Source: Actinomycetes bacterium
GTDB taxonomy: Bacteria > Actinomycetota > Acidimicrobiia > Acidimicrobiales > RAAP-2
Assembly: GCA_021779855.1 (NCBI GenBank)
Contig: JAJXZW010000011.1
Coordinates: 1 to 64,000, forward strand
Length of the DNA stretch: 64,000 nt
Direction of reading: 5' to 3'
In this document: piece by piece, positions 1 through 64,000 of the stretch
Position numbering within the stretch: the first letter of the stretch is position 1
Layout of the letters: each line of letters starts with the position of its first letter
The notes under the pieces: generated by a model
Told to the model about the DNA's origin: nothing
Databases searched by the model: none
What the model saw: the letters and a program-made list of their open reading frames with translations, nothing else
Translations under genes and position numbers: made by a program

Positions 1-59
1 CCGGCGAGCATCCGCTCGCAGGCCTCGCGCCGCAGGGTGGCGGGGTGGTGCCGTGGCAT
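1..59 (-). CDS. IS3-like transposase (OrfA), N-terminal fragment at window edge
   Basis: The reading frame opens at ATG 59 on the minus strand and runs off the left edge of the window, giving about 19 residues that begin MPRHHPATLRREACERMLAG. A strong AGGAGG ribosome site (70-65) sits 5 nt before the start. The short basic start followed by a helix with REACERML resembles the helix-turn-helix OrfA proteins of IS3-family elements, but only the first helix is visible. The adjoining 1.5 kb is full of broken genes, which fits an insertion-sequence border. The family call is an inference from a very short stretch. Confidence 0.4.
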   Translation of the reverse strand, partial: MPRHHPATLRREACERMLA

Positions 60-142
60 GTCTACCTCCTGGTAGATCACGGCCAATTTGTCATATGAGT
101 GGTCCCGCAAACGGGGTCAAGGTCAACGCGCCCGGCTGACCC

Positions 143-535
143 TCACGCCCTCCGAGCCGAGAGGTCGGCCGCCTCGACGACCCGCGTGGCGCGCGGCGAG
201 TGGCGGGTCGCCGCCCACGGGGGCGTCGGCCGGGAGCCTCGCCACGGCGGGGTACTCCGCGTCGCGCAGGTTCGCCCCGCCGTTCGCCACGGCGAGGCCC
301 GACGCGGCGCACCGCGAGACGCGGTCACCGAGCCGGCGGATCTTCACCGCGGTCATCCGCTCGTGCCGTTCGAGCGCGGCTCGCTCGCGAGACCCTCCCG
401 CGTGCGCGCGAGCACGATCGCCCGGGCGTCGCTGCGCGGGGCATTGGGTGCGACCAACTGGAACGTGCCGCTCGGCGTGATGCCCTCGTCGACGAGGCGC
501 GCGAGGGTCGCGGGGTCGACGGCGAGTCGTCTCAT
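143..535 (-). pseudogene. Decayed VapC-like PIN-domain toxin
   Basis: Read on the minus strand from ATG 535, the frame gives MRRLAVDPATLARLVDEG and then APNA and ARAIVLARTREG. After a frameshift near 360-390 it continues as MTAVKIRRLGDRVSR and LRDAEYPAVARLPADA with GGDPPLAAR. A second frameshift leads to the tail RVVEAADL, ending at 143. Joined up, the pieces follow the VapC-type PIN layout: an N-terminal V/A-D strand, the central helix, the D-x-x-Y-x-A-x-A motif and the late GDP-x-L-A motif. No intact frame covers the domain, and no antitoxin gene is seen upstream. Probably a dead toxin gene. Confidence 0.6.
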
Positions 536-656
536 CGACGGACCGTACCCCTGACCCTCGACGTCAGGGGCGGTCGAGGCGCGCCGACGCGCCCGGTCCG
601 GCCGTGTCGTGACGTGCGGGCCGCGTGGCGCGACCTCGCCGGCGGGGACCGCGCTG

Positions 657-1077
657 CTAGCCCGGGAGGAAGGAGGACGTCGTCGTGGGCGTGATGTCGA
701 TGGCGGTGGTAGTCGTCGACGTCGTCGTGCTCGTCGTCGTGGGGAGCTCCATCACCGTGCGCTGGATGGCGTTATAGCTGGAGCTGAAAGAGCGCCGTCT
801 GACCGGCGTCGCCGGTCCACACGTCGCTCGGCACGCGAAGGTCCTTGAGGGAGATCGTGAAGGCGGTGGCGCCCGCTGGGCCGACCGCCCTCGGCGGGGG
901 CGTGATGCGCAGTATCGCCGCTCTCTAGGCGTGTCCGGACACGGCGTCGGCGAGGAGCGCCGGGGCTGTACTGGTCGAGGGGACGGGTGACCTCGAGGGT
1001 GAACGGGGCGCGGAACGTGAGGCCCCTCGAGGAGACGGCCTGATCCGGGGTCGGCGAGGGCGAGCCCGTGCCCGTGA
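657..1077 (-). pseudogene. Frameshifted remnant of a secreted protein with Thr-rich C-terminus
   Basis: Three consecutive minus-strand pieces in different frames read like one protein. Piece 1, about 1077-955, contains VTGTGSPSPTPDQAV and LTFRAPFTLEVTRPLDQYSP. Piece 2, 914-777, contains ILRITPPPRAVGP, ATAFTISLKDLRVPSDVWTG and QTALFQLQ. Piece 3, 776-660, contains YNAIQRTVMELP and a tail of TTTS repeats ending SSFLPG before a TAG stop. The Thr-rich tail resembles the Thr linkers in two intact exported proteins of this window. More scraps may lie upstream (GILVVTDD near 1250). Family unknown; at least two frameshifts. Confidence 0.5.
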
Positions 1078-1592
1078 CACCCCGTCAAAACGACGTGAGC
1101 GGGCGGCCGGCACCAGGCCCCCTCGCACCGGGCCGCCCTCGATGGCCAGTGACAGCGCGGGGGTGTCCAGGTGGGCTCGGCGGTCTCGACCCGCTCTCGT
1201 GGACGAGGCGCGCGAGGGCCGCGCCCAGGGTCGTCGGTGACGACGAGGATGCCCGCGCTCAGCGCGGTCCTCGCCGTGGGCCCGGGTCGGAACAGTCTCG
1301 TTCGCGTGGTCACGCTCGAGGCCCCTCCTGTTGGACCGTTGCGCTGCGACTCGGTTGGGGAGTGGCGCGGGCGGCGGCGGGACCTCGTGGCGGTCCCCGA
1401 GGTGCTGGGAGCGACGCGACCCGGGGACCCGGGCAGCCTGAGGACGGGGCCAGCCCGCTCGACGATCGACCCGGCCGTGCCGGTCGAGCGGCGTCACCGC
1501 GGGTCGCTACCGCCGGCGAGTGGGTGGCCACCCGGGCGGTGGCACGGGGTCGGATCGGCTGCCCTAGCGTGGGGCACGAGAGCGGAGGTGAC
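1078..1592. other. Non-genic stretch, probable gene debris
   Basis: No frame here reads as a whole protein. Minus-strand fragments such as ALSAGILVVTDD and LGAALARLVHE suggest that the decayed secreted-protein gene extended into this stretch. A TAGCGT -10-like box at 1565-1570 precedes the enoyl-CoA hydratase-like gene. Nothing else can be supported. Confidence 0.35.
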
Positions 1593-2381
1593 GTGGGCGA
1601 GTACCGCACCGTGTTGGTCGAACGCGAGGGGCCGACGACGACGCTGTGGCTGAACCTGCCCGAGCGGCTCAACGTCCTCACCCGCGAGATGATGGAGGAG
1701 CTGACCGACGCCTTCGTGGCGGTCGCGTCGAGCGACGCGACGGGCGTCGTGCTCGGGGCGAAGGGCCGGCTGTTCTGCGCCGGGCACGACTTCGGGGAGA
1801 TGGCCGGGCGCGACGCGGCCGAGGTCCGCGGGCTCTTCGACACGTGCGAGCGGCTCATGCGCGCGATTCGTGCGACGCCCCAACCCGTCGTCGCCCGGGT
1901 CCACGCGCTCGCGACGGGTGCGGGCTGCCAGCTCGTCGCCACGGCCGACCTCGCCGTCGCGAGCGAGGGTGCGACCTTCGCGACCCCGGGCGGGCACGGG
2001 GGGCTCTTCTGCACCACGCCGCTCGTGGCGGTGGGCCGGGTGGTCGGGCGCCGGCGCGCGCTGGAGATGGGCCTGAGCGGCGATGCCATCGACGCCGCCA
2101 CCGCTCTGGCGTGGGGACTCGTGAACCGCGTCGTCCCCGACGACGACCTCGACGAGGCGACCGCCGCGCTCGTGGCCCGGGTGACCCGGGGGGGCGTCGA
2201 GTCCAAGGCCATCGGCAAGCGGACCTTCTACCAGCAGATGGACCTCGGGGTGGAGGACGCCTACGGGCTCGCGACGGCCGTCATGGCGGAGGCCGCCCTG
2301 GGGGCCGAGGCCCAAGAGGGCATCGCCGCCTTCCTGGAGAAGCGGCCGCCGGACTGGTCGGCGGCCCGGGGGCGGCGCTAG
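1593..2381 (+). CDS. Enoyl-CoA hydratase/isomerase-family protein (ECHDC3-like)
   Basis: A 262-residue crotonase-fold protein. GTG 1593 is chosen because GGAGG (1584-1588) lies just upstream; the longer frame back to 1068 runs through debris. The oxyanion-hole region is visible as GRLFCAGHDFGEM (58-70) and ATGAGCQLVATADL (107-120). In true hydratases a catalytic Glu follows the G-G/A-G-x turn; here it is Gln113, and the second Glu region reads GLFC (137-140). Both acidic catalysts therefore appear absent, as in ECHDC3-type homologues, and hydratase activity is doubtful. It ends in a CTAG shared with the convergent tetR gene. Confidence 0.85.
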   Translation: MGEYRTVLVEREGPTTTLWLNLPERLNVLTREMMEELTDAFVAVASSDATGVVLGAKGRLFCAGHDFGEMAGRDAAEVRGLFDTCERLMRAIRATPQPVVARVHALATGAGCQLVATADLAVASEGATFATPGGHGGLFCTTPLVAVGRVVGRRRALEMGLSGDAIDAATALAWGLVNRVVPDDDLDEATAALVARVTRGGVESKAIGKRTFYQQMDLGVEDAYGLATAVMAEAALGAEAQEGIAAFLEKRPPDWSAARGRR

Positions 2382-2971
2382 CGCGTCGCCGCCACCGGCG
2401 GTCGCAGGCCGTCGAGGACCATCCCCACGAGGCGGTCGCACTGCTCGCGAGTGAGCGACGCGCTCGTGCACATCGGGCCGAGGAGCCCGAAGACCTCGTC
2501 GCCGGTCACGTCGGCGCGCACGACCCCAGCACCCTGGCCGCGCTCGACGACGAGGCGGATGGCCGCCTCGAGGCGCTCCCGGGCGTCGCAGCGGAGCTCG
2601 GGGTTCTTCTCGAACGCCTCGCGCAGCTCGGTGAGGAACCGACGCTTGCCGAAGGCGTAGGTGACGAAGGCGTGCAGGAAGCTGTCGACCGCCTCCCAGG
2701 GGGTCATCGTGGCGACGTCGCGCTCGGCGACGGCCACCACCTGGTCCACGTCGTCGCGGTAGACGGCCTCGACGACGTCGATGCGCCGGGGGAAGTGGCG
2801 GTACAGGGTGCCGACGCCCACCCCGGCGCGCTTGGCGATCGCCTCCATGGAGGTGTCGCCCTCCTCGTCGAAGAGCTCGCGGGCCGCCCGGAGCAGGAGG
2901 TCGTGGTTGCGCCGGGCGTCGGCGCGCTGGGGCCGGCCCGGGCTCTCGGCCCGCTCGTCCTGGATGGTCAT
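2378..2971 (-). CDS. TetR/AcrR-family transcriptional regulator
   Basis: A 197-residue repressor with an N-terminal helix-turn-helix (SMEAIAKRAGVGVGTLYRHF) and a variable ligand-binding C-terminal half. ATG 2971 is preferred to GTG 2977 because the GGGAGG box (2984-2979) is 7 nt before ATG but only 1 nt before GTG. It is transcribed divergently from the MFS exporter gene at 3078, and the shared intergenic region holds two operator-like repeats around a TATAAT box. The natural inference is that it represses the exporter and itself and is released by an exported compound. The ligand is unknown. Confidence 0.9.
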   Translation of the reverse strand: MTIQDERAESPGRPQRADARRNHDLLLRAARELFDEEGDTSMEAIAKRAGVGVGTLYRHFPRRIDVVEAVYRDDVDQVVAVAERDVATMTPWEAVDSFLHAFVTYAFGKRRFLTELREAFEKNPELRCDARERLEAAIRLVVERGQGAGVVRADVTGDEVFGLLGPMCTSASLTREQCDRLVGMVLDGLRPPVAATR

Positions 2972-3010
2972 GGCCACGCCTCCCGCGCACCCGACGGGGG
3001 TGCACTAAGT

Positions 3011-3048
3011 GGAGGGACCCTCCGTATAATAGACGGAGGAACCTTCCG
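3011..3048 (+). promoter_or_regulatory. Twin TetR operator flanking a TATAAT -10 box
   Basis: GGAGGGACCCTCCG (3011-3024) and GGAGGAACCTTCCG (3035-3048) are near-identical copies 24 bp apart. The first contains a perfect palindrome, GGAGGG-A-CCCTCC. Between them lies TATAAT (3025-3030), a consensus -10 box for the exporter gene; on the other strand TATTAT could serve the tetR gene. No good -35 box is visible. Placing repressor sites on both sides of the -10 box would block both promoters. Confidence 0.75.
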
Positions 3049-3077
3049 GTTCCATGGTACCCCCAGAAAGGTCGTTC

Positions 3078-4592
3078 ATGTCCACCGCCGTCACCTCGCC
3101 CACGGCCCCGGCCCGTGGCGCGCTCGGGCGCCTCCTGGCCCGGCCCTCCGTATACCTCCTGATCATCCTGGCTGCCCAGCTGATGGTCGTCCTCGACGGG
3201 ACGATCGTCAACGTGGCCCTGCCCCACATCCAGGCCAGCCTGGGCTTCTCGGGGACCGGGCTGTCGTGGGTCCTCAACATCTACGTCCTCGCCTTCGGTG
3301 GGCTGCTCCTGCTCGGGGCCCGTGCGGGCGACCTCCTGGGCCGGCGCCGGGTCTTCCTCGTGGGGCTCGCCCTCTTCACGCTGAGCTCGATGCTCGGTGG
3401 GCTCGCCACGAGTTCGACCACGCTGCTCGTCGCGCGGGCCCTCCAGGGCGTGGGCGCGGCCCTCGCGGCGCCGTCGGCGCTCTCGCTGCTCACCGCGGCC
3501 TTCGCCCCCGGGGCGGCCCGGGTGCGGGCCCTCGCCATGTACACCGCGGTGTCGGCCGCGGGCGGGGCCATCGGGCTGGTCGCCGGGGGGCTCTTGACCG
3601 AGCTCGTCTCGTGGCGGTGGGTGATGTTCGTCAACGTGCCGATCGGCGTCGTCGTCGCGCTGCTCGCGCGCGCCGTGGTCGCTGAGACCCCCGTGCGCAC
3701 CGGCCGGCTCGACGTCGCCGGCGCCCTCACGTCCACCTTCGGCATGACCGGACTCGTGCTCGGCCTGGTCGAGGCCGGCGCGTCGGGCTGGGCGAGCGCC
3801 GCGACGCTCGTCCCGCTGGTCGCCGGCGTGGCGCTGCTCGTCGCCTTCGTACGGGTCGAGGGCCGCGCGGCCGAGCCCATCGTGCCGCTGCGACTGCTGC
3901 TCGGGGTGACCCGCTCGAGCGCGAACGTGGCGCGCGGGCTGATCTACGCGGGGATGTTCGGCGTCTTCTTCTTCCTCACCCAGTTCCTCCAGGAGGTCCA
4001 GGGCTACTCGCCCCTGCGCGCCGGGCTCGCCTTCTTGCCGATGCCCGTGTCGATCTTCCTCGTCTCCCAGCTCACGAGCCGGGTGCTGGTGCGTCGCTAC
4101 GCCCCGCGCACGATCGTGCTCGTAGGCGCGGCGCTCGTAGGCGCGGGGCTGCTCGTGGCCTCGCGGATCGTCCCGACCTGGAGCTACCTCGACGTGGCCG
4201 GGGTGCTCGTGCTCATCGGCTCGGGCTCGGGGCTGTCGTTCGTGACGCTCACCTCGCTCTCGCTCGAGGGCGTCGCCCCGGCCGACGCCGGCGCGGCCTC
4301 GGGTCTCGTCAACGTCTCCCAGCAGCTCGGCGCGGCCCTCGGGCTCGCGGTGCTGGTCAACGTCTTCGCGACGGCGACCGGCCACGCGCAGTTCGGCGGC
4401 CCGACCGACCCGGCCGCGGCCGCGCGCCGGCTGGACACCCTGGTGCACGGACTGCACGTCGCCTACGGCGTCGGGTCGCTCTTCGCCCTGGCGGCGGTGG
4501 GGCTGGTCGCCACGACCGGCCGCAGCCGTCGTGACGACGCGGACTTCGACCTCTCCTTCGAGGACGAGGCCCTCGCGGAGCTGGCCGGCTAG
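3078..4592 (+). CDS. MFS drug exporter, DHA2 family (14 TMS)
   Basis: A 504-residue inner-membrane major facilitator. ATG 3078 has AGAAAGG (3065-3071) 6 nt upstream; an in-frame ATG at 3054 lacks a comparable site. The motif LDGTIVNVALPHIQ in the first transmembrane segment and GARAGDLLGRRRVF in the loop between segments 2 and 3 are typical of the EmrB/QacA (DHA2) proton-antiport branch. The C-terminus is acidic and cytoplasmic. Divergent from tetR with an operator between them, so probably induced by its substrate. The substrate cannot be read from sequence. Confidence 0.92.
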   Translation: MSTAVTSPTAPARGALGRLLARPSVYLLIILAAQLMVVLDGTIVNVALPHIQASLGFSGTGLSWVLNIYVLAFGGLLLLGARAGDLLGRRRVFLVGLALFTLSSMLGGLATSSTTLLVARALQGVGAALAAPSALSLLTAAFAPGAARVRALAMYTAVSAAGGAIGLVAGGLLTELVSWRWVMFVNVPIGVVVALLARAVVAETPVRTGRLDVAGALTSTFGMTGLVLGLVEAGASGWASAATLVPLVAGVALLVAFVRVEGRAAEPIVPLRLLLGVTRSSANVARGLIYAGMFGVFFFLTQFLQEVQGYSPLRAGLAFLPMPVSIFLVSQLTSRVLVRRYAPRTIVLVGAALVGAGLLVASRIVPTWSYLDVAGVLVLIGSGSGLSFVTLTSLSLEGVAPADAGAASGLVNVSQQLGAALGLAVLVNVFATATGHAQFGGPTDPAAAARRLDTLVHGLHVAYGVGSLFALAAVGLVATTGRSRRDDADFDLSFEDEALAELAG

Positions 4593-5040
4593 CCCCGGCC
4601 CCCTCGCCGCGCCCGGGGACCGGGCGCGCCGAGGGATCGTGGGCTGGGGGACCGTCGTCGTCACGGTCGACGTCAGGCAGACGGAGGCGGCGCCGAAGGT
4701 CGTCCGGTCGGTGCCGATCGGCCCGCCGACCGCCGGGACGGTCGGGGTGGAGGCCGTTACTCTCTCGGGGGCTCTCGAAGGGGACTCGGATCGTGCCGTT
4801 GGCGCTGCGCACGCCCGAGAGCCGGTGGACGAGGTCCCAGGGCCAGCTCGGGCACCGGGACTCGCCGTCGGCCGTCGAGGGCAGACCGTGACTCCGGGAG
4901 GGCACGGCGTCGTGACGGCGGCGTCCTCGGCGGAGCGCCGCCCCTCGTCGTCGAGCCGGCCCGCCGCGTGGTCGGGGCGGAACCGGGAGCGGAGCGCGGT
5001 CCCGCGCCGGCGCCGTCCGCCGCGCGCCGACGCCCTGGGG
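4593..5040. other. Gene-free GC-rich stretch
   Basis: No convincing gene. Minus-strand scraps such as VTASTPTVPAVGGPIGTD followed by TTFGAASVCLTSTVTTTVPQ look like pieces of an exported Thr/Ser-rich protein, but they cannot be joined into a frame with a start. It may be debris similar to that at 657-1077. Confidence 0.25.
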
Positions 5041-5481
5041 CTAGTCGTCGAACTTGGTCTCGCAGCCCGAGCAGAACGTCTGGCCCGGCAGGCGCAGTTT
5101 GCCGCAGACCGGGCAGTAGCCGACGCCCCCCGCCAGGGGCGCTTCGGTGACCCCGGCCCCGCCACGCCCGGTGACGTACTTGTTGTTGTACGCCTTGGTC
5201 GGGTAGGCGAGCAGCACCAGCGCCCAGGGCCAGATGAGGATGGTGAGGGCCCACCAGCCCGAGCGACCGGCGTCGTGGTGGCGGCGCACCATCACCGCGA
5301 GGCTCGGGACGAGCACAACGAGCGAGTAGAGGGTCGAGCCCACCGCCGAGTGGGCCGAGCTCAGCACCACCGAGACGACCACGTTGAACAGGACGAACCA
5401 CCAGTACTCCGGCCGGGTCGCGGCGCCCCGGAAGTCGGCGTACTTGGTGAAGCAGGTGCGCACCGCCTGAACTGGTCCCAC
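5041..5481 (-). CDS. DUF805 membrane protein with C-terminal zinc ribbon
   Basis: A 146-residue protein. The N-terminal part (5-100) is a DUF805 domain: CFTKYADFRGAATRPEYWWF, about three transmembrane segments and the RRHHDAGRSGWW motif before the last helix. The last 25 residues carry CPVC...CSGC (Cys123, 126, 137, 140), a rubredoxin-like zinc knuckle seen as an add-on in many actinobacterial membrane proteins. GTG/ATG context is ordinary. DUF805 function is not established. A single gene facing away from sqdB. Confidence 0.85.
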   Translation of the reverse strand: MGPVQAVRTCFTKYADFRGAATRPEYWWFVLFNVVVSVVLSSAHSAVGSTLYSLVVLVPSLAVMVRRHHDAGRSGWWALTILIWPWALVLLAYPTKAYNNKYVTGRGGAGVTEAPLAGGVGYCPVCGKLRLPGQTFCSGCETKFDD

Positions 5482-5626
5482 GGGCCCTCCTCGGGCGACA
5501 CCCTAGCCAAGGCCGACCCGCGCGCCGGGCACACGGGACCGGCCGGGGGCCGGGGGTAGAGTCGGGAGGCGCCGTCGTCCGCCCGCGGGACGGGCCGCGA
5601 CCGGCGACGACACGGCTAGGAGAGTC

Positions 5627-6823
5627 ATGAAGGTTCTGGTCCTCGGTGGAGACGGCTTCTGCGGGTGGCCCACCTCGTTGCACCTGTCGGACATCGGCCA
5701 CGACGTGACGATCGTCGACAACCTGAGCCGCCGGATGATCGACATCGAGCTCGAGGTCGAGTCGCTGACGCCCATCCGCCCGATCGGCGAGCGCCTGGCG
5801 GTCTGGCGGACGCTCGCCGGCAAGGAGATCGGGTTCGTCAACCTGGACCTGGCCGAGGAGTACGACCGGCTCGAGGCCCTCATCCGCGACCTCGCGCCCG
5901 ACGCGATCGTCCACTTCGGCGAGCAGCGGGCCGCCCCCTACTCGATGCGCTCGGTCGCGGCCAAGCGCTACACCGTCGACAACAACGTGCGCGCGACCCA
6001 CAACGTGCTGGTCGCGGTGGTGGCCTCGGGCCTCGACGTCGCCGTCGTGCACCTGGGCACGATGGGCGTCTACGGCTACGGCTGGTCGGGCTCGGCCCCG
6101 ATCCCCGAGGGGTACCTCACGGTGAAGGTCCCCACCCCCGACGGCGAGATCGACCGGGAGATCCTCCACCCGGCCAACCCCGGCTCGGTGTACCACATGA
6201 CCAAGACGCTCGACCAGCTGCTCTTCGCCTTCTACGCGAAGAACGACCGGCTGCGGGTCACCGACCTCCACCAGGGGATCGTCTGGGGGACCCAGACGCC
6301 CCAGACGGCGCTCGACGAGCGGCTCATCAACCGCTTCGACTACGACGGCGACTACGGCACGGTCCTCAACCGCTTCCTCATGCAGGCGGCCATCGGCCAC
6401 CCGCTCACCGTGCACGGCACCGGCGGCCAGACGCGGGCCTTCATCCACATCCGCGACACCGTGCGCTGCATCCAGATCGCCCTGGAGAACCCGCCGGCCA
6501 GCGGGGACCGGGTCAAGGTCTTCAACCAGGTGACCGAGACCCACCGGGTGCGCGACCTCGCCGAACTCGTCTCCAGGCTGACCGGGGTCGACGTGGCCTA
6601 CCTGCCCAACCCGCGGGTCGAGGCCGACGAGAACGAGCTCAACGTCGAGCGCGAGCAGTTCGTGGCGCTCGGCCTCGACCCGACGTTCCTCTCGGAGGGT
6701 CTGCTCGAGGAGGTCCGCGACGTCGCCTCGCGCTACAAGGACCGGGCCGACACGAGCAAGATCGTGGCCCGCTCGGTGTGGCGCCGTGGGATGGAGGTCG
6801 CGCCCGACCTCGTGATCCGCTAG
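5627..6823 (+). CDS. sqdB: UDP-sulfoquinovose synthase (SQD1/SqdB family)
   Basis: A 398-residue extended SDR enzyme that makes UDP-sulfoquinovose from UDP-glucose and sulfite, the head-group donor for the sulfolipid SQDG. The match to plant and cyanobacterial SQD1 is unusually clear: GGDGFCGWPT (8-16) in the NAD-binding turn, HFGEQRAAPYSM (96-107), GTMGVYGYG with Thr145, YHMTK with Tyr189 and Lys193, RFDYDGDYGTVLNRF and GHPLTVHGTGGQTR. Thr145, Tyr189 and Lys193 are the expected catalytic triad. AGGAGAG lies 6 nt before ATG. No SqdX/SqdD-type glycosyltransferase is adjacent, so the lipid-forming step must be encoded elsewhere if it exists. An S-layer or glycoprotein sulfosugar role, as for archaeal Agl3, is the alternative. 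Confidence 0.9.
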   Translation: MKVLVLGGDGFCGWPTSLHLSDIGHDVTIVDNLSRRMIDIELEVESLTPIRPIGERLAVWRTLAGKEIGFVNLDLAEEYDRLEALIRDLAPDAIVHFGEQRAAPYSMRSVAAKRYTVDNNVRATHNVLVAVVASGLDVAVVHLGTMGVYGYGWSGSAPIPEGYLTVKVPTPDGEIDREILHPANPGSVYHMTKTLDQLLFAFYAKNDRLRVTDLHQGIVWGTQTPQTALDERLINRFDYDGDYGTVLNRFLMQAAIGHPLTVHGTGGQTRAFIHIRDTVRCIQIALENPPASGDRVKVFNQVTETHRVRDLAELVSRLTGVDVAYLPNPRVEADENELNVEREQFVALGLDPTFLSEGLLEEVRDVASRYKDRADTSKIVARSVWRRGMEVAPDLVIR

Positions 6824-6865
6824 GCCATCGCCCGGCGGGCGCCCGGCCCGTGTGAGGATGGGTCG

Positions 6866-7336
6866 ATGCCCCACTCCTCGATCTACGAGTACGTCCGCCA
6901 CCCGCGCGCGGCCGAGTTGCGCGCAGGGCGGCCGGTCAAGACCTCCGACCTGCGCCGGCCCCGCAGCGACAGCTGGGTCGCCCGGCTGAACTCGAAGGTC
7001 GGCCTGCGGGTGACCCTGATCGTGGGCACCATGTGGTGCGCCTACCTCTTCAGCGTGATCGCCCTGGTGGCGCTGCCCTCCGCCTTCCACCAGGGCGTCT
7101 ACTACGTCGTGGTCTGGCTGAGCTCGAGCTTCCTGCAGCTGGTGCTGCTGCCGATCATCATCGTGGGCCAGAACATCCAGGCCGCGGCCGCCGACCGGCG
7201 CGCCGAGGAGACCTACAAGGACGCCGAGGCAGTCCTGAAGGAGGCCGAGGAGATCCAGAGGCACCTGCTCGCCCAGGACGAGGTGATCGCCTCGATCCTC
7301 ACCCGGCTCGAGGCGGCGGTCCCGCCGGCCGGCTAG
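6866..7336 (+). CDS. Conserved small membrane protein, DUF1003-like
   Basis: A 156-residue protein with a soluble N-terminus, two transmembrane segments (about 52-74 and 84-106: LRVTLIVGTMWCAYLFSVIA and LQLVLLPIIIVGQNIQ) and a charged coiled-coil tail (about 108-150). The VGTMWCAYLF and IIVGQNIQAAAADRRAE motifs are widely conserved in actinobacterial DUF1003-like proteins of unknown function. A GAGGAT -10-like box (6854-6859) ends 6 nt before ATG and there is no ribosome site, so it is probably leaderless. It converges on the double TetR gene with 3 nt between stop codons. Confidence 0.75.
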   Translation: MPHSSIYEYVRHPRAAELRAGRPVKTSDLRRPRSDSWVARLNSKVGLRVTLIVGTMWCAYLFSVIALVALPSAFHQGVYYVVVWLSSSFLQLVLLPIIIVGQNIQAAAADRRAEETYKDAEAVLKEAEEIQRHLLAQDEVIASILTRLEAAVPPAG

Positions 7337-7339
7337 CCG

Positions 7340-8581
7340 CTACTCGCCGCGGGCGCGCGCGAGCTCGGCGATCTGCTCGTCGAAGGCGCGCCACGCGTGC
7401 TCGTGCCCCTCGACCAGGGCGGCGCGCATCGGCTCGGCGAAGGCGTGCAGCTCGGAGTCGCTGGGGGCGGCGCCCAGCGTCGAGAGGTGGCCCATCGCCG
7501 TGATCAGGAACGTGCCGGCGCGCAGCCGCCGGCGCAGGACCGCGCGCTCCTCGTCCGCGAGCCCCGACAGGATCGAGGCGACCGTCTCGAGCTCAGTCAG
7601 GCGGTCGAGGATGGCGGCGCGGATGCGCTCGTGGTGGGCGCCGGCGATGGTCATCTCGAGGTTGAACAGGGCGCGCACGTGGTTCGCCGGGGCGACCGCG
7701 TCGGCGAGCATCTCGGTCAGCCACCCCTCGCGGACCACGTCGAGGCGGCGCCCGGGCGCGAGCAGGCGCGCGCGCATGACCGAGCGCAACGCCTCGATCG
7801 CGAGGTCCTCCTTGGAGGCGAAGAGCTTGTAGATGGCCCCCGGCGAGCAGTTGGCGCGTCGGGCGATGCGCGAGATCGTGGCCCGCGTGTAGCCGCTGCG
7901 TCCCACGACGCCGAAGGTGGCGACGGCGAGCTGGGTGCGCAGGTCGTCGCTCGGCGGCGGGCTGAAGGGCGCCGACGGCGCCAGGGCCGGGACGGGCCCG
8001 ACCTTGGCGGGGGGGACCGAGAGCCCCTCCACCAAGAGCTCGTAGAACGCCTCCTCGAAGTCGTGGTCGGCGCCGAAGCGGTACGCTGCGGCGAGCGTGA
8101 CGAGGCTGAGGGTGAACACCACCGCGACGCGCAGCCCCACCGCCGGGTCCAGGTCGGGGCGGGCCCAGCGCCCGATGAGGTACTCGTCGATGAACGGCTC
8201 GACCTCCTCCTGCAGCGTCGGGAGTCGTCGGGCGGTGAAGAGCACTTGGAAGCACGCGACGTCGGTCGGCTCGGCCCGGGCCACCCACCGGGCCAGGTCG
8301 GCCGCGCGCCCGGGGCCGGGCTCGCGCACGAGCGCCGCGCACAGGTCGTAGAGCGTGACGGCGCGCGCCAGCATCGTCGAGTTCCACAGGTCGACGAGCA
8401 GCTCGTCGACGTCCTCGTAGCGGGCGTAGGTGGCCCCGTGGGTGAGACCGGCCCGGTGCCCGACGTCGCGCAGGCTGAGGTGGTCGACGCCCACGCGCAG
8501 GACCTCGGTGACGCCGGCGGCACGGATGGCGGCGTCGTTGGCGAGGGCCCGGGCGCTGCGCGCCCGCTGGGTTCGGGGCAT
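7340..8581 (-). CDS. Double-headed TetR-family regulator (two fused TetR units)
   Basis: A 413-residue protein about twice the usual TetR length. Two DNA-binding domains are visible: residues about 8-60 (VDHLSLRDVGHRAGLTHGAT, then YARYEDVDELLVDLW) and about 205-260 (YTRATISRIARRANCSPGAI, then YKLFASKEDLAIEAL). Each is followed by its own helical ligand domain, joined by a Pro-rich linker (about 190-200). One chain could therefore act like a TetR dimer or bind two sites. A TAGGGT box lies 5 nt before ATG 8581, suggesting little or no leader. It lies back to back with the small membrane protein/N-demethylase pair. Confidence 0.85.
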   Translation of the reverse strand: MPRTQRARSARALANDAAIRAAGVTEVLRVGVDHLSLRDVGHRAGLTHGATYARYEDVDELLVDLWNSTMLARAVTLYDLCAALVREPGPGRAADLARWVARAEPTDVACFQVLFTARRLPTLQEEVEPFIDEYLIGRWARPDLDPAVGLRVAVVFTLSLVTLAAAYRFGADHDFEEAFYELLVEGLSVPPAKVGPVPALAPSAPFSPPPSDDLRTQLAVATFGVVGRSGYTRATISRIARRANCSPGAIYKLFASKEDLAIEALRSVMRARLLAPGRRLDVVREGWLTEMLADAVAPANHVRALFNLEMTIAGAHHERIRAAILDRLTELETVASILSGLADEERAVLRRRLRAGTFLITAMGHLSTLGAAPSDSELHAFAEPMRAALVEGHEHAWRAFDEQIAELARARGE

Positions 8582-8661
8582 GGCCCACCCTACGCGAACG
8601 GTTTTACATAAGTCCGAATCGTTTGTGTCTATATGGGTCTTCGGCGTGGAAGAGTTGTGCG

Positions 8662-8820
8662 GTGCACCCCCTACTGGCGGCCGGACTGGTCCGGCTCGGT
8701 CATCTCCCCGGCGTCCACGCCGGCCAGGCCCTGCCGGCCGCCCGCGTGGTCGTGCTGGCGGTGCCCGCGCTCGCGGCGCTCTTCTACCTCAGCGTGGTGC
8801 GTCGGCGGCGCGACCGGTGA
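8662..8820 (+). CDS. Tiny single-span membrane protein
   Basis: A 52-residue frame from GTG 8662, with GGAAGAG (8648-8654) 7 nt upstream. It has one hydrophobic segment (about 25-45, RVVVLAVPALAALFYLSVV) ending in a basic RRRRDR tail, so the C-terminus should be cytoplasmic. Its TGA overlaps the GTG of the next gene (GTGA), implying translational coupling to the DUF3445 enzyme. No recognised family; a membrane anchor or small partner of that enzyme is a guess. Confidence 0.55.
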   Translation: MHPLLAAGLVRLGHLPGVHAGQALPAARVVVLAVPALAALFYLSVVRRRRDR

Positions 8821-9638
8821 TCCCCTACGTCCCCCTCGGGCGTCGGCCCTTCCGACTCCACATGGGCCTGCGCCCGCTCGAGCCCTCGCGCTGGTTCGAG
8901 TTCGACGACGACGCCGCGGCCGTCCTGTCACTGCGCGCGCGGCTGATCGAGGACGAGCGCGCTCGCGTCGTGGCGCTCGAGCCGGCGGGGCGCGCGCCGA
9001 GCGCGGAGCTGCTCGCCGTCGTGCTCGGCCACCTCGGGCGCTTCCACCCCGAGCGGGTGGCCCCGGTCGGCGACGACCACCCCCTCGTGGAGGCGGCCCG
9101 CCTGGTCGAGGAGGACCTCTGCCTGATGGTCCGCGAGGACGCCTGGCGGCTGCGCGCCGCCGTGGTGTGCTTCCCCTCGCGCTGGGACCTGCGCGAGAAG
9201 ATCGGGGCGACGCTGCGCGAGATCCACGGGCCGGTCCCGGGCTACGAGGCGGCCCTCGGCGACCCGGTGGACGCCTTCTTCGAGCGCATCGACGTCGGGC
9301 GCGCCTACTGGCGGCTCAACTGGACCCTGCTCGAGACGCCGGAGCTCTTCGTGCCCGACGCCGCGCGCGCCGCGCCCGGCGGGGACCTCGCGGACTGGTA
9401 CTTCCGCGTCGAGCGCCAGACCTTCACCCGCCTGCCCGAGACCGGCGCGGTGGTCTTCACGATCCGCACCTACGTCGCCGCGGCCACCGAGCTCGCCCGG
9501 GCCGACCCGGAGTTCGTCGGGGCCCTGAGCGACCAGATGGCCTCGGCGCCTCCGGCCGTCCAGGCCTACAAGGGCTGGGTGGGCTTAGCCGAGCGGCTCG
9601 ACCCTAGGAGGCGAGCGTCGAGTCGGCCGGACCCGTGA
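8817..9638 (+). CDS. DUF3445 heme-dependent oxidative N-demethylase-like protein
   Basis: A 273-residue protein starting at GTG 8817 inside the upstream stop codon. The DUF3445 signature is plain: EEDLCLMVREDAWRLRAAVV, then CFPSRWDLREKIG, IHGPVPGYEAAL, YWRLNWTLLETPELFVP, FRVERQTFTRLPETGAVVFT and IRTYV. Characterised members are heme enzymes that oxidatively demethylate small N-methylated amines, forming formaldehyde; the substrate here is not known. It is coupled to the tiny membrane protein. Its 3' end overlaps the convergent DUF2510 gene by 35 bp. Confidence 0.82.
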   Translation: MIPYVPLGRRPFRLHMGLRPLEPSRWFEFDDDAAAVLSLRARLIEDERARVVALEPAGRAPSAELLAVVLGHLGRFHPERVAPVGDDHPLVEAARLVEEDLCLMVREDAWRLRAAVVCFPSRWDLREKIGATLREIHGPVPGYEAALGDPVDAFFERIDVGRAYWRLNWTLLETPELFVPDAARAAPGGDLADWYFRVERQTFTRLPETGAVVFTIRTYVAAATELARADPEFVGALSDQMASAPPAVQAYKGWVGLAERLDPRRRASSRPDP

Positions 9639-10209
9639 GCCGGTCGATCAGGACCGAGAGCCACATCCCCTGGCCGAGCGCGACGATCACCGGCGCGAGA
9701 TCGAGCCAGGCGTCGGCCCGGGCCGAGGTGGCGTAGAGGACGAGCAGGATGACCTCGGCGCTGACCCGCAGCCCCGAGGGCCGACCGAGCCGGCGCGCGG
9801 CGAGGACCCCCACGACGAGGTAGTTGAGCCCCGGGACCCAGGCGTCGGGCGTCCAGCGCCCCCGCAGCTCCCTCGAGGCCCCGGCGTAGACGACGGTGCC
9901 CAGGCAGAGCAGACCCACCGACGCGGCCCCGGCGAGGGCGGCGAACCACGGCGGCAGGGGCTCGGCGGAGCCGGGCAGGTGGTCGAGGACCCCCACGAGC
10001 AGCGCGAGCCCGCCGATCACCGCCACCACGCCCAGGTCGACCACGCGCCGGAGCGCCCGCACGAGCGCGAGGCTCGCGGCCAGTCGCCGGGCCCGGGCCG
10101 GCTCGCCGTAGGGGCGGGTCACGCCGGTCCAGTCGGCGCCGTTCCAGACGCGCCACTGGCGCGCCCCCGCGGGGTCGGGGTACCAGCCGGGAGGAGGTCC
10201 GACACTCAC
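9604..10209 (-). CDS. DUF2510 membrane protein (DUF4328-like)
   Basis: A 201-residue protein from GTG 10209 with GGAG just upstream. The first 30 residues form a DUF2510 module (PPPGWYPDPAGARQWRVWNG then ADWTG), a small tryptophan-rich domain common at the N-termini of actinobacterial membrane proteins. Five or so hydrophobic helices follow, with LRGRWTPDAWVPGLNYLVVG resembling the DUF4328 family. No enzymatic motif. Probably an inner-membrane protein of unknown role; the next minus-strand gene upstream ends 44 bp away. Confidence 0.75.
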   Translation of the reverse strand: MSVGPPPGWYPDPAGARQWRVWNGADWTGVTRPYGEPARARRLAASLALVRALRRVVDLGVVAVIGGLALLVGVLDHLPGSAEPLPPWFAALAGAASVGLLCLGTVVYAGASRELRGRWTPDAWVPGLNYLVVGVLAARRLGRPSGLRVSAEVILLVLYATSARADAWLDLAPVIVALGQGMWLSVLIDRLTGPADSTLAS

Positions 10210-10253
10210 GGCTCCATTCTCCCACGGCGGCGCACTCGCGTCGCGGGCGGTGC

Positions 10254-11297
10254 CTACCGCTCGACCAGGGACGACGGCACGTCGAGCAGGGTGGTGTCGC
10301 CGACCGCGGCGCACCGGCGCGTCCCGCAGGCCACCCCCAGCAGGGCGCCGGGGACGTAGCGCAGCCGGGGGCGAACGGCCCTCCGGCCCGGGGACAGCGC
10401 CTCGAGGTAGGGCCGTCCCGGGGAGCCGCCCACCGCGACGCAGACCCCGGTCGCGCCGCAGGCCAGGGCGCGCGCCCCTCGGGCGAGGGCGCTCGAGCGC
10501 CAGCCGGCGCGTCCCGGGCGCCAGCGCACGACGAGGCTCGCGTCCCGGGTGCGCGCGAGACCGCGGCACGTCGTTCTCGAGCAGGTCAGCGACGAGAGGG
10601 CGATCCAGCGCCCCGGGACCGCGCGGGCGGTCCAGGTCGCCCCGCCGTCGGCGGTGTCCTCGGCGAGCACGCGCCCACCCGCGTCGCGGGCGGCCAGGAC
10701 GCAGCGCGCCGGGCCGGCACACGCGATCGAGGTCACGACGTCGCCCGGGGCGAGGGGGAGCGGGCCGGGCGCCGACCACGTGGTGCCGCCGTCGGCGCTC
10801 GTCGACCACCGGGGCACGCCGCTACGGGCCCCGGCGTCGGCCAGCGCGCACACGCGCCCCGCGCAGCCGATCGCCTCGACGCCGGCGCCGCCGCTCGGGG
10901 GCGTGACGACCGCGACCCGGTGGGTCGCCGCGCTGAAGGACCACAGGAGGTCGCCGCCGGGCTCGGCGCCGCCGACGAGGCAGGTCGACCCCCCGCAGCC
11001 GATCGCGTCGATCGCCGGCGCGCCCACGGCCGGCAGCCGGAGGGGAATCCACGGGCTGCGCGGCGTGGAGAACTCCCCGGTCGCGGCGGGACCCGCGGCG
11101 GTGGTGGCCGAGCCCAGCGCCACGCAGGCGTCGTCGCGGGTGCAGCCCACCACCGTGAGCGGGATCGAGATCGAGCGGGACGGCACCCCCGCGACCGAGG
11201 GGCTCGGCGCGGCCGCCGTCCCGCAGGCGGCGAGGAGCACCCCGGCGAGCGCCGCGCCGAACGCCACGCGCGTCCGGGCGAGCCCGCCCGAGGCCAC
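10254..11297 (-). CDS. Lipoprotein with beta-propeller-like Cys-pair repeats
   Basis: A 347-residue exported lipoprotein. The signal peptide ends in a lipobox, LLAAC (about 21-25). The rest repeats a pattern of a strand, C-x4-C, A-L-G/A-D and W-S-T-S-A-D-G-G-T-T-W, for example VGCTRDDACVALG, IGCAGRVCALAD, IACAGPARCVLAARD and LTCSRTTCRGLA. This is a BNR/sialidase-type propeller layout with one disulfide per blade, frequent in exported Acidimicrobiia proteins. Its GTG overlaps the TAG of gabT by one base, so the two are probably cotranscribed, though no functional link is obvious. Confidence 0.75.
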   Translation of the reverse strand: MASGGLARTRVAFGAALAGVLLAACGTAAAPSPSVAGVPSRSISIPLTVVGCTRDDACVALGSATTAAGPAATGEFSTPRSPWIPLRLPAVGAPAIDAIGCGGSTCLVGGAEPGGDLLWSFSAATHRVAVVTPPSGGAGVEAIGCAGRVCALADAGARSGVPRWSTSADGGTTWSAPGPLPLAPGDVVTSIACAGPARCVLAARDAGGRVLAEDTADGGATWTARAVPGRWIALSSLTCSRTTCRGLARTRDASLVVRWRPGRAGWRSSALARGARALACGATGVCVAVGGSPGRPYLEALSPGRRAVRPRLRYVPGALLGVACGTRRCAAVGDTTLLDVPSSLVER

Positions 11298-12628
11298 TAC
11301 AGCGCGCGGATCGCCGAGGCGAGGACGTCCAGTCCGTCGGCCAGCTGCGCGTCGGTGATGACCAGGGGCGGCAGGAGGCGGATCACGTTGCCCCAGGTCC
11401 CGCAGGACAGCGTCACGACGCCCTCCTTCTGGCAGGCCGCGACGACCGCCTTGGCGGCCGCCGCGTCGGGCGTGGTCGTGCCGGGCCGCACGAACTCGAG
11501 GGCCATCATGGCCCCGCGACCGCGGACGTCACCGATGGCCGCGCACTCGCTCGCGAGCTCGTCGAAGCGGCTCCGGATCGTGGCGCCGAGGGCCCGGGCC
11601 CGGCCGGCCAGGTCGCGCGAGCGCATCGTCTCGATCGTCGCGAGCGCCGCCGCGGCGGCCACCGGGTTGCCCCCGTAGGTGCCGCCGAGGCCGCCCTCGT
11701 GGACGGCGTTCATCAGCTCGGCGCGCCCGGTCACCCCGGCGAGGGGCATGCCGCCGGCCAGTCCCTTGGCGGTCGTGACGATGTCGGGCACCACGTCCTC
11801 GTGGTTGACGGCGAACCAGTCGCCCGTGCGGCAGAAGCCGCTCTGGATCTCGTCGGCGACGAAGACGACGCCGTTCGCGCGCGCCCAGTCCGCGAGGGCC
11901 GGCAAGAACCCCTCGGCCGGCACCACGAAGCCGCCCTCGCCCTGGATCGGCTCGATGAGCAGCGCCGCCACGTTGTGGGCGCCGACCCGAGTCTCGATCT
12001 CGGCGATGGCCCGGGCCGCGGCCTCGGGGCCCGAGAGGCCGTCGCGGTAGGGGTAGCTCATCGCCACCCGGTAGACCTCGGGGGCGAAGGGGCCGAACCG
12101 GTCCTTGTAGGGCATGTTCTTCGCCGTGAGGGCCATGGTGAGGTTGGTGCGCCCGTGGTACGCGTGGTCGAAGACCACGATCGCCGGCCGGCCCGTGGCC
12201 AGGCGGGCGACCTTCACCGCGTTCTCCACGGCCTCGGCGCCCGAGTTGAAGAGGGCTGAGGTCTTGGCGAAGTCGCCCGGGGTGAGCTCGTTGAGGCGCT
12301 CGCACACCTCGACGTACTCCTCGTAGGGGGTGACCATGAAGCAGGTGTGGGTGAAGTCGGCGACCTGGCGCGAGACGGCGTCGACCAGCTCGGGCACGGC
12401 GTGGCCGATCGACGTCACCGCGATGCCCGAGCCGAGGTCGAGCAACTGGTTCCCGTCGGCGTCGACGAGGATCGCGCCCTCGGCGCGCTCGATGTAGACC
12501 GGGAAGCCCTGGGTCAGGCCGTGGCTCACCGCGGCGCGGCGCCGCTCGTGCAGGGCGAGCGAGCGGGGCCCGGGTAACTCGGTCAGGACCTTGCGCTCGG
12601 TGAGAAGGGGGGTCGGGGCGCTGTCCAT
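11297..12628 (-). CDS. gabT: 4-aminobutyrate aminotransferase (class III PLP enzyme)
   Basis: A 443-residue class III aminotransferase that transfers the amino group of GABA (or a similar omega-amino acid) to 2-oxoglutarate. Visible features are FNSGAEAVENAVK (127-139), DHAYHGRTNLTMALT (154-168), IEPIQGEGGFVVP (225-237), the PLP aspartate in VADEIQSGFCRTG (Asp259) and the Schiff-base Lys288 in TTAKGLAGGMPLAGV. AGGAGG precedes ATG. Length and motifs fit GabT; 5-aminovalerate or other omega-amino acids are possible substrates. No succinate-semialdehyde dehydrogenase is adjacent. Confidence 0.9.
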   Translation of the reverse strand: MDSAPTPLLTERKVLTELPGPRSLALHERRRAAVSHGLTQGFPVYIERAEGAILVDADGNQLLDLGSGIAVTSIGHAVPELVDAVSRQVADFTHTCFMVTPYEEYVEVCERLNELTPGDFAKTSALFNSGAEAVENAVKVARLATGRPAIVVFDHAYHGRTNLTMALTAKNMPYKDRFGPFAPEVYRVAMSYPYRDGLSGPEAAARAIAEIETRVGAHNVAALLIEPIQGEGGFVVPAEGFLPALADWARANGVVFVADEIQSGFCRTGDWFAVNHEDVVPDIVTTAKGLAGGMPLAGVTGRAELMNAVHEGGLGGTYGGNPVAAAAALATIETMRSRDLAGRARALGATIRSRFDELASECAAIGDVRGRGAMMALEFVRPGTTTPDAAAAKAVVAACQKEGVVTLSCGTWGNVIRLLPPLVITDAQLADGLDVLASAIRAL

Positions 12629-12702
12629 AGGGTCCTCCTGGTCGACAACGTCCCCAGCGTACCGGCGCGGAGCGGGCGGCCCCGAGGGCGGGGCCCCCGA
12701 GG

Positions 12703-12735
12703 GCGCGACGGGTGACCGATGGTCACCCGTCGCGC
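12703..12735 (-). terminator. Perfect 15-bp hairpin after tRNA-Ser(CGA)
   Basis: GCGCGACGGGTGACC (12703-12717) and its exact reverse complement (12721-12735) are separated by GAT. The hairpin starts 4 nt past the tRNA 3' end on the minus strand and has no T-run, as is usual for intrinsic terminators in high-GC actinobacteria. It could also protect the gabT promoter region from read-through. Confidence 0.75.
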
Positions 12736-12739
12736 GTGG

Positions 12740-12825
12740 CGGAGGAGGTGGGATTTGAACCCACGGTGCCCAATGGACACAGCAGTTTTCGAGACTGCCC
12801 GATTCGGCCGCTCTCGCACCCCTCC
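12740..12825 (-). tRNA. tRNA-Ser (CGA)
   Basis: An 86-nt serine tRNA. Acceptor GGAGGGG pairs with CTCCTCC and the discriminator is G. The anticodon loop CTCGAAA gives anticodon CGA for UCG codons. The long variable arm typical of tRNA-Ser is present, and the T-arm reads GTGGG-TTCAAAT-CCCAC. CCA is not encoded. Confidence 0.95.
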
Positions 12826-12880
12826 GACGTCGAGTCTAGTTCGCCGCCGCCGGGGCGCCCGAGGCCCCTAGCCTCACGAC

Positions 12881-13345
12881 GTGGACGACGAGGCGTGCAT
12901 GCGCGAGGCGCTCGAGTGGGCCCGGCGCGCCGCCGACCACGGCGACGTCCCCGTGGGGTGCGTGCTCGTGGCGGACGGCGAGGTCCTCGCCGGCGGGGAG
13001 AACCGGCGCGAGGTCGACGCCGACCCCACGGCGCACGCCGAGGTGGTGGCGCTGCGCGCCGCGGCGGCCGCCCGGGGGCGCTGGCGCATGGACGGGGTGA
13101 CGGCCTACGTGACCCTCGAGCCGTGCGTGATGTGCGCCGGGGCGCTGCTGAACGCCCGGGTCGACCGAGTCGTGCTGGGCGCGCCCGACGAGAAGGCCGG
13201 GGCGGTGGGCTCGCGCTACAACGTGCTCGCCGACCCCCGCCTCCTGCACGAGCCCGCCCTCACCTTCGACGTGCTGGCCGAGGAGTCGGCCGCGCTGCTG
13301 CGCGCCTTCTTCGAGCCCCGGCGGATGGTCTCGGAGGGCGGCTGA
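12881..13345 (+). CDS. tadA: tRNA-specific adenosine deaminase
   Basis: A 154-residue zinc deaminase that converts adenosine-34 of tRNA-Arg(ACG) to inosine. The catalytic HAE is at 52-54 (TAHAEVVAL) and the zinc cysteines are in PCVMC (81-85). The family length is normal. GTG 12881 follows a TAGCCT -10 box (12869-12874) by exactly 6 nt with no ribosome site, so the message is probably leaderless. It lies directly downstream of, but divergent from, tRNA-Ser. Confidence 0.93.
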   Translation: MDDEACMREALEWARRAADHGDVPVGCVLVADGEVLAGGENRREVDADPTAHAEVVALRAAAAARGRWRMDGVTAYVTLEPCVMCAGALLNARVDRVVLGAPDEKAGAVGSRYNVLADPRLLHEPALTFDVLAEESAALLRAFFEPRRMVSEGG

Positions 13346-13373
13346 GCCGGCGCGCCCCGCGCCGCCGCCCCGA

Positions 13374-13838
13374 TCAGTCGAGGGGCGCGAGGCCGAGCGC
13401 CGCCAGCGCGGCCGTGGCGAGCGAGTGGCCCCCGCTGAGCCGCTCGACGTCGCGTCCGGCTCCGACGTGGGTGATGACCGCGACGTCCCCGCAGCCCTGG
13501 GGGTCGGCGACCACCACGGCGTAGGGGTGGTCGGCGCCCTCGCGGAAGAAGAGCAGCACGACGCGCGCCCCGAGGTCGATCGGGCAGCCGGCAGTGCCCG
13601 TCGGGGCCGCGGGCAGGGCGTCGACGCCGGCGATGAGACGGTCGATGACGGAGCGGTCCGCGGTGCTCGAGGCCGAGTAGCGCGGGCCGGTCGCGTCGGG
13701 CCCGCGGTCCACGCGCACGACCAGCCGTGTCGCCCCGTCCGCGACGGGTGCGCCCGCCGCGCCGGCCAGCCCGGCCACCGGCCCCACCGTCGCCGCGAGG
13801 GCGAGGGCCATCGCGGCGAAGGCGCGTCGTCTCCTCAT
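13374..13838 (-). CDS. Exported hypothetical protein
   Basis: A 154-residue protein with a signal peptide (MRRRRAFAAMALALAATVG, cleavage probably after AGLAGAAGA). The mature part has two cysteines (in GCPID and PQGCGD) that could form one disulfide, with strands such as RLVVRVDRG, VVLLFFREG and YAVVVADPQG. No family recognised. It faces tadA with 28 bp between stop codons. Confidence 0.6.
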   Translation of the reverse strand: MRRRRAFAAMALALAATVGPVAGLAGAAGAPVADGATRLVVRVDRGPDATGPRYSASSTADRSVIDRLIAGVDALPAAPTGTAGCPIDLGARVVLLFFREGADHPYAVVVADPQGCGDVAVITHVGAGRDVERLSGGHSLATAALAALGLAPLD

Positions 13839-13884
13839 ACTCGCTCAGTGTCCCACCGCGCCCGGTCCTGACACCGGTCACCAC

Positions 13885-14643
13885 CTAGATGGTCGACCAG
13901 CCCCCGTCGACGGGCAGCACCACGCCGTTGACGTCGGACGACTCCTCTGAGAGCAGCCAGGCGATCGCCGCGGCCAGCTGGTCGGGGGTGGCGACCGGGG
14001 TGAGGTCGGTCGTGAGGTAGGGCGTCGCCCGCTCGCGTCCCCAGTCCGAGGTGAAGGTCGCGTCGATGTTGGTCATGACCCCGCCGGGGGCGACCGCGTT
14101 GGCGCGTACGCCCTTGGGCGCGTAGAAGAAGGCCGTCGAGCGGGTGAGCCCGACCACGGCGTGCTTGCTCGCCGTGTAGGCCACCCCGGCGGCCGAGCCC
14201 CGCAGGCTCGCCTCGGAGGCGACGTTCACGATCGCCCCGCGGCCGACGTCGAGCATCCCGGGCAGGAACGCCCGGGTGAGGCGCATCATCGAGTCGAGGT
14301 TCACCGCGAAGACGTGGAACCAGTGCTCGTCGGTGACCTCGGCCGGGGGCACGAAGCCGTCCATGATGCCCGCGACGTTGGCCAGCCCGTCGACCGGCCC
14401 CGCGGCGGCCGCGACCACCTGGTCGACGCCGGCCTGGGAGGACACGTCGGCGACCACGCAGGCGAGCGGCTCACCGTCGTGCCGGCCCTCGAGGTCGGCG
14501 AGGCGAGAGACGGAGACGTCGACGGCGACGACCCGGGCGCCCTCGGCGAGGAGGCGCTCGGTCGTGGCGAGGCCGATGCCCGAGCCCGCGCCGGTGACCA
14601 CGACGCTGCGCCCCTCGAATCGCCGTGACGGGCTCGACGCCAT
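13885..14643 (-). CDS. SDR-family oxidoreductase
   Basis: A 252-residue classical short-chain dehydrogenase. It shows the TGAGSGIG cofactor turn (17-24), the NVAG motif (89-92), catalytic Ser/Tyr/Lys in NVASEAS...YTASK, and a C-terminal DVNGVVLPVDGGWS. Asp at the end of the second strand (VVAVDVS) points to NAD(H) rather than NADP(H). It precedes, on the same strand, nothing closer than the MFS gene that ends 66 bp upstream; cotranscription with that gene is possible. Substrate unknown. Confidence 0.88.
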   Translation of the reverse strand: MASSPSRRFEGRSVVVTGAGSGIGLATTERLLAEGARVVAVDVSVSRLADLEGRHDGEPLACVVADVSSQAGVDQVVAAAAGPVDGLANVAGIMDGFVPPAEVTDEHWFHVFAVNLDSMMRLTRAFLPGMLDVGRGAIVNVASEASLRGSAAGVAYTASKHAVVGLTRSTAFFYAPKGVRANAVAPGGVMTNIDATFTSDWGRERATPYLTTDLTPVATPDQLAAAIAWLLSEESSDVNGVVLPVDGGWSTI

Positions 14644-14708
14644 GCGGGCCTCCTCTCGGGCCCGACGCTACGGCCGGTGGCCGCCGGGGGCATAGGGACG
14701 TTGGCCCC

Positions 14709-16166
14709 TCACTCGAGCGGGGCCAGCCCCTCGAGCGCGGCGGCGTCGGCCGGGCGGACCCGGGGGAGGGTCAAAGCGGCGACGAAGGCCACCAGGGCCA
14801 TCGCGCCGCTCGTGTGCATCGCGGCCTGGAAGGCGGGGACGGGGTCGAGACGCGCCGCGGCGCCGGCCAGCGGGTGGGCGGCCTCGTGGCGAAGGGTGGA
14901 CGTGGCCACGCTCACCAGCACCGCCAGCCCGAGTGATCCGCCGATCTGCTGGGCGGAGTTGAGGAGCCCGGCGGCGAGGCCCGCGCGGTCGTGGCTGACG
15001 GCGGCGACGGCGTTCAGCATGAGGGGCACGAAGACCAGGCCCATGCCGGCCCCCATGAGGCAGAGGGCCACGAAGGCGACGACGTACCCCGAGCCCTCGT
15101 GCAGGGTGCCCGCGGTGAACTGGGCGCCGGCGACGAGCAGCGGGCCGGCGACGAGGAAGGGCTTCACCCCGACGCGCCCCACGAGGCGCGAGACGAGCTG
15201 GCTCGTGCTCGCCACCAGGATCGGCACCGGGAGGTAGGCGACGCCGGCCAGCACGGGCGAGTAGTGGAGCACGTTCTGGAAGAACTGGGTGAGGAAGTAG
15301 ATCATGGCGAGCATCACGCCGCCGATGAGGACCATGACGACGTAGCCGACGGCCCGGCCGTGGTGGGCGAGGAAGTCGAGGGGCACGAGCGGCGCGGCGC
15401 TGCGCCGCTCGACGACGACGAAGCCCGCGAGCAAGACCGCGGCCGCCACGAACGCGGCGACGGTGCTCGAGTGGCCCCACCCGGCCTCGGGCCCGCGCAC
15501 GAGGCCGTAGACGAGTGCCGACACCGCGGCCGTGATGAGTACGGCCCCGGGCACGTCGAGGCGTCCCCGGCCGGCGGTGCCCCGCGGCAGCGACAGGGGG
15601 GCGAGGACGAGCAGCAGGGCCCCGATGGGCACGTTGACGAAGAAGACCCAGCGCCAGGACGCGTAGTCGGTGAGGATGCCGCCGAGTACGAGGCCGCTGG
15701 CCCCACCGGCCGCCGTCATCGCCGCGAAGACCGCCATGGCGCGGTGGCGCGCGTGGCCCTCGGGGAACGTGGTCACGACGAGCGAGAGCGCCGTCGGGGA
15801 GGCGATCGCCGCCCCGAGGCCCTGGACGACGCGCGCACCGATCAGGAGGGCCGCGTCGCTCGCGAGGCCGCCCGCGAGCGAGGCGACGGCGAACAGGGCC
15901 ACCCCGATCATCAGCATCCGCCGGCGCCGCGCCAGGTCGCCGAGGCGCCCGCCGAGCAGGAGGAAGCCGCCGAAGGTGAGGACGTAGGCGTCGATGACCC
16001 ACGCGAGGCTGGAGCTGGAGAACCCCAGCGAGCGCTGCAGGGTGGGCAGCGCGATGTTCACGATCGTGATGTCGAGCATCACCATCAGCTGGGCGATGGC
16101 GATGGTGACGAGGGCGAGCCCCGGTCGGGCGACGCGCACGCTCAGTGGTGACGCGATCGCGTCCAT
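14709..16166 (-). CDS. MFS drug exporter, DHA2 family
   Basis: A 485-residue transporter. ATG 16166 (MDAIASPLSVRV) has GGAGG 5 nt upstream; the longer frame from 16268 adds 34 basic residues with no ribosome site. LDITIVNIALPTLQ in the first segment and GGRLGDLARRRRML are the DHA2 signatures, with 14 predicted segments. It resembles the exporter at 3078 (about the same length and segment order), so the two may be old paralogues. It lacks an adjacent regulator; the next gene in the same direction is an SDR. Confidence 0.9.
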   Translation of the reverse strand: MDAIASPLSVRVARPGLALVTIAIAQLMVMLDITIVNIALPTLQRSLGFSSSSLAWVIDAYVLTFGGFLLLGGRLGDLARRRRMLMIGVALFAVASLAGGLASDAALLIGARVVQGLGAAIASPTALSLVVTTFPEGHARHRAMAVFAAMTAAGGASGLVLGGILTDYASWRWVFFVNVPIGALLLVLAPLSLPRGTAGRGRLDVPGAVLITAAVSALVYGLVRGPEAGWGHSSTVAAFVAAAVLLAGFVVVERRSAAPLVPLDFLAHHGRAVGYVVMVLIGGVMLAMIYFLTQFFQNVLHYSPVLAGVAYLPVPILVASTSQLVSRLVGRVGVKPFLVAGPLLVAGAQFTAGTLHEGSGYVVAFVALCLMGAGMGLVFVPLMLNAVAAVSHDRAGLAAGLLNSAQQIGGSLGLAVLVSVATSTLRHEAAHPLAGAAARLDPVPAFQAAMHTSGAMALVAFVAALTLPRVRPADAAALEGLAPLE

Positions 16167-16573
16167 GACCCTCCGACCCTTTCGCGTCGAGCCTACGGGC
16201 AGCGCGTGCGTGCTCGCGCGCCGGCGCGGCGTCCGACCAGGACCACGGCCGTCCCCGACTCGCATCACGACCTCATCGACGCCGGGGTGGGCGTGCTCGT
16301 GACACGGACCGCGACGACCGTCCCCGGATGACGGTCGCCCGGTCCTCGCCGAGGGCGACCACCGGCGCCTCTCTCAGCACCGAGCGCTACAGGGTGAGGA
16401 ACCCGCGGCGCGACCCGTCGGTGGGACCGCTCCCGCCCGACCGGGCAGCGCTCGCGCTACGTGGTGGTCCGCGATGGCGCGGCGATCACCGATGACCCCG
16501 ACTGCTCCTTGGCGGACCGCGACGGTGAGCTCGGCCCGGCCGGTCGGCTACGCGGGCGACCCCCTCGACCGGC
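16167..16573. other. Non-genic stretch upstream of repeat-protein remnant
   Basis: No intact frame. Scraps on the plus strand (YVVVRDGAAITDDPDCSLAD at 16458-16517) may belong to the same lost surface protein as 16574-16710 but do not match its repeat. Otherwise nothing seen. Confidence 0.25.
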
Positions 16574-16710
16574 GTCGGCACCCCGTCGGGCACGACTCTC
16601 TCGTTCACGGGCGTGGGCACGTGCGTCATCGACTTCAGCCAGCCCAGTGACGGCCTGTAGGCGACTGCGCCCGTCGTCCAGCAATCGTTCTCGGTCGCCG
16701 GGTCCGCCGT
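16574..16710 (+). pseudogene. Remnant of an MBG/Ig-like repeat surface protein with in-frame TAG
   Basis: One plus-strand frame reads GTPSGTTLSFTGVGTCVIDF, then SQPSDGL, a TAG stop at 16658-16660, then ATAPVVQQSFSVAGSA. This is the end of the repeat unit found in large bacterial surface proteins (S-F-T-G-x-G-T-C-V-I-D-x-N-Q-x-G-N-x-x-Y-x-A-A-P-x-V-Q-Q-S-F-x-V). The TAG stands exactly where the repeat has Tyr (TAC or TAT), a one-base change. Neighbouring sequence on both sides has lost frame. A single repeat is recognisable. Confidence 0.6.
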
Positions 16711-17066
16711 GGGTGACCCTGCGCCTCTCTCCGGCGCGGTCCCACGACGGCTAGCGGACCGTGGCCTCGGCGGTGGTGTCGCTCGCGGGGTCGCCGCTCT
16801 TGGGTTCGGGTCAGCTCCGGGTCGAGGGCTACGCGCTCGGCCACGCGGGCCACGAGCGCGTCCCCGCGCAACACGACTGCGGCGCTGCTCGCCTCGGGTC
16901 GCCACCGGGCGGGGCCCCCGTGCACGGCGGCTGCCCTCACGCGCTACGCGAGCGTCAAGGCGACGGCCATCCGTCACTGGGCCCTCGCGTCTCGTATCGC
17001 ACGTGTCGCGAGCGTCGGGTCAACAGGTGCGAGCACCCGTTACGGGAGAGTGTGCGGGACGGAGAT
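16711..17066. other. Non-genic stretch
   Basis: No gene supported. Frames here are Arg/Pro-rich shadows. It is probably further debris of the repeat protein. It ends 1 nt before the stop codon of the GH18 gene. Confidence 0.3.
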
Positions 17067-18608
17067 CTAGCTGGGGGGTTCGCCCGGGATCGCGAAGAGG
17101 GGGTGCCAGGGCGAGGCGGCGGCGTCGACGAGGGCGCCCGAGGGCCGAGCGCCGACGTTGTACCACTTCGCCTGGTAGGGCTGGCCCCGGTAGAGGACCC
17201 GGTCGCCACTCCGGTAGACGCCCACCAGGCTCCATTCCGGGTAGGTCCCCGTGGGGACGGTCGTCGTGGTGGGTGGGTGGTCGCCGACGAGCACGGGTCC
17301 CAGCAGGGTCCACGGTGACGTCCACGGGTCGGTCGTCGCCGCCGGGTCACTGCCCGAGTTGTACCAGCGGGCCTCGTACACGTAGCCCGAGCGCACCACC
17401 TTGTAGCCCTGCACGTAGGAGGCCTGGGGCTGCCAGAGGGGGTAGGGCGCGTCCGCGGGGTTGGTGTCGAGGGCGAGCGGCGTCCCCGCGACGCGGGTGG
17501 CCGAGGTCATCGTCCCCTTGAGCCGGCCGAAGACCCGGCTGAAGCCGAGCACTCCCTGGGTGACCCCGGAACAACTCGTCGCGAGCACGCCGTTCTCGAC
17601 GGCGGTGCCCGTCCCGCACGGCGCGTCGCGGTTGAGCGACCACATGGAGAGCCGAGCGAGGTGGTTCGCGCGGGCGAAGTCGGCCACGGACGTGGCGTCG
17701 GCGAGCGACACTGACTCGCCGGGCGAGTCGTTCTGGCCGATCATCACGGTCACCCCGAGGTGCGACCAGAGGTTCGCGTTTAAGAGCCCGTCGCCGTACT
17801 GGTTGGCCAGCTTCTGGAACTGAGCGGCGGTGTCCGTCACGGTCGTCTTGATGGCGGTGGCCATGTCGCCTATGGGCTGGCCGTAGTTCATGGCCATGAC
17901 GTTCACCCCGGCCAGGGGCACGTGGTGGGAGAGGAGCGCCGCGATCTGCGCCAGGGACCCGGTGCCGAGCCCCTCGAGGGAGCCGGGCAGGGTCAGCCAG
18001 ACGTGGGCCCTCGCGAGGGGGCCGCCCCTCCTGGTGTCGATCGCGAGAGCCTCGGCCCGGCGCTGGGTCGCGGCCGCGTCGGACAGGGCGGCGCCCTCCA
18101 CGTCGAAGTCGATGGTGGAGACGTGATAGCGGCGAGCCACCTGCGCGTAGTCGCCGGCGAGGGCGGTGGTCGTGTGGCAGGCGCTGGCCAGCGGGGTGTT
18201 GGCCTGTCCGCCGAACGACACAGCGACGCTCGCGCCGGTCGACTCGAACTGGGTGATGCGCAGCCTCAGGTCGAGGCTCTGGTCGGCCTGGTCGAGGGTG
18301 TAGGCGCCGCCCCAGCTGGGCTGGCACGGGTTGCTCGGCGACGCGACGACGAAGCCGAGCACGGCCTGGCGCGCCGGGTCCATCGCGGCCACCTGGAAGT
18401 TCTCCGTGGGGGTCGCGGTCACGTCGACGTAGGGGGCGAAGAAGGTCGCCGGGGTCTCGGCCGCCGAGGTGAGGTTGTAGCGCACGACGAGGGGCACCCC
18501 GTAGGCCAGGCCGCTGAGGACGAGGAGCGCCACGAGGACGCGCCACGGCGAGAGCCGCCGGCGGGCCGTCACGGGCGACCGGGTGGGTGAGGGGAGGGAT
18601 TCCGACAT
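17067..18608 (-). CDS. GH18-type glycosidase with two C-terminal CBM5/12 modules, membrane anchored
   Basis: A 513-residue exported protein. An N-terminal anchor (about 22-42) is followed by a GH18 barrel (about 60-375) and two carbohydrate-binding modules of the CBM5/12 type: YPLWQPQASYVQGYKVVRSG plus YVYEARWYNSG (about 390-440), and YPEWSLVGVYRSGDRVLYRG plus QPYQAKWYN (about 460-505), joined by a Thr-rich linker. The active-site strand is STIDFDVEG: the D-x-D-x-E of chitinases is kept, but the first Asp of DxxDxDxE is Ser. Actinobacterial GH18 proteins with DFDIEG are close relatives. Likely substrate is a GlcNAc-containing polymer, inferred only. Divergent from the GT2 synthase. Confidence 0.82.
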   Translation of the reverse strand: MSESLPSPTRSPVTARRRLSPWRVLVALLVLSGLAYGVPLVVRYNLTSAAETPATFFAPYVDVTATPTENFQVAAMDPARQAVLGFVVASPSNPCQPSWGGAYTLDQADQSLDLRLRITQFESTGASVAVSFGGQANTPLASACHTTTALAGDYAQVARRYHVSTIDFDVEGAALSDAAATQRRAEALAIDTRRGGPLARAHVWLTLPGSLEGLGTGSLAQIAALLSHHVPLAGVNVMAMNYGQPIGDMATAIKTTVTDTAAQFQKLANQYGDGLLNANLWSHLGVTVMIGQNDSPGESVSLADATSVADFARANHLARLSMWSLNRDAPCGTGTAVENGVLATSCSGVTQGVLGFSRVFGRLKGTMTSATRVAGTPLALDTNPADAPYPLWQPQASYVQGYKVVRSGYVYEARWYNSGSDPAATTDPWTSPWTLLGPVLVGDHPPTTTTVPTGTYPEWSLVGVYRSGDRVLYRGQPYQAKWYNVGARPSGALVDAAASPWHPLFAIPGEPPS

Positions 18609-18786
18609 GTTTGGTGACGTCCGCTTCGGGTATGGGCCGTCTCACGGTAGTGGCCGTCGACGTGGGCGCACAAGGCGGCGGGCGCGAGATGTGAGTGAAT
18701 TGTGGGTGACGTGGTCGATTCGTGATGTCGCGCGCATGTCACATCAATCCGCGCACAACTCTCGGGCCACATCGGGCGAGCGCACG

Positions 18787-18792
18787 TAGTCT
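18787..18792 (+). promoter_or_regulatory. -10 box (TAGTCT) for leaderless GT2 mRNA; 190-bp divergent promoter region
   Basis: TAGTCT ends 6 nt before GTG 18799, and no ribosome site precedes that start, so the transcript should begin at or next to the start codon. The 18609-18798 spacer has visibly lower GC than its surroundings and must also hold the GH18 promoter, where no clear box is seen. Confidence 0.55.
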
Positions 18793-18798
18793 CGCGCG

Positions 18799-21093
18799 GT
18801 GACCTCAACGCAGACCCACGCCGTCCGACGTCGCGGTCGGTTCTACCGCGATCCCCTCGTCCCGTTCCCCCGTCGCGTCACCGAGCGGCGGATGGGCGCC
18901 GGCAGGACCGCGATCGTCGTCACGGCCGTGGCGTGGATCGCCTACGTCGTCGTCTGGGTCGATCGGGAGTTCCTCGAGCACAACGGCGTGACCCCGTTCG
19001 GCCACCTCGCGGCCGAGACGTACCTGGCGATGGTGACCCTCCTGACCATCTCCTCCATGGCGTACCTGATCTCGCGCCAGGGCTACTTCTACCGCGCGCG
19101 GGCCCATCGACGGACCCCGCGCGCACTGCTCGACGACCTCTACGACAAGGCGAGCCCTCGGGTCACGGTCCTCGTCCCCTCGTACCGCGAGGAGGCCCAC
19201 GTCGTGAAGGCGACCCTCCTCTCGGCGGCGCTGCAGCGCGTCGCGGGCCTCGACGTGGTCCTGCTCATCGACGACCCGCCCGCGGCCCACTCCGAGAAGG
19301 AGGAGGCCCTCCTGCGCGGTGCGCGTGAGCTGCCCGGTGAGGTCCAGGCGATCATCGACGAGCCGGCTCGCCTCTTCGGCGCCCGCTACGCCGCCTTCGT
19401 CGAGCGCGGCGCGCGGGACGAGGAGCTGACCCTCAGCGACATGGACGACCTCGCCGACTGCATGGAGGGCGCGGCTCGTTGGCTCCAGACCCTGGCCGAG
19501 GAGTACCCCGTGGTGGACCACGTGGACGACTTCTTGTGCGAGTTCGTCCTCAAGAGCGTCGCGGCGAGCCTCCTGGTCGACGCCACGGCCCTGCGCACCG
19601 CGAGGGAGAACGGCGTCGTGCTGAGCGCCACGCGCATGGCCCACTTCTACCGCCGTGTCTGGGCGACGTTCGACGTCCGCCTGACCAGCTTCGAGCGCAA
19701 GCTCTACGCCTCGCTGTCGCACGAGCCCAATAAGGCGAGCAATCTCAACTCCTACATCGGCCTGATGGGCCGCAGCTTCATCGACGTCGGAACCGAGGTC
19801 GGCCGCCTGCTGGTCCCGGCCGAGGCCCCCGAGGCGGACCTCACGGTCGACAACCCGGACTACGTCGTCACCCTCGACGCCGACTCCCTCTTGCTGCCCG
19901 AGTACCTCGAGCGCCTGATCTTCCAGATGGAGCAGCCGCACCATGCCCGCGTCGCCGTCATCCAGACCCCCTACAGTGCCTACCCGAACCCCGAGTCGCG
20001 ACTGGAGCGCGTCGCGGGCGCGACGACGGACCTCCAGCACCTCCTGCACCAGGGACTCGGCCACTACGACGCGGAGTTCTGGGTGGGCGCCAATGCGGTG
20101 ATCCGCAAGGGCGCCCTCGACGCCATCGAGCGGGTGGAGCACCTCGGCAACTGGGAGATCCGCAGCTACATCAGCGACCGGACGGTGATCGAGGACACCG
20201 AGTCGACCATCGACCTGCGCGTGCGTGACTGGGACGTGGAGAACTATCCCGAGCGCCTCGCCTACAGCGCCACGCCGCCCGACTTCGGCTCGCTGTGCAT
20301 TCAGCGCCGCCGCTGGGCCACGGGGGGCCTGGTGATCCTGCCGTCCCTCTGGGGGCTCGTGCGGGCGCGGCGACGCCGCGAGCAGCAGACGCGGCTGGAG
20401 GAGGTCTTCCTACGGGCCAACTACCTGTCGTCGATCGCCTGGACGTCGCTATCGCTCATCGCGATCCTCGCCTTGCCCTACAGCCAGCTGCTCCTCACGC
20501 CGATCCTGGTCGCGATCGTCGCCCCGTACTTCCTCGCCATGGCCTCGGATTTGCGCTACTGCGGCTATCGGCGTCGCGACGTCGTATGGATCTACGCGCT
20601 CAACCTGCTGCTGCTCGCGGTCAACATCACCGGGACGATCGCCTCGCTCATCCAGCTCCTCACCGGGGGAAAGGGCACCTTCGTACGCACACCCAAAGTG
20701 CGAAATCGGACCCGGACCGCACTGTGGTTCGCCCTGGTGCCGTACCTGCTGCTGGTCCTCGTCGCGCTGATCGTCGCGGTCGACGTGCAGAGGCACCACT
20801 GGCTCAACGCGACCTTCATCGGGCTCAACGGGCTGTGCCTGCTCCTCGGAGTCGTCTTCTTGATGGGGGTGATCGGGTCCCTGTCGGACATCCTCTACCA
20901 GGCCTTCCAGACGCTGTATCGCTACGAGCCCGAGATCGTCGACGTGGGGCCGACCCCCCAGTCCGTCCTGGCCAACCCCGCGGTGGCGGACTGGTCGAGC
21001 GTCCTGCAGCCGGACCTGATAGCTCGCCGCTCGTCGCCGCACGGCGGCATCGACGGCGAAGCCCCCACGTCGGCCCGCTCGGGCGAGGGTTGA
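18799..21093 (+). CDS. GT2 (cellulose/chitin-synthase-like) membrane glycosyltransferase with large insertion
   Basis: A 764-residue processive-type family 2 glycosyltransferase. Two membrane helices (about 36-56, 74-93) precede the catalytic domain (120-510), and about five more follow (545-705). Motifs in order are LVPSYREE (125-132), the first aspartates IDDPP (157-161), NKASNLN (311-317), the metal-binding DAD (360-362), IEDTES (464-469) and QRRRW (502-506). In ordinary CesA-like enzymes the first Asp and NK-x-x-x-LN are about 30-40 residues apart; here about 150 helical residues are inserted (162-310). The product is probably an extracellular polysaccharide. The divergent GH18/CBM gene suggests a synthase-hydrolase pair. 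Confidence 0.85.
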   Translation: MTSTQTHAVRRRGRFYRDPLVPFPRRVTERRMGAGRTAIVVTAVAWIAYVVVWVDREFLEHNGVTPFGHLAAETYLAMVTLLTISSMAYLISRQGYFYRARAHRRTPRALLDDLYDKASPRVTVLVPSYREEAHVVKATLLSAALQRVAGLDVVLLIDDPPAAHSEKEEALLRGARELPGEVQAIIDEPARLFGARYAAFVERGARDEELTLSDMDDLADCMEGAARWLQTLAEEYPVVDHVDDFLCEFVLKSVAASLLVDATALRTARENGVVLSATRMAHFYRRVWATFDVRLTSFERKLYASLSHEPNKASNLNSYIGLMGRSFIDVGTEVGRLLVPAEAPEADLTVDNPDYVVTLDADSLLLPEYLERLIFQMEQPHHARVAVIQTPYSAYPNPESRLERVAGATTDLQHLLHQGLGHYDAEFWVGANAVIRKGALDAIERVEHLGNWEIRSYISDRTVIEDTESTIDLRVRDWDVENYPERLAYSATPPDFGSLCIQRRRWATGGLVILPSLWGLVRARRRREQQTRLEEVFLRANYLSSIAWTSLSLIAILALPYSQLLLTPILVAIVAPYFLAMASDLRYCGYRRRDVVWIYALNLLLLAVNITGTIASLIQLLTGGKGTFVRTPKVRNRTRTALWFALVPYLLLVLVALIVAVDVQRHHWLNATFIGLNGLCLLLGVVFLMGVIGSLSDILYQAFQTLYRYEPEIVDVGPTPQSVLANPAVADWSSVLQPDLIARRSSPHGGIDGEAPTSARSGEG

Positions 21094-21135
21094 GATCCCG
21101 TCGGGCCCGGCGCCTCGGCGCGGTACGGTCTGGCC

Positions 21136-21372
21136 GTGGCCAGCGTCGACATCGTCCTCGAGGCGCGCCGGCGCGCGGGCCTGACCCAGGCCGAACTCGC
21201 CGAGCGGCTCGGCATCGCGCGCTCGACGGTCGCGCGCTGGGAGATGCGCCGCACGCTGCCGAGTTACGAGACCCTGGTGGAGGTGGCCGAGGCGTGCGGG
21301 CTCGAGCTGCGCTGCGCCCTCGTCGCGCCCAGGGCGGGGGTCGTCGGCCGCGCGGGGCGGGCGTCCGTCTAG
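21136..21372 (+). CDS. Small XRE-type helix-turn-helix protein
   Basis: A 78-residue protein that is almost entirely a Cro/C1 helix-turn-helix: [20 protein letters not shown] followed by [20 protein letters not shown] (about 7-46). No toxin gene is adjacent, so an antitoxin role is not supported. GTG 21136 is 6 nt after a TACGGT -10 box (21124-21129), suggesting a leaderless message. Its TAG stop shares CTAG with the convergent SDR gene. Confidence 0.8.
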
Positions 21373-22157
21373 AGGTCGGGCAGGCCGAAGTCGAGGCTGG
21401 GCACGTCGGTGCCCCCGTCGACCTCGAGGACCTTGCCGGTGAGGAAGGCACCCGCCGGCGAAGCGAGGTAGACGACCGCGGCGGCCATCTCCTCGGGCTC
21501 GGCGATCCGGTGCAGGGGGGTCAGGCTCTCGATCATCCCCTTCAGCTCGGGCGAGGTCATCACGATCTCGAGGGCCGAGGTCGCCGTGGAGCCGGCGGCG
21601 AGGCCGTTCACGCGCACGCGCGGAGCCAGGTCCTTCGCCGCGAGGCGCGTGTAGTGGGCGAGGGCCGCCTTGGTCGAGCCGTAGGCGGCGTAGCCGCGCC
21701 CGGCGACGCGCCCCATGACCGACGTGACGTTGACGATCGCCCCGCCACCCGTCTCGAGCATCACCGGTACCGCGGCGACGGTCAGCGCGTGGGCGGTGGA
21801 GACGTTGAAGTGGAAGGCCTCCTCGAGGTAGGCGGGCGTGGTGTCGAGCAGGGGCAGGGGTATCGTCCCACCGACGTTGTTCACCACGACGTCGAGCCGC
21901 CCGAAGGCCTCGCGGGCCGTCGCGGCGAGCGAGGCGACCACGTCCAGGTCGTTGAGGTCGCCCACCACCACCTCGGCCCGACGCCCGGCGTCGCGCACGC
22001 GGGCGGCGACGGCGTCGAGGTCGGCGGCCGTGCGGCTGGCGACGACGACGTCGGCGCCGCACTCGGCGAGGGCGACCGCGCTCGCCGCGCCGATGCCGCG
22101 CCCGGCGCCGGTGACGATGGCCACCCGGCCGTCGAGTCGGAAGAGGTCGAGGATCAT
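21369..22157 (-). CDS. SDR-family oxidoreductase
   Basis: A 262-residue short-chain dehydrogenase with TGAGRGIG (16-23), NNVGG (92-96), Ser in [17 protein letters not shown] with the catalytic Tyr and Lys, and [14 protein letters not shown] near the end. Residues ASRTAADL after the second strand favour NADP(H). The start is ATG 22157 with GGAGGG just upstream. FabG-like or hydroxysteroid dehydrogenase-like; the substrate cannot be decided. About 100 bp separates it from the upstream MFS gene on the same strand. Confidence 0.88.
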
Positions 22158-22261
22158 GGTCCCTCCAGGACGGGGTCGGACCCGATGGAGACTAGGCGCG
22201 CCGCCCCGCCGACGTCCAGGGCGTCGCACCCCGACGACGGGCGGCCGTGTCCCGGCCGCCC

Positions 22262-24338
<2,077 letters not shown>

Positions 24339-24353
24339 CAAGCAACTAGTATA

Positions 24354-24748
24354 CGGGTCCACCGGCCGCGCCGTGCACCCGGGGCCCGACGGGCGGGAGG
24401 GCCGTGGGCCCGGCGTCGGGACCCCCGGCCGCGCGGCGGCGCCCGGCGACCGTTGGGGCCCGAGGTGTCGTGGTGGCCGCGGGGGACGGATCGCGGACCC
24501 CGGGCGAGCATCTCGCCGGAGCGCTCCACGCGACGACGCCGGGTCTCGGGGCGCCTCGCCGTCGTCACCCGTCGGTGGATCGAGTACCGGGGACGCTCGG
24601 CGCGTCACACCGGCCCTCGCCCGAGGGTCGCGTGCGAGCGCGCCGGCGGGACCGGGCGGGGGCGCGTCGATCGTGGCCGAGCCGCCCGTCGATCCCTACG
24701 GGGCACGGCGCGTCGGTGGCGTCGTCGTCGCGGCCCCGGCGGGTCGGC
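24354..24748. other. Gene-free GC-rich stretch
   Basis: No gene can be supported on either strand; frames are Arg/Gly/Pro-rich. A plus-strand scrap, ASIVAEPPVDPYGARRVGGV (about 24667-24727), looks protein-like but has no context. Confidence 0.3.
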
Positions 24749-25282
24749 CTACTGGAGTGCGATGGTGACGCAGGCCACGGGCTCGGCGTTCGGGCGAGCG
24801 TCAATGACGATGGACCGGGCGCGCCCGGGCGCGAGCCAGTACTGGCGGGCCGACGACGCGGCGCGGCCGTGGCCGTCCGTGCGGAAGCCGAGCCAGATCT
24901 CGTTCTGCGGGTAGTGGGCCGAACTCGGCCCGTCCTGCACGCGGACGCCCGCCGCAGCCGGAGTCGCACCGCAAGCGTGTGCGTACGCGTACGCGAAGTA
25001 CCGCACCCTCGGCTCGAGTCCCCTCACCCGGAGCGTCTCGACGAGAACGTTGCCCGCGTCGCCGCCCGCGCCCTGACGGAACTGGACGACCTGGACTCGG
25101 CTCCCCAGGGGCACCAGTGTCGGGTCGAACGTCACCGCGGGGTGACTCGCCGCGAGGGTCGGGGGGGCGAAGCTCGCCGTGACCTCCACCCGGTTGGTCC
25201 GACGGGCTGCTCCGCTCGCGGCGGGCGCCACGATGCACGGGGCGAGGGCTAGGAGAATCAGCGCGGACGACGTCGTGACCAT
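24749..25282 (-). CDS. Exported Cu/Zn superoxide dismutase-like protein lacking the metal histidines
   Basis: A 177-residue secreted protein with a signal peptide (MVTTSSALILLALAPCIVAP). The C-terminal half follows the layout of actinobacterial SodC-like proteins: ACGATPAAAGVRVQDGPSSA, HYPQNEIWLGFRTDGHGRA, SARQYWLAPGRARSIVID and EPVACVTIAL, with two cysteines that would form the conserved disulfide. Where SodC has His-x-His, this protein reads FAYAYAHACG, so the copper ligands are not evident. It is probably a non-catalytic SodC-fold protein. ATG 25282 is used; the frame is open further upstream without a ribosome site. Confidence 0.6.
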   Translation of the reverse strand: MVTTSSALILLALAPCIVAPAASGAARRTNRVEVTASFAPPTLAASHPAVTFDPTLVPLGSRVQVVQFRQGAGGDAGNVLVETLRVRGLEPRVRYFAYAYAHACGATPAAAGVRVQDGPSSAHYPQNEIWLGFRTDGHGRAASSARQYWLAPGRARSIVIDARPNAEPVACVTIALQ

Positions 25283-25541
25283 ACGCACGCCCGACACCCT
25301 ATCGAGCGACCCCTGAAGAGCACGACCACGTCGGAGCCTGGCCCGAGGGCCGGATCCGCCCCGTCGTTCTCGACGCTCACCGCAGCCACGGTCCCACCCA
25401 CCGAACACCGGCTCCCCGCGGGCGCGGGGGCCGTCGCCGGCGACCCCGCTCCCTGGGCCGGCACGGGGGCACCCGCCTCGTTCGCGGGCTCGTTGACGGC
25501 ACTTCGTCCCATGGGGCCCGGCTTGCGTCACGACCCCGCGG
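25283..25541. other. Intergenic stretch with a possible short minus-strand frame
   Basis: A minus-strand frame, 25512-25258, would give 84 residues (GGTVAAVSVENDGADPALG in the middle) but overlaps the start of the SodC-like gene and has no ribosome site. I regard it as unproven. Nothing else seen before the tRNA. Confidence 0.25.
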
Positions 25542-25626
25542 CGGAGGAGGTGGGATTTGAACCCACGGAAGGTTGCCCTTCACACGATTTCCAATCGTGC
25601 CGATTCGGCCGCTCTCGCACTCCTCC
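25542..25626 (-). tRNA. tRNA-Ser (GGA)
   Basis: An 85-nt class II tRNA. Acceptor GGAGGAG pairs with CTCCTCC and the discriminator is G. The anticodon stem CACGA/TCGTG encloses TTGGAAA, giving anticodon GGA (UCC/UCU codons). The variable arm is long and the T-arm is GTGGG-TTCAAAT-CCCAC. No encoded CCA. It stands next to the SRP RNA and dnaX, as in Bacillus. Confidence 0.95.
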
Positions 25627-25697
25627 CGGCGACGCGTGCGCGCCGGAGGGCCCAGGCTACCCGAGCCGCCCGAACCGGCTCGCGGGTAGCCTGGTCG

Positions 25698-25829
25698 GGC
25701 CGAGGTCCGCCGCGACGGCTGGGTCCCGTGCGACGGTCCTCCGTGAACCGAGTCAGGGGTGGAAGCCAGCAGCTCTCAGCGGACGGCGCCGGGTGCCACG
25801 GTCCGCCTGGTCGTCGCGGCGCCTCGGTC
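25698..25829 (+). ncRNA. ffs: Signal recognition particle RNA (4.5S type)
   Basis: The apical SRP domain is clear: GTGAACCGAGTCAGG and GGTGGAAGCC then AGCAGC (25743-25773), with the GGAA tetraloop (25761-25764) and the asymmetric loop GTCAGG/AGCAGC that binds Ffh. A long outer stem pairs CCGAGG-TC-CGCCGCGAC (25700-25716) with GTCGCGGCG-CCTCGG (25813-25827). The ends are estimated from that stem. Position just upstream of dnaX matches the order in many Gram-positive genomes. Confidence 0.82.
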
Positions 25830-25857
25830 TGTCTCGGCCCGTCGTTAGCATGACCCC

Positions 25858-27552
25858 ATGCCCGACGGCCCCGCGACGCCGACCTCGCTGGAGGGCGTGA
25901 CCTCGCTCTACCGGCGGTTCCGGCCCGGCCGGTTCGTGGAGATGCGGGGTCAAGAGCACGTGGTGCGCGCGCTGCGCGGGGCGGTGGCCAACGGTCGGGT
26001 CTCCCACGCCTACCTCTTCTCCGGGCCGCGCGGGACCGGCAAGACGACGACGGCGCGGATCCTCGCCAAGGCGCTCAACTGCGAGAGCCCCGCCGACGGC
26101 GACGCCTGCAACGTGTGCACCAGCTGCGTCGCGATCACGAGGGGGTCGTCCCTCGACGTCATCGAGCTCGACGCCGCGTCGAACAACGGGGTTGACGACG
26201 TCCGGGACATCGTGGCCGGTGCCTGGCACGGCTCCCCGGGCTCGTGGAAGGTCTACATCGTCGACGAGGTCCACCAGCTCTCCAAAGCTGCGTCGGCCGC
26301 CCTCTTGAAGACCCTCGAGGAGCCGCCGGCCCACGTGGTCTTCGTCCTCGCCACGACCGATCCCCACAAGGTGCTGCCGACCATCCGCTCGCGCACCCAA
26401 CACCTCGAGTTCCGCCTCTTCCCGGCCGAGACGCTGGCGTCGCTGCTCCGGGACGTGAGTGACGCGGCCGAACTTTCGGCCGACGAGGCGACCGTGGAGG
26501 CGGCGGTCCGACTCGGGCGGGGCTCGGCGCGCGACGCGCTGAGCGCCCTCGACCAGCTCCTCGCCACCGGAGCGGTCGCCGAGGCCCGTCCGACCTTCGA
26601 CGGCCTCCTCGAGGGGGTGGCCCAGTCCGACGCGGTGGCGACGCTGAGCGCGCTGGCGTCGCTCGTGGGCGAGGGGTGGGACCCCGAGCAGCTCGCCGAG
26701 GGCCTCGCGGGCGAGGTCCGCCAGGTGTTCCTCCTCCAGGTCGCCCCCCGGGTGGCCGACGCCGTCGACGCCGACCGGGCGAGGCTCGTCGACTGGGGCG
26801 AGCGGCTCGGCCTCGCGCGCACGGTACGCGTGCTCGAGACGGTCGGCCGGGCGATCCGGGAGATGAAGAGCGCGCCGGACAAGGTGGTGATTCTCGAAGT
26901 CGCCCTGGTGCGCCTGGTGCGGCCCGAGTTGGATGCGACCTACGAGGCGCTCGAGGAGCGCCTCGGCCGGCTCGAGCGCGAGCTGCGCGCCGCACCGGGC
27001 CCCTCGGACCCGTCGCTCGCCCCCGCCCCGCCCCGCCGCCCGATCGGCCAGAGCGCCGGCACGGCCCCGGAGGCGTCGCCGTCGAGTCCGCCCCCGCCCG
27101 CGCCCGCGGTCGCCCCGGCCCCGCCGCCGAGCGACGGCGAGGGCGACCCGCCGCTCGACGACGTGCGGGCCCGCTTCGCGGAGCGGGTCGTGCCGCGGAC
27201 CTCGCGCGCGGCCCAACTCATCTTGCGCTCGGCGCGGGTGGACTCCCTCGAGGGCCCCGTCCTCACCGTCGCGGTGGCGAGCGAGGAGATGCGCCAGAAC
27301 ACCGAGATGATCTCCCAGGGGCTCCGCGGGGCGCTCGAGCACGAGTTCAAGCGCCCCTTCACCCTGCGCTGGAGCGTCGACCCGTCCCTCGCCGTCGCGC
27401 CCCCCGCGCCCGCCCCGCGACGCGCGCCGGCGCCCATCCGAGAGGAGGAGGTCCACGACACGGGTGACGACGACGCCGAGGTCGTCGTCGTCGACTCGGC
27501 CGCCGAGCACCTCATCACCGAGATGTTCCCCGGGGCCGAGGAGATCTCGTGA
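25858..27552 (+). CDS. dnaX: DNA polymerase III subunit gamma/tau
   Basis: A 564-residue clamp-loader ATPase. Walker A is GPRGTGKT (56-63), the zinc module is C75-C84-C87-C90, Walker B is IVDEVH (134-139), and sensor motifs are in ATTDPHKVLPTIRSR. A Pro/Ala-rich linker (about 380-440) precedes a C-terminal tau-like domain (about 445-535), so this is the full-length form; no frameshift site for gamma was seen. ATG 25858 is 6 nt after TAGCAT (25846-25851) with no ribosome site, so probably leaderless. TGA overlaps the GTG of recR. Confidence 0.95.
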   Translation: MPDGPATPTSLEGVTSLYRRFRPGRFVEMRGQEHVVRALRGAVANGRVSHAYLFSGPRGTGKTTTARILAKALNCESPADGDACNVCTSCVAITRGSSLDVIELDAASNNGVDDVRDIVAGAWHGSPGSWKVYIVDEVHQLSKAASAALLKTLEEPPAHVVFVLATTDPHKVLPTIRSRTQHLEFRLFPAETLASLLRDVSDAAELSADEATVEAAVRLGRGSARDALSALDQLLATGAVAEARPTFDGLLEGVAQSDAVATLSALASLVGEGWDPEQLAEGLAGEVRQVFLLQVAPRVADAVDADRARLVDWGERLGLARTVRVLETVGRAIREMKSAPDKVVILEVALVRLVRPELDATYEALEERLGRLERELRAAPGPSDPSLAPAPPRRPIGQSAGTAPEASPSSPPPPAPAVAPAPPPSDGEGDPPLDDVRARFAERVVPRTSRAAQLILRSARVDSLEGPVLTVAVASEEMRQNTEMISQGLRGALEHEFKRPFTLRWSVDPSLAVAPPAPAPRRAPAPIREEEVHDTGDDDAEVVVVDSAAEHLITEMFPGAEEIS

Positions 27553-28151
27553 ACTACCCCCCCGCCCTGCAGGGCGCCATCGACGAGCTCGGACGCTTCC
27601 CGGGCGTCGGGCCCAAGTCGGCCCAGCGGATCGCGTTCTGGCTGATGCGCCAGCCGCGCGAGGACGTCGAGCGCCTGGCGGGATCGCTGACCGAGATGAC
27701 GACGCGCCTCGCCTTCTGCGAGCGGTGCTGCAACGTGGCCGAGGTCGGCGGGCTCTGCCCGATCTGCGCCGACGCCCGGCGCGACCCCACGGTGATCTGT
27801 GTGGTGGAGAGCCCGCCCGACGTCGCCGCGGTCGAGCGCTCGGGCGCGTTCCACGGCACCTACCACGTGCTCCACGGCGTCCTCAACCCCCTCGAGGGGG
27901 TCACCCCGGAGCGGCTGCGGATCAGCGAGCTCCTGGAGCGGCTGCGCGGCCCGGTGAAAGAGGTCATCCTCTGCTTCAACTCCAACGTCGAGGGCGACCA
28001 CACCGCGATGTACCTCACCCGTCTGCTCCAGGTACCGGGTCTGGTGGTCTCCCAGCCGGCGAGCGGCCTGCCCGTCGGCGGTGACGTCGAGTTCGCCGAC
28101 GACCTCACCCTCGGGCGGGCCTTCGAGGGTCGCCGGATCCTCTCGGACTAA
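27549..28151 (+). CDS. recR: Recombination mediator RecR
   Basis: A 200-residue protein that, with RecO/RecF, loads RecA at gaps. It has the helix-hairpin-helix FPGVGPKSAQRIAF (17-30), a zinc finger C57-x2-C60...C70-x2-C73, and a Toprim domain (ICVVESPPDVAAVERSGAF, then FNSNVEGDHTAMYL). Full length. GTG overlaps the dnaX stop (GTGA), so the two are coupled. The ybaB gene that usually lies between dnaX and recR is absent here. One of only three genes in the window that stop with TAA. Confidence 0.95.
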   Translation: MNYPPALQGAIDELGRFPGVGPKSAQRIAFWLMRQPREDVERLAGSLTEMTTRLAFCERCCNVAEVGGLCPICADARRDPTVICVVESPPDVAAVERSGAFHGTYHVLHGVLNPLEGVTPERLRISELLERLRGPVKEVILCFNSNVEGDHTAMYLTRLLQVPGLVVSQPASGLPVGGDVEFADDLTLGRAFEGRRILSD

Positions 28152-28162
28152 GAGCTCTCTGG

Positions 28163-28393
28163 ATGGGCCGGATTCCGGCGGCTCGCCGCTCGGTCGTCCC
28201 GTCACGGGGTTACGACTCGAACCAGGTCGACGTCGTCGGGCGCCCCGAGCCGGGGCGGACCCCGTCGCCCGGCGGACCGCGGGGGGCGCCCGGTCGAGGC
28301 CCGCGAGGAGCCGGCGCCGCGCGCACGCGCGAGACCCCCCACCCCCGACCGCCGGGGGGTGACGGAGGCCGACGCCAGAGGGGTCGCCGGTGA
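28163..28393 (+). CDS. Possible small protein with DivIVA-like motif (may be a remnant)
   Basis: A 76-residue frame beginning MGRIPAARRSVVPSRGYDSN. The stretch RGYDSNQVDVV matches the conserved R-G-Y-x-x-x-x-V-D of DivIVA-type N-terminal domains, but the expected following helix is missing and the rest is Gly/Pro/Arg-rich. Its TGA overlaps the sixA start (GTGA), as in real coupled pairs here. No ribosome site. Either a degraded DivIVA-domain gene or chance; low confidence. Confidence 0.3.
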   Translation: MGRIPAARRSVVPSRGYDSNQVDVVGRPEPGRTPSPGGPRGAPGRGPRGAGAARTRETPHPRPPGGDGGRRQRGRR

Positions 28394-28938
28394 GCGCCGT
28401 GCGACAGACTGGTGACGTGCGCTACCTCATCGTCGTGCGTCACGCCGCCGCCGAGGACCCCGAACCCGGCCGGGGGGATCTCGAGCGGGCCCTCACCAAG
28501 AAGGGTCGCCGCCAGTGCGCGCACCTGCGCGCCTGGGCCGAGGACCCCGAGGCGCTCGGCCGCTTCGGCCCGGTGACGGCACTCGTGAGCCCGGCCGCGC
28601 GCACGCGCGAGACCTACGAGCGGGGCTTCGCGGGCACCTCCCTCGTCGCCGAGTCGTTCGAGAGCGCCGCGCTCTACAACGGCCGGCGCCACGTCGGGGT
28701 GGAGGACGTCGTCGCCGAGCTCGTCGCCCACGACGCGGCTGGCCGCTCGCTGCTGGTGGTCGGTCACAACCCCACGGTCCGCGAGGTCGTCGACGTCCTC
28801 GGCGTCGGGGTGCCGCTGGCGCGCGAGGGGTGGTTCCCCAAGGGTGGGGCGGTCGTGCTGGAGCTGGCCGGCGACGGCCCGATCGGGGTCGGGGGGCACC
28901 GCTGCGTCGGGTTCTTCGACCCGACGGCCGAGGACTAG
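28390..28938 (+). CDS. Histidine phosphatase SixA-like
   Basis: A 182-residue phosphoglycerate mutase-fold phosphatase. The RHA catalytic motif is in LIVVRHAAAE, a second Arg in SPAARTRETYE, and the second His in VVGHNPTVREV. SixA-type enzymes dephosphorylate phosphohistidine (for example on HPt domains or PTS proteins); other small substrates are possible. GTG 28390 has AGAGGGG (28377-28383) 6 nt upstream; a shorter start at 28417 is possible. The stop shares CTAG with the thiolase. Confidence 0.85.
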   Translation: MSAVRQTGDVRYLIVVRHAAAEDPEPGRGDLERALTKKGRRQCAHLRAWAEDPEALGRFGPVTALVSPAARTRETYERGFAGTSLVAESFESAALYNGRRHVGVEDVVAELVAHDAAGRSLLVVGHNPTVREVVDVLGVGVPLAREGWFPKGGAVVLELAGDGPIGVGGHRCVGFFDPTAED

Positions 28939-30113
28939 AGGGTCCGCAGGATCGCCGCGTCGCCCTGGCCGCCGCCGCCGCAGAGGCCGACGGCGGCCAG
29001 CCCGCCGCCGCGCTCGGCGAGCTCGGTGAGCGCGGTGATCACCAGGCGCGTGCCGGACATCCCGATCGGGTGGCCGAGGGCGATGGCGCCCCCGTTGGGG
29101 TTCACCCGCCCCTCGTCGACGCCGAGGTCGTCCATCGAGGCCAGGGCGACGGCGGCGAAGGCCTCGTTGATCTCGAGCACGGCCAGGTCGCGGATCTCGA
29201 CCTCGGCGCGCTTGGCGGCCTTGAGGATGGCCCGCGAGGGCTGGGTGAGCAGCGACGTGTCGGGGCCGGCCACCTGGCCGTAGCCGATGATCTCGCCGAT
29301 CGGGTCGAGTCCGAGCTCTACGGCGCGCTCGTGGCTCATCACCAGCACGGCCGCGGCGCCGTCGGAGATCTGGCTGGCGTTGCCCGCGGTGATGGTGCCG
29401 TCGGCCTCGAAGGCCGGGCGCAGCCGCGCGAGCCCCTCGGGGGTCGTGTCGGCCCGGATGCCCTCGTCGGCGTCGAGGGCGAGGGGCTCGCCGCCACGGC
29501 GGGGCACGGCGACCGGCGTGATCTCCAGGGCTAGGCGGCCGACCTTGGCCGCCGCGGCGGCCAGTTCGTGGCTGCGCGCGGAGAACTCGTCCTGACGCTG
29601 GCGCGAGAGGCGCCCGGCGCTGTAGCGCTCGGTCGCCAGGCCCATCGCGCAGTGGTCGAAGGCGCACGTGAGCCCGTCGTACATCATCGAGTCGACGACG
29701 CTCTGGTCGCCGAGCCGGTAGCCGGCCCGCGCGCCGGGCAGGAGGTAGGGCGCGTTGGTCATCGACTCCATGCCCCCGGCCACGACGACGTCGGCCTCGC
29801 CGGCGCGCACCATGAGGTCGGCCAGGTAGATCGACTGCAGCCCCGAGAGGCAGACCTTGTTGATGGTGGTGGCGTGCACGCTGAGCGGGACGCCGGCCCG
29901 GGCGGCGGCCTGGCGGGCCGTGATCTGGCCCTGGCCGGCCTGGAGGACCTGGCCCATGAGGACGGCGTCGATCGTGGCGGGGTCCAGGCCCGTCGCTTCG
30001 AGGACCGCCTTGATCGCCGCCCCGCCCAGGTCCTGGGCGCTCAGGGGCGCGAACCCGCCGGCCAGCTTGGCGATGGCCGTCCTCTTGCCGGCGACGATGA
30101 CGCTGCGGGTCAT
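28935..30113 (-). CDS. Acetyl-CoA acetyltransferase (thiolase)
   Basis: A 392-residue thiolase. The nucleophile is in NKVCLSGLQSI (Cys about 89), with NEAFAAVALASMD, the His in GHPIGMSGTR, and the second Cys in GLCGGGGQGDAAI. ATG 30113 follows GGAGGT. Standing back to back with crotonyl-CoA carboxylase/reductase, it most likely condenses two acetyl-CoA to acetoacetyl-CoA, the first step of the ethylmalonyl-CoA pathway. A beta-oxidation role cannot be excluded from sequence. Confidence 0.92.
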   Translation of the reverse strand: MTRSVIVAGKRTAIAKLAGGFAPLSAQDLGGAAIKAVLEATGLDPATIDAVLMGQVLQAGQGQITARQAAARAGVPLSVHATTINKVCLSGLQSIYLADLMVRAGEADVVVAGGMESMTNAPYLLPGARAGYRLGDQSVVDSMMYDGLTCAFDHCAMGLATERYSAGRLSRQRQDEFSARSHELAAAAAKVGRLALEITPVAVPRRGGEPLALDADEGIRADTTPEGLARLRPAFEADGTITAGNASQISDGAAAVLVMSHERAVELGLDPIGEIIGYGQVAGPDTSLLTQPSRAILKAAKRAEVEIRDLAVLEINEAFAAVALASMDDLGVDEGRVNPNGGAIALGHPIGMSGTRLVITALTELAERGGGLAAVGLCGGGGQGDAAILRTL

Positions 30114-30148
30114 GAGACCTCCTTGTCCGCTGAGAGACACGTTAGACG

Positions 30149-30173
30149 GGCCGGAAACGCCCGGATTCCGGCC
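30149..30173. promoter_or_regulatory. Inverted repeat between thiolase and ccr
   Basis: GGCCGGAA (30149-30156) and TTCCGGCC (30166-30173) are perfect 8-bp arms with a 9-bp spacer. The repeat ends 2 nt before the TAGCCT -10 box (30176-30181) of ccr. A regulator bound here would cover the ccr promoter and the divergent thiolase leader. No known consensus recognised. Confidence 0.5.
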
Positions 30174-30188
30174 GCTAGCCTCTCGCGG

Positions 30189-31550
30189 ATGAGCGAGATC
30201 CTCGACGCCGTGCGGGCCGACGCCGGCCCCGACGAGCTGGCCGGCCTGCCCCTGCCCGCGACGACCCGCGCGGTGCTCGTGCGCCGGGCCGACGCCGGGA
30301 TGTTCGAGGGGCTGGACTCGCGCGACAAGGACCCGCGACGGAGCCTGCGCCTCGAGGAGGTGCCCCTGCCCGAGCTGGCCCCCGACGAGGTCTATCTGGC
30401 GGTGATGGCCTCGTCGATCAACTTCAACACGGTCTGGACGAGCATCTTCGAGCCGCTGCCGACCTTCGGCTTCCTCGACCGGCTCGGGCGCGAGTCGGTG
30501 TGGGGCGCGCGCCACGCCCTCGACTACCACGTCGTGGGCTCCGACGCCTCGGGGGTGGTGCTGCGCGCCGGCTCGGCCGTGCGCAACTGGCGGGTCGGGG
30601 ACCGCGTCACGGTCCACTGCAACTACGTCGACGACCAGGACCCCTCGGCCCACGACGACTCGATGCTCGCGGCCAACCAGCGGATCTGGGGCTTCGAGAC
30701 GAACTTCGGTGGGCTGGCCGACGTCTGCGTCGTCAAGGCCAACCAGCTCATGCCCAAGCCCGCCCACCTCACGTGGGAGGAGGCGGCGGTGAACGCGCTG
30801 TGCAACTCGACGGCCTACCGGATGCTGCTCTCGCCCAACGGCGCGCGCGTCGGGCCCGGCGACCGGGTGCTGGTGTGGGGGGCCTCGGGCGGGATCGGCT
30901 CGTTCGCCGTCCAGCACGTCCTCAACGCCGGCGGCGTGCCGGTCGGGGTCGTCTCGAGCGAGGCCAAGGCCCGGACACTGCGCGAGCTCGGCTGCGAGCA
31001 CGTCATCAACCGGGCCGAGAAGCAGTACCGGTTCTGGAAGGACGAGCACACCCAGGACGAGTCGGAGTGGCGACGCCTGGGCCGGGACATCCGCGAGCTC
31101 GTGGGCGAGGACGTCGACGTGGTCTTCGAGCACCCCGGCCGCCAGACGATGGGCGCGAGCGTCTTCGTCACCCGCCGCGGCGGCACGGTCGTCACCTGCG
31201 CGGCGACGAGCGGCTACATGATCGAGTACGACAACCGTCACCTCTGGATGCGGCTCAAGACGATCAAGGGCTCGCACTTCGCCAACTACCGCGAGGCGTG
31301 GGCGGCCAACCAGACGCTCATCGACGGCCACGTCGTGCCGCCGATGTCGGCCGTCTTCCCCCTCGAAGAGACGGGCGAGGCGACCTACCAGGTCCACCAC
31401 AACCGCCACGAGGGGAAGATCGCCGTCCTGTGCGCGGCCCGGAGCGAGGGGCTCGGGGTCAGCGATCCGGCCACCCGCGCGCGGGTCGGCGAGGGACGTC
31501 TCACCGTGTTTCGCCGACACGACCAGGAGGGGTCGAATGGAGCTCACTGA
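30189..31550 (+). CDS. ccr: Crotonyl-CoA carboxylase/reductase
   Basis: A 453-residue MDR-family enzyme that reduces crotonyl-CoA with NADPH while fixing CO2, giving ethylmalonyl-CoA. The match extends over the whole length: INFNTVWTSIFEPLPTFGFL, the HDDSML motif, RIWGFETNFGGLAD, GASGGIGSFAVQHV, FWKDEHTQD and GSHFANYREAW. The four residues known to hold CO2 in the Kitasatospora enzyme (Asn81, Phe170, Glu171, His365) appear at Asn80, Phe169, Glu170 and His363, so carboxylation should be intact. ATG 30189 is 7 nt after TAGCCT; leaderless is likely. Overlaps the epimerase gene by 14 bp. Confidence 0.96.
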   Translation: MSEILDAVRADAGPDELAGLPLPATTRAVLVRRADAGMFEGLDSRDKDPRRSLRLEEVPLPELAPDEVYLAVMASSINFNTVWTSIFEPLPTFGFLDRLGRESVWGARHALDYHVVGSDASGVVLRAGSAVRNWRVGDRVTVHCNYVDDQDPSAHDDSMLAANQRIWGFETNFGGLADVCVVKANQLMPKPAHLTWEEAAVNALCNSTAYRMLLSPNGARVGPGDRVLVWGASGGIGSFAVQHVLNAGGVPVGVVSSEAKARTLRELGCEHVINRAEKQYRFWKDEHTQDESEWRRLGRDIRELVGEDVDVVFEHPGRQTMGASVFVTRRGGTVVTCAATSGYMIEYDNRHLWMRLKTIKGSHFANYREAWAANQTLIDGHVVPPMSAVFPLEETGEATYQVHHNRHEGKIAVLCAARSEGLGVSDPATRARVGEGRLTVFRRHDQEGSNGAH

Positions 31551-31962
31551 GATCGACCACGTGGCCATCGCCGTGCGCGACCTCGACGCGGCGGTGCGCT
31601 GGTACGCGGAGGTGCTCGGGGCGCCCACGGTGCACCGCGAGGTCGTCGCCACCGACGGCGTCGAGGAGGCGCTCGTGCGCGTCGCCGACTCCTACGTGCA
31701 ACTCCTCACGCCCACGCGCGAGGACTCGCCCGTCGGGCGGTTCCTCGCGGCGCGTGGCGAGGGCCTGCACCACGTCGCCTATCGCGTGGACGACTGCGCC
31801 GCGGCGCTCGACGCGGTGAGGGCGGCCGGCCAGCGGGTCATCGACGAGCACCCGCGACCCGGCTCGCGCGGCACCACGGTGGCCTTCATCCACCCCACGG
31901 CGTCCTTCGCGACGCTCATCGAATTGGTGCAGGAGGGACCGGGCTCGGCGGTTACCGAGTAG
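31537..31962 (+). CDS. mce: Methylmalonyl/ethylmalonyl-CoA epimerase
   Basis: A 141-residue VOC-fold metalloenzyme that interconverts the 2S and 2R forms of methylmalonyl- and ethylmalonyl-CoA. Metal ligands fit DHVAIAV (His8), YVQLLTP (Gln), GLHHVAY (His) and LIELVQ (Glu). GGAGGGG lies before ATG 31537 although the gene begins inside ccr, so it is cotranscribed with it. The product of CCR needs this step before the mutase. Confidence 0.93.
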   Translation: MELTEIDHVAIAVRDLDAAVRWYAEVLGAPTVHREVVATDGVEEALVRVADSYVQLLTPTREDSPVGRFLAARGEGLHHVAYRVDDCAAALDAVRAAGQRVIDEHPRPGSRGTTVAFIHPTASFATLIELVQEGPGSAVTE

Positions 31963-31996
31963 TCGGTCGCGCTACCTCGCGGTAAGCGCGCGATTC

Positions 31997-32010
31997 CTAC
32001 TTCGAAGTAA
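31997..32010 (+). promoter_or_regulatory. TTAC..GTAA-type palindrome upstream of pccB
   Basis: CTACTTCGAAGTAA contains a perfect 12-bp palindrome, TACTTCGAAGTA (31998-32009). It resembles sites upstream of hbd (36658) and gltA (43881). It lies about 80 bp before the pccB -10 box, so it may be a distal site. Confidence 0.45.
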
Positions 32011-32100
32011 CGCGGAGAGCGCCGTGCGTTCGCGGTCGCGACGCGTCGGGCGCGCGCCGCGGCCCGGGGGGGCGCGAACGCGGTGGCTAGCCTCTGGTCC

Positions 32101-33657
32101 ATGGAGCACTCGATGGCGCAACGGTTGAAGGAACTCGAGGCCCGCAAGGCCGAGGCGGCGGTGGCCGGGGGCGAGAGGGCGATCGAGCGCCATCACGCCA
32201 AGGGCAAGCTCACCGCGCGCGAGCGGCTCGAGTACCTGCTCGACGAGGGCTCGTTCCAAGAGCTCGACATGCTGACCCGTCACAACGCCTCGGGCATGGG
32301 CCTGGAGGACTCGCGCCCCTTCACCGACGGCGTGATCACCGGCTACGGGAAGATCGACGGGCGCAAGGTCTGCGTCTACTCCCAGGACTTCACCGTCTTC
32401 GGCGGCGCGCTCGGCGAGACCCACGGCGAGAAGATCCAGAAGATCATGGACCTCGCCACCACGATGGGCCTGCCCATCATCGGGCTCAACGACGGCGCCG
32501 GCGCGCGCATCCAAGAGGGCGTGGCCGCCCTCAACGCCTACGGTGGGATCTTCCACCGCAACACGCGGGCCTCGGGCGTCGTGCCCCAGGTCTCGGTCAT
32601 CCTGGGCCCGTGCGCCGGGGGCGCCGTCTACTCCCCGGCCCTGACCGACTTCATCTTCATGGTGAAGGACTCCTCGCACATGTTCATCACCGGTCCCGAC
32701 GTGGTGAAGTCGGTCACCGGTGAGGACGTCACCCTCGAGGAGCTCGGCGGCGCCCAGACCCACGCCACGCGCTCCGGGGTGGCCAACTTCGTCCTGCCCG
32801 ACGAGAAGAGCGTGCTCGACGAGGTGCGCTACCTCCTCTCCTTCCTGCCCTCGAACAACATGGAGGAGCCGCCGCGGATCCTGGTGGGCGACGACCCCGA
32901 CCGACTGTGCGAGGAGCTGCGCGACCTCCTGCCCGACTCGTCCAACCAGCCCTACGACATGAAGCGGGTCATCACCGCGATCGTCGACAACGGCGACTAC
33001 ATGGAGGTCCACGCCACCTACGCCCAGCAGGTGACCTGCGGGTTCGCCCGCATCGATGGCCACACCGTGGGCATCGTGGCCAACCAGCCCCAGACCCTCG
33101 CCGGGGTCCTCGACATCTCCTCGTCGGAGAAGGCCGCGCGCTTCGTGCGCACGTGCGACGCCTTCAACGTGCCGATCGTGACCTTCGTCGACGTGCCCGG
33201 CTTCATGCCGGGCGTCTCCCAGGAGTACGGGGGGATCATCCGACACGGCGCGAAGCTGCTCTACGCCTTCTGCGAGGCCACGGTGCCGCGGATCTCGATC
33301 ACGACGCGCAAGGCCTACGGCGGCGCCTACGTCGTCATGAACTCCAAGTCGATCGGCGCGGACCTGGCCTTCGCCTGGCCGACGGCGGAGTTCGCCGTCA
33401 TGGGCGCGTCGGGCGCGGTGGGGATCGTCCACCGGCGCGACCTCGCCGAGGCCGACGACCCCGAGGCGCTGCGCGCCCAGCTCATCGACGACTACGAGGA
33501 GCGCTACGTCAACCCCTACATCGCGGCCGAGCGGGGCTTCGTCGACGACGTGATCGACCCGGCCGACACCCGTCGGGTGCTCGCCCGGTCGCTCGACCTC
33601 CTGCGGGGCAAGCGCGAGGAGCTGCCCAAGCGCAAGCACGGGAACGTCCCGCTGTGA
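32101..33657 (+). CDS. pccB: Acyl-CoA carboxylase beta subunit (propionyl/acetyl-CoA carboxylase)
   Basis: A 518-residue carboxyltransferase subunit of a biotin-dependent acyl-CoA carboxylase. Oxyanion-hole motifs are [14 protein letters not shown] and the Gly-rich [13 protein letters not shown] 32101 is chosen because TAGCCT (32088-32093) lies 7 nt upstream (leaderless); the frame also opens at 32083, inside that promoter. At the position that sets substrate choice (Asp422 in Streptomyces PccB) this protein has Val411, as in AccB-like enzymes with Ile. It may therefore accept acetyl- as well as propionyl-CoA. The biotin-carboxylase alpha subunit is not in the window. Overlaps the epsilon gene (GTGA). 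Confidence 0.93.
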
Positions 33658-33839
33658 GCCACGGCCTCACCCCGCGCCCGCTGCCCCCCGAGGAGGACCT
33701 GGCGGCGGTGGTCGCCGCCGCGGAGCTGCTCGTGCGCGAGCGGCGCCGGGCCCTCGACCGCGCCCCGATCTGGCGGTTCTCGGGCCGGTGGTTCAACGCC
33801 GGCCGCTACGCGCTGCGCCGGCCCCACGAGCTCAACTAG
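33654..33839 (+). CDS. Acyl-CoA carboxylase epsilon-like subunit
   Basis: A 61-residue acidic-then-basic protein starting at GTG 33654 inside the pccB stop. It begins [20 protein letters not shown], with a helix [13 protein letters not shown] and the tail [20 protein letters not shown]. Size, position directly after the beta subunit and the PEE-x-x-A-A-V helix fit AccE/PccE, which strengthens the alpha-beta contact in actinobacterial carboxylases. Stop shared as CTAG with the mutase gene. Confidence 0.75.
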
Positions 33840-35788
33840 CGCTCCGCGAGCTCCAGCAGGCCGGCGACGATCTCGGCGAGCCGGTAGTCCTTGGGCGTGT
33901 AGACGGCGGCGACGCCCCCTCGGCGCAGGGCCGCGGCGTCCTCGGGCGGGATGATCCCCCCGACCACGACGGGCGCCGCCACGCCCTCGGCGCGCAGCCC
34001 CTCGACGACCCGGGGCACGAGCTCGAGGTGCGAGCCCGAGAGGATCGAGAGGCCCACCACGTCGACGTCCTCGTCGCGCGCGGCGGCCACGATCTCCTCG
34101 GGGGTGGAGCGGATGCCCGCGTACACCACCTCGAAGCCGGCGTCGCGCGCGGCGACCGCGACCTGCTCGGCCCCGTTGGAGTGGCCGTCGAGGCCGGGCT
34201 TGGCGACGAGCAGCCGAGGTGGCGAGCCTCGCCGCTCCGCCAGGGCGCGACTGCGCGCGGCGAGGTCGGCGAAGCCCTCGCGCGTCGCGCGCGCCGACGC
34301 CACCCCGGTCGGCGCGCGGTACTCGCCGTAGACCTCCCGCAGGGTCCGGGCCCACTCGCCGGTCGTGCCGCCGGCGCGCGCCAGGGCGATCGAGGGGACC
34401 ATCACGTTGTCGGCCGGGTCATCGCTCGCCGCCACGCGGCGCAGCTCGGCGAGCGCCGCCTCGACGGCCGACGCGTCGCGCGACGCGCGCCACGTCGCGA
34501 GGTCGTCGACCAGCTCGGCCTCGACCGAGGGGTCGACGGTGAGGATCGACTCGACGCCCTCGGCGAGTGGCGACGGGGCCGTCTCGGTGAAACGGTTGAC
34601 CCCCACCACGACCTGCTCGCCGGCCTCGATGCGCGCGACCCGCGCGGCCTGGCTGGCGACGAGGCGTGCCTTGACCTGCTCGACCGCGGCGAAGGCGCCG
34701 CCGAGGGCGAGGACCTCGTCGAGCTCGGCGAGCGCCGCCTCGCGCAGGTCGTGCACCAGCGACTCCATGACGACCGAGCCGGCGAAGAGGTCGGGGTACT
34801 CCAGCAGGTCGGTCTCGTAGGCGAGCACCTGCTGGAGGCGCAGGCTCCACTGCTGGTCCCACGGGCGGGGCAGACCCAGGGCCTCGTTCCAGGCCGGCAG
34901 CTGGACGGCCCGGGCCCGGGCGTCGGCCGACAGGGTCACCCCGAGCATCTCGAGGACGATCCGGCCCACGTTGTTCTCCGGCTGCTGCTCGGTGAGCCCC
35001 AGCGAGTTGACCTGGACGCCGTAGCGGAAGCGGCGCTGGGCGGGGTCCTCGACCCCGTAGCGGGTGCGGCAGATCTCGTCCCACAGCGCGGTGAAGACCC
35101 GCATCTTCGCGGTCTCCTCGACGAAGCGCACTCCGGCGTTCACGAAGAACGAGACCCGCCCGACGACCTCGCCCAGTCGCGAGGGGTCGACCTTGCCCGA
35201 GTCGCGCACGGCGTCGAGGACGTCGATGGCGGTCGCGAGGGCGTAGGCGACCTCCTGGGCGGGCGTGGCGCCGGCCTCTTGGAGGTGGTAGCTGCAGACG
35301 TTGATCGGGTTCCACCGGGGCACGTGGGCGACGCCGTAGGCGACGGTGTCGACGATGAGCCGGCGCGACGGGCCCGGCGCGAAGATGTAGGTGCCCCGGC
35401 TGAGGTACTCCTTCACGATGTCGTTCTGGATGGTGCCCTGGAGCCGGGCGGGGTCGTCACCGCGTTCGGCGGCCAGCGCCAGGTAGAGGGCCCACAGCCA
35501 CGCGGCGGTGGCGTTGATGGTCATCGAGGTGTTCATCTCGGTGAGCGGGAGGCCCTCGAAGAGCTGGCGCACGTGGCCGAGGTGGGCGACCGGCACGCCG
35601 ACCTTGCCGACCTCGCCGCGCGCGGCCTCGTCGTCGGGGTCGTAGCCGGTCTGGGTCGGCAGGTCGAAGGCGATCGAGAGGCCCGTCTGGCCCTTGGCCA
35701 GGTTGGTGCGGTAGAGGGCGTTGCTCGCGGCGGCGCTCGTGTGGCCCGAGTAGGTCCGCATCACCCACGGGGCCGCGCGCTCTCCCAT
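33836..35788 (-). CDS. ecm: Ethylmalonyl-CoA mutase (MeaA/Ecm), B12-dependent
   Basis: A 650-residue single-chain adenosylcobalamin mutase. The substrate barrel is N-terminal (RTYSGHTSAAASNALYRTNL, LPTQTGYDPDDEAARGEVGK, SMTINATAAWLW, CSYHLQEAGATPAQE, PRPWDQQWSLRLQQVLAYET) and the B12 domain is C-terminal with DGHSNG (His536 as lower ligand). The PWDQQWSLRLQQ and GVPVAHLG motifs and the length near 650 match MeaA/Ecm better than classical methylmalonyl-CoA mutase. It turns (2R)-ethylmalonyl-CoA into methylsuccinyl-CoA. ATG 35788 is 2 nt past the hbd stop, so they form an operon. Confidence 0.9.
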   Translation of the reverse strand: MGERAAPWVMRTYSGHTSAAASNALYRTNLAKGQTGLSIAFDLPTQTGYDPDDEAARGEVGKVGVPVAHLGHVRQLFEGLPLTEMNTSMTINATAAWLWALYLALAAERGDDPARLQGTIQNDIVKEYLSRGTYIFAPGPSRRLIVDTVAYGVAHVPRWNPINVCSYHLQEAGATPAQEVAYALATAIDVLDAVRDSGKVDPSRLGEVVGRVSFFVNAGVRFVEETAKMRVFTALWDEICRTRYGVEDPAQRRFRYGVQVNSLGLTEQQPENNVGRIVLEMLGVTLSADARARAVQLPAWNEALGLPRPWDQQWSLRLQQVLAYETDLLEYPDLFAGSVVMESLVHDLREAALAELDEVLALGGAFAAVEQVKARLVASQAARVARIEAGEQVVVGVNRFTETAPSPLAEGVESILTVDPSVEAELVDDLATWRASRDASAVEAALAELRRVAASDDPADNVMVPSIALARAGGTTGEWARTLREVYGEYRAPTGVASARATREGFADLAARSRALAERRGSPPRLLVAKPGLDGHSNGAEQVAVAARDAGFEVVYAGIRSTPEEIVAAARDEDVDVVGLSILSGSHLELVPRVVEGLRAEGVAAPVVVGGIIPPEDAAALRRGGVAAVYTPKDYRLAEIVAGLLELAER

Positions 35789-35790
35789 CG

Positions 35791-36642
35791 CTAGCGGTAC
35801 GGGTAGAAGCCGGAGCCGGACTTGCGCCCGAGGCGCCCGGCCGAGACCATCCGGCGCAGCAGGGGCTCGGGGGAGTAGTTGGGGTCGCGGTACTCGGCGT
35901 AGAGCGCTTCGAGTATGGCGATCGAGGTGTCGAGTCCCACGAGGTCGAGCAGCGCGAAGGGGCCCATCGGGAAGCCGCAGCCCCCCTTCATCGCGGCGTC
36001 GATCCCCTCCTTGGTGGCGACGCCGCGCTCCAGGAGGCGCACGGCGTTGTTGAGGTAGGGGAAGAGGAGGGCGTTGACGATGAATCCGGCCTGGTCCTTC
36101 ACCTCGATGGGGTCCTTGCCGCACTCGCGCACGAAGGCGACCGCGCGGGCGACGACCGCCTCGCTCACCGAGAGGGGGCGGACCACCTCGACCAGGCTCA
36201 TCTGGGGCGCGGGGTTGAAGAAGTGGATGCCGAGCACCCGCTCGGGGTGGGGCACCTGCATCGCCAGGTCGATCACCGGCAGGGTGGAGGTGCCCGTGGC
36301 GATCACGGCGCCCTCGGCGGCGACCCGGCCCAGCGCGCGGAAGAGGTCGAGCTTCACCTCGAGGTCCTCCACGACCGACTCGATGACGAGGTCGCAGTGG
36401 GCGAGGTCACCGAGCTCGACCGTCGTCGTGACGCGCGCCCGCAGGGCGGCGGCCTCCTCGGCGGTGCGCTTGGAGCGCTCGACCGCCCGGGCGAGAGACT
36501 CGTCCAGGCGTGTCCCCAGGTCGGCCGCGCTCGCGGCGTTGCGGGTCCGCAGCAGGACGGCCGCCCCGCACCCGGCGGCGACCTCGGCGATGCCGCTCGC
36601 CATGATCCCCGACCCGATGACGCCGACTCTCTCGAACTCCAT
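35791..36642 (-). CDS. hbd: 3-hydroxybutyryl-CoA dehydrogenase
   Basis: A 283-residue NAD-binding dehydrogenase: GSGIMASGIAEVAAGCG (10-26), then DLVIESVVEDLEVK, TGTSTLPV, the catalytic His in GIHFFNPAPQM, and a helical dimer domain with DQAGFIVNALLFPYLN and GCGFPMGPFALLDLVGLD. It reduces acetoacetyl-CoA to (S)-3-hydroxybutyryl-CoA or works in reverse. ATG 36642 follows TAATGT (36654-36649) by 6 nt, so it is leaderless, and a TTAC..GTAA site sits 3 nt upstream of that box. It heads the hbd-ecm operon. Confidence 0.93.
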   Translation of the reverse strand: MEFERVGVIGSGIMASGIAEVAAGCGAAVLLRTRNAASAADLGTRLDESLARAVERSKRTAEEAAALRARVTTTVELGDLAHCDLVIESVVEDLEVKLDLFRALGRVAAEGAVIATGTSTLPVIDLAMQVPHPERVLGIHFFNPAPQMSLVEVVRPLSVSEAVVARAVAFVRECGKDPIEVKDQAGFIVNALLFPYLNNAVRLLERGVATKEGIDAAMKGGCGFPMGPFALLDLVGLDTSIAILEALYAEYRDPNYSPEPLLRRMVSAGRLGRKSGSGFYPYR

Positions 36643-36657
36643 GGGTGGACATTAGCG

Positions 36658-36671
36658 TTACCCGCAAGTAA
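36658..36671 (-). promoter_or_regulatory. TTAC..GTAA motif at the hbd promoter
   Basis: On the minus strand the site reads TTACTTGCGGGTAA, then CGC, then the -10 box TAATGT. The gltA promoter has TTACTCGCGGGTTG, then GCG, then TAGAGT, at identical spacing. A regulator here would overlap the promoter spacer. It also lies just upstream of the divergent gene at 36685. Confidence 0.5.
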
Positions 36672-36684
36672 ATCGGAGGGGACG

Positions 36685-37296
36685 ATGACGACGACCGTTC
36701 TCGCGGGCTCCCTCAGCGCGGCGGTGCCGGTGCTCGGGTCGCTCGGTCTGGCGCCGGGCGCGGACTGCGTCGTGGTGCCGACCGCCGCCGCCTTCACCGG
36801 GGCGGCCGGGGCCATCGTGCGCGCCGCCGAGACCCTCGCGCCGCTGCGAGCTCGCGTCGAGGGCCTCGCGGTGGTGACGCGCGAGGACGCGGCCAACGAC
36901 GACGTCGCGCGCCGCGTCGCCGAGGCGGACCTCGTCGTCCTGCTCGACGGCGCCGCGCTGCACGCCCGGGCGGTGTGGCGCGACAGCCCCCTCGGTGCGG
37001 CGCTCGCCGGCTCGCGCCGGCTGCTCGCCGTGGGCGACGTCGCCTCGCTGGTGCTCGCGGTGATGGTCGACCCGCGCGGCGGCGCCCCGACGACCGGGCT
37101 CGGCTACCGCGACGGGCTCGTCGTGGCGACGCGCGCCTCCAGCGACCGGCTCGCCCGCACGCGCGACCTGGTGGGCGCCGACGCGCCCCTCGCCGTCCTC
37201 GGCGAGGACGGGGTGGTCGTCGGCCAGGACGGCCGCTGGCGGGTCGCCGCGGGCTCGGTCGAGGTCACCCGGGGCGCGAGCCCCGCCGCGCTCTAG
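36685..37296 (+). CDS. Peptidase S51/cyanophycinase-like protein, probably inactive
   Basis: A 203-residue alpha/beta protein starting at ATG 36685 with GGAGGG 4 nt upstream. The strand order VLAGS, CVVVPTAAAF, LAVVTRED, LVVLLDGAAL, RLLAVGDVASLVL resembles S51-type hydrolases, in which the nucleophile Ser sits in G-T-S-A-G-A. Here that turn reads VGDVASL, so the nucleophile is not evident. Function unknown. The stop codons of this gene and the cyclophilin abut as CTAGCTAG. Confidence 0.55.
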   Translation: MTTTVLAGSLSAAVPVLGSLGLAPGADCVVVPTAAAFTGAAGAIVRAAETLAPLRARVEGLAVVTREDAANDDVARRVAEADLVVLLDGAALHARAVWRDSPLGAALAGSRRLLAVGDVASLVLAVMVDPRGGAPTTGLGYRDGLVVATRASSDRLARTRDLVGADAPLAVLGEDGVVVGQDGRWRVAAGSVEVTRGASPAAL

Positions 37297-37842
37297 CTAG
37301 GACTCGTCGATGGTGACCGACTCGATCACCACGCGCTCGGTGGGACTGCCCGAGCGGGTTCCGACCGCGTCGATGGCCGCGACCACGTCCAGGCCGGCGA
37401 CGACCTTGCCGAAGAGCGAGTAGAGCGGGGGCAGGCGCACCCCGTCGGGGCCGCTGATGACGAAGAACTGGGAGCCGTTGGTGTTCGGCCCGGCGTTGGC
37501 CATCGCGAGCGAGCCGAGCTCGTAGCGTCCGGGCTTGGGCAGCTCGTCGTCGAAGCGGTAGCCCGGTCCGCCCGTGCCGGTGCCGGTCGGATCGCCGCCC
37601 TGGAGCACGAAGCCCGGGATGATCCGGTGGAAGACGATGCCGTCGAAGTAGTGCCAGCGCGCGAGGAAGACGAAGTTGTTCACCGTCGTGGGCGCCCCGA
37701 TCGGGTCGAGGGCGATCTCGAGGGTGCCCTTGGAGGTCACCATGGTCGCCCGGTAGGTCTTCTGCGGGTCGATGACCATGTCGGGCGCCGCGTCGAAGCG
37801 TTGGCGCTGGGGGCTCGAACCGTCGGGGTTGGGGGTGTCCAC
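37297..37842 (-). CDS. Peptidyl-prolyl cis-trans isomerase, cyclophilin type
   Basis: A 181-residue cyclophilin without signal peptide, so probably cytoplasmic. Motifs are FDGIVFHRIIPGFVLQGGDP with the catalytic Arg, GSLAMANAGPNTNGSQFFV, and YSLFGKVVAGLDVV. GAGGAG precedes ATG. It follows the FKBP gene by 12 bp on the same strand, making a tandem of two unrelated prolyl isomerases. Confidence 0.93.
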   Translation of the reverse strand: MDTPNPDGSSPQRQRFDAAPDMVIDPQKTYRATMVTSKGTLEIALDPIGAPTTVNNFVFLARWHYFDGIVFHRIIPGFVLQGGDPTGTGTGGPGYRFDDELPKPGRYELGSLAMANAGPNTNGSQFFVISGPDGVRLPPLYSLFGKVVAGLDVVAAIDAVGTRSGSPTERVVIESVTIDES

Positions 37843-37854
37843 GTCGTCTCCTCG

Positions 37855-38502
37855 CTAGCCGATCTTCAGTAGGTCCACGACGAAGACGAGCGTGTCGTTC
37901 TTCGCGATGCCCGGCCCGGCGGCGACGTTGCCGTAGCCGAGCGAGGGCGGGATGACGAGCTCGCGCCGTCCCCCCACGTGCATGCCCGCTACGCCGTAGA
38001 CCCAGCCGGGAATGACGTTGCCGGTCGCCAGCGTGAAGCTGAAGGGCTGGCTCGTCCACGACGACTGGATCACCTTGCGCGTGGAGTAGGTCGCGAGCAC
38101 GTACTGGACGGTGAGCTTGTCGCCAATCTTGGCGGCCGGCCCGGTGCCCGTGATGAGGTCGGACACCTCCATCGTGGTCGGCGGCGGGCCCGGCGGGACG
38201 ACCACCGTGGGCGCCGTGCCGAACGTGCCCGTGGGGGAGGGGTGGACGACCTTGGGGAAGCTCGTCGGCACGACGGTCGTCGTGGTGACGGGACCCGTCG
38301 TCGTGGTGGGTGGCGCGGTCGTGGTGGTGGTCGTCTTGCCCGAGCCGCCGAACAGGACGAAGCCGGTGCCGATGACGACAGCCGCGACGATCACCCCGAT
38401 CACCCCGCGTCGCACGTTGCGCCGACGCGCCGCGGCGCGCTGCTGGCGCTCGAGCTTCTCGCGTCGGGCCGCCTTCTGCCGCTCTCTCTTCGACGTAGCC
38501 AC
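37855..38502 (-). CDS. Membrane-anchored FKBP-type peptidyl-prolyl isomerase
   Basis: A 215-residue protein: a very basic N-terminus (SKRERQKAARREKLERQQRA), one transmembrane segment (about 36-54, GVIGVIVAAVVIGTGFVLFG), a Thr-rich linker, and a C-terminal FKBP domain (about 110-215: KIGDKLTVQYVL, VIPGWVYGVAGMHVGGRREL, PPSLGYG, LVFVVDLL). The FKBP domain should face outward and help fold exported proteins. GTG 38502 lies 7 nt after TAGAGT; no ribosome site. It is divergent from lysC, sharing a 58-bp spacer. Confidence 0.88.
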   Translation of the reverse strand: MATSKRERQKAARREKLERQQRAAARRRNVRRGVIGVIVAAVVIGTGFVLFGGSGKTTTTTTAPPTTTTGPVTTTTVVPTSFPKVVHPSPTGTFGTAPTVVVPPGPPPTTMEVSDLITGTGPAAKIGDKLTVQYVLATYSTRKVIQSSWTSQPFSFTLATGNVIPGWVYGVAGMHVGGRRELVIPPSLGYGNVAAGPGIAKNDTLVFVVDLLKIG

Positions 38503-38560
38503 GGGTGCGACTCTAGTAGGGCCACTTCGAGCCCTCTGGAGGGCCCGGTATCCTTCCCCC

Positions 38561-41471
<2,911 letters not shown>

Positions 41472-41516
41472 CCCGCCAGGCTACCGGTGGTGACAGGGGC
41501 TTCCTAGGGTGGGGAG

Positions 41517-42857
41517 ATGGGAGGCGCCATGGTCGCAGTCGTGTCCGTCATCGCCGGGCTGGTCGTCGGCGCGGTCCTCGCGCTCGCGTGGTCCGAGCGG
41601 CGTGGCCGGGGGCTGCGCGAGGAGGCGGGCCGGGCCCGCACCGAGCTCGCGGTGCGCGAGGCCGAGCTGCGCGCGGCCCGTGACGAGGCCGAGCGCCAGC
41701 GCGCGGAGCACGCCCGTGCCCTCGAGAACCTCCGGGACGTCTTCCAGTCCGAGTCGGCGAAGATCCACCTCGACGCCGTCGACAGGCTCGCCCAGAGGGA
41801 GGAGCAGGTCTTCGCCCAGCGCGAGCAGGCCCTCGAGCGAGCGCTCAAGCCCTTGAACGACCTGCTGCACGAGTACCAGCGCGACCTGAGCGACTTCGAC
41901 CGCCAGCACACCGAGGTCCTGGGTGAGGTGCGGACCCGGGCCGAGGCCCTCCTCGAGGCCCAGCACGCCACCCAGGACGAGACCCGTCGGCTGAACCAGC
42001 TCCTCGGGCGCAGCGACCACCGCGGGCGCTGGGGCGAGATCCAGCTCCAGAACGTCCTCGAGAAGTCGGGGCTGCGCGCCGGGGTCGACTACGAGCTCCA
42101 GGTGAGCGCCTCGGGCGAGGGCGGACGCCAGCGGCCGGACTGCGTCGTGAACCTCCCGGGAGGGGTCCGGGTGGCCGTGGACGCGAAGTTCCCCTTCGAC
42201 GCCTTCGAGTCCTCGATCGCGACCGACGACCCCGTCGAGCGCGAGCGGCTCGAGACCAAGCACGCCAAGGACCTCAAGAGCCACGTGCGCGCCCTGGGCG
42301 ACAGGGCCTACTGGGAGTCGGTCGCCCCCTCCCCGGAGTTCGTCGTCTGCTTCGTGCCGAGCGACGCGGCGGTCGCGGCCGCCTACCGGGCCGACGGCGA
42401 GATCGACGGCTACGCCTGGGGCCAGCGGGTCCTGATCGCCGGGCCCACCGGGCTGCTCTCGCTCTTGTGGTCCGTGGCGCTCGTCGTGCGCCAGCAGCGC
42501 CTCTACGACAACGCCGAGCGCATCTTCGACCAGGCCGGCGAGATCGTCAAGCGGATCCGCAACGTGGCCGAGCCCGTGGCGAGGATGGGGCGCTCCCTCG
42601 ACCAGGTGGTCGACAGCTTCAACAAGATGGTCGGCTCGTTCGAGTCCCGGCTGATCCCGGGCGCCCGCGAGCTCGAGCGGCTCGGCGCCCGCGGCGCGAA
42701 GGACCTGCCCGAGCTGTCGCCCGTGGAGCGCGTGGCGGCCCGGCCCAACCCCCAGCGCTGGGGCACGCCGGACGAGCCCCTCGTCCTCGAGGGCCCCGTC
42801 GTCGACGCCGCGCTCGACGAGGGCCCGGACCAGGGGCCGCCCGAGGGCGACGAGTAA
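41517..42857 (+). CDS. rmuC: DNA recombination protein RmuC
   Basis: A 446-residue protein. One N-terminal transmembrane segment (about 5-24), a long coiled coil (about 28-170), then the RmuC nuclease-like domain: RGRWGEIQLQNVLEKSGL, PDCVVNLPGG, VAVDAKFPFDAF with the PD-(D/E)xK-type D-A-K, and VAAAYRADGEIDGYAWGQRV. It is thought to limit DNA inversions and rearrangements. ATG 41517 follows TAGGGT (41505-41510) by 6 nt. One of three genes here with a TAA stop. Confidence 0.92.
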   Translation: MGGAMVAVVSVIAGLVVGAVLALAWSERRGRGLREEAGRARTELAVREAELRAARDEAERQRAEHARALENLRDVFQSESAKIHLDAVDRLAQREEQVFAQREQALERALKPLNDLLHEYQRDLSDFDRQHTEVLGEVRTRAEALLEAQHATQDETRRLNQLLGRSDHRGRWGEIQLQNVLEKSGLRAGVDYELQVSASGEGGRQRPDCVVNLPGGVRVAVDAKFPFDAFESSIATDDPVERERLETKHAKDLKSHVRALGDRAYWESVAPSPEFVVCFVPSDAAVAAAYRADGEIDGYAWGQRVLIAGPTGLLSLLWSVALVVRQQRLYDNAERIFDQAGEIVKRIRNVAEPVARMGRSLDQVVDSFNKMVGSFESRLIPGARELERLGARGAKDLPELSPVERVAARPNPQRWGTPDEPLVLEGPVVDAALDEGPDQGPPEGDE

Positions 42858-42868
42858 GTTCGTGGGCC

Positions 42869-43870
42869 GTGGCCCGCTCGAGAGCTCAGCGCCGGCGCGT
42901 CTCGCTGGGGGTGCTCGTGGTCCTGGTCGCCACGTTCCTGGTACTCGTCTTCGCGCGCGACGTCTCGCGCGCCGCCCACGGCGCGACGACGGCCCGACGC
43001 AGCGAGAACCTGAGCTTCGCGGCGCTCGCCAACGCCCTGCTCACCTCGGAGAACCAGGTGGACGAGCGCCTGGCCTACCTCCTCGCCCACGGCGGCGGAC
43101 TCTCCCGACCGGTCCTCGGGGCCCGGCTGGACCAGCTCGCCCAGGTGGTCGCCGCCTGGCCCGGCGAGGGCCGGCGGCTGCGCTCCCCCCACCTCGCCCA
43201 CGGCGTGAGCCTCGAGCTCGACGACCTCACCCAGATGCGCGCCGGCGCCACGATGGCCCTGATCGACACGGTCGAGCGGGCCCTGCGGCTCCCCGTCGCG
43301 CCCGGAGCGGACGGGGCGGTCACCACGGGCGACCCGGCCAACGTCCTGCGCGCCACCGCCCTGCTGTGGAACCGGGACCGCTTCGCCCTCGTGCGCGAGC
43401 CGGGCCACGCCCGCCTGCTCGCGAACTCGGCGCAGACCCCGGGGGCGCTCCGGGCCGGTGACCTCGTCGTCCTGGAGCGCTCGCGTCGCCTCGCGCTGGT
43501 GCGCGCGATCGGCATCGCCGCGGTGCGGGTCGTGCCCGCCCCCCTTCCGGCCCCGGCGGGCACCCTGGTCGTGCCGCCGGTGTCGCGCGTCACGATCGAC
43601 GTCTCGGTCGTCAACCGGGCCGACGCCGTCCAGCCGGTCGCCCTCACGCTCTCGGTCACCCCGCTCAACGGGCGCGGGTCGGTCTCGGTCCAGCGGGCCC
43701 ACGCGACCCTCGCGCCACTCGGCGGGTGGGCCTTCTCCCTGGCCCCGTTCGCGACGGTGCCCAGCGAGCGCGCCCGGGTCGTCGTGCGCGTCTCGGGCGC
43801 GCCGGCGGGGTCGGGCCTGCCGGTCGAGCGGACCTACACGCTGGTCCTGTCGCCCTCGGGGACCGGCTGA
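42869..43870 (+). CDS. Membrane-anchored extracytoplasmic protein of unknown function
   Basis: A 333-residue protein with a basic start (ARSRAQRRRVSLGVLVVLVA) and one N-terminal membrane segment. A helical region (about 40-125, ENLSFAALANALLTSENQVD) is followed by beta-rich sequence (about 230-330) that reads like an Ig-type domain: VSRVTIDVSVVNRADAVQPV, then ALTLSVTPLNGRG and ARVVVRVSGAP. No enzymatic motif. It begins 11 bp after rmuC and is probably cotranscribed. GTG 42869 is the only in-frame start before the membrane segment. Confidence 0.65.
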   Translation: MARSRAQRRRVSLGVLVVLVATFLVLVFARDVSRAAHGATTARRSENLSFAALANALLTSENQVDERLAYLLAHGGGLSRPVLGARLDQLAQVVAAWPGEGRRLRSPHLAHGVSLELDDLTQMRAGATMALIDTVERALRLPVAPGADGAVTTGDPANVLRATALLWNRDRFALVREPGHARLLANSAQTPGALRAGDLVVLERSRRLALVRAIGIAAVRVVPAPLPAPAGTLVVPPVSRVTIDVSVVNRADAVQPVALTLSVTPLNGRGSVSVQRAHATLAPLGGWAFSLAPFATVPSERARVVVRVSGAPAGSGLPVERTYTLVLSPSGTG

Positions 43871-43880
43871 GCCGGACGGG

Positions 43881-43894
43881 TTACTCGCGGGTTG
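43881..43894 (+). promoter_or_regulatory. TTAC..GT motif at the gltA promoter
   Basis: TTACTCGCGGGTTG lies 3 nt upstream of a TAGAGT -10 box (43898-43903). It shares TTACT-x-GCGGGT and the same distance to the -10 box with the hbd promoter site. Shared control of gltA and hbd is inferred. Confidence 0.5.
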
Positions 43895-43935
43895 GCGTAG
43901 AGTTGGCCACGCCCCCCTAGACGAATCGAGGAACA

Positions 43936-45203
<1,268 letters not shown>

Positions 45204-45207
<4 letters not shown>

Positions 45208-46067
45208 TCCCGCGGCGCGATCACGCGCGTCAGACCCTCCTGGACCATCGAGACCAGGAGTTCGCCCTCGCGGCTGAAGAGGAAGCCGCGCGCGAGGCCC
45301 CGCCCGCCGAAGGCGATCGGCGACTCGGTGTCGTAGAGGAGCCAGTCGTCGGCGCGCGCACGATGGTGGAACCACATGCAGTGGTCGAGGCTCGCGCCCA
45401 TGAACGTCCCGTTGTTCCAGTCGATCCGGTGGGGCTTGACGATCGCGTCGAACAGGTTCATGTCCGAGGCGTAGGCGATCACGCACGCGTGCAGGAGCGG
45501 GTCGTCGTTCAGCTCGCCGTCGGCCCGGATCCACAGCTGCTGACGCGGGTCGGTGGTTCGGGCGGGGTCCCCCGGGATCGGCCCGATGAAACGCTGGTCG
45601 ATGGGGTGGTGGCGCATGAGCCACTCGTCGAGGTCGCCGCGGCCGCTCGCGATTCGCTCGGCGAGGCGGGGGATCGACTCGGGCGCGGGCACCTCGGGCA
45701 TCACCATCTGGTGGGTGAGGCTCACCTCGTCGGTGTGGAAGCTCGCCTCCATGTTGTAGATGGCCTTGCCGTGCTGGACGGCCACCACGCGCCGCGTGGT
45801 GAAGCTGCGCCCGTCGCGGATGCGGTCGACCTCGTAGAGGATCGGGGTCGTGGGGTCGCCCGGGCGCAAGAAGTACGAGTGCAGCGAGTGGACCCGGCCC
45901 CGCTCCACGGTGCGGCCCGCCGCCATGAGGGCCTGGGCCGCGACCTGGCCGCCGAAGGTGCGCTCGCGCTCCTCGGCCGGGTTCTGGCCCCGGTAGACGT
46001 TGATCTCGATCCTCTCGAGGTCGAGGATCCGGATGAGTTCGTCGAGGGCGTGGGACACGAAAACCAT
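45204..46067 (-). CDS. tesB: Acyl-CoA thioesterase II (TesB-like)
   Basis: A 287-residue double-hotdog thioesterase. The N-terminal hotdog has RTFGGQVAAQALMAAGRTVE and LHSYFLRPGDPTTPILYEVD. The C-terminal hotdog has SLDHCMWFHHRARADDWLLY and GRGLARGFLFSREGELLVSM. The Asp/Thr/Gln catalytic set of TesB is likely within LLHACVIAYASDMNLFDA, DHCMWFH and MVQEGL. It hydrolyses medium to long acyl-CoA. It converges on gltA with no obvious functional link. Confidence 0.92.
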
Positions 46068-46119
46068 TGTGGCACCCCGGCTCCCGGTCCCCGGGGGCCC
46101 AGGCGGTAGGCTCGAGGGA

Positions 46120-46623
46120 GTGAGTGACCTCCTGCGTGCGCTGGTGACGTGGTCCCAGACCCCGCGCGGGAGGAAGATGGTCCGCTACGTGCTCGGCTCG
46201 GTCATCACCACGGCCGTCTCGTTCAGCTCGATCGCGATCCTCTTCGGCTTCCGCATCATCCCGGGGGTCATGTGGTCGACCCTGACGGGCAACCTGATCG
46301 CGACGGTCCCGGCCTACTGGCTGAACCGCACCTGGACCTGGGGTAAGCGGGGCCGGAGCCACTTCTTCAAAGAGATGGTCCCGTTCTGGGCGATGTCGTT
46401 CGCATCGATCGCCTTCTCTCAGGTGGGCGCGTTCTGGGCCCGCTACGAGGTCCACCACCACGCCTGGAGCCGGCTGGCCGACACCGGCCTCGTGACCGGC
46501 ACCAACCTCCTGTGCTTCGGGATCTTCTTCGTCTTGAAGATCCTCGTCTTCAACCGGATCTTCCAGGTCCCCGAGGCCGCGCCGGTCGACGAGCCGGTCG
46601 CCGTGGGAGACCCCACCCTCTAG
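46120..46623 (+). CDS. GtrA-like four-helix membrane protein (copy 1)
   Basis: A 167-residue protein from GTG 46120 with GAGGGA upstream. Four transmembrane segments; motifs MVRYVLGSVITTAVSFSSIA, GNLIATVPAYWLNRTWTWGK and GTNLLCFGIFFVLKILVFNR. GtrA-type proteins are thought to move lipid-linked sugars across the membrane. Only 2 bp separate it from a second, clearly related gene. A TAGGCT box lies 12 nt upstream. Confidence 0.8.
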   Translation: MSDLLRALVTWSQTPRGRKMVRYVLGSVITTAVSFSSIAILFGFRIIPGVMWSTLTGNLIATVPAYWLNRTWTWGKRGRSHFFKEMVPFWAMSFASIAFSQVGAFWARYEVHHHAWSRLADTGLVTGTNLLCFGIFFVLKILVFNRIFQVPEAAPVDEPVAVGDPTL

Positions 46624-46625
46624 CG

Positions 46626-47135
46626 GTGGACCTCTCGCCCTCGGGCCTGTGGCGATGGGGCCACACCCATCGGGGGCGCACGTTCGTGCGCTACACCACC
46701 ACCTCGGCGATCACCACGGCGATCTCGCTCAGCGCCGTCTCGCTCCTCTACGGGCTCCGGATCATCCCCGGGGTCCTGTGGGCGACCCTGACGGGCAACC
46801 TCATCGGCATGATCCCCGCCTACAACCTGAACCGGCGCTGGGCGTGGGGCAAGCGCGGCCGGAGCGCCCTGCGCGCCGAGGTGCTGCCGTTCTTCCTCAT
46901 GTCGGCGATGGGCATCGCCTTCAGCCAGGTGGGCGCGCTCTGGGCCCGCCAGGAGGTGCGCACCCACGCCTGGGCCCACATCGTCAACACCGGGCTCGTG
47001 ACCGGCACGAACCTCGTCTGCTTCGGTGTCTTCTGGGTGCTCAAGCTCCTCGTCTTCAACCGGATCTTCCACGTGCGCGAGCTGGCCGAGTTCGACCGCA
47101 CCCTGGGCGACGACGAGCTAGCGGGACGGGCCTAG
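46626..47135 (+). CDS. GtrA-like four-helix membrane protein (copy 2)
   Basis: A 169-residue paralogue of the preceding gene; both share VRY-x5-ITTA, GNLI-x3-PAY-x-LNR-x-W-x-WGKRGRS, FSQVGA-x-WAR and VTGTNL-x-CFG. A tandem duplication is the obvious origin, and the products could form a hetero-oligomer. GTG 46626 follows the first gene's TAG by 2 nt with no ribosome site of its own, so reinitiation is likely. Confidence 0.78.
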   Translation: MDLSPSGLWRWGHTHRGRTFVRYTTTSAITTAISLSAVSLLYGLRIIPGVLWATLTGNLIGMIPAYNLNRRWAWGKRGRSALRAEVLPFFLMSAMGIAFSQVGALWARQEVRTHAWAHIVNTGLVTGTNLVCFGVFWVLKLLVFNRIFHVRELAEFDRTLGDDELAGRA

Positions 47136-47163
47136 GGCGGCGACCCGTCCCTCGGGCGGCTTC

Positions 47164-47910
47164 TCAGCCCAGGTTGAACACGACGGTCACGGTCGTCGAC
47201 ACGGTCTTCTTGATCGTGGTCGTGTCGTAGACGCCACCGCTCGAGACCGCGACCGAGCCGACCGCGTTCACCTGGAAGGGGCCGTCGCGCGCGCTGCGCA
47301 CCGAGCCGACCGATCCACCGGTGGCCGAGACGAGCGCGATGGCCCGGGCCTTGGCGTTGCGCATGGCGGCGGCGATGAGCCGCGGGCGCAGGGCGCCCAG
47401 GTCGCCGACGAGGTACTGCGGGCCCGACGACGAGATGTTCGCCCCCGTCTCGAGCACGGTGCCGATGTTCTGGCTCAGGTGCGCGACGAGCCGGACGTCT
47501 CTGGAGGTGAGGGTCACGTTCCGGCTCGCCTGGTAGTTGAGGATCCGACCCGTCGGGTTGCCGTTCACGTACTGGAGGTTGGGCGACGTCGAGACGCCGC
47601 TCAGCGCGAGCGTCGAGGTGTTGACGCCGCCGGCGCGGAGGTACGCGGTGAGGGCGTCGACGTCGTGGGCCACCATCGCCACGGCCTCCCGGGCCGTCGC
47701 CGCCGTCTCCTGGGCGGTCAACGACCAGACGGCCTGGTCAGCGGAGACGTTCGTCCCGGCCTCGCCGGTGACGGTGAGACCCGTGACGCTCCCGCGCACC
47801 GACACTCCCCGGCCGACCGCGACGAGCCCGACGACCAGGGCCACCGAGACCAGCAGCGAGCTCACGACGAGGGGCGTCCCCCGAGGTAGTCGAGGTGGGG
47901 ACGCGTCCAT
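47164..47910 (-). CDS. SIMPL-domain (DUF541) exported protein
   Basis: A 248-residue protein with one N-terminal membrane segment or signal (about 13-33) and a SIMPL/DUF541 domain: VTGLTVTGEAGTNVSADQAV, SGVSTSPNLQYVNGNPTGRI, YQASRNVTLTSRD and AMRNAKARAIALVSATGG. Proteins of this family sit in the periplasm or outside the membrane and form oligomers; their role is poorly known. ATG 47910 lies 6 nt after TAGCCT (47922-47917), leaderless. Confidence 0.82.
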   Translation of the reverse strand: MDASPPRLPRGTPLVVSSLLVSVALVVGLVAVGRGVSVRGSVTGLTVTGEAGTNVSADQAVWSLTAQETAATAREAVAMVAHDVDALTAYLRAGGVNTSTLALSGVSTSPNLQYVNGNPTGRILNYQASRNVTLTSRDVRLVAHLSQNIGTVLETGANISSSGPQYLVGDLGALRPRLIAAAMRNAKARAIALVSATGGSVGSVRSARDGPFQVNAVGSVAVSSGGVYDTTTIKKTVSTTVTVVFNLG

Positions 47911-48023
47911 CCGCCGAGGCTATCCCGCGTCCGTCGACGGGTCGGGGTGAGGGCCGCCGGACCCGGTGGACGGGCCCCGGGTCCGCCCGAGCTCGAGGCT
48001 CAGACGCGACCCGACAACGTGTA

Positions 48024-48512
48024 TCAGTCGCGGAAGTTCGTGAACTGCAGGGGGACCTCGAGGTCGGCCTCCTTGAGCGCCTGGATGACCCGTTGGAGGT
48101 CGTCGCGCTGCTTGCCGGCCACCCGGACCTGGTCGCCCTGGATCGAGGAGCTGACCCCCTTGAGGCCGAGGTCCTTCACCAGCTTGTTGATCCGCTTGCC
48201 CACGTCCTGGCCGATCCCGGCGCGCAGCGCCACCTTCTGGCGGGCGCTCTGGTGGCTGGCCTCCTCGACCGAGCGGGGGTCGAGGGCCTTCAGGGACACC
48301 TGCCGCTTGACCATCTTCTCTTCGAGCAGCTGGTAGAGGGCGCGGAGGCGGTCCTCGGTCGAGGCCGAGAGGGTCAGCTCCTTCTCGGAGAAGTCGATCC
48401 GGGCGTCGGTCCCCTTGAAGTCGAAGCGGGTGGAGGCCTCGCGGTTGGCCTGGTCGACCGCGTTGCGCACCTCTTGGAGGTCGATCTCGCTCACGACGTC
48501 GAAAGTGGGCAT
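48024..48512 (-). CDS. yajQ: YajQ-family nucleotide-binding protein
   Basis: A 162-residue protein with two ferredoxin-like folds. It starts MPTFDVVSEIDLQEVRNAVD and includes TRFDFKGTDARID, LKALDPRSVEEAS and QGDQVRVAGKQRDDLQRVIQ, all typical of YajQ. Xanthomonas YajQ binds cyclic di-GMP; binding by this protein is not shown. ATG 48512 is 6 nt after TACCAT (48524-48519), leaderless. Confidence 0.93.
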   Translation of the reverse strand: MPTFDVVSEIDLQEVRNAVDQANREASTRFDFKGTDARIDFSEKELTLSASTEDRLRALYQLLEEKMVKRQVSLKALDPRSVEEASHQSARQKVALRAGIGQDVGKRINKLVKDLGLKGVSSSIQGDQVRVAGKQRDDLQRVIQALKEADLEVPLQFTNFRD

Positions 48513-48573
48513 GGGTGCATGGTAGGCGGCGAGCCGAATGGCCCGGGCCCGCGCTGCGGGTAGGATTCTGCGC

Positions 48574-48658
48574 GGGTCGGTGCCCGAGTGGCCAATGGGA
48601 TCTGGCTGTAAACCAGACGGCGTAGCCTACGGGGGTTCGAATCCCTCCCGGCCCACCA
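48574..48658 (+). tRNA. tRNA-Tyr (GTA)
   Basis: An 85-nt class II tRNA with encoded CCA. Acceptor GGGTCGG/CCGGCCC and discriminator A. The anticodon loop CTGTAAA gives GTA. The long variable arm (ACGGCGTAGCCTACG region) fits bacterial tRNA-Tyr. A TAGGAT -10-like box lies at 48561-48566, close upstream. Confidence 0.95.
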
Positions 48659-48726
48659 CGGAGCCCGGCTCGCCCGGGCCGGCGCGCCCCGGCGGCACTA
48701 CGGTGTCGGGCGGCGAGAGGAGAGGC

Positions 48727-50349
48727 GTGAGGCGGATCGGGGCGTGGGCGCGGGCGGTGCGTCACACCTACGAGCGGCTCGCCTCGGGCTTCGAGTCGGG
48801 TGTCCAGCTCCTCGAGCGGCGCTACACCCCCCTCGGGCGCTTCAACCCGGGGCCCTTCGAGGGGTGGGGCTTCCTCTGGCGGCCGGCCCTCCAGGGGTTC
48901 GTGGCCATGTGCCTCATCCTCGCGGGCTCGTCGTTCACCAACTCGCCCTTCAAGCTGGACATGGCCGGCACCTGGTTCTTCGGCGAGCCGTCGTCGGCCC
49001 AGACGGGCACGCCCTCGACGACCAAGTACATGCTCTCGGTGGTGCTCGTCTACGGCGGGCTCCTGCTGCTGATGCGGGTCTGGCTGCGCCTGGCCGAGAT
49101 CGTGAGGCTCCACCACGGCGCCAGCCTGCGCCGGCTGTGGTGGACGCTGTTGCTGTGGGCCGCGCCCATGGTCGTGGCCCCGCCGCTCTTCTCGCGCGAC
49201 GTCTTCTCCTACGCGGCCCAGGGCGAGATGACCGCCCATCACCTGAACCCCTACTTCCTCGGGCCGTTCTCGCTCGGCTCGACCCCCTACCTCAACCCCG
49301 TCGACCCGCTGTGGTGGAACACCCCGGCCCCCTACGGCCCCTTCTTCCTCTGGATCGACGGGGCGATCGACCGGCTGACCCTGCACAACCCGCTGGCCAC
49401 GGTGGTGGGGCTGCGCCTGCTGGAGGTGGCCGCGGTCGCCCTCATCGGCGTGGGCGTGGTCATGCTCGCTCGGGGGCTCGGCCGCGACCCCGGCGAGGCG
49501 TTCGTCCTGGCCGCCCTCAACCCGCTGATCCTGCTCACCATCGTCGGCGGCGCCCACAACGACGGGCTCATGACGGGGCTCCTGGTGGTGGGCCTCGGCT
49601 TCGCCGTGAACCGACGTCCGTGGTGGGCCCTGTTCTTCGTCTCGCTGGCCACCGCGGTGAAGGCCCCGGCCGCCATCGGCCTGGCGTTCGTCGCCTGGAA
49701 CTGGCTGCCCCCCGACGCGCCGCTCAAGCAGCGCCTGCAGCCCTTCGCCGCCGGGGGGCTCGTGGCGGGGGCCGTCCTGCTCGTCTCGTCCTACCTCTCG
49801 GGGTTCGGCTTCGGGTGGGTGCGCAACCTGCTCACCCCCGGGACGGTGCGCTCGTGGGCGGCGCCGGCGACGGCCGTGGGGATGGCGGGTGGCAACCTGC
49901 TGCACGCGGTGGGACTCCACATGGTCTCGGTCACCGCGACCATCGGGGCGGCCCGGCTCGTGGGGCTCGTCGCCGCGACGGCCCTGACCCTCTGGCTGCT
50001 CTGGCGATCGGGGGAGAGGGGCTGGGTGCGCTCGCTCGGGGTGTCGCTGGTCCTGTTCGTCGAGCTCGGCCCGGTCGTCCAGCCCTGGTACCTGTCCTGG
50101 GGCCTCGTGGTGCTCGCGGCGAGCTACCGCGGCCGCGAGCACTTCTGGCTGCTGCTGCTCGCGATCACCGGCCCCTTCATCGGCCTGCCCGGCGGGCGGA
50201 ACCTGCTCTCGGACCTGGTGCACTCGAACCCGTTGCTCATCGCGCTCGCCGTCGCGATCCTCGGTGGGGTGCTGGTGCTGCCGCTCGGGCGCTGGACCCA
50301 GTGGTCGTGGCCCGAGCGCGTGGGTGCCCTCGAGCTCGAGCCGGCCTAG
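48727..50349 (+). CDS. MptB-like polyprenol-phosphomannose mannosyltransferase (GT-C fold)
   Basis: A 540-residue protein with about 13 membrane helices. FSRDVFSYAAQGEMTAHHLN followed by PYFLGPF, then WWNTPAPYGPFFLWIDGAID, matches the outward loop of MptB/MptA-type GT-C enzymes, whose catalytic acid is the Asp in SRDVFSY. Later motifs are LNPLILLTIVGGAHNDGLM and VVQPWYLSWGLVVL. These enzymes extend lipomannan-like glycolipids from polyprenyl-phosphomannose on the outer face of the membrane. GTG 48727 has AGGAG upstream. Exact linkage unknown. Confidence 0.8.
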   Translation: MRRIGAWARAVRHTYERLASGFESGVQLLERRYTPLGRFNPGPFEGWGFLWRPALQGFVAMCLILAGSSFTNSPFKLDMAGTWFFGEPSSAQTGTPSTTKYMLSVVLVYGGLLLLMRVWLRLAEIVRLHHGASLRRLWWTLLLWAAPMVVAPPLFSRDVFSYAAQGEMTAHHLNPYFLGPFSLGSTPYLNPVDPLWWNTPAPYGPFFLWIDGAIDRLTLHNPLATVVGLRLLEVAAVALIGVGVVMLARGLGRDPGEAFVLAALNPLILLTIVGGAHNDGLMTGLLVVGLGFAVNRRPWWALFFVSLATAVKAPAAIGLAFVAWNWLPPDAPLKQRLQPFAAGGLVAGAVLLVSSYLSGFGFGWVRNLLTPGTVRSWAAPATAVGMAGGNLLHAVGLHMVSVTATIGAARLVGLVAATALTLWLLWRSGERGWVRSLGVSLVLFVELGPVVQPWYLSWGLVVLAASYRGREHFWLLLLAITGPFIGLPGGRNLLSDLVHSNPLLIALAVAILGGVLVLPLGRWTQWSWPERVGALELEPA

Positions 50350-50876
50350 CGGCGCTCGCGCGTCACGTACTGGTACTCAACGACGTCGAGCCACTGGCCG
50401 TGCTTGCGCCCCACCTCGATCTCGGTGCCGACCAGGGAGAACCCGCACTTCTCGTGGAGCCGGATCGATCCGGCGTTCTCACCCACGATCCGCGCGATCA
50501 CCGAGTGGAAGCCGTAGCGCTGGACGAGCTCGAGCAGGTCATTGAGCACGAGCTCGCCCACGCCCCGGCCCCGGGCGCGCCGGTGCACGTAGACCGAGTT
50601 CTCCACGGTCGTGGCGTAGGCCGGGCGCTCGCGGAAGGGCGAGACCGAGGCGAAGCCCACGACGGGCTCGCCCCGGGCCCCGGGCTCGCCGGCGTCGTCC
50701 TCGTCGTCCACCACGACCAGGCACGGGTGGGTCCCCTGGTGGGCGGCGATCCAGTGGCGGTGCTCGTCGAGGGTGCGGGGCACCAGGTCGAACGAGACGG
50801 TCGTCTCGAGGACCTCGGGGTTGAGGATGGCCATGAGGGCCGGCGCGTCGTCGAGCTCGACGAGCCGAGTCCTCAT
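50346..50876 (-). CDS. GNAT-family N-acetyltransferase (phosphinothricin acetyltransferase-like)
   Basis: A 176-residue acetyltransferase. Residues 10-30 (LMAILNPEVLETTVSFDLVP) and the acetyl-CoA loop SVYVHRRARGRGVGELVLND fit the PAT/YncA branch, with VIARIVGENAGSIRLHEKCG near the end. It may acetylate an amino acid or a toxic amine. ATG 50876 is 6 nt after TACCCT (50888-50883), leaderless. Stop shared as CTAG with the mannosyltransferase. Confidence 0.87.
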   Translation of the reverse strand: MRTRLVELDDAPALMAILNPEVLETTVSFDLVPRTLDEHRHWIAAHQGTHPCLVVVDDEDDAGEPGARGEPVVGFASVSPFRERPAYATTVENSVYVHRRARGRGVGELVLNDLLELVQRYGFHSVIARIVGENAGSIRLHEKCGFSLVGTEIEVGRKHGQWLDVVEYQYVTRERR

Positions 50877-50957
50877 CCGCCCAGGGTAACCCGGGCGGCG
50901 GCGGTGGATTGGCCCCGGGGGGACGGGGTAGACTGACCCCTCGCGGCGGAGCCGCGC

Positions 50958-51029
<72 letters not shown>

Positions 51030-51034
51030 CGCCA

Positions 51035-51111
51035 GGCGGCGTAGCTCAGGTGGTTAGAGCACACGGCTCATAATCGTGGTGTCGAGGGTTCGACTCCCTC
51101 CGCCGCTACCA
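51035..51111 (+). tRNA. tRNA-Met (CAT)
   Basis: A 77-nt tRNA with encoded CCA. Acceptor GGCGGCG/CGCCGCT (terminal G-U pair), anticodon stem CACGG/TCGTG with loop CTCATAA giving CAT. The paired first position makes it an elongator Met rather than initiator; a tRNA-Ile2 with modified C34 cannot be excluded from sequence. Confidence 0.92.
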
Positions 51112-51143
51112 GGCGTGAAGTGCAACGGACGTAGGAGGCCCCG

Positions 51144-51308
51144 ATGGCGAAGAACGAGAAGCGCGTCCAGGTGACCCTGGCCTGCGAGGAGTGCAAGCGC
51201 CGCAACTACATCACCACGAAGAACAAGCTGAACGACCGCGAGCGCATCGAGATGCGCAAGTTCTGCTCGTGGGAGCGGCGCCACACGCTCCACAAGGAGA
51301 CCCGCTAG
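51144..51308 (+). CDS. rpmG: 50S ribosomal protein L33
   Basis: A 54-residue ribosomal protein, [20 protein letters not shown] then [20 protein letters not shown] and [20 protein letters not shown] lies 7 nt before ATG. The first zinc pair (CEEC) is intact, but the second, normally C-P-R-C, reads C-S-W-E, so one zinc ligand is missing. The gene follows tRNA-Thr and tRNA-Met, a common setting ahead of secE. Confidence 0.93.
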
Positions 51309-51853
51309 CCCCGGGGGCCGGGGCCCTCCCCGTCCGTGACGGCCGAGCCGTAACGGTGGGGGGTCGACCGCCCTTCACGGTGCGCTGATCCGCCGGCCGC
51401 GGAGCCGCGGCCATGACACCACACCCGCACCGCGTCATCGCCCGCCGGACCGCCGGCCGTCGCGCGGGGGGCGTCGCCCTCGGGCCGGCCGTCCCCTCGC
51501 CGGCCGAGGCCGCCTCGAGCCCCCGGTTCGCCCCGTACGCCGCCCCCGGCCACGACCACGCCGCGGTGGGCGTCCACCGCGACGCCCCCGGGCTCAGACC
51601 CGGGACGACAGCTCGACCGGCCCGCGCCTCGGGCGGATCGAGGCCGACGGCAACTACCCCAGGGGGCGTGCCGTGGGTCGACGGCGCGCGACGTCGCCCT
51701 CACCGGGCGGGGCTACGGGCACGTCGTGGCACGGGGAGGGGATCGAGCCGACGCGGGTATTCTCGACCCGTCGGCACGAGCGCGACGCCCGGGTCGGGGC
51801 GGGGCTCGCCCCGAGGGCTGCTTGGTCCTCGACGCCGGCGCGGAGGACGCCCC
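51309..51853. other. Gene-free GC-rich stretch
   Basis: No gene supported. A 17-nt perfect hairpin-like palindrome, GGCCGCGGAGCCGCGGCC, lies near 51396-51413. Plus-strand scraps (LGRIEADGNYPRG; YGHVVARGGDRADAGILDPS near 51708-51767) might be debris of a lost gene but cannot be assigned. Confidence 0.3.
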
Positions 51854-52618
51854 ATGATCGGTGCCGTGAACGGCTCCACCACAGCGATAGTCCTGGTCGG
51901 TGCGGTCTTCTTGGCGGCGGCCGTCGAGATGGTCGAGGCCCTGACGATCGTGCTCGCGGTCGGTCACACCCGCGGCTGGCGCACGGCCCTCGAGGGGACG
52001 GGCGTCGCCGTCCTCGCCCTGGCGGCCCTGGTGGCGGTGCTGGGGCCGGCCCTGGTGCACGTCCCCTTGAGCGTGTTGCGCCTGGTGGTGGGGGTGGTCC
52101 TTTTGATCTTCGGCCTCCAGTGGCTGCGCAAGGCGGTCCTGCGCTCGGCCGGGATCAAGGCCAAGCACGACGAGGACGCGATCTACGCCGAGATGACCGC
52201 CCGCCTCGCTGTCACCGGGGAGCGGCCGCCGCGGGACCGGGTGGCCTTCGTGGTGGCCTTCAAGGGGGTCTTCCTGGAGGGCCTCGAGATCGTGGTCGCC
52301 GTCTTGACCCTGGGCACCTCGGCCCACCGCCTGGGGCTCGCCGCGACGACGGCCGCGGTGGCCGTCGTCGTCGTCGCGCTGGCCGGGGCGCTCGTCGCCC
52401 GACAGCTCTCCGCGGTGCCCGAGAACGCCATGAAGATGGCCGTCGGGATCATGCTCGTGAGCTACGGGACCTTCTGGACCGGCGAGGGGCTCAAGGTCCG
52501 CTGGCCCGGGGGCGACGTCATGATCGCCGGCCTGGTCGTCGTCTACGCCCTGGCGTCCGCGCTCGTGGTGCGGCTCCTCGCCCCGGGCGCGCGCGAGCCG
52601 GTGGGGGCCCCGCGGTGA
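51854..52618 (+). CDS. COG4280-type membrane protein (TMEM165/UPF0016-like)
   Basis: A 254-residue protein with six or seven membrane segments. FLAAAVEMVEALTIVLAVGH holds an E-x-V-E-A motif, and the second half repeats it as AFKGVFLEGLEIVVAVLTLG, so the protein looks like an internal duplication of the kind seen in cation exchangers of the UPF0016 superfamily. LLIFGLQWLRKAVLRSAG is highly conserved in this family. Ion specificity unknown. ATG 51854 has GGAGG 7 nt upstream; its TGA overlaps the next gene's GTG. Confidence 0.7.
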   Translation: MIGAVNGSTTAIVLVGAVFLAAAVEMVEALTIVLAVGHTRGWRTALEGTGVAVLALAALVAVLGPALVHVPLSVLRLVVGVVLLIFGLQWLRKAVLRSAGIKAKHDEDAIYAEMTARLAVTGERPPRDRVAFVVAFKGVFLEGLEIVVAVLTLGTSAHRLGLAATTAAVAVVVVALAGALVARQLSAVPENAMKMAVGIMLVSYGTFWTGEGLKVRWPGGDVMIAGLVVVYALASALVVRLLAPGAREPVGAPR

Positions 52619-52863
52619 ACCCCTTCCCCCGCGACGACAAGCCCCGGGCCGCCCGGCTCCTCGCGGGCTTCGGCCGGTTCTGGTGGGACTTCCTCGTGGG
52701 CGACACCCCCGAGATCACGCTGTCGGTGGTCGGGATCGTGGGCGTGACGGCGCTCCTGCGCGACGTGGCCCACGCGAACGTCGCGGCCTACGTGGCCCTC
52801 GTCGTGTTGAGCGTGGCGGCGCTCGCCCTCTCGGCCGCCCGGGCGCGGTCCCGGCGCGGCTGA
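52615..52863 (+). CDS. Small two-helix membrane protein
   Basis: An 82-residue protein starting at GTG 52615 within the upstream stop. Two hydrophobic segments (about 34-50 and 56-74: EITLSVVGIVGVTALL and VAAYVALVVLSVAALALSAA) follow a soluble start RFWWDFLVGDTPE. The W-W-D-F-L-V-G-D-T-P-E motif is shared by small proteins encoded next to COG4280 genes. Probably a partner of the preceding membrane protein. Confidence 0.65.
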   Translation: MNPFPRDDKPRAARLLAGFGRFWWDFLVGDTPEITLSVVGIVGVTALLRDVAHANVAAYVALVVLSVAALALSAARARSRRG

Positions 52864-52934
52864 CGCCGGGGACCGGGCCCCCCGGGGGTGTTAGGATGGA
52901 CCTCCCTGGGGGGCGCTCACCGAGCGCCTCCCGT

Positions 52935-53007
52935 AGGGCAGTGGCTCAATTGGTAGAGCACCGGTCTCCAAAACCGGCGGTTGGGGGTTCGAGTCCCTCC
53001 TGCCCTG
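52935..53007 (+). tRNA. tRNA-Trp (CCA)
   Basis: A 73-nt tRNA. Acceptor AGGGCAG/CTGCCCT, discriminator G. The anticodon stem CCGGT/ACCGG encloses CTCCAAA, anticodon CCA. It sits directly before secE, a setting conserved in many bacteria. A TAGGAT box is at 52892-52897. Confidence 0.95.
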
Positions 53008-53038
53008 CCCGGGGCGGAGAAGCGTAGAAGAGACCGAG

Positions 53039-53338
53039 ATGAACCGCGAACAGAAGCGCATGTTGCAGCGACAGGGCCAGATGGGGGCCGACGGCTCCGC
53101 CGGCTCGCGGCGCACGTCGGTCGAGGACGTCCAGCGCCGTCGCTCGAGCGAGCGCACCCGCCCGCGCGACTTCGTCCGCCAGGTCCGCGAGGAGATGCGC
53201 CAGGTCGCCTGGCCGGTCCGGCCCGAGGTCGTCAACTACACCGCGGTCGTCCTGTTCGTGCTGGTCTTCATGACCGCTCTCATCTTCGGGCTCGGCGTGG
53301 GCTCGGAGAAGTTCGTCTCGTTCCTCTTCACCAAGTAG
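53039..53338 (+). CDS. secE: Preprotein translocase subunit SecE
   Basis: A 99-residue SecE. An unusually long basic cytoplasmic start (about 1-40) precedes RDFVRQVREEMRQVAWPVRP, the conserved amphipathic helix, and one transmembrane segment (about 68-92). It stabilises SecY in the Sec channel. First gene of the tRNA-Trp-secE-nusG-rplK-rplA run. Confidence 0.95.
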   Translation: MNREQKRMLQRQGQMGADGSAGSRRTSVEDVQRRRSSERTRPRDFVRQVREEMRQVAWPVRPEVVNYTAVVLFVLVFMTALIFGLGVGSEKFVSFLFTK

Positions 53339-53343
53339 GCGCC

Positions 53344-54006
53344 GTGTCCGACCTCGAGACCCCCATCGACGACGCCCCCGTGGACCTCGACCCGGTCACC
53401 GGCGAGCCCCTCGAGGGGGCCGAGGGCGTCGAGCCCGAGATCGAGAGCGCCTTCGACCGCCCGGGGCGCTGGTACATCGTGCACACCTTCGCCGGCCACG
53501 AGCAGAAGGTCATCTCGGCGCTCAACAACATCGTCAAGAGCCGTGAGCTGGGCGAGCAGATCTACGAGATCTACCTCCCCGAGGAGGACGTCACCGAGTT
53601 CAAGGGCGGCAAGAAGGTCACCGTCGCCAAGCGGATGTTCCCCAGCTACCTCCTGGTGCGCTGCGAGCCCGACCCGGAGATCTTCTACGTGATCGCCTCG
53701 ACCCCCGGGGTGACGGGCTTCGTCGGCGCCGAGAAGACCAAGCCGACGGCGCTGACCCGCCGCGAGGTCGACAACATTATCCGGCCCAAGATCGAGGGCG
53801 TCGAGCAGCCGGTCGCCAAGCGCCGGATGCCGACCCACGAGTTCGAGGTCAACGACACCGTCCAGATCAAGTCCGGCCCCTTCGCGACCTTCTCGGGCCA
53901 CGTGGCCGAGATCAACGAGGACCAGCTCAAGGTCAAGGTCCTCGTCGACATCTTCGGCCGAGAGACCCCCGTGGAGCTCGACTTCACGCAGGTCACCAAG
54001 CTCTAG
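53344..54006 (+). CDS. nusG: Transcription termination/antitermination factor NusG
   Basis: A 220-residue NusG. An acidic N-terminal extension (about 1-40), the NGN domain ([55 protein letters not shown]), then a KOW domain ([20 protein letters not shown]). It couples RNA polymerase to Rho and ribosomes. GTG 53344, 5 nt after secE. Confidence 0.95.
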
Positions 54007-54020
54007 ACAAGGAGAGTCCC

Positions 54021-54446
54021 ATGGCGAAGAAAGTCGTCGCCGTCGTCAAGATCCAGCTCGACGCCGGGAGCGCCACCCCGGCGCCCCCGGTGGGCACCGC
54101 CCTCGGGCCCCACGGCGTGCAGACCATGGAGTTCTGCAAGCAGTACAACGCGGCCACCGAGTCGATGCGCGGCACGGTCATCCCGGTCGAGATCTCGATC
54201 TACGAGGACCGCTCCTTCACCTTCATCCTGAAGACCCCGCCGACGCCGGTGCTGCTGCGCCAGGCGGCCGGCCTGGAGAAGGGCGCCCACATCGCCGGGC
54301 GCGAGACGGTGGCCACGGTCACCCTGGACCAGGTCGCCGAGATCGCCCAGACCAAGATGAAGGACCTCAACACCGACGACCTCGAGTCGGCCAAGCTCCA
54401 GGTCATGGGCACGGCGCGCTCGATGGGCATCGCGGTCGCGGGCTAG
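54021..54446 (+). CDS. rplK: 50S ribosomal protein L11
   Basis: A 141-residue L11. [20 protein letters not shown] and [20 protein letters not shown] are typical; this is the thiostrepton-binding GTPase-centre protein. AAGGAGAG lies before ATG. Full length, cotranscribed with rplA. Confidence 0.97.
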
Positions 54447-54454
54447 GAGAAGAG

Positions 54455-55174
54455 ATGAGACACGGCAAGAAGTACCGCAACGCCCTGGCCCAGGTCGACC
54501 GCGAGGAGCTCCTCGGGGTCGGCGAGGCGGTCGACAAGGTGAGGGCCCTCGCCACGGCGAAGTTCGACGAGACGGTCGAACTGGCGGTGCGCCTGGGCGT
54601 CGACCCGCGTCGCGCCGAGCAGATCGTGCGCGGCACCATCACGCTGCCGGCCGGCACCGGCAAGACCAACCGGGTGGCCGTCTTCGCCGCCGGCGAGGCG
54701 GCCCAGGCCGCCCGGGACGCCGGCGCCGACGTCGTGGGCGCCGACGACCTCGTCGAGCGCGTGCGCGGCGGGTTCCTCGACTTCGACGTGGCCATCGCCA
54801 CCCCGGACCTGATGGGCCTGGTCGGCGGGCTGGGCCGCGTGCTCGGGCCGCGCGGCCTGATGCCCAACCCCAAGACGGGCACCGTCACGGCCGACGTCGC
54901 CAAGGCCGTCACCGACTTCAAGGGCGGGCGGGTCGAGTACCGCACCGACAAGGTCGGCAACGTCCAGCTGCGCGTGGGCAAGGTGAGCTTCGCCCGCGAG
55001 GACCTCATCCGCAACGTGGTGGCCGTGGTGGACGAGCTGGTGCGCGTCAAGCCCGCCAGCTCCAAGGGCCGCTACGTGCTCAGCGTCACGGTCTCGTCGA
55101 CCATGGGCCCCGGGGTCAAGGTCGACCCGGCCCGGGCCCGGGAGCACGAGGAGTCCCTGGCCGGCTCGGTTTGA
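54455..55174 (+). CDS. rplA: 50S ribosomal protein L1
   Basis: A 239-residue L1 that forms the L1 stalk and represses the rplK-rplA m[37 protein letters not shown] and the C-terminal lobe [20 protein letters not shown] are present. GGAGAAGAG separates it from rplK. Its last codons overlap the rplJ promoter -35 box (55171-55176). Confidence 0.97.
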
Positions 55175-55200
55175 CCCGACCGACGCCCGGTGGCTAGGCT
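55171..55200 (+). promoter_or_regulatory. rplJL promoter
   Basis: TTGACC (55171-55176), 18 nt, TAGGCT (55195-55200). The -35 box covers the rplA stop codon, so rplJL has its own start even though it lies in the ribosomal-protein run. Confidence 0.7.
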
Positions 55201-55365
55201 GGGCGCCCGCACGATCCGTCGTGCCACAGAACGAAGAACGCCGAAGACATCCGGTGCGCGCGAGCGCCTAAGGGACGCCAGTCCGCCTGACGAGGGGTTC
55301 GAGCCTCGCCTCGTGCCCGGGTGCCTACGGCCCCGACAGAGCCGGTCGAACCGGCGGGAGGCGAG
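55201..55365 (+). promoter_or_regulatory. Ribosomal protein L10 leader
   Basis: The roughly 165-nt untranslated leader of rplJL. It contains GAAGAACGCCGAAGACATCC and CGCCTAAGGGACGCC, resembling the kink-turn/L10 binding element of the L10 leader family in actinobacteria. The L10-L12 complex would bind it and reduce translation. Start is inferred from the promoter; fold not computed. Confidence 0.65.
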
Positions 55366-56055
55366 ATGGCGAGCAAGGTCCGCACCGAGAAGGTGGCGGC
55401 GGTCGCGGACGTGAGGTCCCGCGTCGCGGCCACCCCGACCGCGGTGGTCACCGAGTACCGCGGCCTCACCGTCGCCCAGATCCAGGAGCTGCGTCGCCAG
55501 CTGCGCGCGGCCGGGGCCGACTACAAGGTCTTCAAGAACACCCTCGTGCGCCGGGCCGTCGACGGGACCGCCGTCGAGCCGCTCGCCGCGTTCTTGGAGG
55601 GCCCGACGGCCATCGCCTTCGTCTCGGGCGACGTCTCGGCCGTCGCGAAGGCCCTGCGCGACTTCGCCCGGGGCGTCCCGGCGCTCGTGGTTAAGGGCGG
55701 CGTGCTGAACGGCCAGGCCCTGAGCGGGCGCGACCTGGCGGCCCTGGCGGACCTGCCCAGCCGCGACGTCCTGCTCGCGCGCCTGGCCGGGCTGATTGCC
55801 TCGCCGCTCACCACGATGGCCGGCCTGCTGAAGGCAGCGCCCCAGGGCCTCGCCTACGGCCTCGCGGCCCTGATCGACCAGCGCGGTGGCGCGCCGGCCG
55901 GCCCCGCGGCCGAGACCGCGGCCCCGGCCGGGGTCGAGGAGGCCGCCCCGTCGGCCGGCGACGACGCCGGGGCCCCGGCGACCCCCGAGGCCCCCGTGGC
56001 CGAGGGCGGCACCGACGGCGCCGAGGCGGCCGCCGAGGGCGCCTCGGCCGAGTGA
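55366..56055 (+). CDS. rplJ: 50S ribosomal protein L10
   Basis: A 229-residue L10, longer than the usual 165-175 because of an Ala/Pro/Glu-rich, probably disordered tail (about 178-229, beginning [20 protein letters not shown]). The core has [20 protein letters not shown] and [15 protein letters not shown] 55366 has GGGAGG 5 nt upstream; an earlier in-frame GTG at 55321 lies in the leader and is not used. Confidence 0.93.
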
Positions 56056-56092
56056 GCACCCGATCGAGAGAATCGAAGAGAAAGGAAACACC

Positions 56093-56485
56093 ATGGCTAC
56101 CCTGACCAAGGAGCAGATCCTGGACGGCATCGCCGCCCTGTCGGTCATCGAGCTGAGCGAGCTCTTGAAGGAGTTCGAGGAGAAGTTCGGCGTCACCGCC
56201 GCCGCGCCCGTCGCGGTCGCGGCAGCACCGGCCGCCGGGGGCGGCGGGGCCGCCGAGGAGGTCGCCGAGGAGAAGTCGAGTTTCGACGTCATCCTCGTGA
56301 GCGGAGGCGACAAGAAGATCCAGGTCATCAAGGAGGTCCGCGCCCTCACGAGCCTCGGCCTCAAAGAGGCGAAGGACCTGGTCGATGGGGCCCCCAAGCC
56401 CGTCCTGGAGAACGTCTCGAAGGCCGACGCCGACAAGGCGAAGGGGGCCCTCGAGGGCGCCGGCGCCACCGTCGAGCTCAGGTAA
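56093..56485 (+). CDS. rplL: 50S ribosomal protein L7/L12
   Basis: A 130-residue L7/L12: N-terminal dimer helices ([20 protein letters not shown]), an Ala-rich hinge, and the factor-binding domain ([20 protein letters not shown], then [20 protein letters not shown]). AAAGGAAA precedes ATG. Stops with TAA, rare here, and is followed by a strong hairpin. Confidence 0.97.
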
Positions 56486-56496
56486 CGCCCGCCGGC

Positions 56497-56523
56497 GGGC
56501 CCCGGGGCCGATCCCCGGGGCCC
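56497..56523 (+). terminator. Hairpin between rplL and rpoB
   Basis: GGGCCCCGGGG (56497-56507) and CCCCGGGGCCC (56513-56523) are perfect 11-bp arms around CCGAT. No T-run follows. It may terminate or attenuate rplJL transcription, lowering rpoBC expression relative to L7/L12. Confidence 0.75.
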
Positions 56524-56541
56524 GCGTCGGCGGTCAAAGAC

Positions 56542-56570
56542 TTGACCTGGGGGGTCCGCCCCCCTAGGGT
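56542..56570 (+). promoter_or_regulatory. rpoBC promoter
   Basis: TTGACC (56542-56547), 17 nt, TAGGGT (56565-56570), a very good sigma-A type promoter right after the rplL hairpin. A second candidate is TTGCAC (56605-56610), 18 nt, TAGTGT (56629-56634). The leader to rpoB is then about 100-160 nt. Confidence 0.75.
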
Positions 56571-56738
56571 GTGGCCAACCTAACGCCGGCCCCCCGGGCG
56601 CCGGTTGCACAGCCGCGGGCGGAACCACTAGTGTTATAAGACCGTGTTCCTGCCCCTGGCCTCGTCATCCCCTGACGGCGCTGTGCGCTTCGATCCGGCA
56701 CGTTCCCGCAGCCACCCACCTACACGGAGGATAGACCG

Positions 56739-59700
56739 TTGACGTCTCGGTCCACTAGCCCGGAGCGGTTCAATTTCTCGGCTCTGGGCGAAGCGTACCC
56801 CCTGCCGAACCTCCTCGAGATCCAGCGGGACAGCTTCGACCTGTTCATGCGCCAGGGGTTGCGCGAGGCCTTCGAGGCGATCTCGCCCATCACGGACTTC
56901 ACCGGCAAGCTCAGCCTCGAGCTCGAGTTCGACCCGGACGACCCCGACCTCAAGAGCCCGCCCAAGTTCACGGTCGAGGAGTGCCGCCAGCGTGCGACCA
57001 CCTACTCCCAGCCGATCTTCGTGCGGGCCCGCTTCCTCAACTCCGAGACCGGCGAGATCAAGGAGCAGACGGTCTTCATGGGGGACTTCCCCATCATGAC
57101 CGAGCAGGGGACCTTCATCATTAACGGCACCGAGCGCGTCGTCGTCAGCCAGCTCGTGCGCTCGCCCGGGGTCCTCTTCCAGCCGGGCAAGGACGAGAAG
57201 GTGGCCTTCGAGGGCACCATCCACCCGAGCCGCGGCGAGTGGCTCCAGGTCGACCTCGAGGAGAAGCGCAACAAGGCCGCCAACGCCGGCGCGCGCATCG
57301 CGCGCAAGCGGCGCATCTCGATCTTCACGCTGCTGCGCGCGCTCGACACCTCCCTCGACGAGGAGTTCTTCGAGCGCTTCGTCGCCCACTTCGACTTCCT
57401 GGAGGACCAGTTCCACCAGGACTGGAAGAAGGCGCACCTCGACATCGCCAAGCACCTCGAGAAGTTCAACCTTGAGGACACGCCCGAGAACTTCGCCCGC
57501 GCCAGCCAGGAGACGGCCTGGCTCGAGATCTACCGCCGCGCCCGTCCGGGCGAGGTCCAGACGGTGGAGGCCGCGCGCCAGTACTTCGAGGGCGCCTTCT
57601 TCTCCGACAAGCGCTACGACCTGAGCCGCGTCGGCCGCTACAAGCTCGATCGCAAGCTGGGCACCGAGGTGGAGCGCAACGTCGAGCTCTTCGGCGACCG
57701 GCTCGAGCGGCCCAGCGCCGACCTGCACGTGCTCTCCAAGGCCGACGTGCTGGCGACCGCCACGTACCTGTTGAACCTGGCCCGCGACCGCACGGCCAAG
57801 GAGACCGGCTACCACATCGACGACCAGGACCACTTCGCCAACCGGCGGATCCGCAGCGTGGGCGAGCTGATCCAGAACGCCCTGCGCACGGGCCTGTCGC
57901 GCATGGAGCGCGTCGTGCGCGAGCGGATGAACACCCAGGACGTCGAGGCGATCGCGCCCCAGACGCTGATCAACATCCGCCCCGTCATGTCGGCGATCAA
58001 GGAGTTCTTCGCGACCTCCCAGCTCAGCCAGTTCATGGACCAGAACAACCCGCTGTCGGGCCTGACCCACAAGCGCCGCCTGTCGGCGCTCGGCCCGGGC
58101 GGGCTCAGCCGCGAGCGCGCCGGCCTCGAGGTCCGCGACGTCCACTCCTCGCACTACGGGCGCATGTGCCCGATCGAGACGCCCGAGGGCCCCAACGTCG
58201 GGCTCATCGGCTACCTCGCGACCTACGCGCGGATCAACGAGTACGGCTTCATCGAGACCCCCTACCGCGTGGTGGAGGGCGGCCGGGTCACCGGCGAGGT
58301 GCGCTACTTCACGGCCGACGAGGAGGAGCGCTTCGTCATCGCCCAGGCCAACACCGAGCTCGACGCCGACGGCCGCATGACGGCCGAGCGCGTGCTGGTG
58401 CGCCGCGGCCCGGTGGGCACGGGGCTGCGCGTGGGCTCGGCCAACCGCTCGAGCTCGACCACCTCGGAGATCGACTTCGTCACGGCCGACGAGGTCGAGC
58501 TGATGGACGTCTCGACCAAGCAGATCATCTCGGTCGCCACCTCGCTCATCCCCTTCGTCGAGCACGACGACGCCCAGCGGGCGCTCATGGGCGCGAACAT
58601 GCAGAAGCAGGCCGTGCCCCTCGTCCTGCCCGAGGCCCCCTTCGTGGGCACGGGCATGGAGGGCCGCGCGGCCCTCGACTCGGGCGACGTCCTCATCGCC
58701 GAGGGCACGGGCGTCGTCAAGTCCGTCTCGGGCGACCGGATCGTGGTGGAGTACGACCGGGACGCGGTCGACCGCTACGGCAGGGCGCTCGGGCGCAAGA
58801 CCTACCTGCTCAACAAGTTCCGCCGGTCCAACCAGGACACCTCGATAAACCAGAAGCCCCTCGTGGTGGGCGGCGAGTCCGTCGTGACCGGCGACCTGCT
58901 GGCTGACGGCACCTCGACCTACCACGGCGAGCTGGCCCTGGGCAAGAACCTGCTCGTGGCCTACATGCCGTGGGAGGGGTACAACTACGAGGACGCCATC
59001 ATCGTCAGCGAGCGGCTGGTCCGCGACGACGTCCTGACCTCGATCCACGTCAAGGAGTACGAGATCGACGCCCGCGACACCAAGCTGGGCGCCGAGGAGA
59101 TCACCCGGGACATCCCGAACCTGCCCGACGACATCCTCGCCGACCTCGACGACATGGGCATCGTGCGCATCGGCGCCGAGGTCGAGCCGGGCGACATCCT
59201 CGTGGGCAAGGTGACCCCCAAGGGCGAGACCGAGCAGTCCCCCGAGGAGCGCCTGCTGCGGGCGATCTTCGGCGAGAAGGCCCGCGAGGTGCGCGACACC
59301 TCGCTGAAGGTCCCCCACGGCGAGTCCGGCAAGGTGATCGACGTCAAGGTCTACAACCGCGACGAGGACCACGAGATGCAGCCCGGCGTCAACCAGCTGG
59401 TCAAGGTCTACGTGGCCCAGAAGCGCAAGATCACCGAGGGCGACAAGCTCGCGGGGCGCCACGGCAACAAGGGCGTCATCTCGAAGATCCTGCCCGAGGA
59501 GGACATGCCCTTCCTGGCCGACGGCACCCCGGTCGACATCATCCTGAGCCCGCTCGGCGTGCCGAGCCGCATGAACGTCGGCCAGGTGCTCGAGAGCCAC
59601 CTCGGCTACGCCGCCCGCCACGGCTGGGAGGGCGTCGAGGTCAACCCGCTCGTGGGCACCTCGGGCCACGAGGACCAGGCCGACCCGTCGCGGCGCCCCT

Positions 59701-60418
59701 TCCGCAAGACCCGTCCGCGCACCGAGCCGGCCGTCTACGTGACGACCCCGGCCTTCGACGGCGCCCACTGGGACGAGCGCGAGGCGGCCCGGGACAAGCC
59801 GACGATCCAGGAGACCTTCCAGCGGCTCAACGTCGACGGCCAGAACGGCAAGCGCCTGATGGCCGGGGACTCCGACGGCAAGGTCACCCTCTTCAACGGT
59901 CGCACCGGCGAGGCGTACGACAACCCGATCTCGGTCGGCTACGCGTACATCCTGAAGCTCAGCCACATGGTCGACGACAAGATCCACGCCCGCTCCACCG
60001 GCCCCTACTCGATGATCACGGCCCAGCCCCTCGGGGGTAAGGCCCAGTTCGGCGGCCAGCGCTTCGGGGAGATGGAGGTCTGGGCCCTCGAGGCCTACGG
60101 CGCGGCCTACGCCCTGCAGGAGCTGCTGACGGTCAAGAGCGACGACATGAAGGGCCGCGAGCGCGCCTACGAGGCGATCGTCAAGGGCCAGAACCTGCCC
60201 GAGCCGGGGATCCCGGAGTCGTTCAAGGTTCTCATCAAGGAGATGCAGTCGCTGTGCCTCAACGTCGAGGTGCGCGACAAGGGCGGGGCCCACGTGGACC
60301 TCGCCGACACCGAAGAGGACTTCTTCTCGGTCACCCGCGAGCTGGGCATCGACATCAGTCGGCCCGAGCGCGGCTCGGACGAGGAGGACGCCCGCCGCGC
60401 CGCGGAAAGGAAGTTGTC

Positions 60419-60422
<4 letters not shown>
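56739..60422 (+). CDS. rpoB: DNA-directed RNA polymerase subunit beta
   Basis: A 1227-residue beta subunit, full length. It begins at TTG 56739, supported by ACGGAGGA (56724-56731) 7 nt upstream. The rifampicin region is standard: [25 protein letters not shown], with the Asp, His and Ser that mutate in resistance all wild type. Other landmarks are [36 protein letters not shown] and [23 protein letters not shown] overlaps the rpoC ATG (ATGA). Confidence 0.98.

Positions 60423-64000
<3,578 letters not shown>

Follow-up and report, generated by a model that had tools for sequence, protein, structure and literature searches.

A Val-type UDP-sulfoquinovose synthase homologue in an Acidimicrobiia bacterium and a candidate glycosyltransferase partner

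Sulfoquinovose is a sulfur sugar familiar above all from the membranes of plants. It is ranked with the most abundant organosulfur compounds and is described as a product of photosynthetic organisms (PMC12890257, accessible part). The described enzymes that bear most closely on the gene analysed here are SQD1 of Arabidopsis, solved as 1qrr and 1i24; the SqdB proteins of alphaproteobacteria, among which that of R. sphaeroides, encoded in a sqdBDC operon, is required for SQDG (PMC11346425, accessible part); and Agl3 of Sulfolobus acidocaldarius, whose product serves glycoconjugates and so offers a precedent for a non-lipid use (PMC4388408, accessible part). Actinobacterial members of the family are also in print, from Mycobacterium vanbaalenii, Propionibacterium freudenreichii and Saccharopolyspora erythraea (PMC4388408, legend of Fig. 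1).

The window (the whole stretch of 64,000 nucleotides that was analysed) encodes a further member of this family, in an ATG-started ORF of 398 amino acids that spans exactly the interval given in Table 1 and is confirmed as a real gene. The homologue is present in single copy in its own assembly and is found in 32 of the 36 other genomes of the genus, at 79-97% identity; one of these copies is in two pieces (G004) and two are partial (G008 and G020), and the gene is absent from G001, G009, G026 and G027.

Table 1. Coordinates of the sqdB homologue, its motifs and its conserved neighbour in the window
Feature	Position	Strand	Basis or remark
UDP-sulfoquinovose synthase homologue (SqdB, Val-type), 398 aa	5627..6823	+	ORF and translation, SQD1 match, NCBIfam, clade, congeners
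AGGAG, ribosome-binding-like site, 4-base spacer before ATG	5618..5622	+	Read in the sequence; consensus inference only
GTMGVYG motif, residues 144-150	6056..6076	+	T145 and M146 kept; Val148 where SQD1 and Agl3 have Glu
SVYHMTK, residues 187-193	6185..6205	+	Y189, H190 and K193 of the YxxxK catalytic motif
DUF1003 small protein (Pfam PF06210), conserved neighbour	6866..7336	+	42 bp downstream of sqdB

The SqdB homologue and its relatives

The best PDB matches by phmmer are the two SQD1 structures (E about 1e-102, residues 2-387), and the next solved family is far weaker (E 6e-13). The top NCBIfam model is NF041015, UDP-sulfoquinovose synthase (E 4.9e-98, 328.6 bits); its cut-off of 575 bits is not reached, and is missed as well by SqdB of Sinorhizobium meliloti (331.6 bits) and by a Glu-type SqdB of the family f45 (517.4 bits), while Pfam assigns the window protein to generic epimerase/dehydratase families only. 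Alignment places the active-site residues at H96, R101, T145, M146, Y189, H190 and K193, all of them invariant across 40 aligned copies (the window SqdB and 39 of the 80 named loci). The SQD1 match, the best-scoring model and the catalytic residues bear out the original prediction of a UDP-sulfoquinovose synthase homologue in an actinobacterium, including Thr145, Tyr189 and Lys193, which are found in the protein's own numbering, and the searches made did not bring up characterized epimerases of another specificity as the closest homologues.

The prediction passed over Val148, which replaces the Glu of the GTMGEYG motif, and the longer loop after it. We do not regard this Glu as a defining residue of the SqdB family as a whole, because the S. 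meliloti and Rhodobacterales enzymes encoded in sqdB-sqdD loci also have Val. In Agl3, replacement of the equivalent Glu by Ala leaves 12.4% of the activity, whereas mutation of the Thr leaves it intact (PMC4388408, accessible part); thus the position of Val148, and not the Thr, is the most telling one. Among 129 distinct family proteins gathered, a set made up mostly of close relatives of the window SqdB, so that its counts are not frequencies, the residue is Val in 110, Glu in 12, Asp in one and Lys in one; the other five fall outside the pattern, with GSIGVYG (three, rhizobial) or TTTGVYG (two, haloarchaeal). An AlphaFold model computed with 40 close homologues was discarded as too poor (mean pLDDT 58.3, pTM 0.64). 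The window gene very probably makes UDP-sulfoquinovose.

The enzyme had been labelled plant/cyanobacterial-type, and this label is wrong, since identity is 46% to plant SQD1 versus 62-67% to the alphaproteobacterial SqdBs of sqdB-sqdD(-sqdC) loci, and since in a SqdB tree of 65 rows the window SqdB is placed in a clade of 45 rows (92/93, not starred) that includes the enzymes of S. meliloti and three Rhodobacterales from sqdB-sqdD loci, along with other actinobacterial enzymes, and leaves SQD1 and the Glu-type rows outside. The nearest tree relatives outside the window's family are actinobacterial, from a genome of the same order (G051) and from f54 (100/97 and 100/96, starred), and other actinobacterial Val-type genes, at 67-72% outside the window's family, are closer than the alphaproteobacterial SqdBs. 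Horizontal transfer from alphaproteobacteria was considered and set aside: the Val-type rows of both phyla are intermixed and their deep order is unsure, and no direction is claimed.

A tblastn search of plasmids returned 22 records. Ten of them, from Rhodobacterales, Sinorhizobium and one Rhodococcus plasmid, are the nearest at 62-67%, and the other twelve are at 33-46%. In S. meliloti, Loktanella, Marinovum and Palleronia, sqdB is followed by a GT8/glycogenin-like gene (sqdD, the Pfam assignment having been run on two of these four loci), and in the last three an oxidoreductase/epimerase gene (sqdC-like) follows sqdD; these loci have the same gene arrangement as sqdBDC of R. sphaeroides. The window SqdB resembles their enzymes in identity, in the GTMGVYG motif, in a similarly longer loop and in clade, but it is set apart by the lack of a neighbouring sqdD or sqdC, a genome without an sqdD match, an actinobacterial host and a DUF1003 neighbour. 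With Arabidopsis SQD1 it shares homology over nearly the full length, the equivalents of T145 and of Y182/K186, and the active-site His and Arg, whereas SQD1 has Glu at the position of Val148, a shorter loop and a place outside the clade. Agl3 belongs to the same family and its expected reaction is the same, but it is archaeal and has Glu, and it is compared here by its published description. On Rhizobium/Agrobacterium plasmids, three loci (L134, L197 and L198) hold a third SqdB-like clade, with GSIGVYGY replacing GTMG, beside galactosyltransferase-related genes, and the specificity of this clade may differ.

Distribution and neighbourhood of sqdB

A family member at E<=1e-60 occurs in 100 of 396 Actinomycetota genomes drawn evenly across the phylum, and 25 of these 100 have the Val-type (at least 67% identity, G366 being counted by two fragments), among them all nine sampled genomes of the window's family. 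Together with the published list, this frequency means that an sqdB gene in an actinobacterium is not in itself surprising, and the rarity ascribed to it by the prediction was overstated. One genome (G057) has two SqdB-like proteins, of which one (L048, 8205-10703) has Gly and Gln for the Tyr and Lys of YxxxK and the other (L047) keeps both. Of 327 loci found, 80 named ones were kept; many of these belong to MAGs whose names contain palsa, bog or fen and whose titles read Acidimicrobiaceae, Actinomycetes or uncultured actinobacterium. Six loci (L053, L063, L065, L066, L113 and L124) are titled Acidobacteria/Acidobacteriota or Saccharibacteria, yet are 82-87% identical to the window SqdB and apparently come from mislabelled MAGs.

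NCBIfam and Pfam scans of the ORFs neighbouring sqdB in the window found no glycosyltransferase, in keeping with the earlier statement that neither SqdX nor SqdD is adjacent. The neighbours are MFS, DUF805, TetR and DUF1003 genes only, and a partner of SqdB was therefore not to be had among them. A DUF1003 homologue on the same strand, at most 1.5 kb downstream of sqdB, recurs in 57 of the 76 named congener loci with enough sequence, and homologues of the other neighbours occur anywhere in the congener loci in 17 of 70 (TetR), 9 of 67 (DUF805) and 1 of 59 (MFS). A synthase-like GT2 (18799-21093, +), 12 kb from sqdB, was likewise rejected as the partner, no link to sqdB being seen; it adjoins a CBM5/12 protein in the opposite orientation (17067-18608), and the two may form a separate polysaccharide locus. 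Elsewhere in the window, a GT-C enzyme (48538-50349, +) scores 146.7 bits against the cut-off of 40 of the MptB model, and is likely a polyprenol-phosphomannose-dependent mannosyltransferase, which suggests that polyprenyl-phosphate sugars are used in the window's lineage. A membrane protein (51413-52618) resembles, by eye, one near sqdB in other loci of the family (L123, L185 and L186).

A candidate glycosyltransferase partner

GT2 genes stand beside sqdB in several loci, and one of them, from f45, was used as query against the same 396 genomes at E<=4.8e-51. It finds 75 genes, spread over 69 genomes of which 66 are SqdB-positive; sqdB is no more than 5 kb away for 53 of the 75 genes and no more than 300 bp away for 38. 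The pairs within 5 kb occur in 51 genomes, 16 in f45, the source of the query, and 35 in seven other families (f35, f41, f60, f65, f75, f78 and f83). Fisher's test of the co-occurrence gives p 1.3e-45, a figure that ignores relatedness and is not readable as a probability. At this threshold 34 of the 100 SqdB-positive genomes have no such GT2, and all nine sampled genomes of the window's family are within those 34, with matches at E 1e-38 to 1e-48.

The window's own genome encodes a GT2 (G000:C1:38804-39550) that the f45 query matches at 38810-39499 (37% identity, E 4.5e-40, GT2 domain only). It is unlinked to sqdB, and from inspection by eye we take its flanking genes to be ispH and a COX15-like gene. 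All 11 SqdB-positive genomes of the window's class, and none of its 27 SqdB-negative ones (best 6.2e-32), have a GT2 match better than 1e-37, nine of the 11 being from one family and the cut-off having been chosen after the values were seen. With the own GT2 as query against 24 same-order genomes of 24 other families, matches at E<1e-40 (again a cut-off set once the values were known) occur in four of the five SqdB-positive genomes (G044, G046, G051 and G056) and in none of the 19 negative ones (p 4.7e-4); the GT2 is on the sqdB strand, about 0.2 kb away in G056 and about 1.3 kb away in G046. The fifth SqdB-positive family in this sample, represented by G057, has no such GT2. Within the genus, GT2 is absent from G020, G022 and G036 and only weakly matched in G024, all of which have sqdB, and the four genomes without sqdB all have GT2; incomplete assemblies (73-93% complete) may explain both sets of absences, but their failure to coincide does not favour the pairing.

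In a GT2 tree of 61 rows, chosen by hand and thus showing kinship and not frequency, a branch (93/84.7) sets apart 40 rows, all of them adjacent to sqdB, near it, or from SqdB-positive genomes, with the exception of L215, whose genome (G001) showed no sqdB. The opposite side holds 16 rows of SqdB-negative genomes, three f54 rows and two second copies. In a first tree, which included three other GT2s of the window's genome, the split was weak (31/19), and one of these, the very long branch L204, came out with the SqdB-associated rows. The own GT2 shares a clade of 22 rows (94/100) with the GT2s next to sqdB in f21 (G056), f65 and f72; the GT2 of G046 is outside this clade and groups with those of f45 and Natrinema. 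In the f54 loci, the GT2 is outside the 40-row group and accompanied by LPG_synthase_TM and PIG-V-like genes, and GT-C-type genes are found near sqdB in f45, f54 and f68.

Among named families, these GT2s are related to PpgS, dolichyl-phosphate hexose transferase, AglJ and ArnC, all matched far below their cut-offs (the best equivalog scores being 80.9 of 370 bits for PpgS and 70.4 of 325 for AglJ). The polyprenyl/dolichyl-phosphate sugar synthases PpgS, AglJ and ArnC are the nearest named families of the proposed partner, but it differs from them in scoring below the equivalog cut-offs and in its presumed donor, sulfoquinovose. On a haloarchaeal plasmid, a DUF2304-family gene is separated by two genes from an sqdB-like gene, and a search of the open-access literature found no paper that joins sulfoquinovose with DUF2304.

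In the locus of a Rhodococcus qingshengii plasmid (L133, 2430-13945), a SulP transporter lies upstream of a Val-type sqdB, after which come a weakly BcsB-like protein, a membrane GT2 and an alkyl-sulfatase-type gene; this is possibly a sulfosugar exopolysaccharide locus. Its GT2/BcsB-like pair was rejected as a model for the partner: in the loci compared, the window included, the BcsB-like protein matched nothing but itself, and the GT2 has weak matches in glycosyltransferase loci of the window's genome.

Possible uses of UDP-sulfoquinovose

We favour, with a probability of roughly 55%, the reading that UDP-sulfoquinovose feeds a lipid-linked sulfosugar for a surface glycan. SqdB would bind NAD+, oxidise UDP-glucose at C4 and eliminate water across C5-C6, after which sulfite would add at C6 to give UDP-sulfoquinovose, the mechanism being that published for Agl3. 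CysH, CysD and CysN are encoded together on contig C13 of the window's genome, each scoring above the cut-off of a model; the genome can thus make sulfite, and these enzymes would be its source. From linkage and co-occurrence in relatives, the unlinked GT2 would load sulfoquinovose onto a membrane carrier; in the weakest step, a GT-C enzyme outside the membrane might then move it to a surface glycan or glycoprotein. What we infer is thus the reaction, the partnership of the own GT2, polyprenyl phosphate as acceptor and a surface glycan as destination. Counting against this reading are Val148 in place of Glu, the score below the NF041015 cut-off, the lack of linkage between GT2 and sqdB in the window's genome, the absences that do not coincide in the genus, the lack of GT2 in G057, the grouping of the G046 GT2, the weak 31/19 split, the f54 GT2 and the 34 SqdB-positive genomes of 100 without GT2.

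The main rival, which we consider doubtful, is that UDP-sulfoquinovose is made for true SQDG and that the linked GT2, taking the place of SqdX/SQD2 and SqdD, transfers sulfoquinovose to diacylglycerol, an activity so far unrecognised. The Val-type clade contains enzymes of sqdB-sqdD loci, the R. sphaeroides gene of the sqdBDC operon is needed for SQDG (PMC11346425, accessible part), and the pairing with GT2 by itself says nothing of the acceptor. The named relatives of the GT2, however, are mostly polyprenyl/dolichyl-phosphate sugar synthases, and GT-C-type, flippase-like (by eye) and LPG_synthase_TM genes lie by sqdB in f45 or f54. With S. meliloti SqdD as query (E<=0.01), no SqdD is found in the window's genome, and none in the 100 SqdB-positive Actinomycetota genomes; the single match among the 396 genomes is in G264, which is not SqdB-positive. 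As a control, the query recovered three records of three (itself and two relatives at 62-67%), a range from which a very distant SqdD could escape. The window's genome has six GT4 genes, none over an NCBIfam cut-off and one of them MshA-like (377.4 of 462.5 bits), in a comparison made without an SqdX reference sequence; two (L165 and L166) presumably resemble PimB' and PimA, and to our eye none looks like SqdX. A search of titles and the starts of abstracts in the open-access literature found no report of sulfoquinovose or SQDG in Acidimicrobiia; one paper in which both words occur concerns tomato and biosolids (PMC8709368). The original prediction had offered a dispersed SQDG pathway or a sulfosugar on another glycoconjugate, and as a check a genome search for SqdX/SqdD and sulfite supply genes: the sulfite genes are there and SqdD is not matched, and the second option fits better than the first, because of the missing SqdD match and the kinship of the GT2 partner to polyprenyl-phosphate sugar synthases.

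It is unlikely that the Val-type enzyme makes some other nucleotide sugar without using sulfite, for example the product of a UDP-glucose dehydratase or epimerase, as Val148 in place of the Glu of SQD1 and Agl3, the longer loop and the missed equivalog cut-off might suggest. The same Val is found in the S. meliloti and Rhodobacterales enzymes of sqdB-sqdD loci, and the window SqdB has Met-Gly, as SQD1 does, where dTDP-glucose dehydratases have Asp-Glu. A PAPS reductase gene adjoins a Rhodobacterales Val-type gene in L132 and is one gene away from another in L196; these two plasmid loci, in which no sqdD appears in the stretch shown, look like sqdB variant loci with their own sulfite supply. 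In f45, a cluster of GT2-DUF2304, TMEM260-like, DUF6541, flippase-like (by eye) and epimerase genes occurs with a Val-type SqdB in L174 (a short contig showing only part of the cluster), L175, L176, L177 and L179, and with a Glu-type SqdB in L188, L189 and L193; the neighbours are homologous at 40-68% identity and, on that similarity, taken as orthologous, the TMEM260-like gene not being found in L189. The cluster was not seen around the Val-type genes of L178 and L183 in the stretch fetched. This exchange in place within a conserved cluster argues for one product and suggests that the Val-type and Glu-type enzymes make it in common.

Least probable is that dispersed cytoplasmic glycosyltransferases use the SqdB product to build an exopolysaccharide with no polyprenyl-phosphate monosaccharide involved: some Val-type genes do stand beside other glycosyltransferases (the Rhodococcus plasmid with its weakly BcsB-like protein and GT2, and Rhodobacteraceae M382) and the window has its synthase-like GT2 at 18799-21093, but the partner found across the phylum is a GT2 of the type that loads a single sugar, and the synthase-like gene is 12 kb off with no link seen.

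The Val-type enzymes are a warning that not all members of the SqdB family have the Glu implicated in the catalysis of Agl3. Actinobacteria with SqdB, 100 of the 396 genomes sampled and none with a detected SqdD, are a possible non-plant source of environmental sulfoquinovose. We propose only tentatively the wider reading that across Actinomycetota SqdB and a dedicated GT2 make polyprenyl-phosphate-sulfoquinovose for sulfonated surface glycans, with Val-type and Glu-type enzymes interchangeable. If this holds, sulfoquinovose would have a third role, in addition to those in SQDG and in archaeal glycans, and this role may be the most widespread one in bacteria other than phototrophs; the SqdB-GT2 pair offers a testable route to sulfonated cell-surface glycans in actinobacteria of soil and peat.
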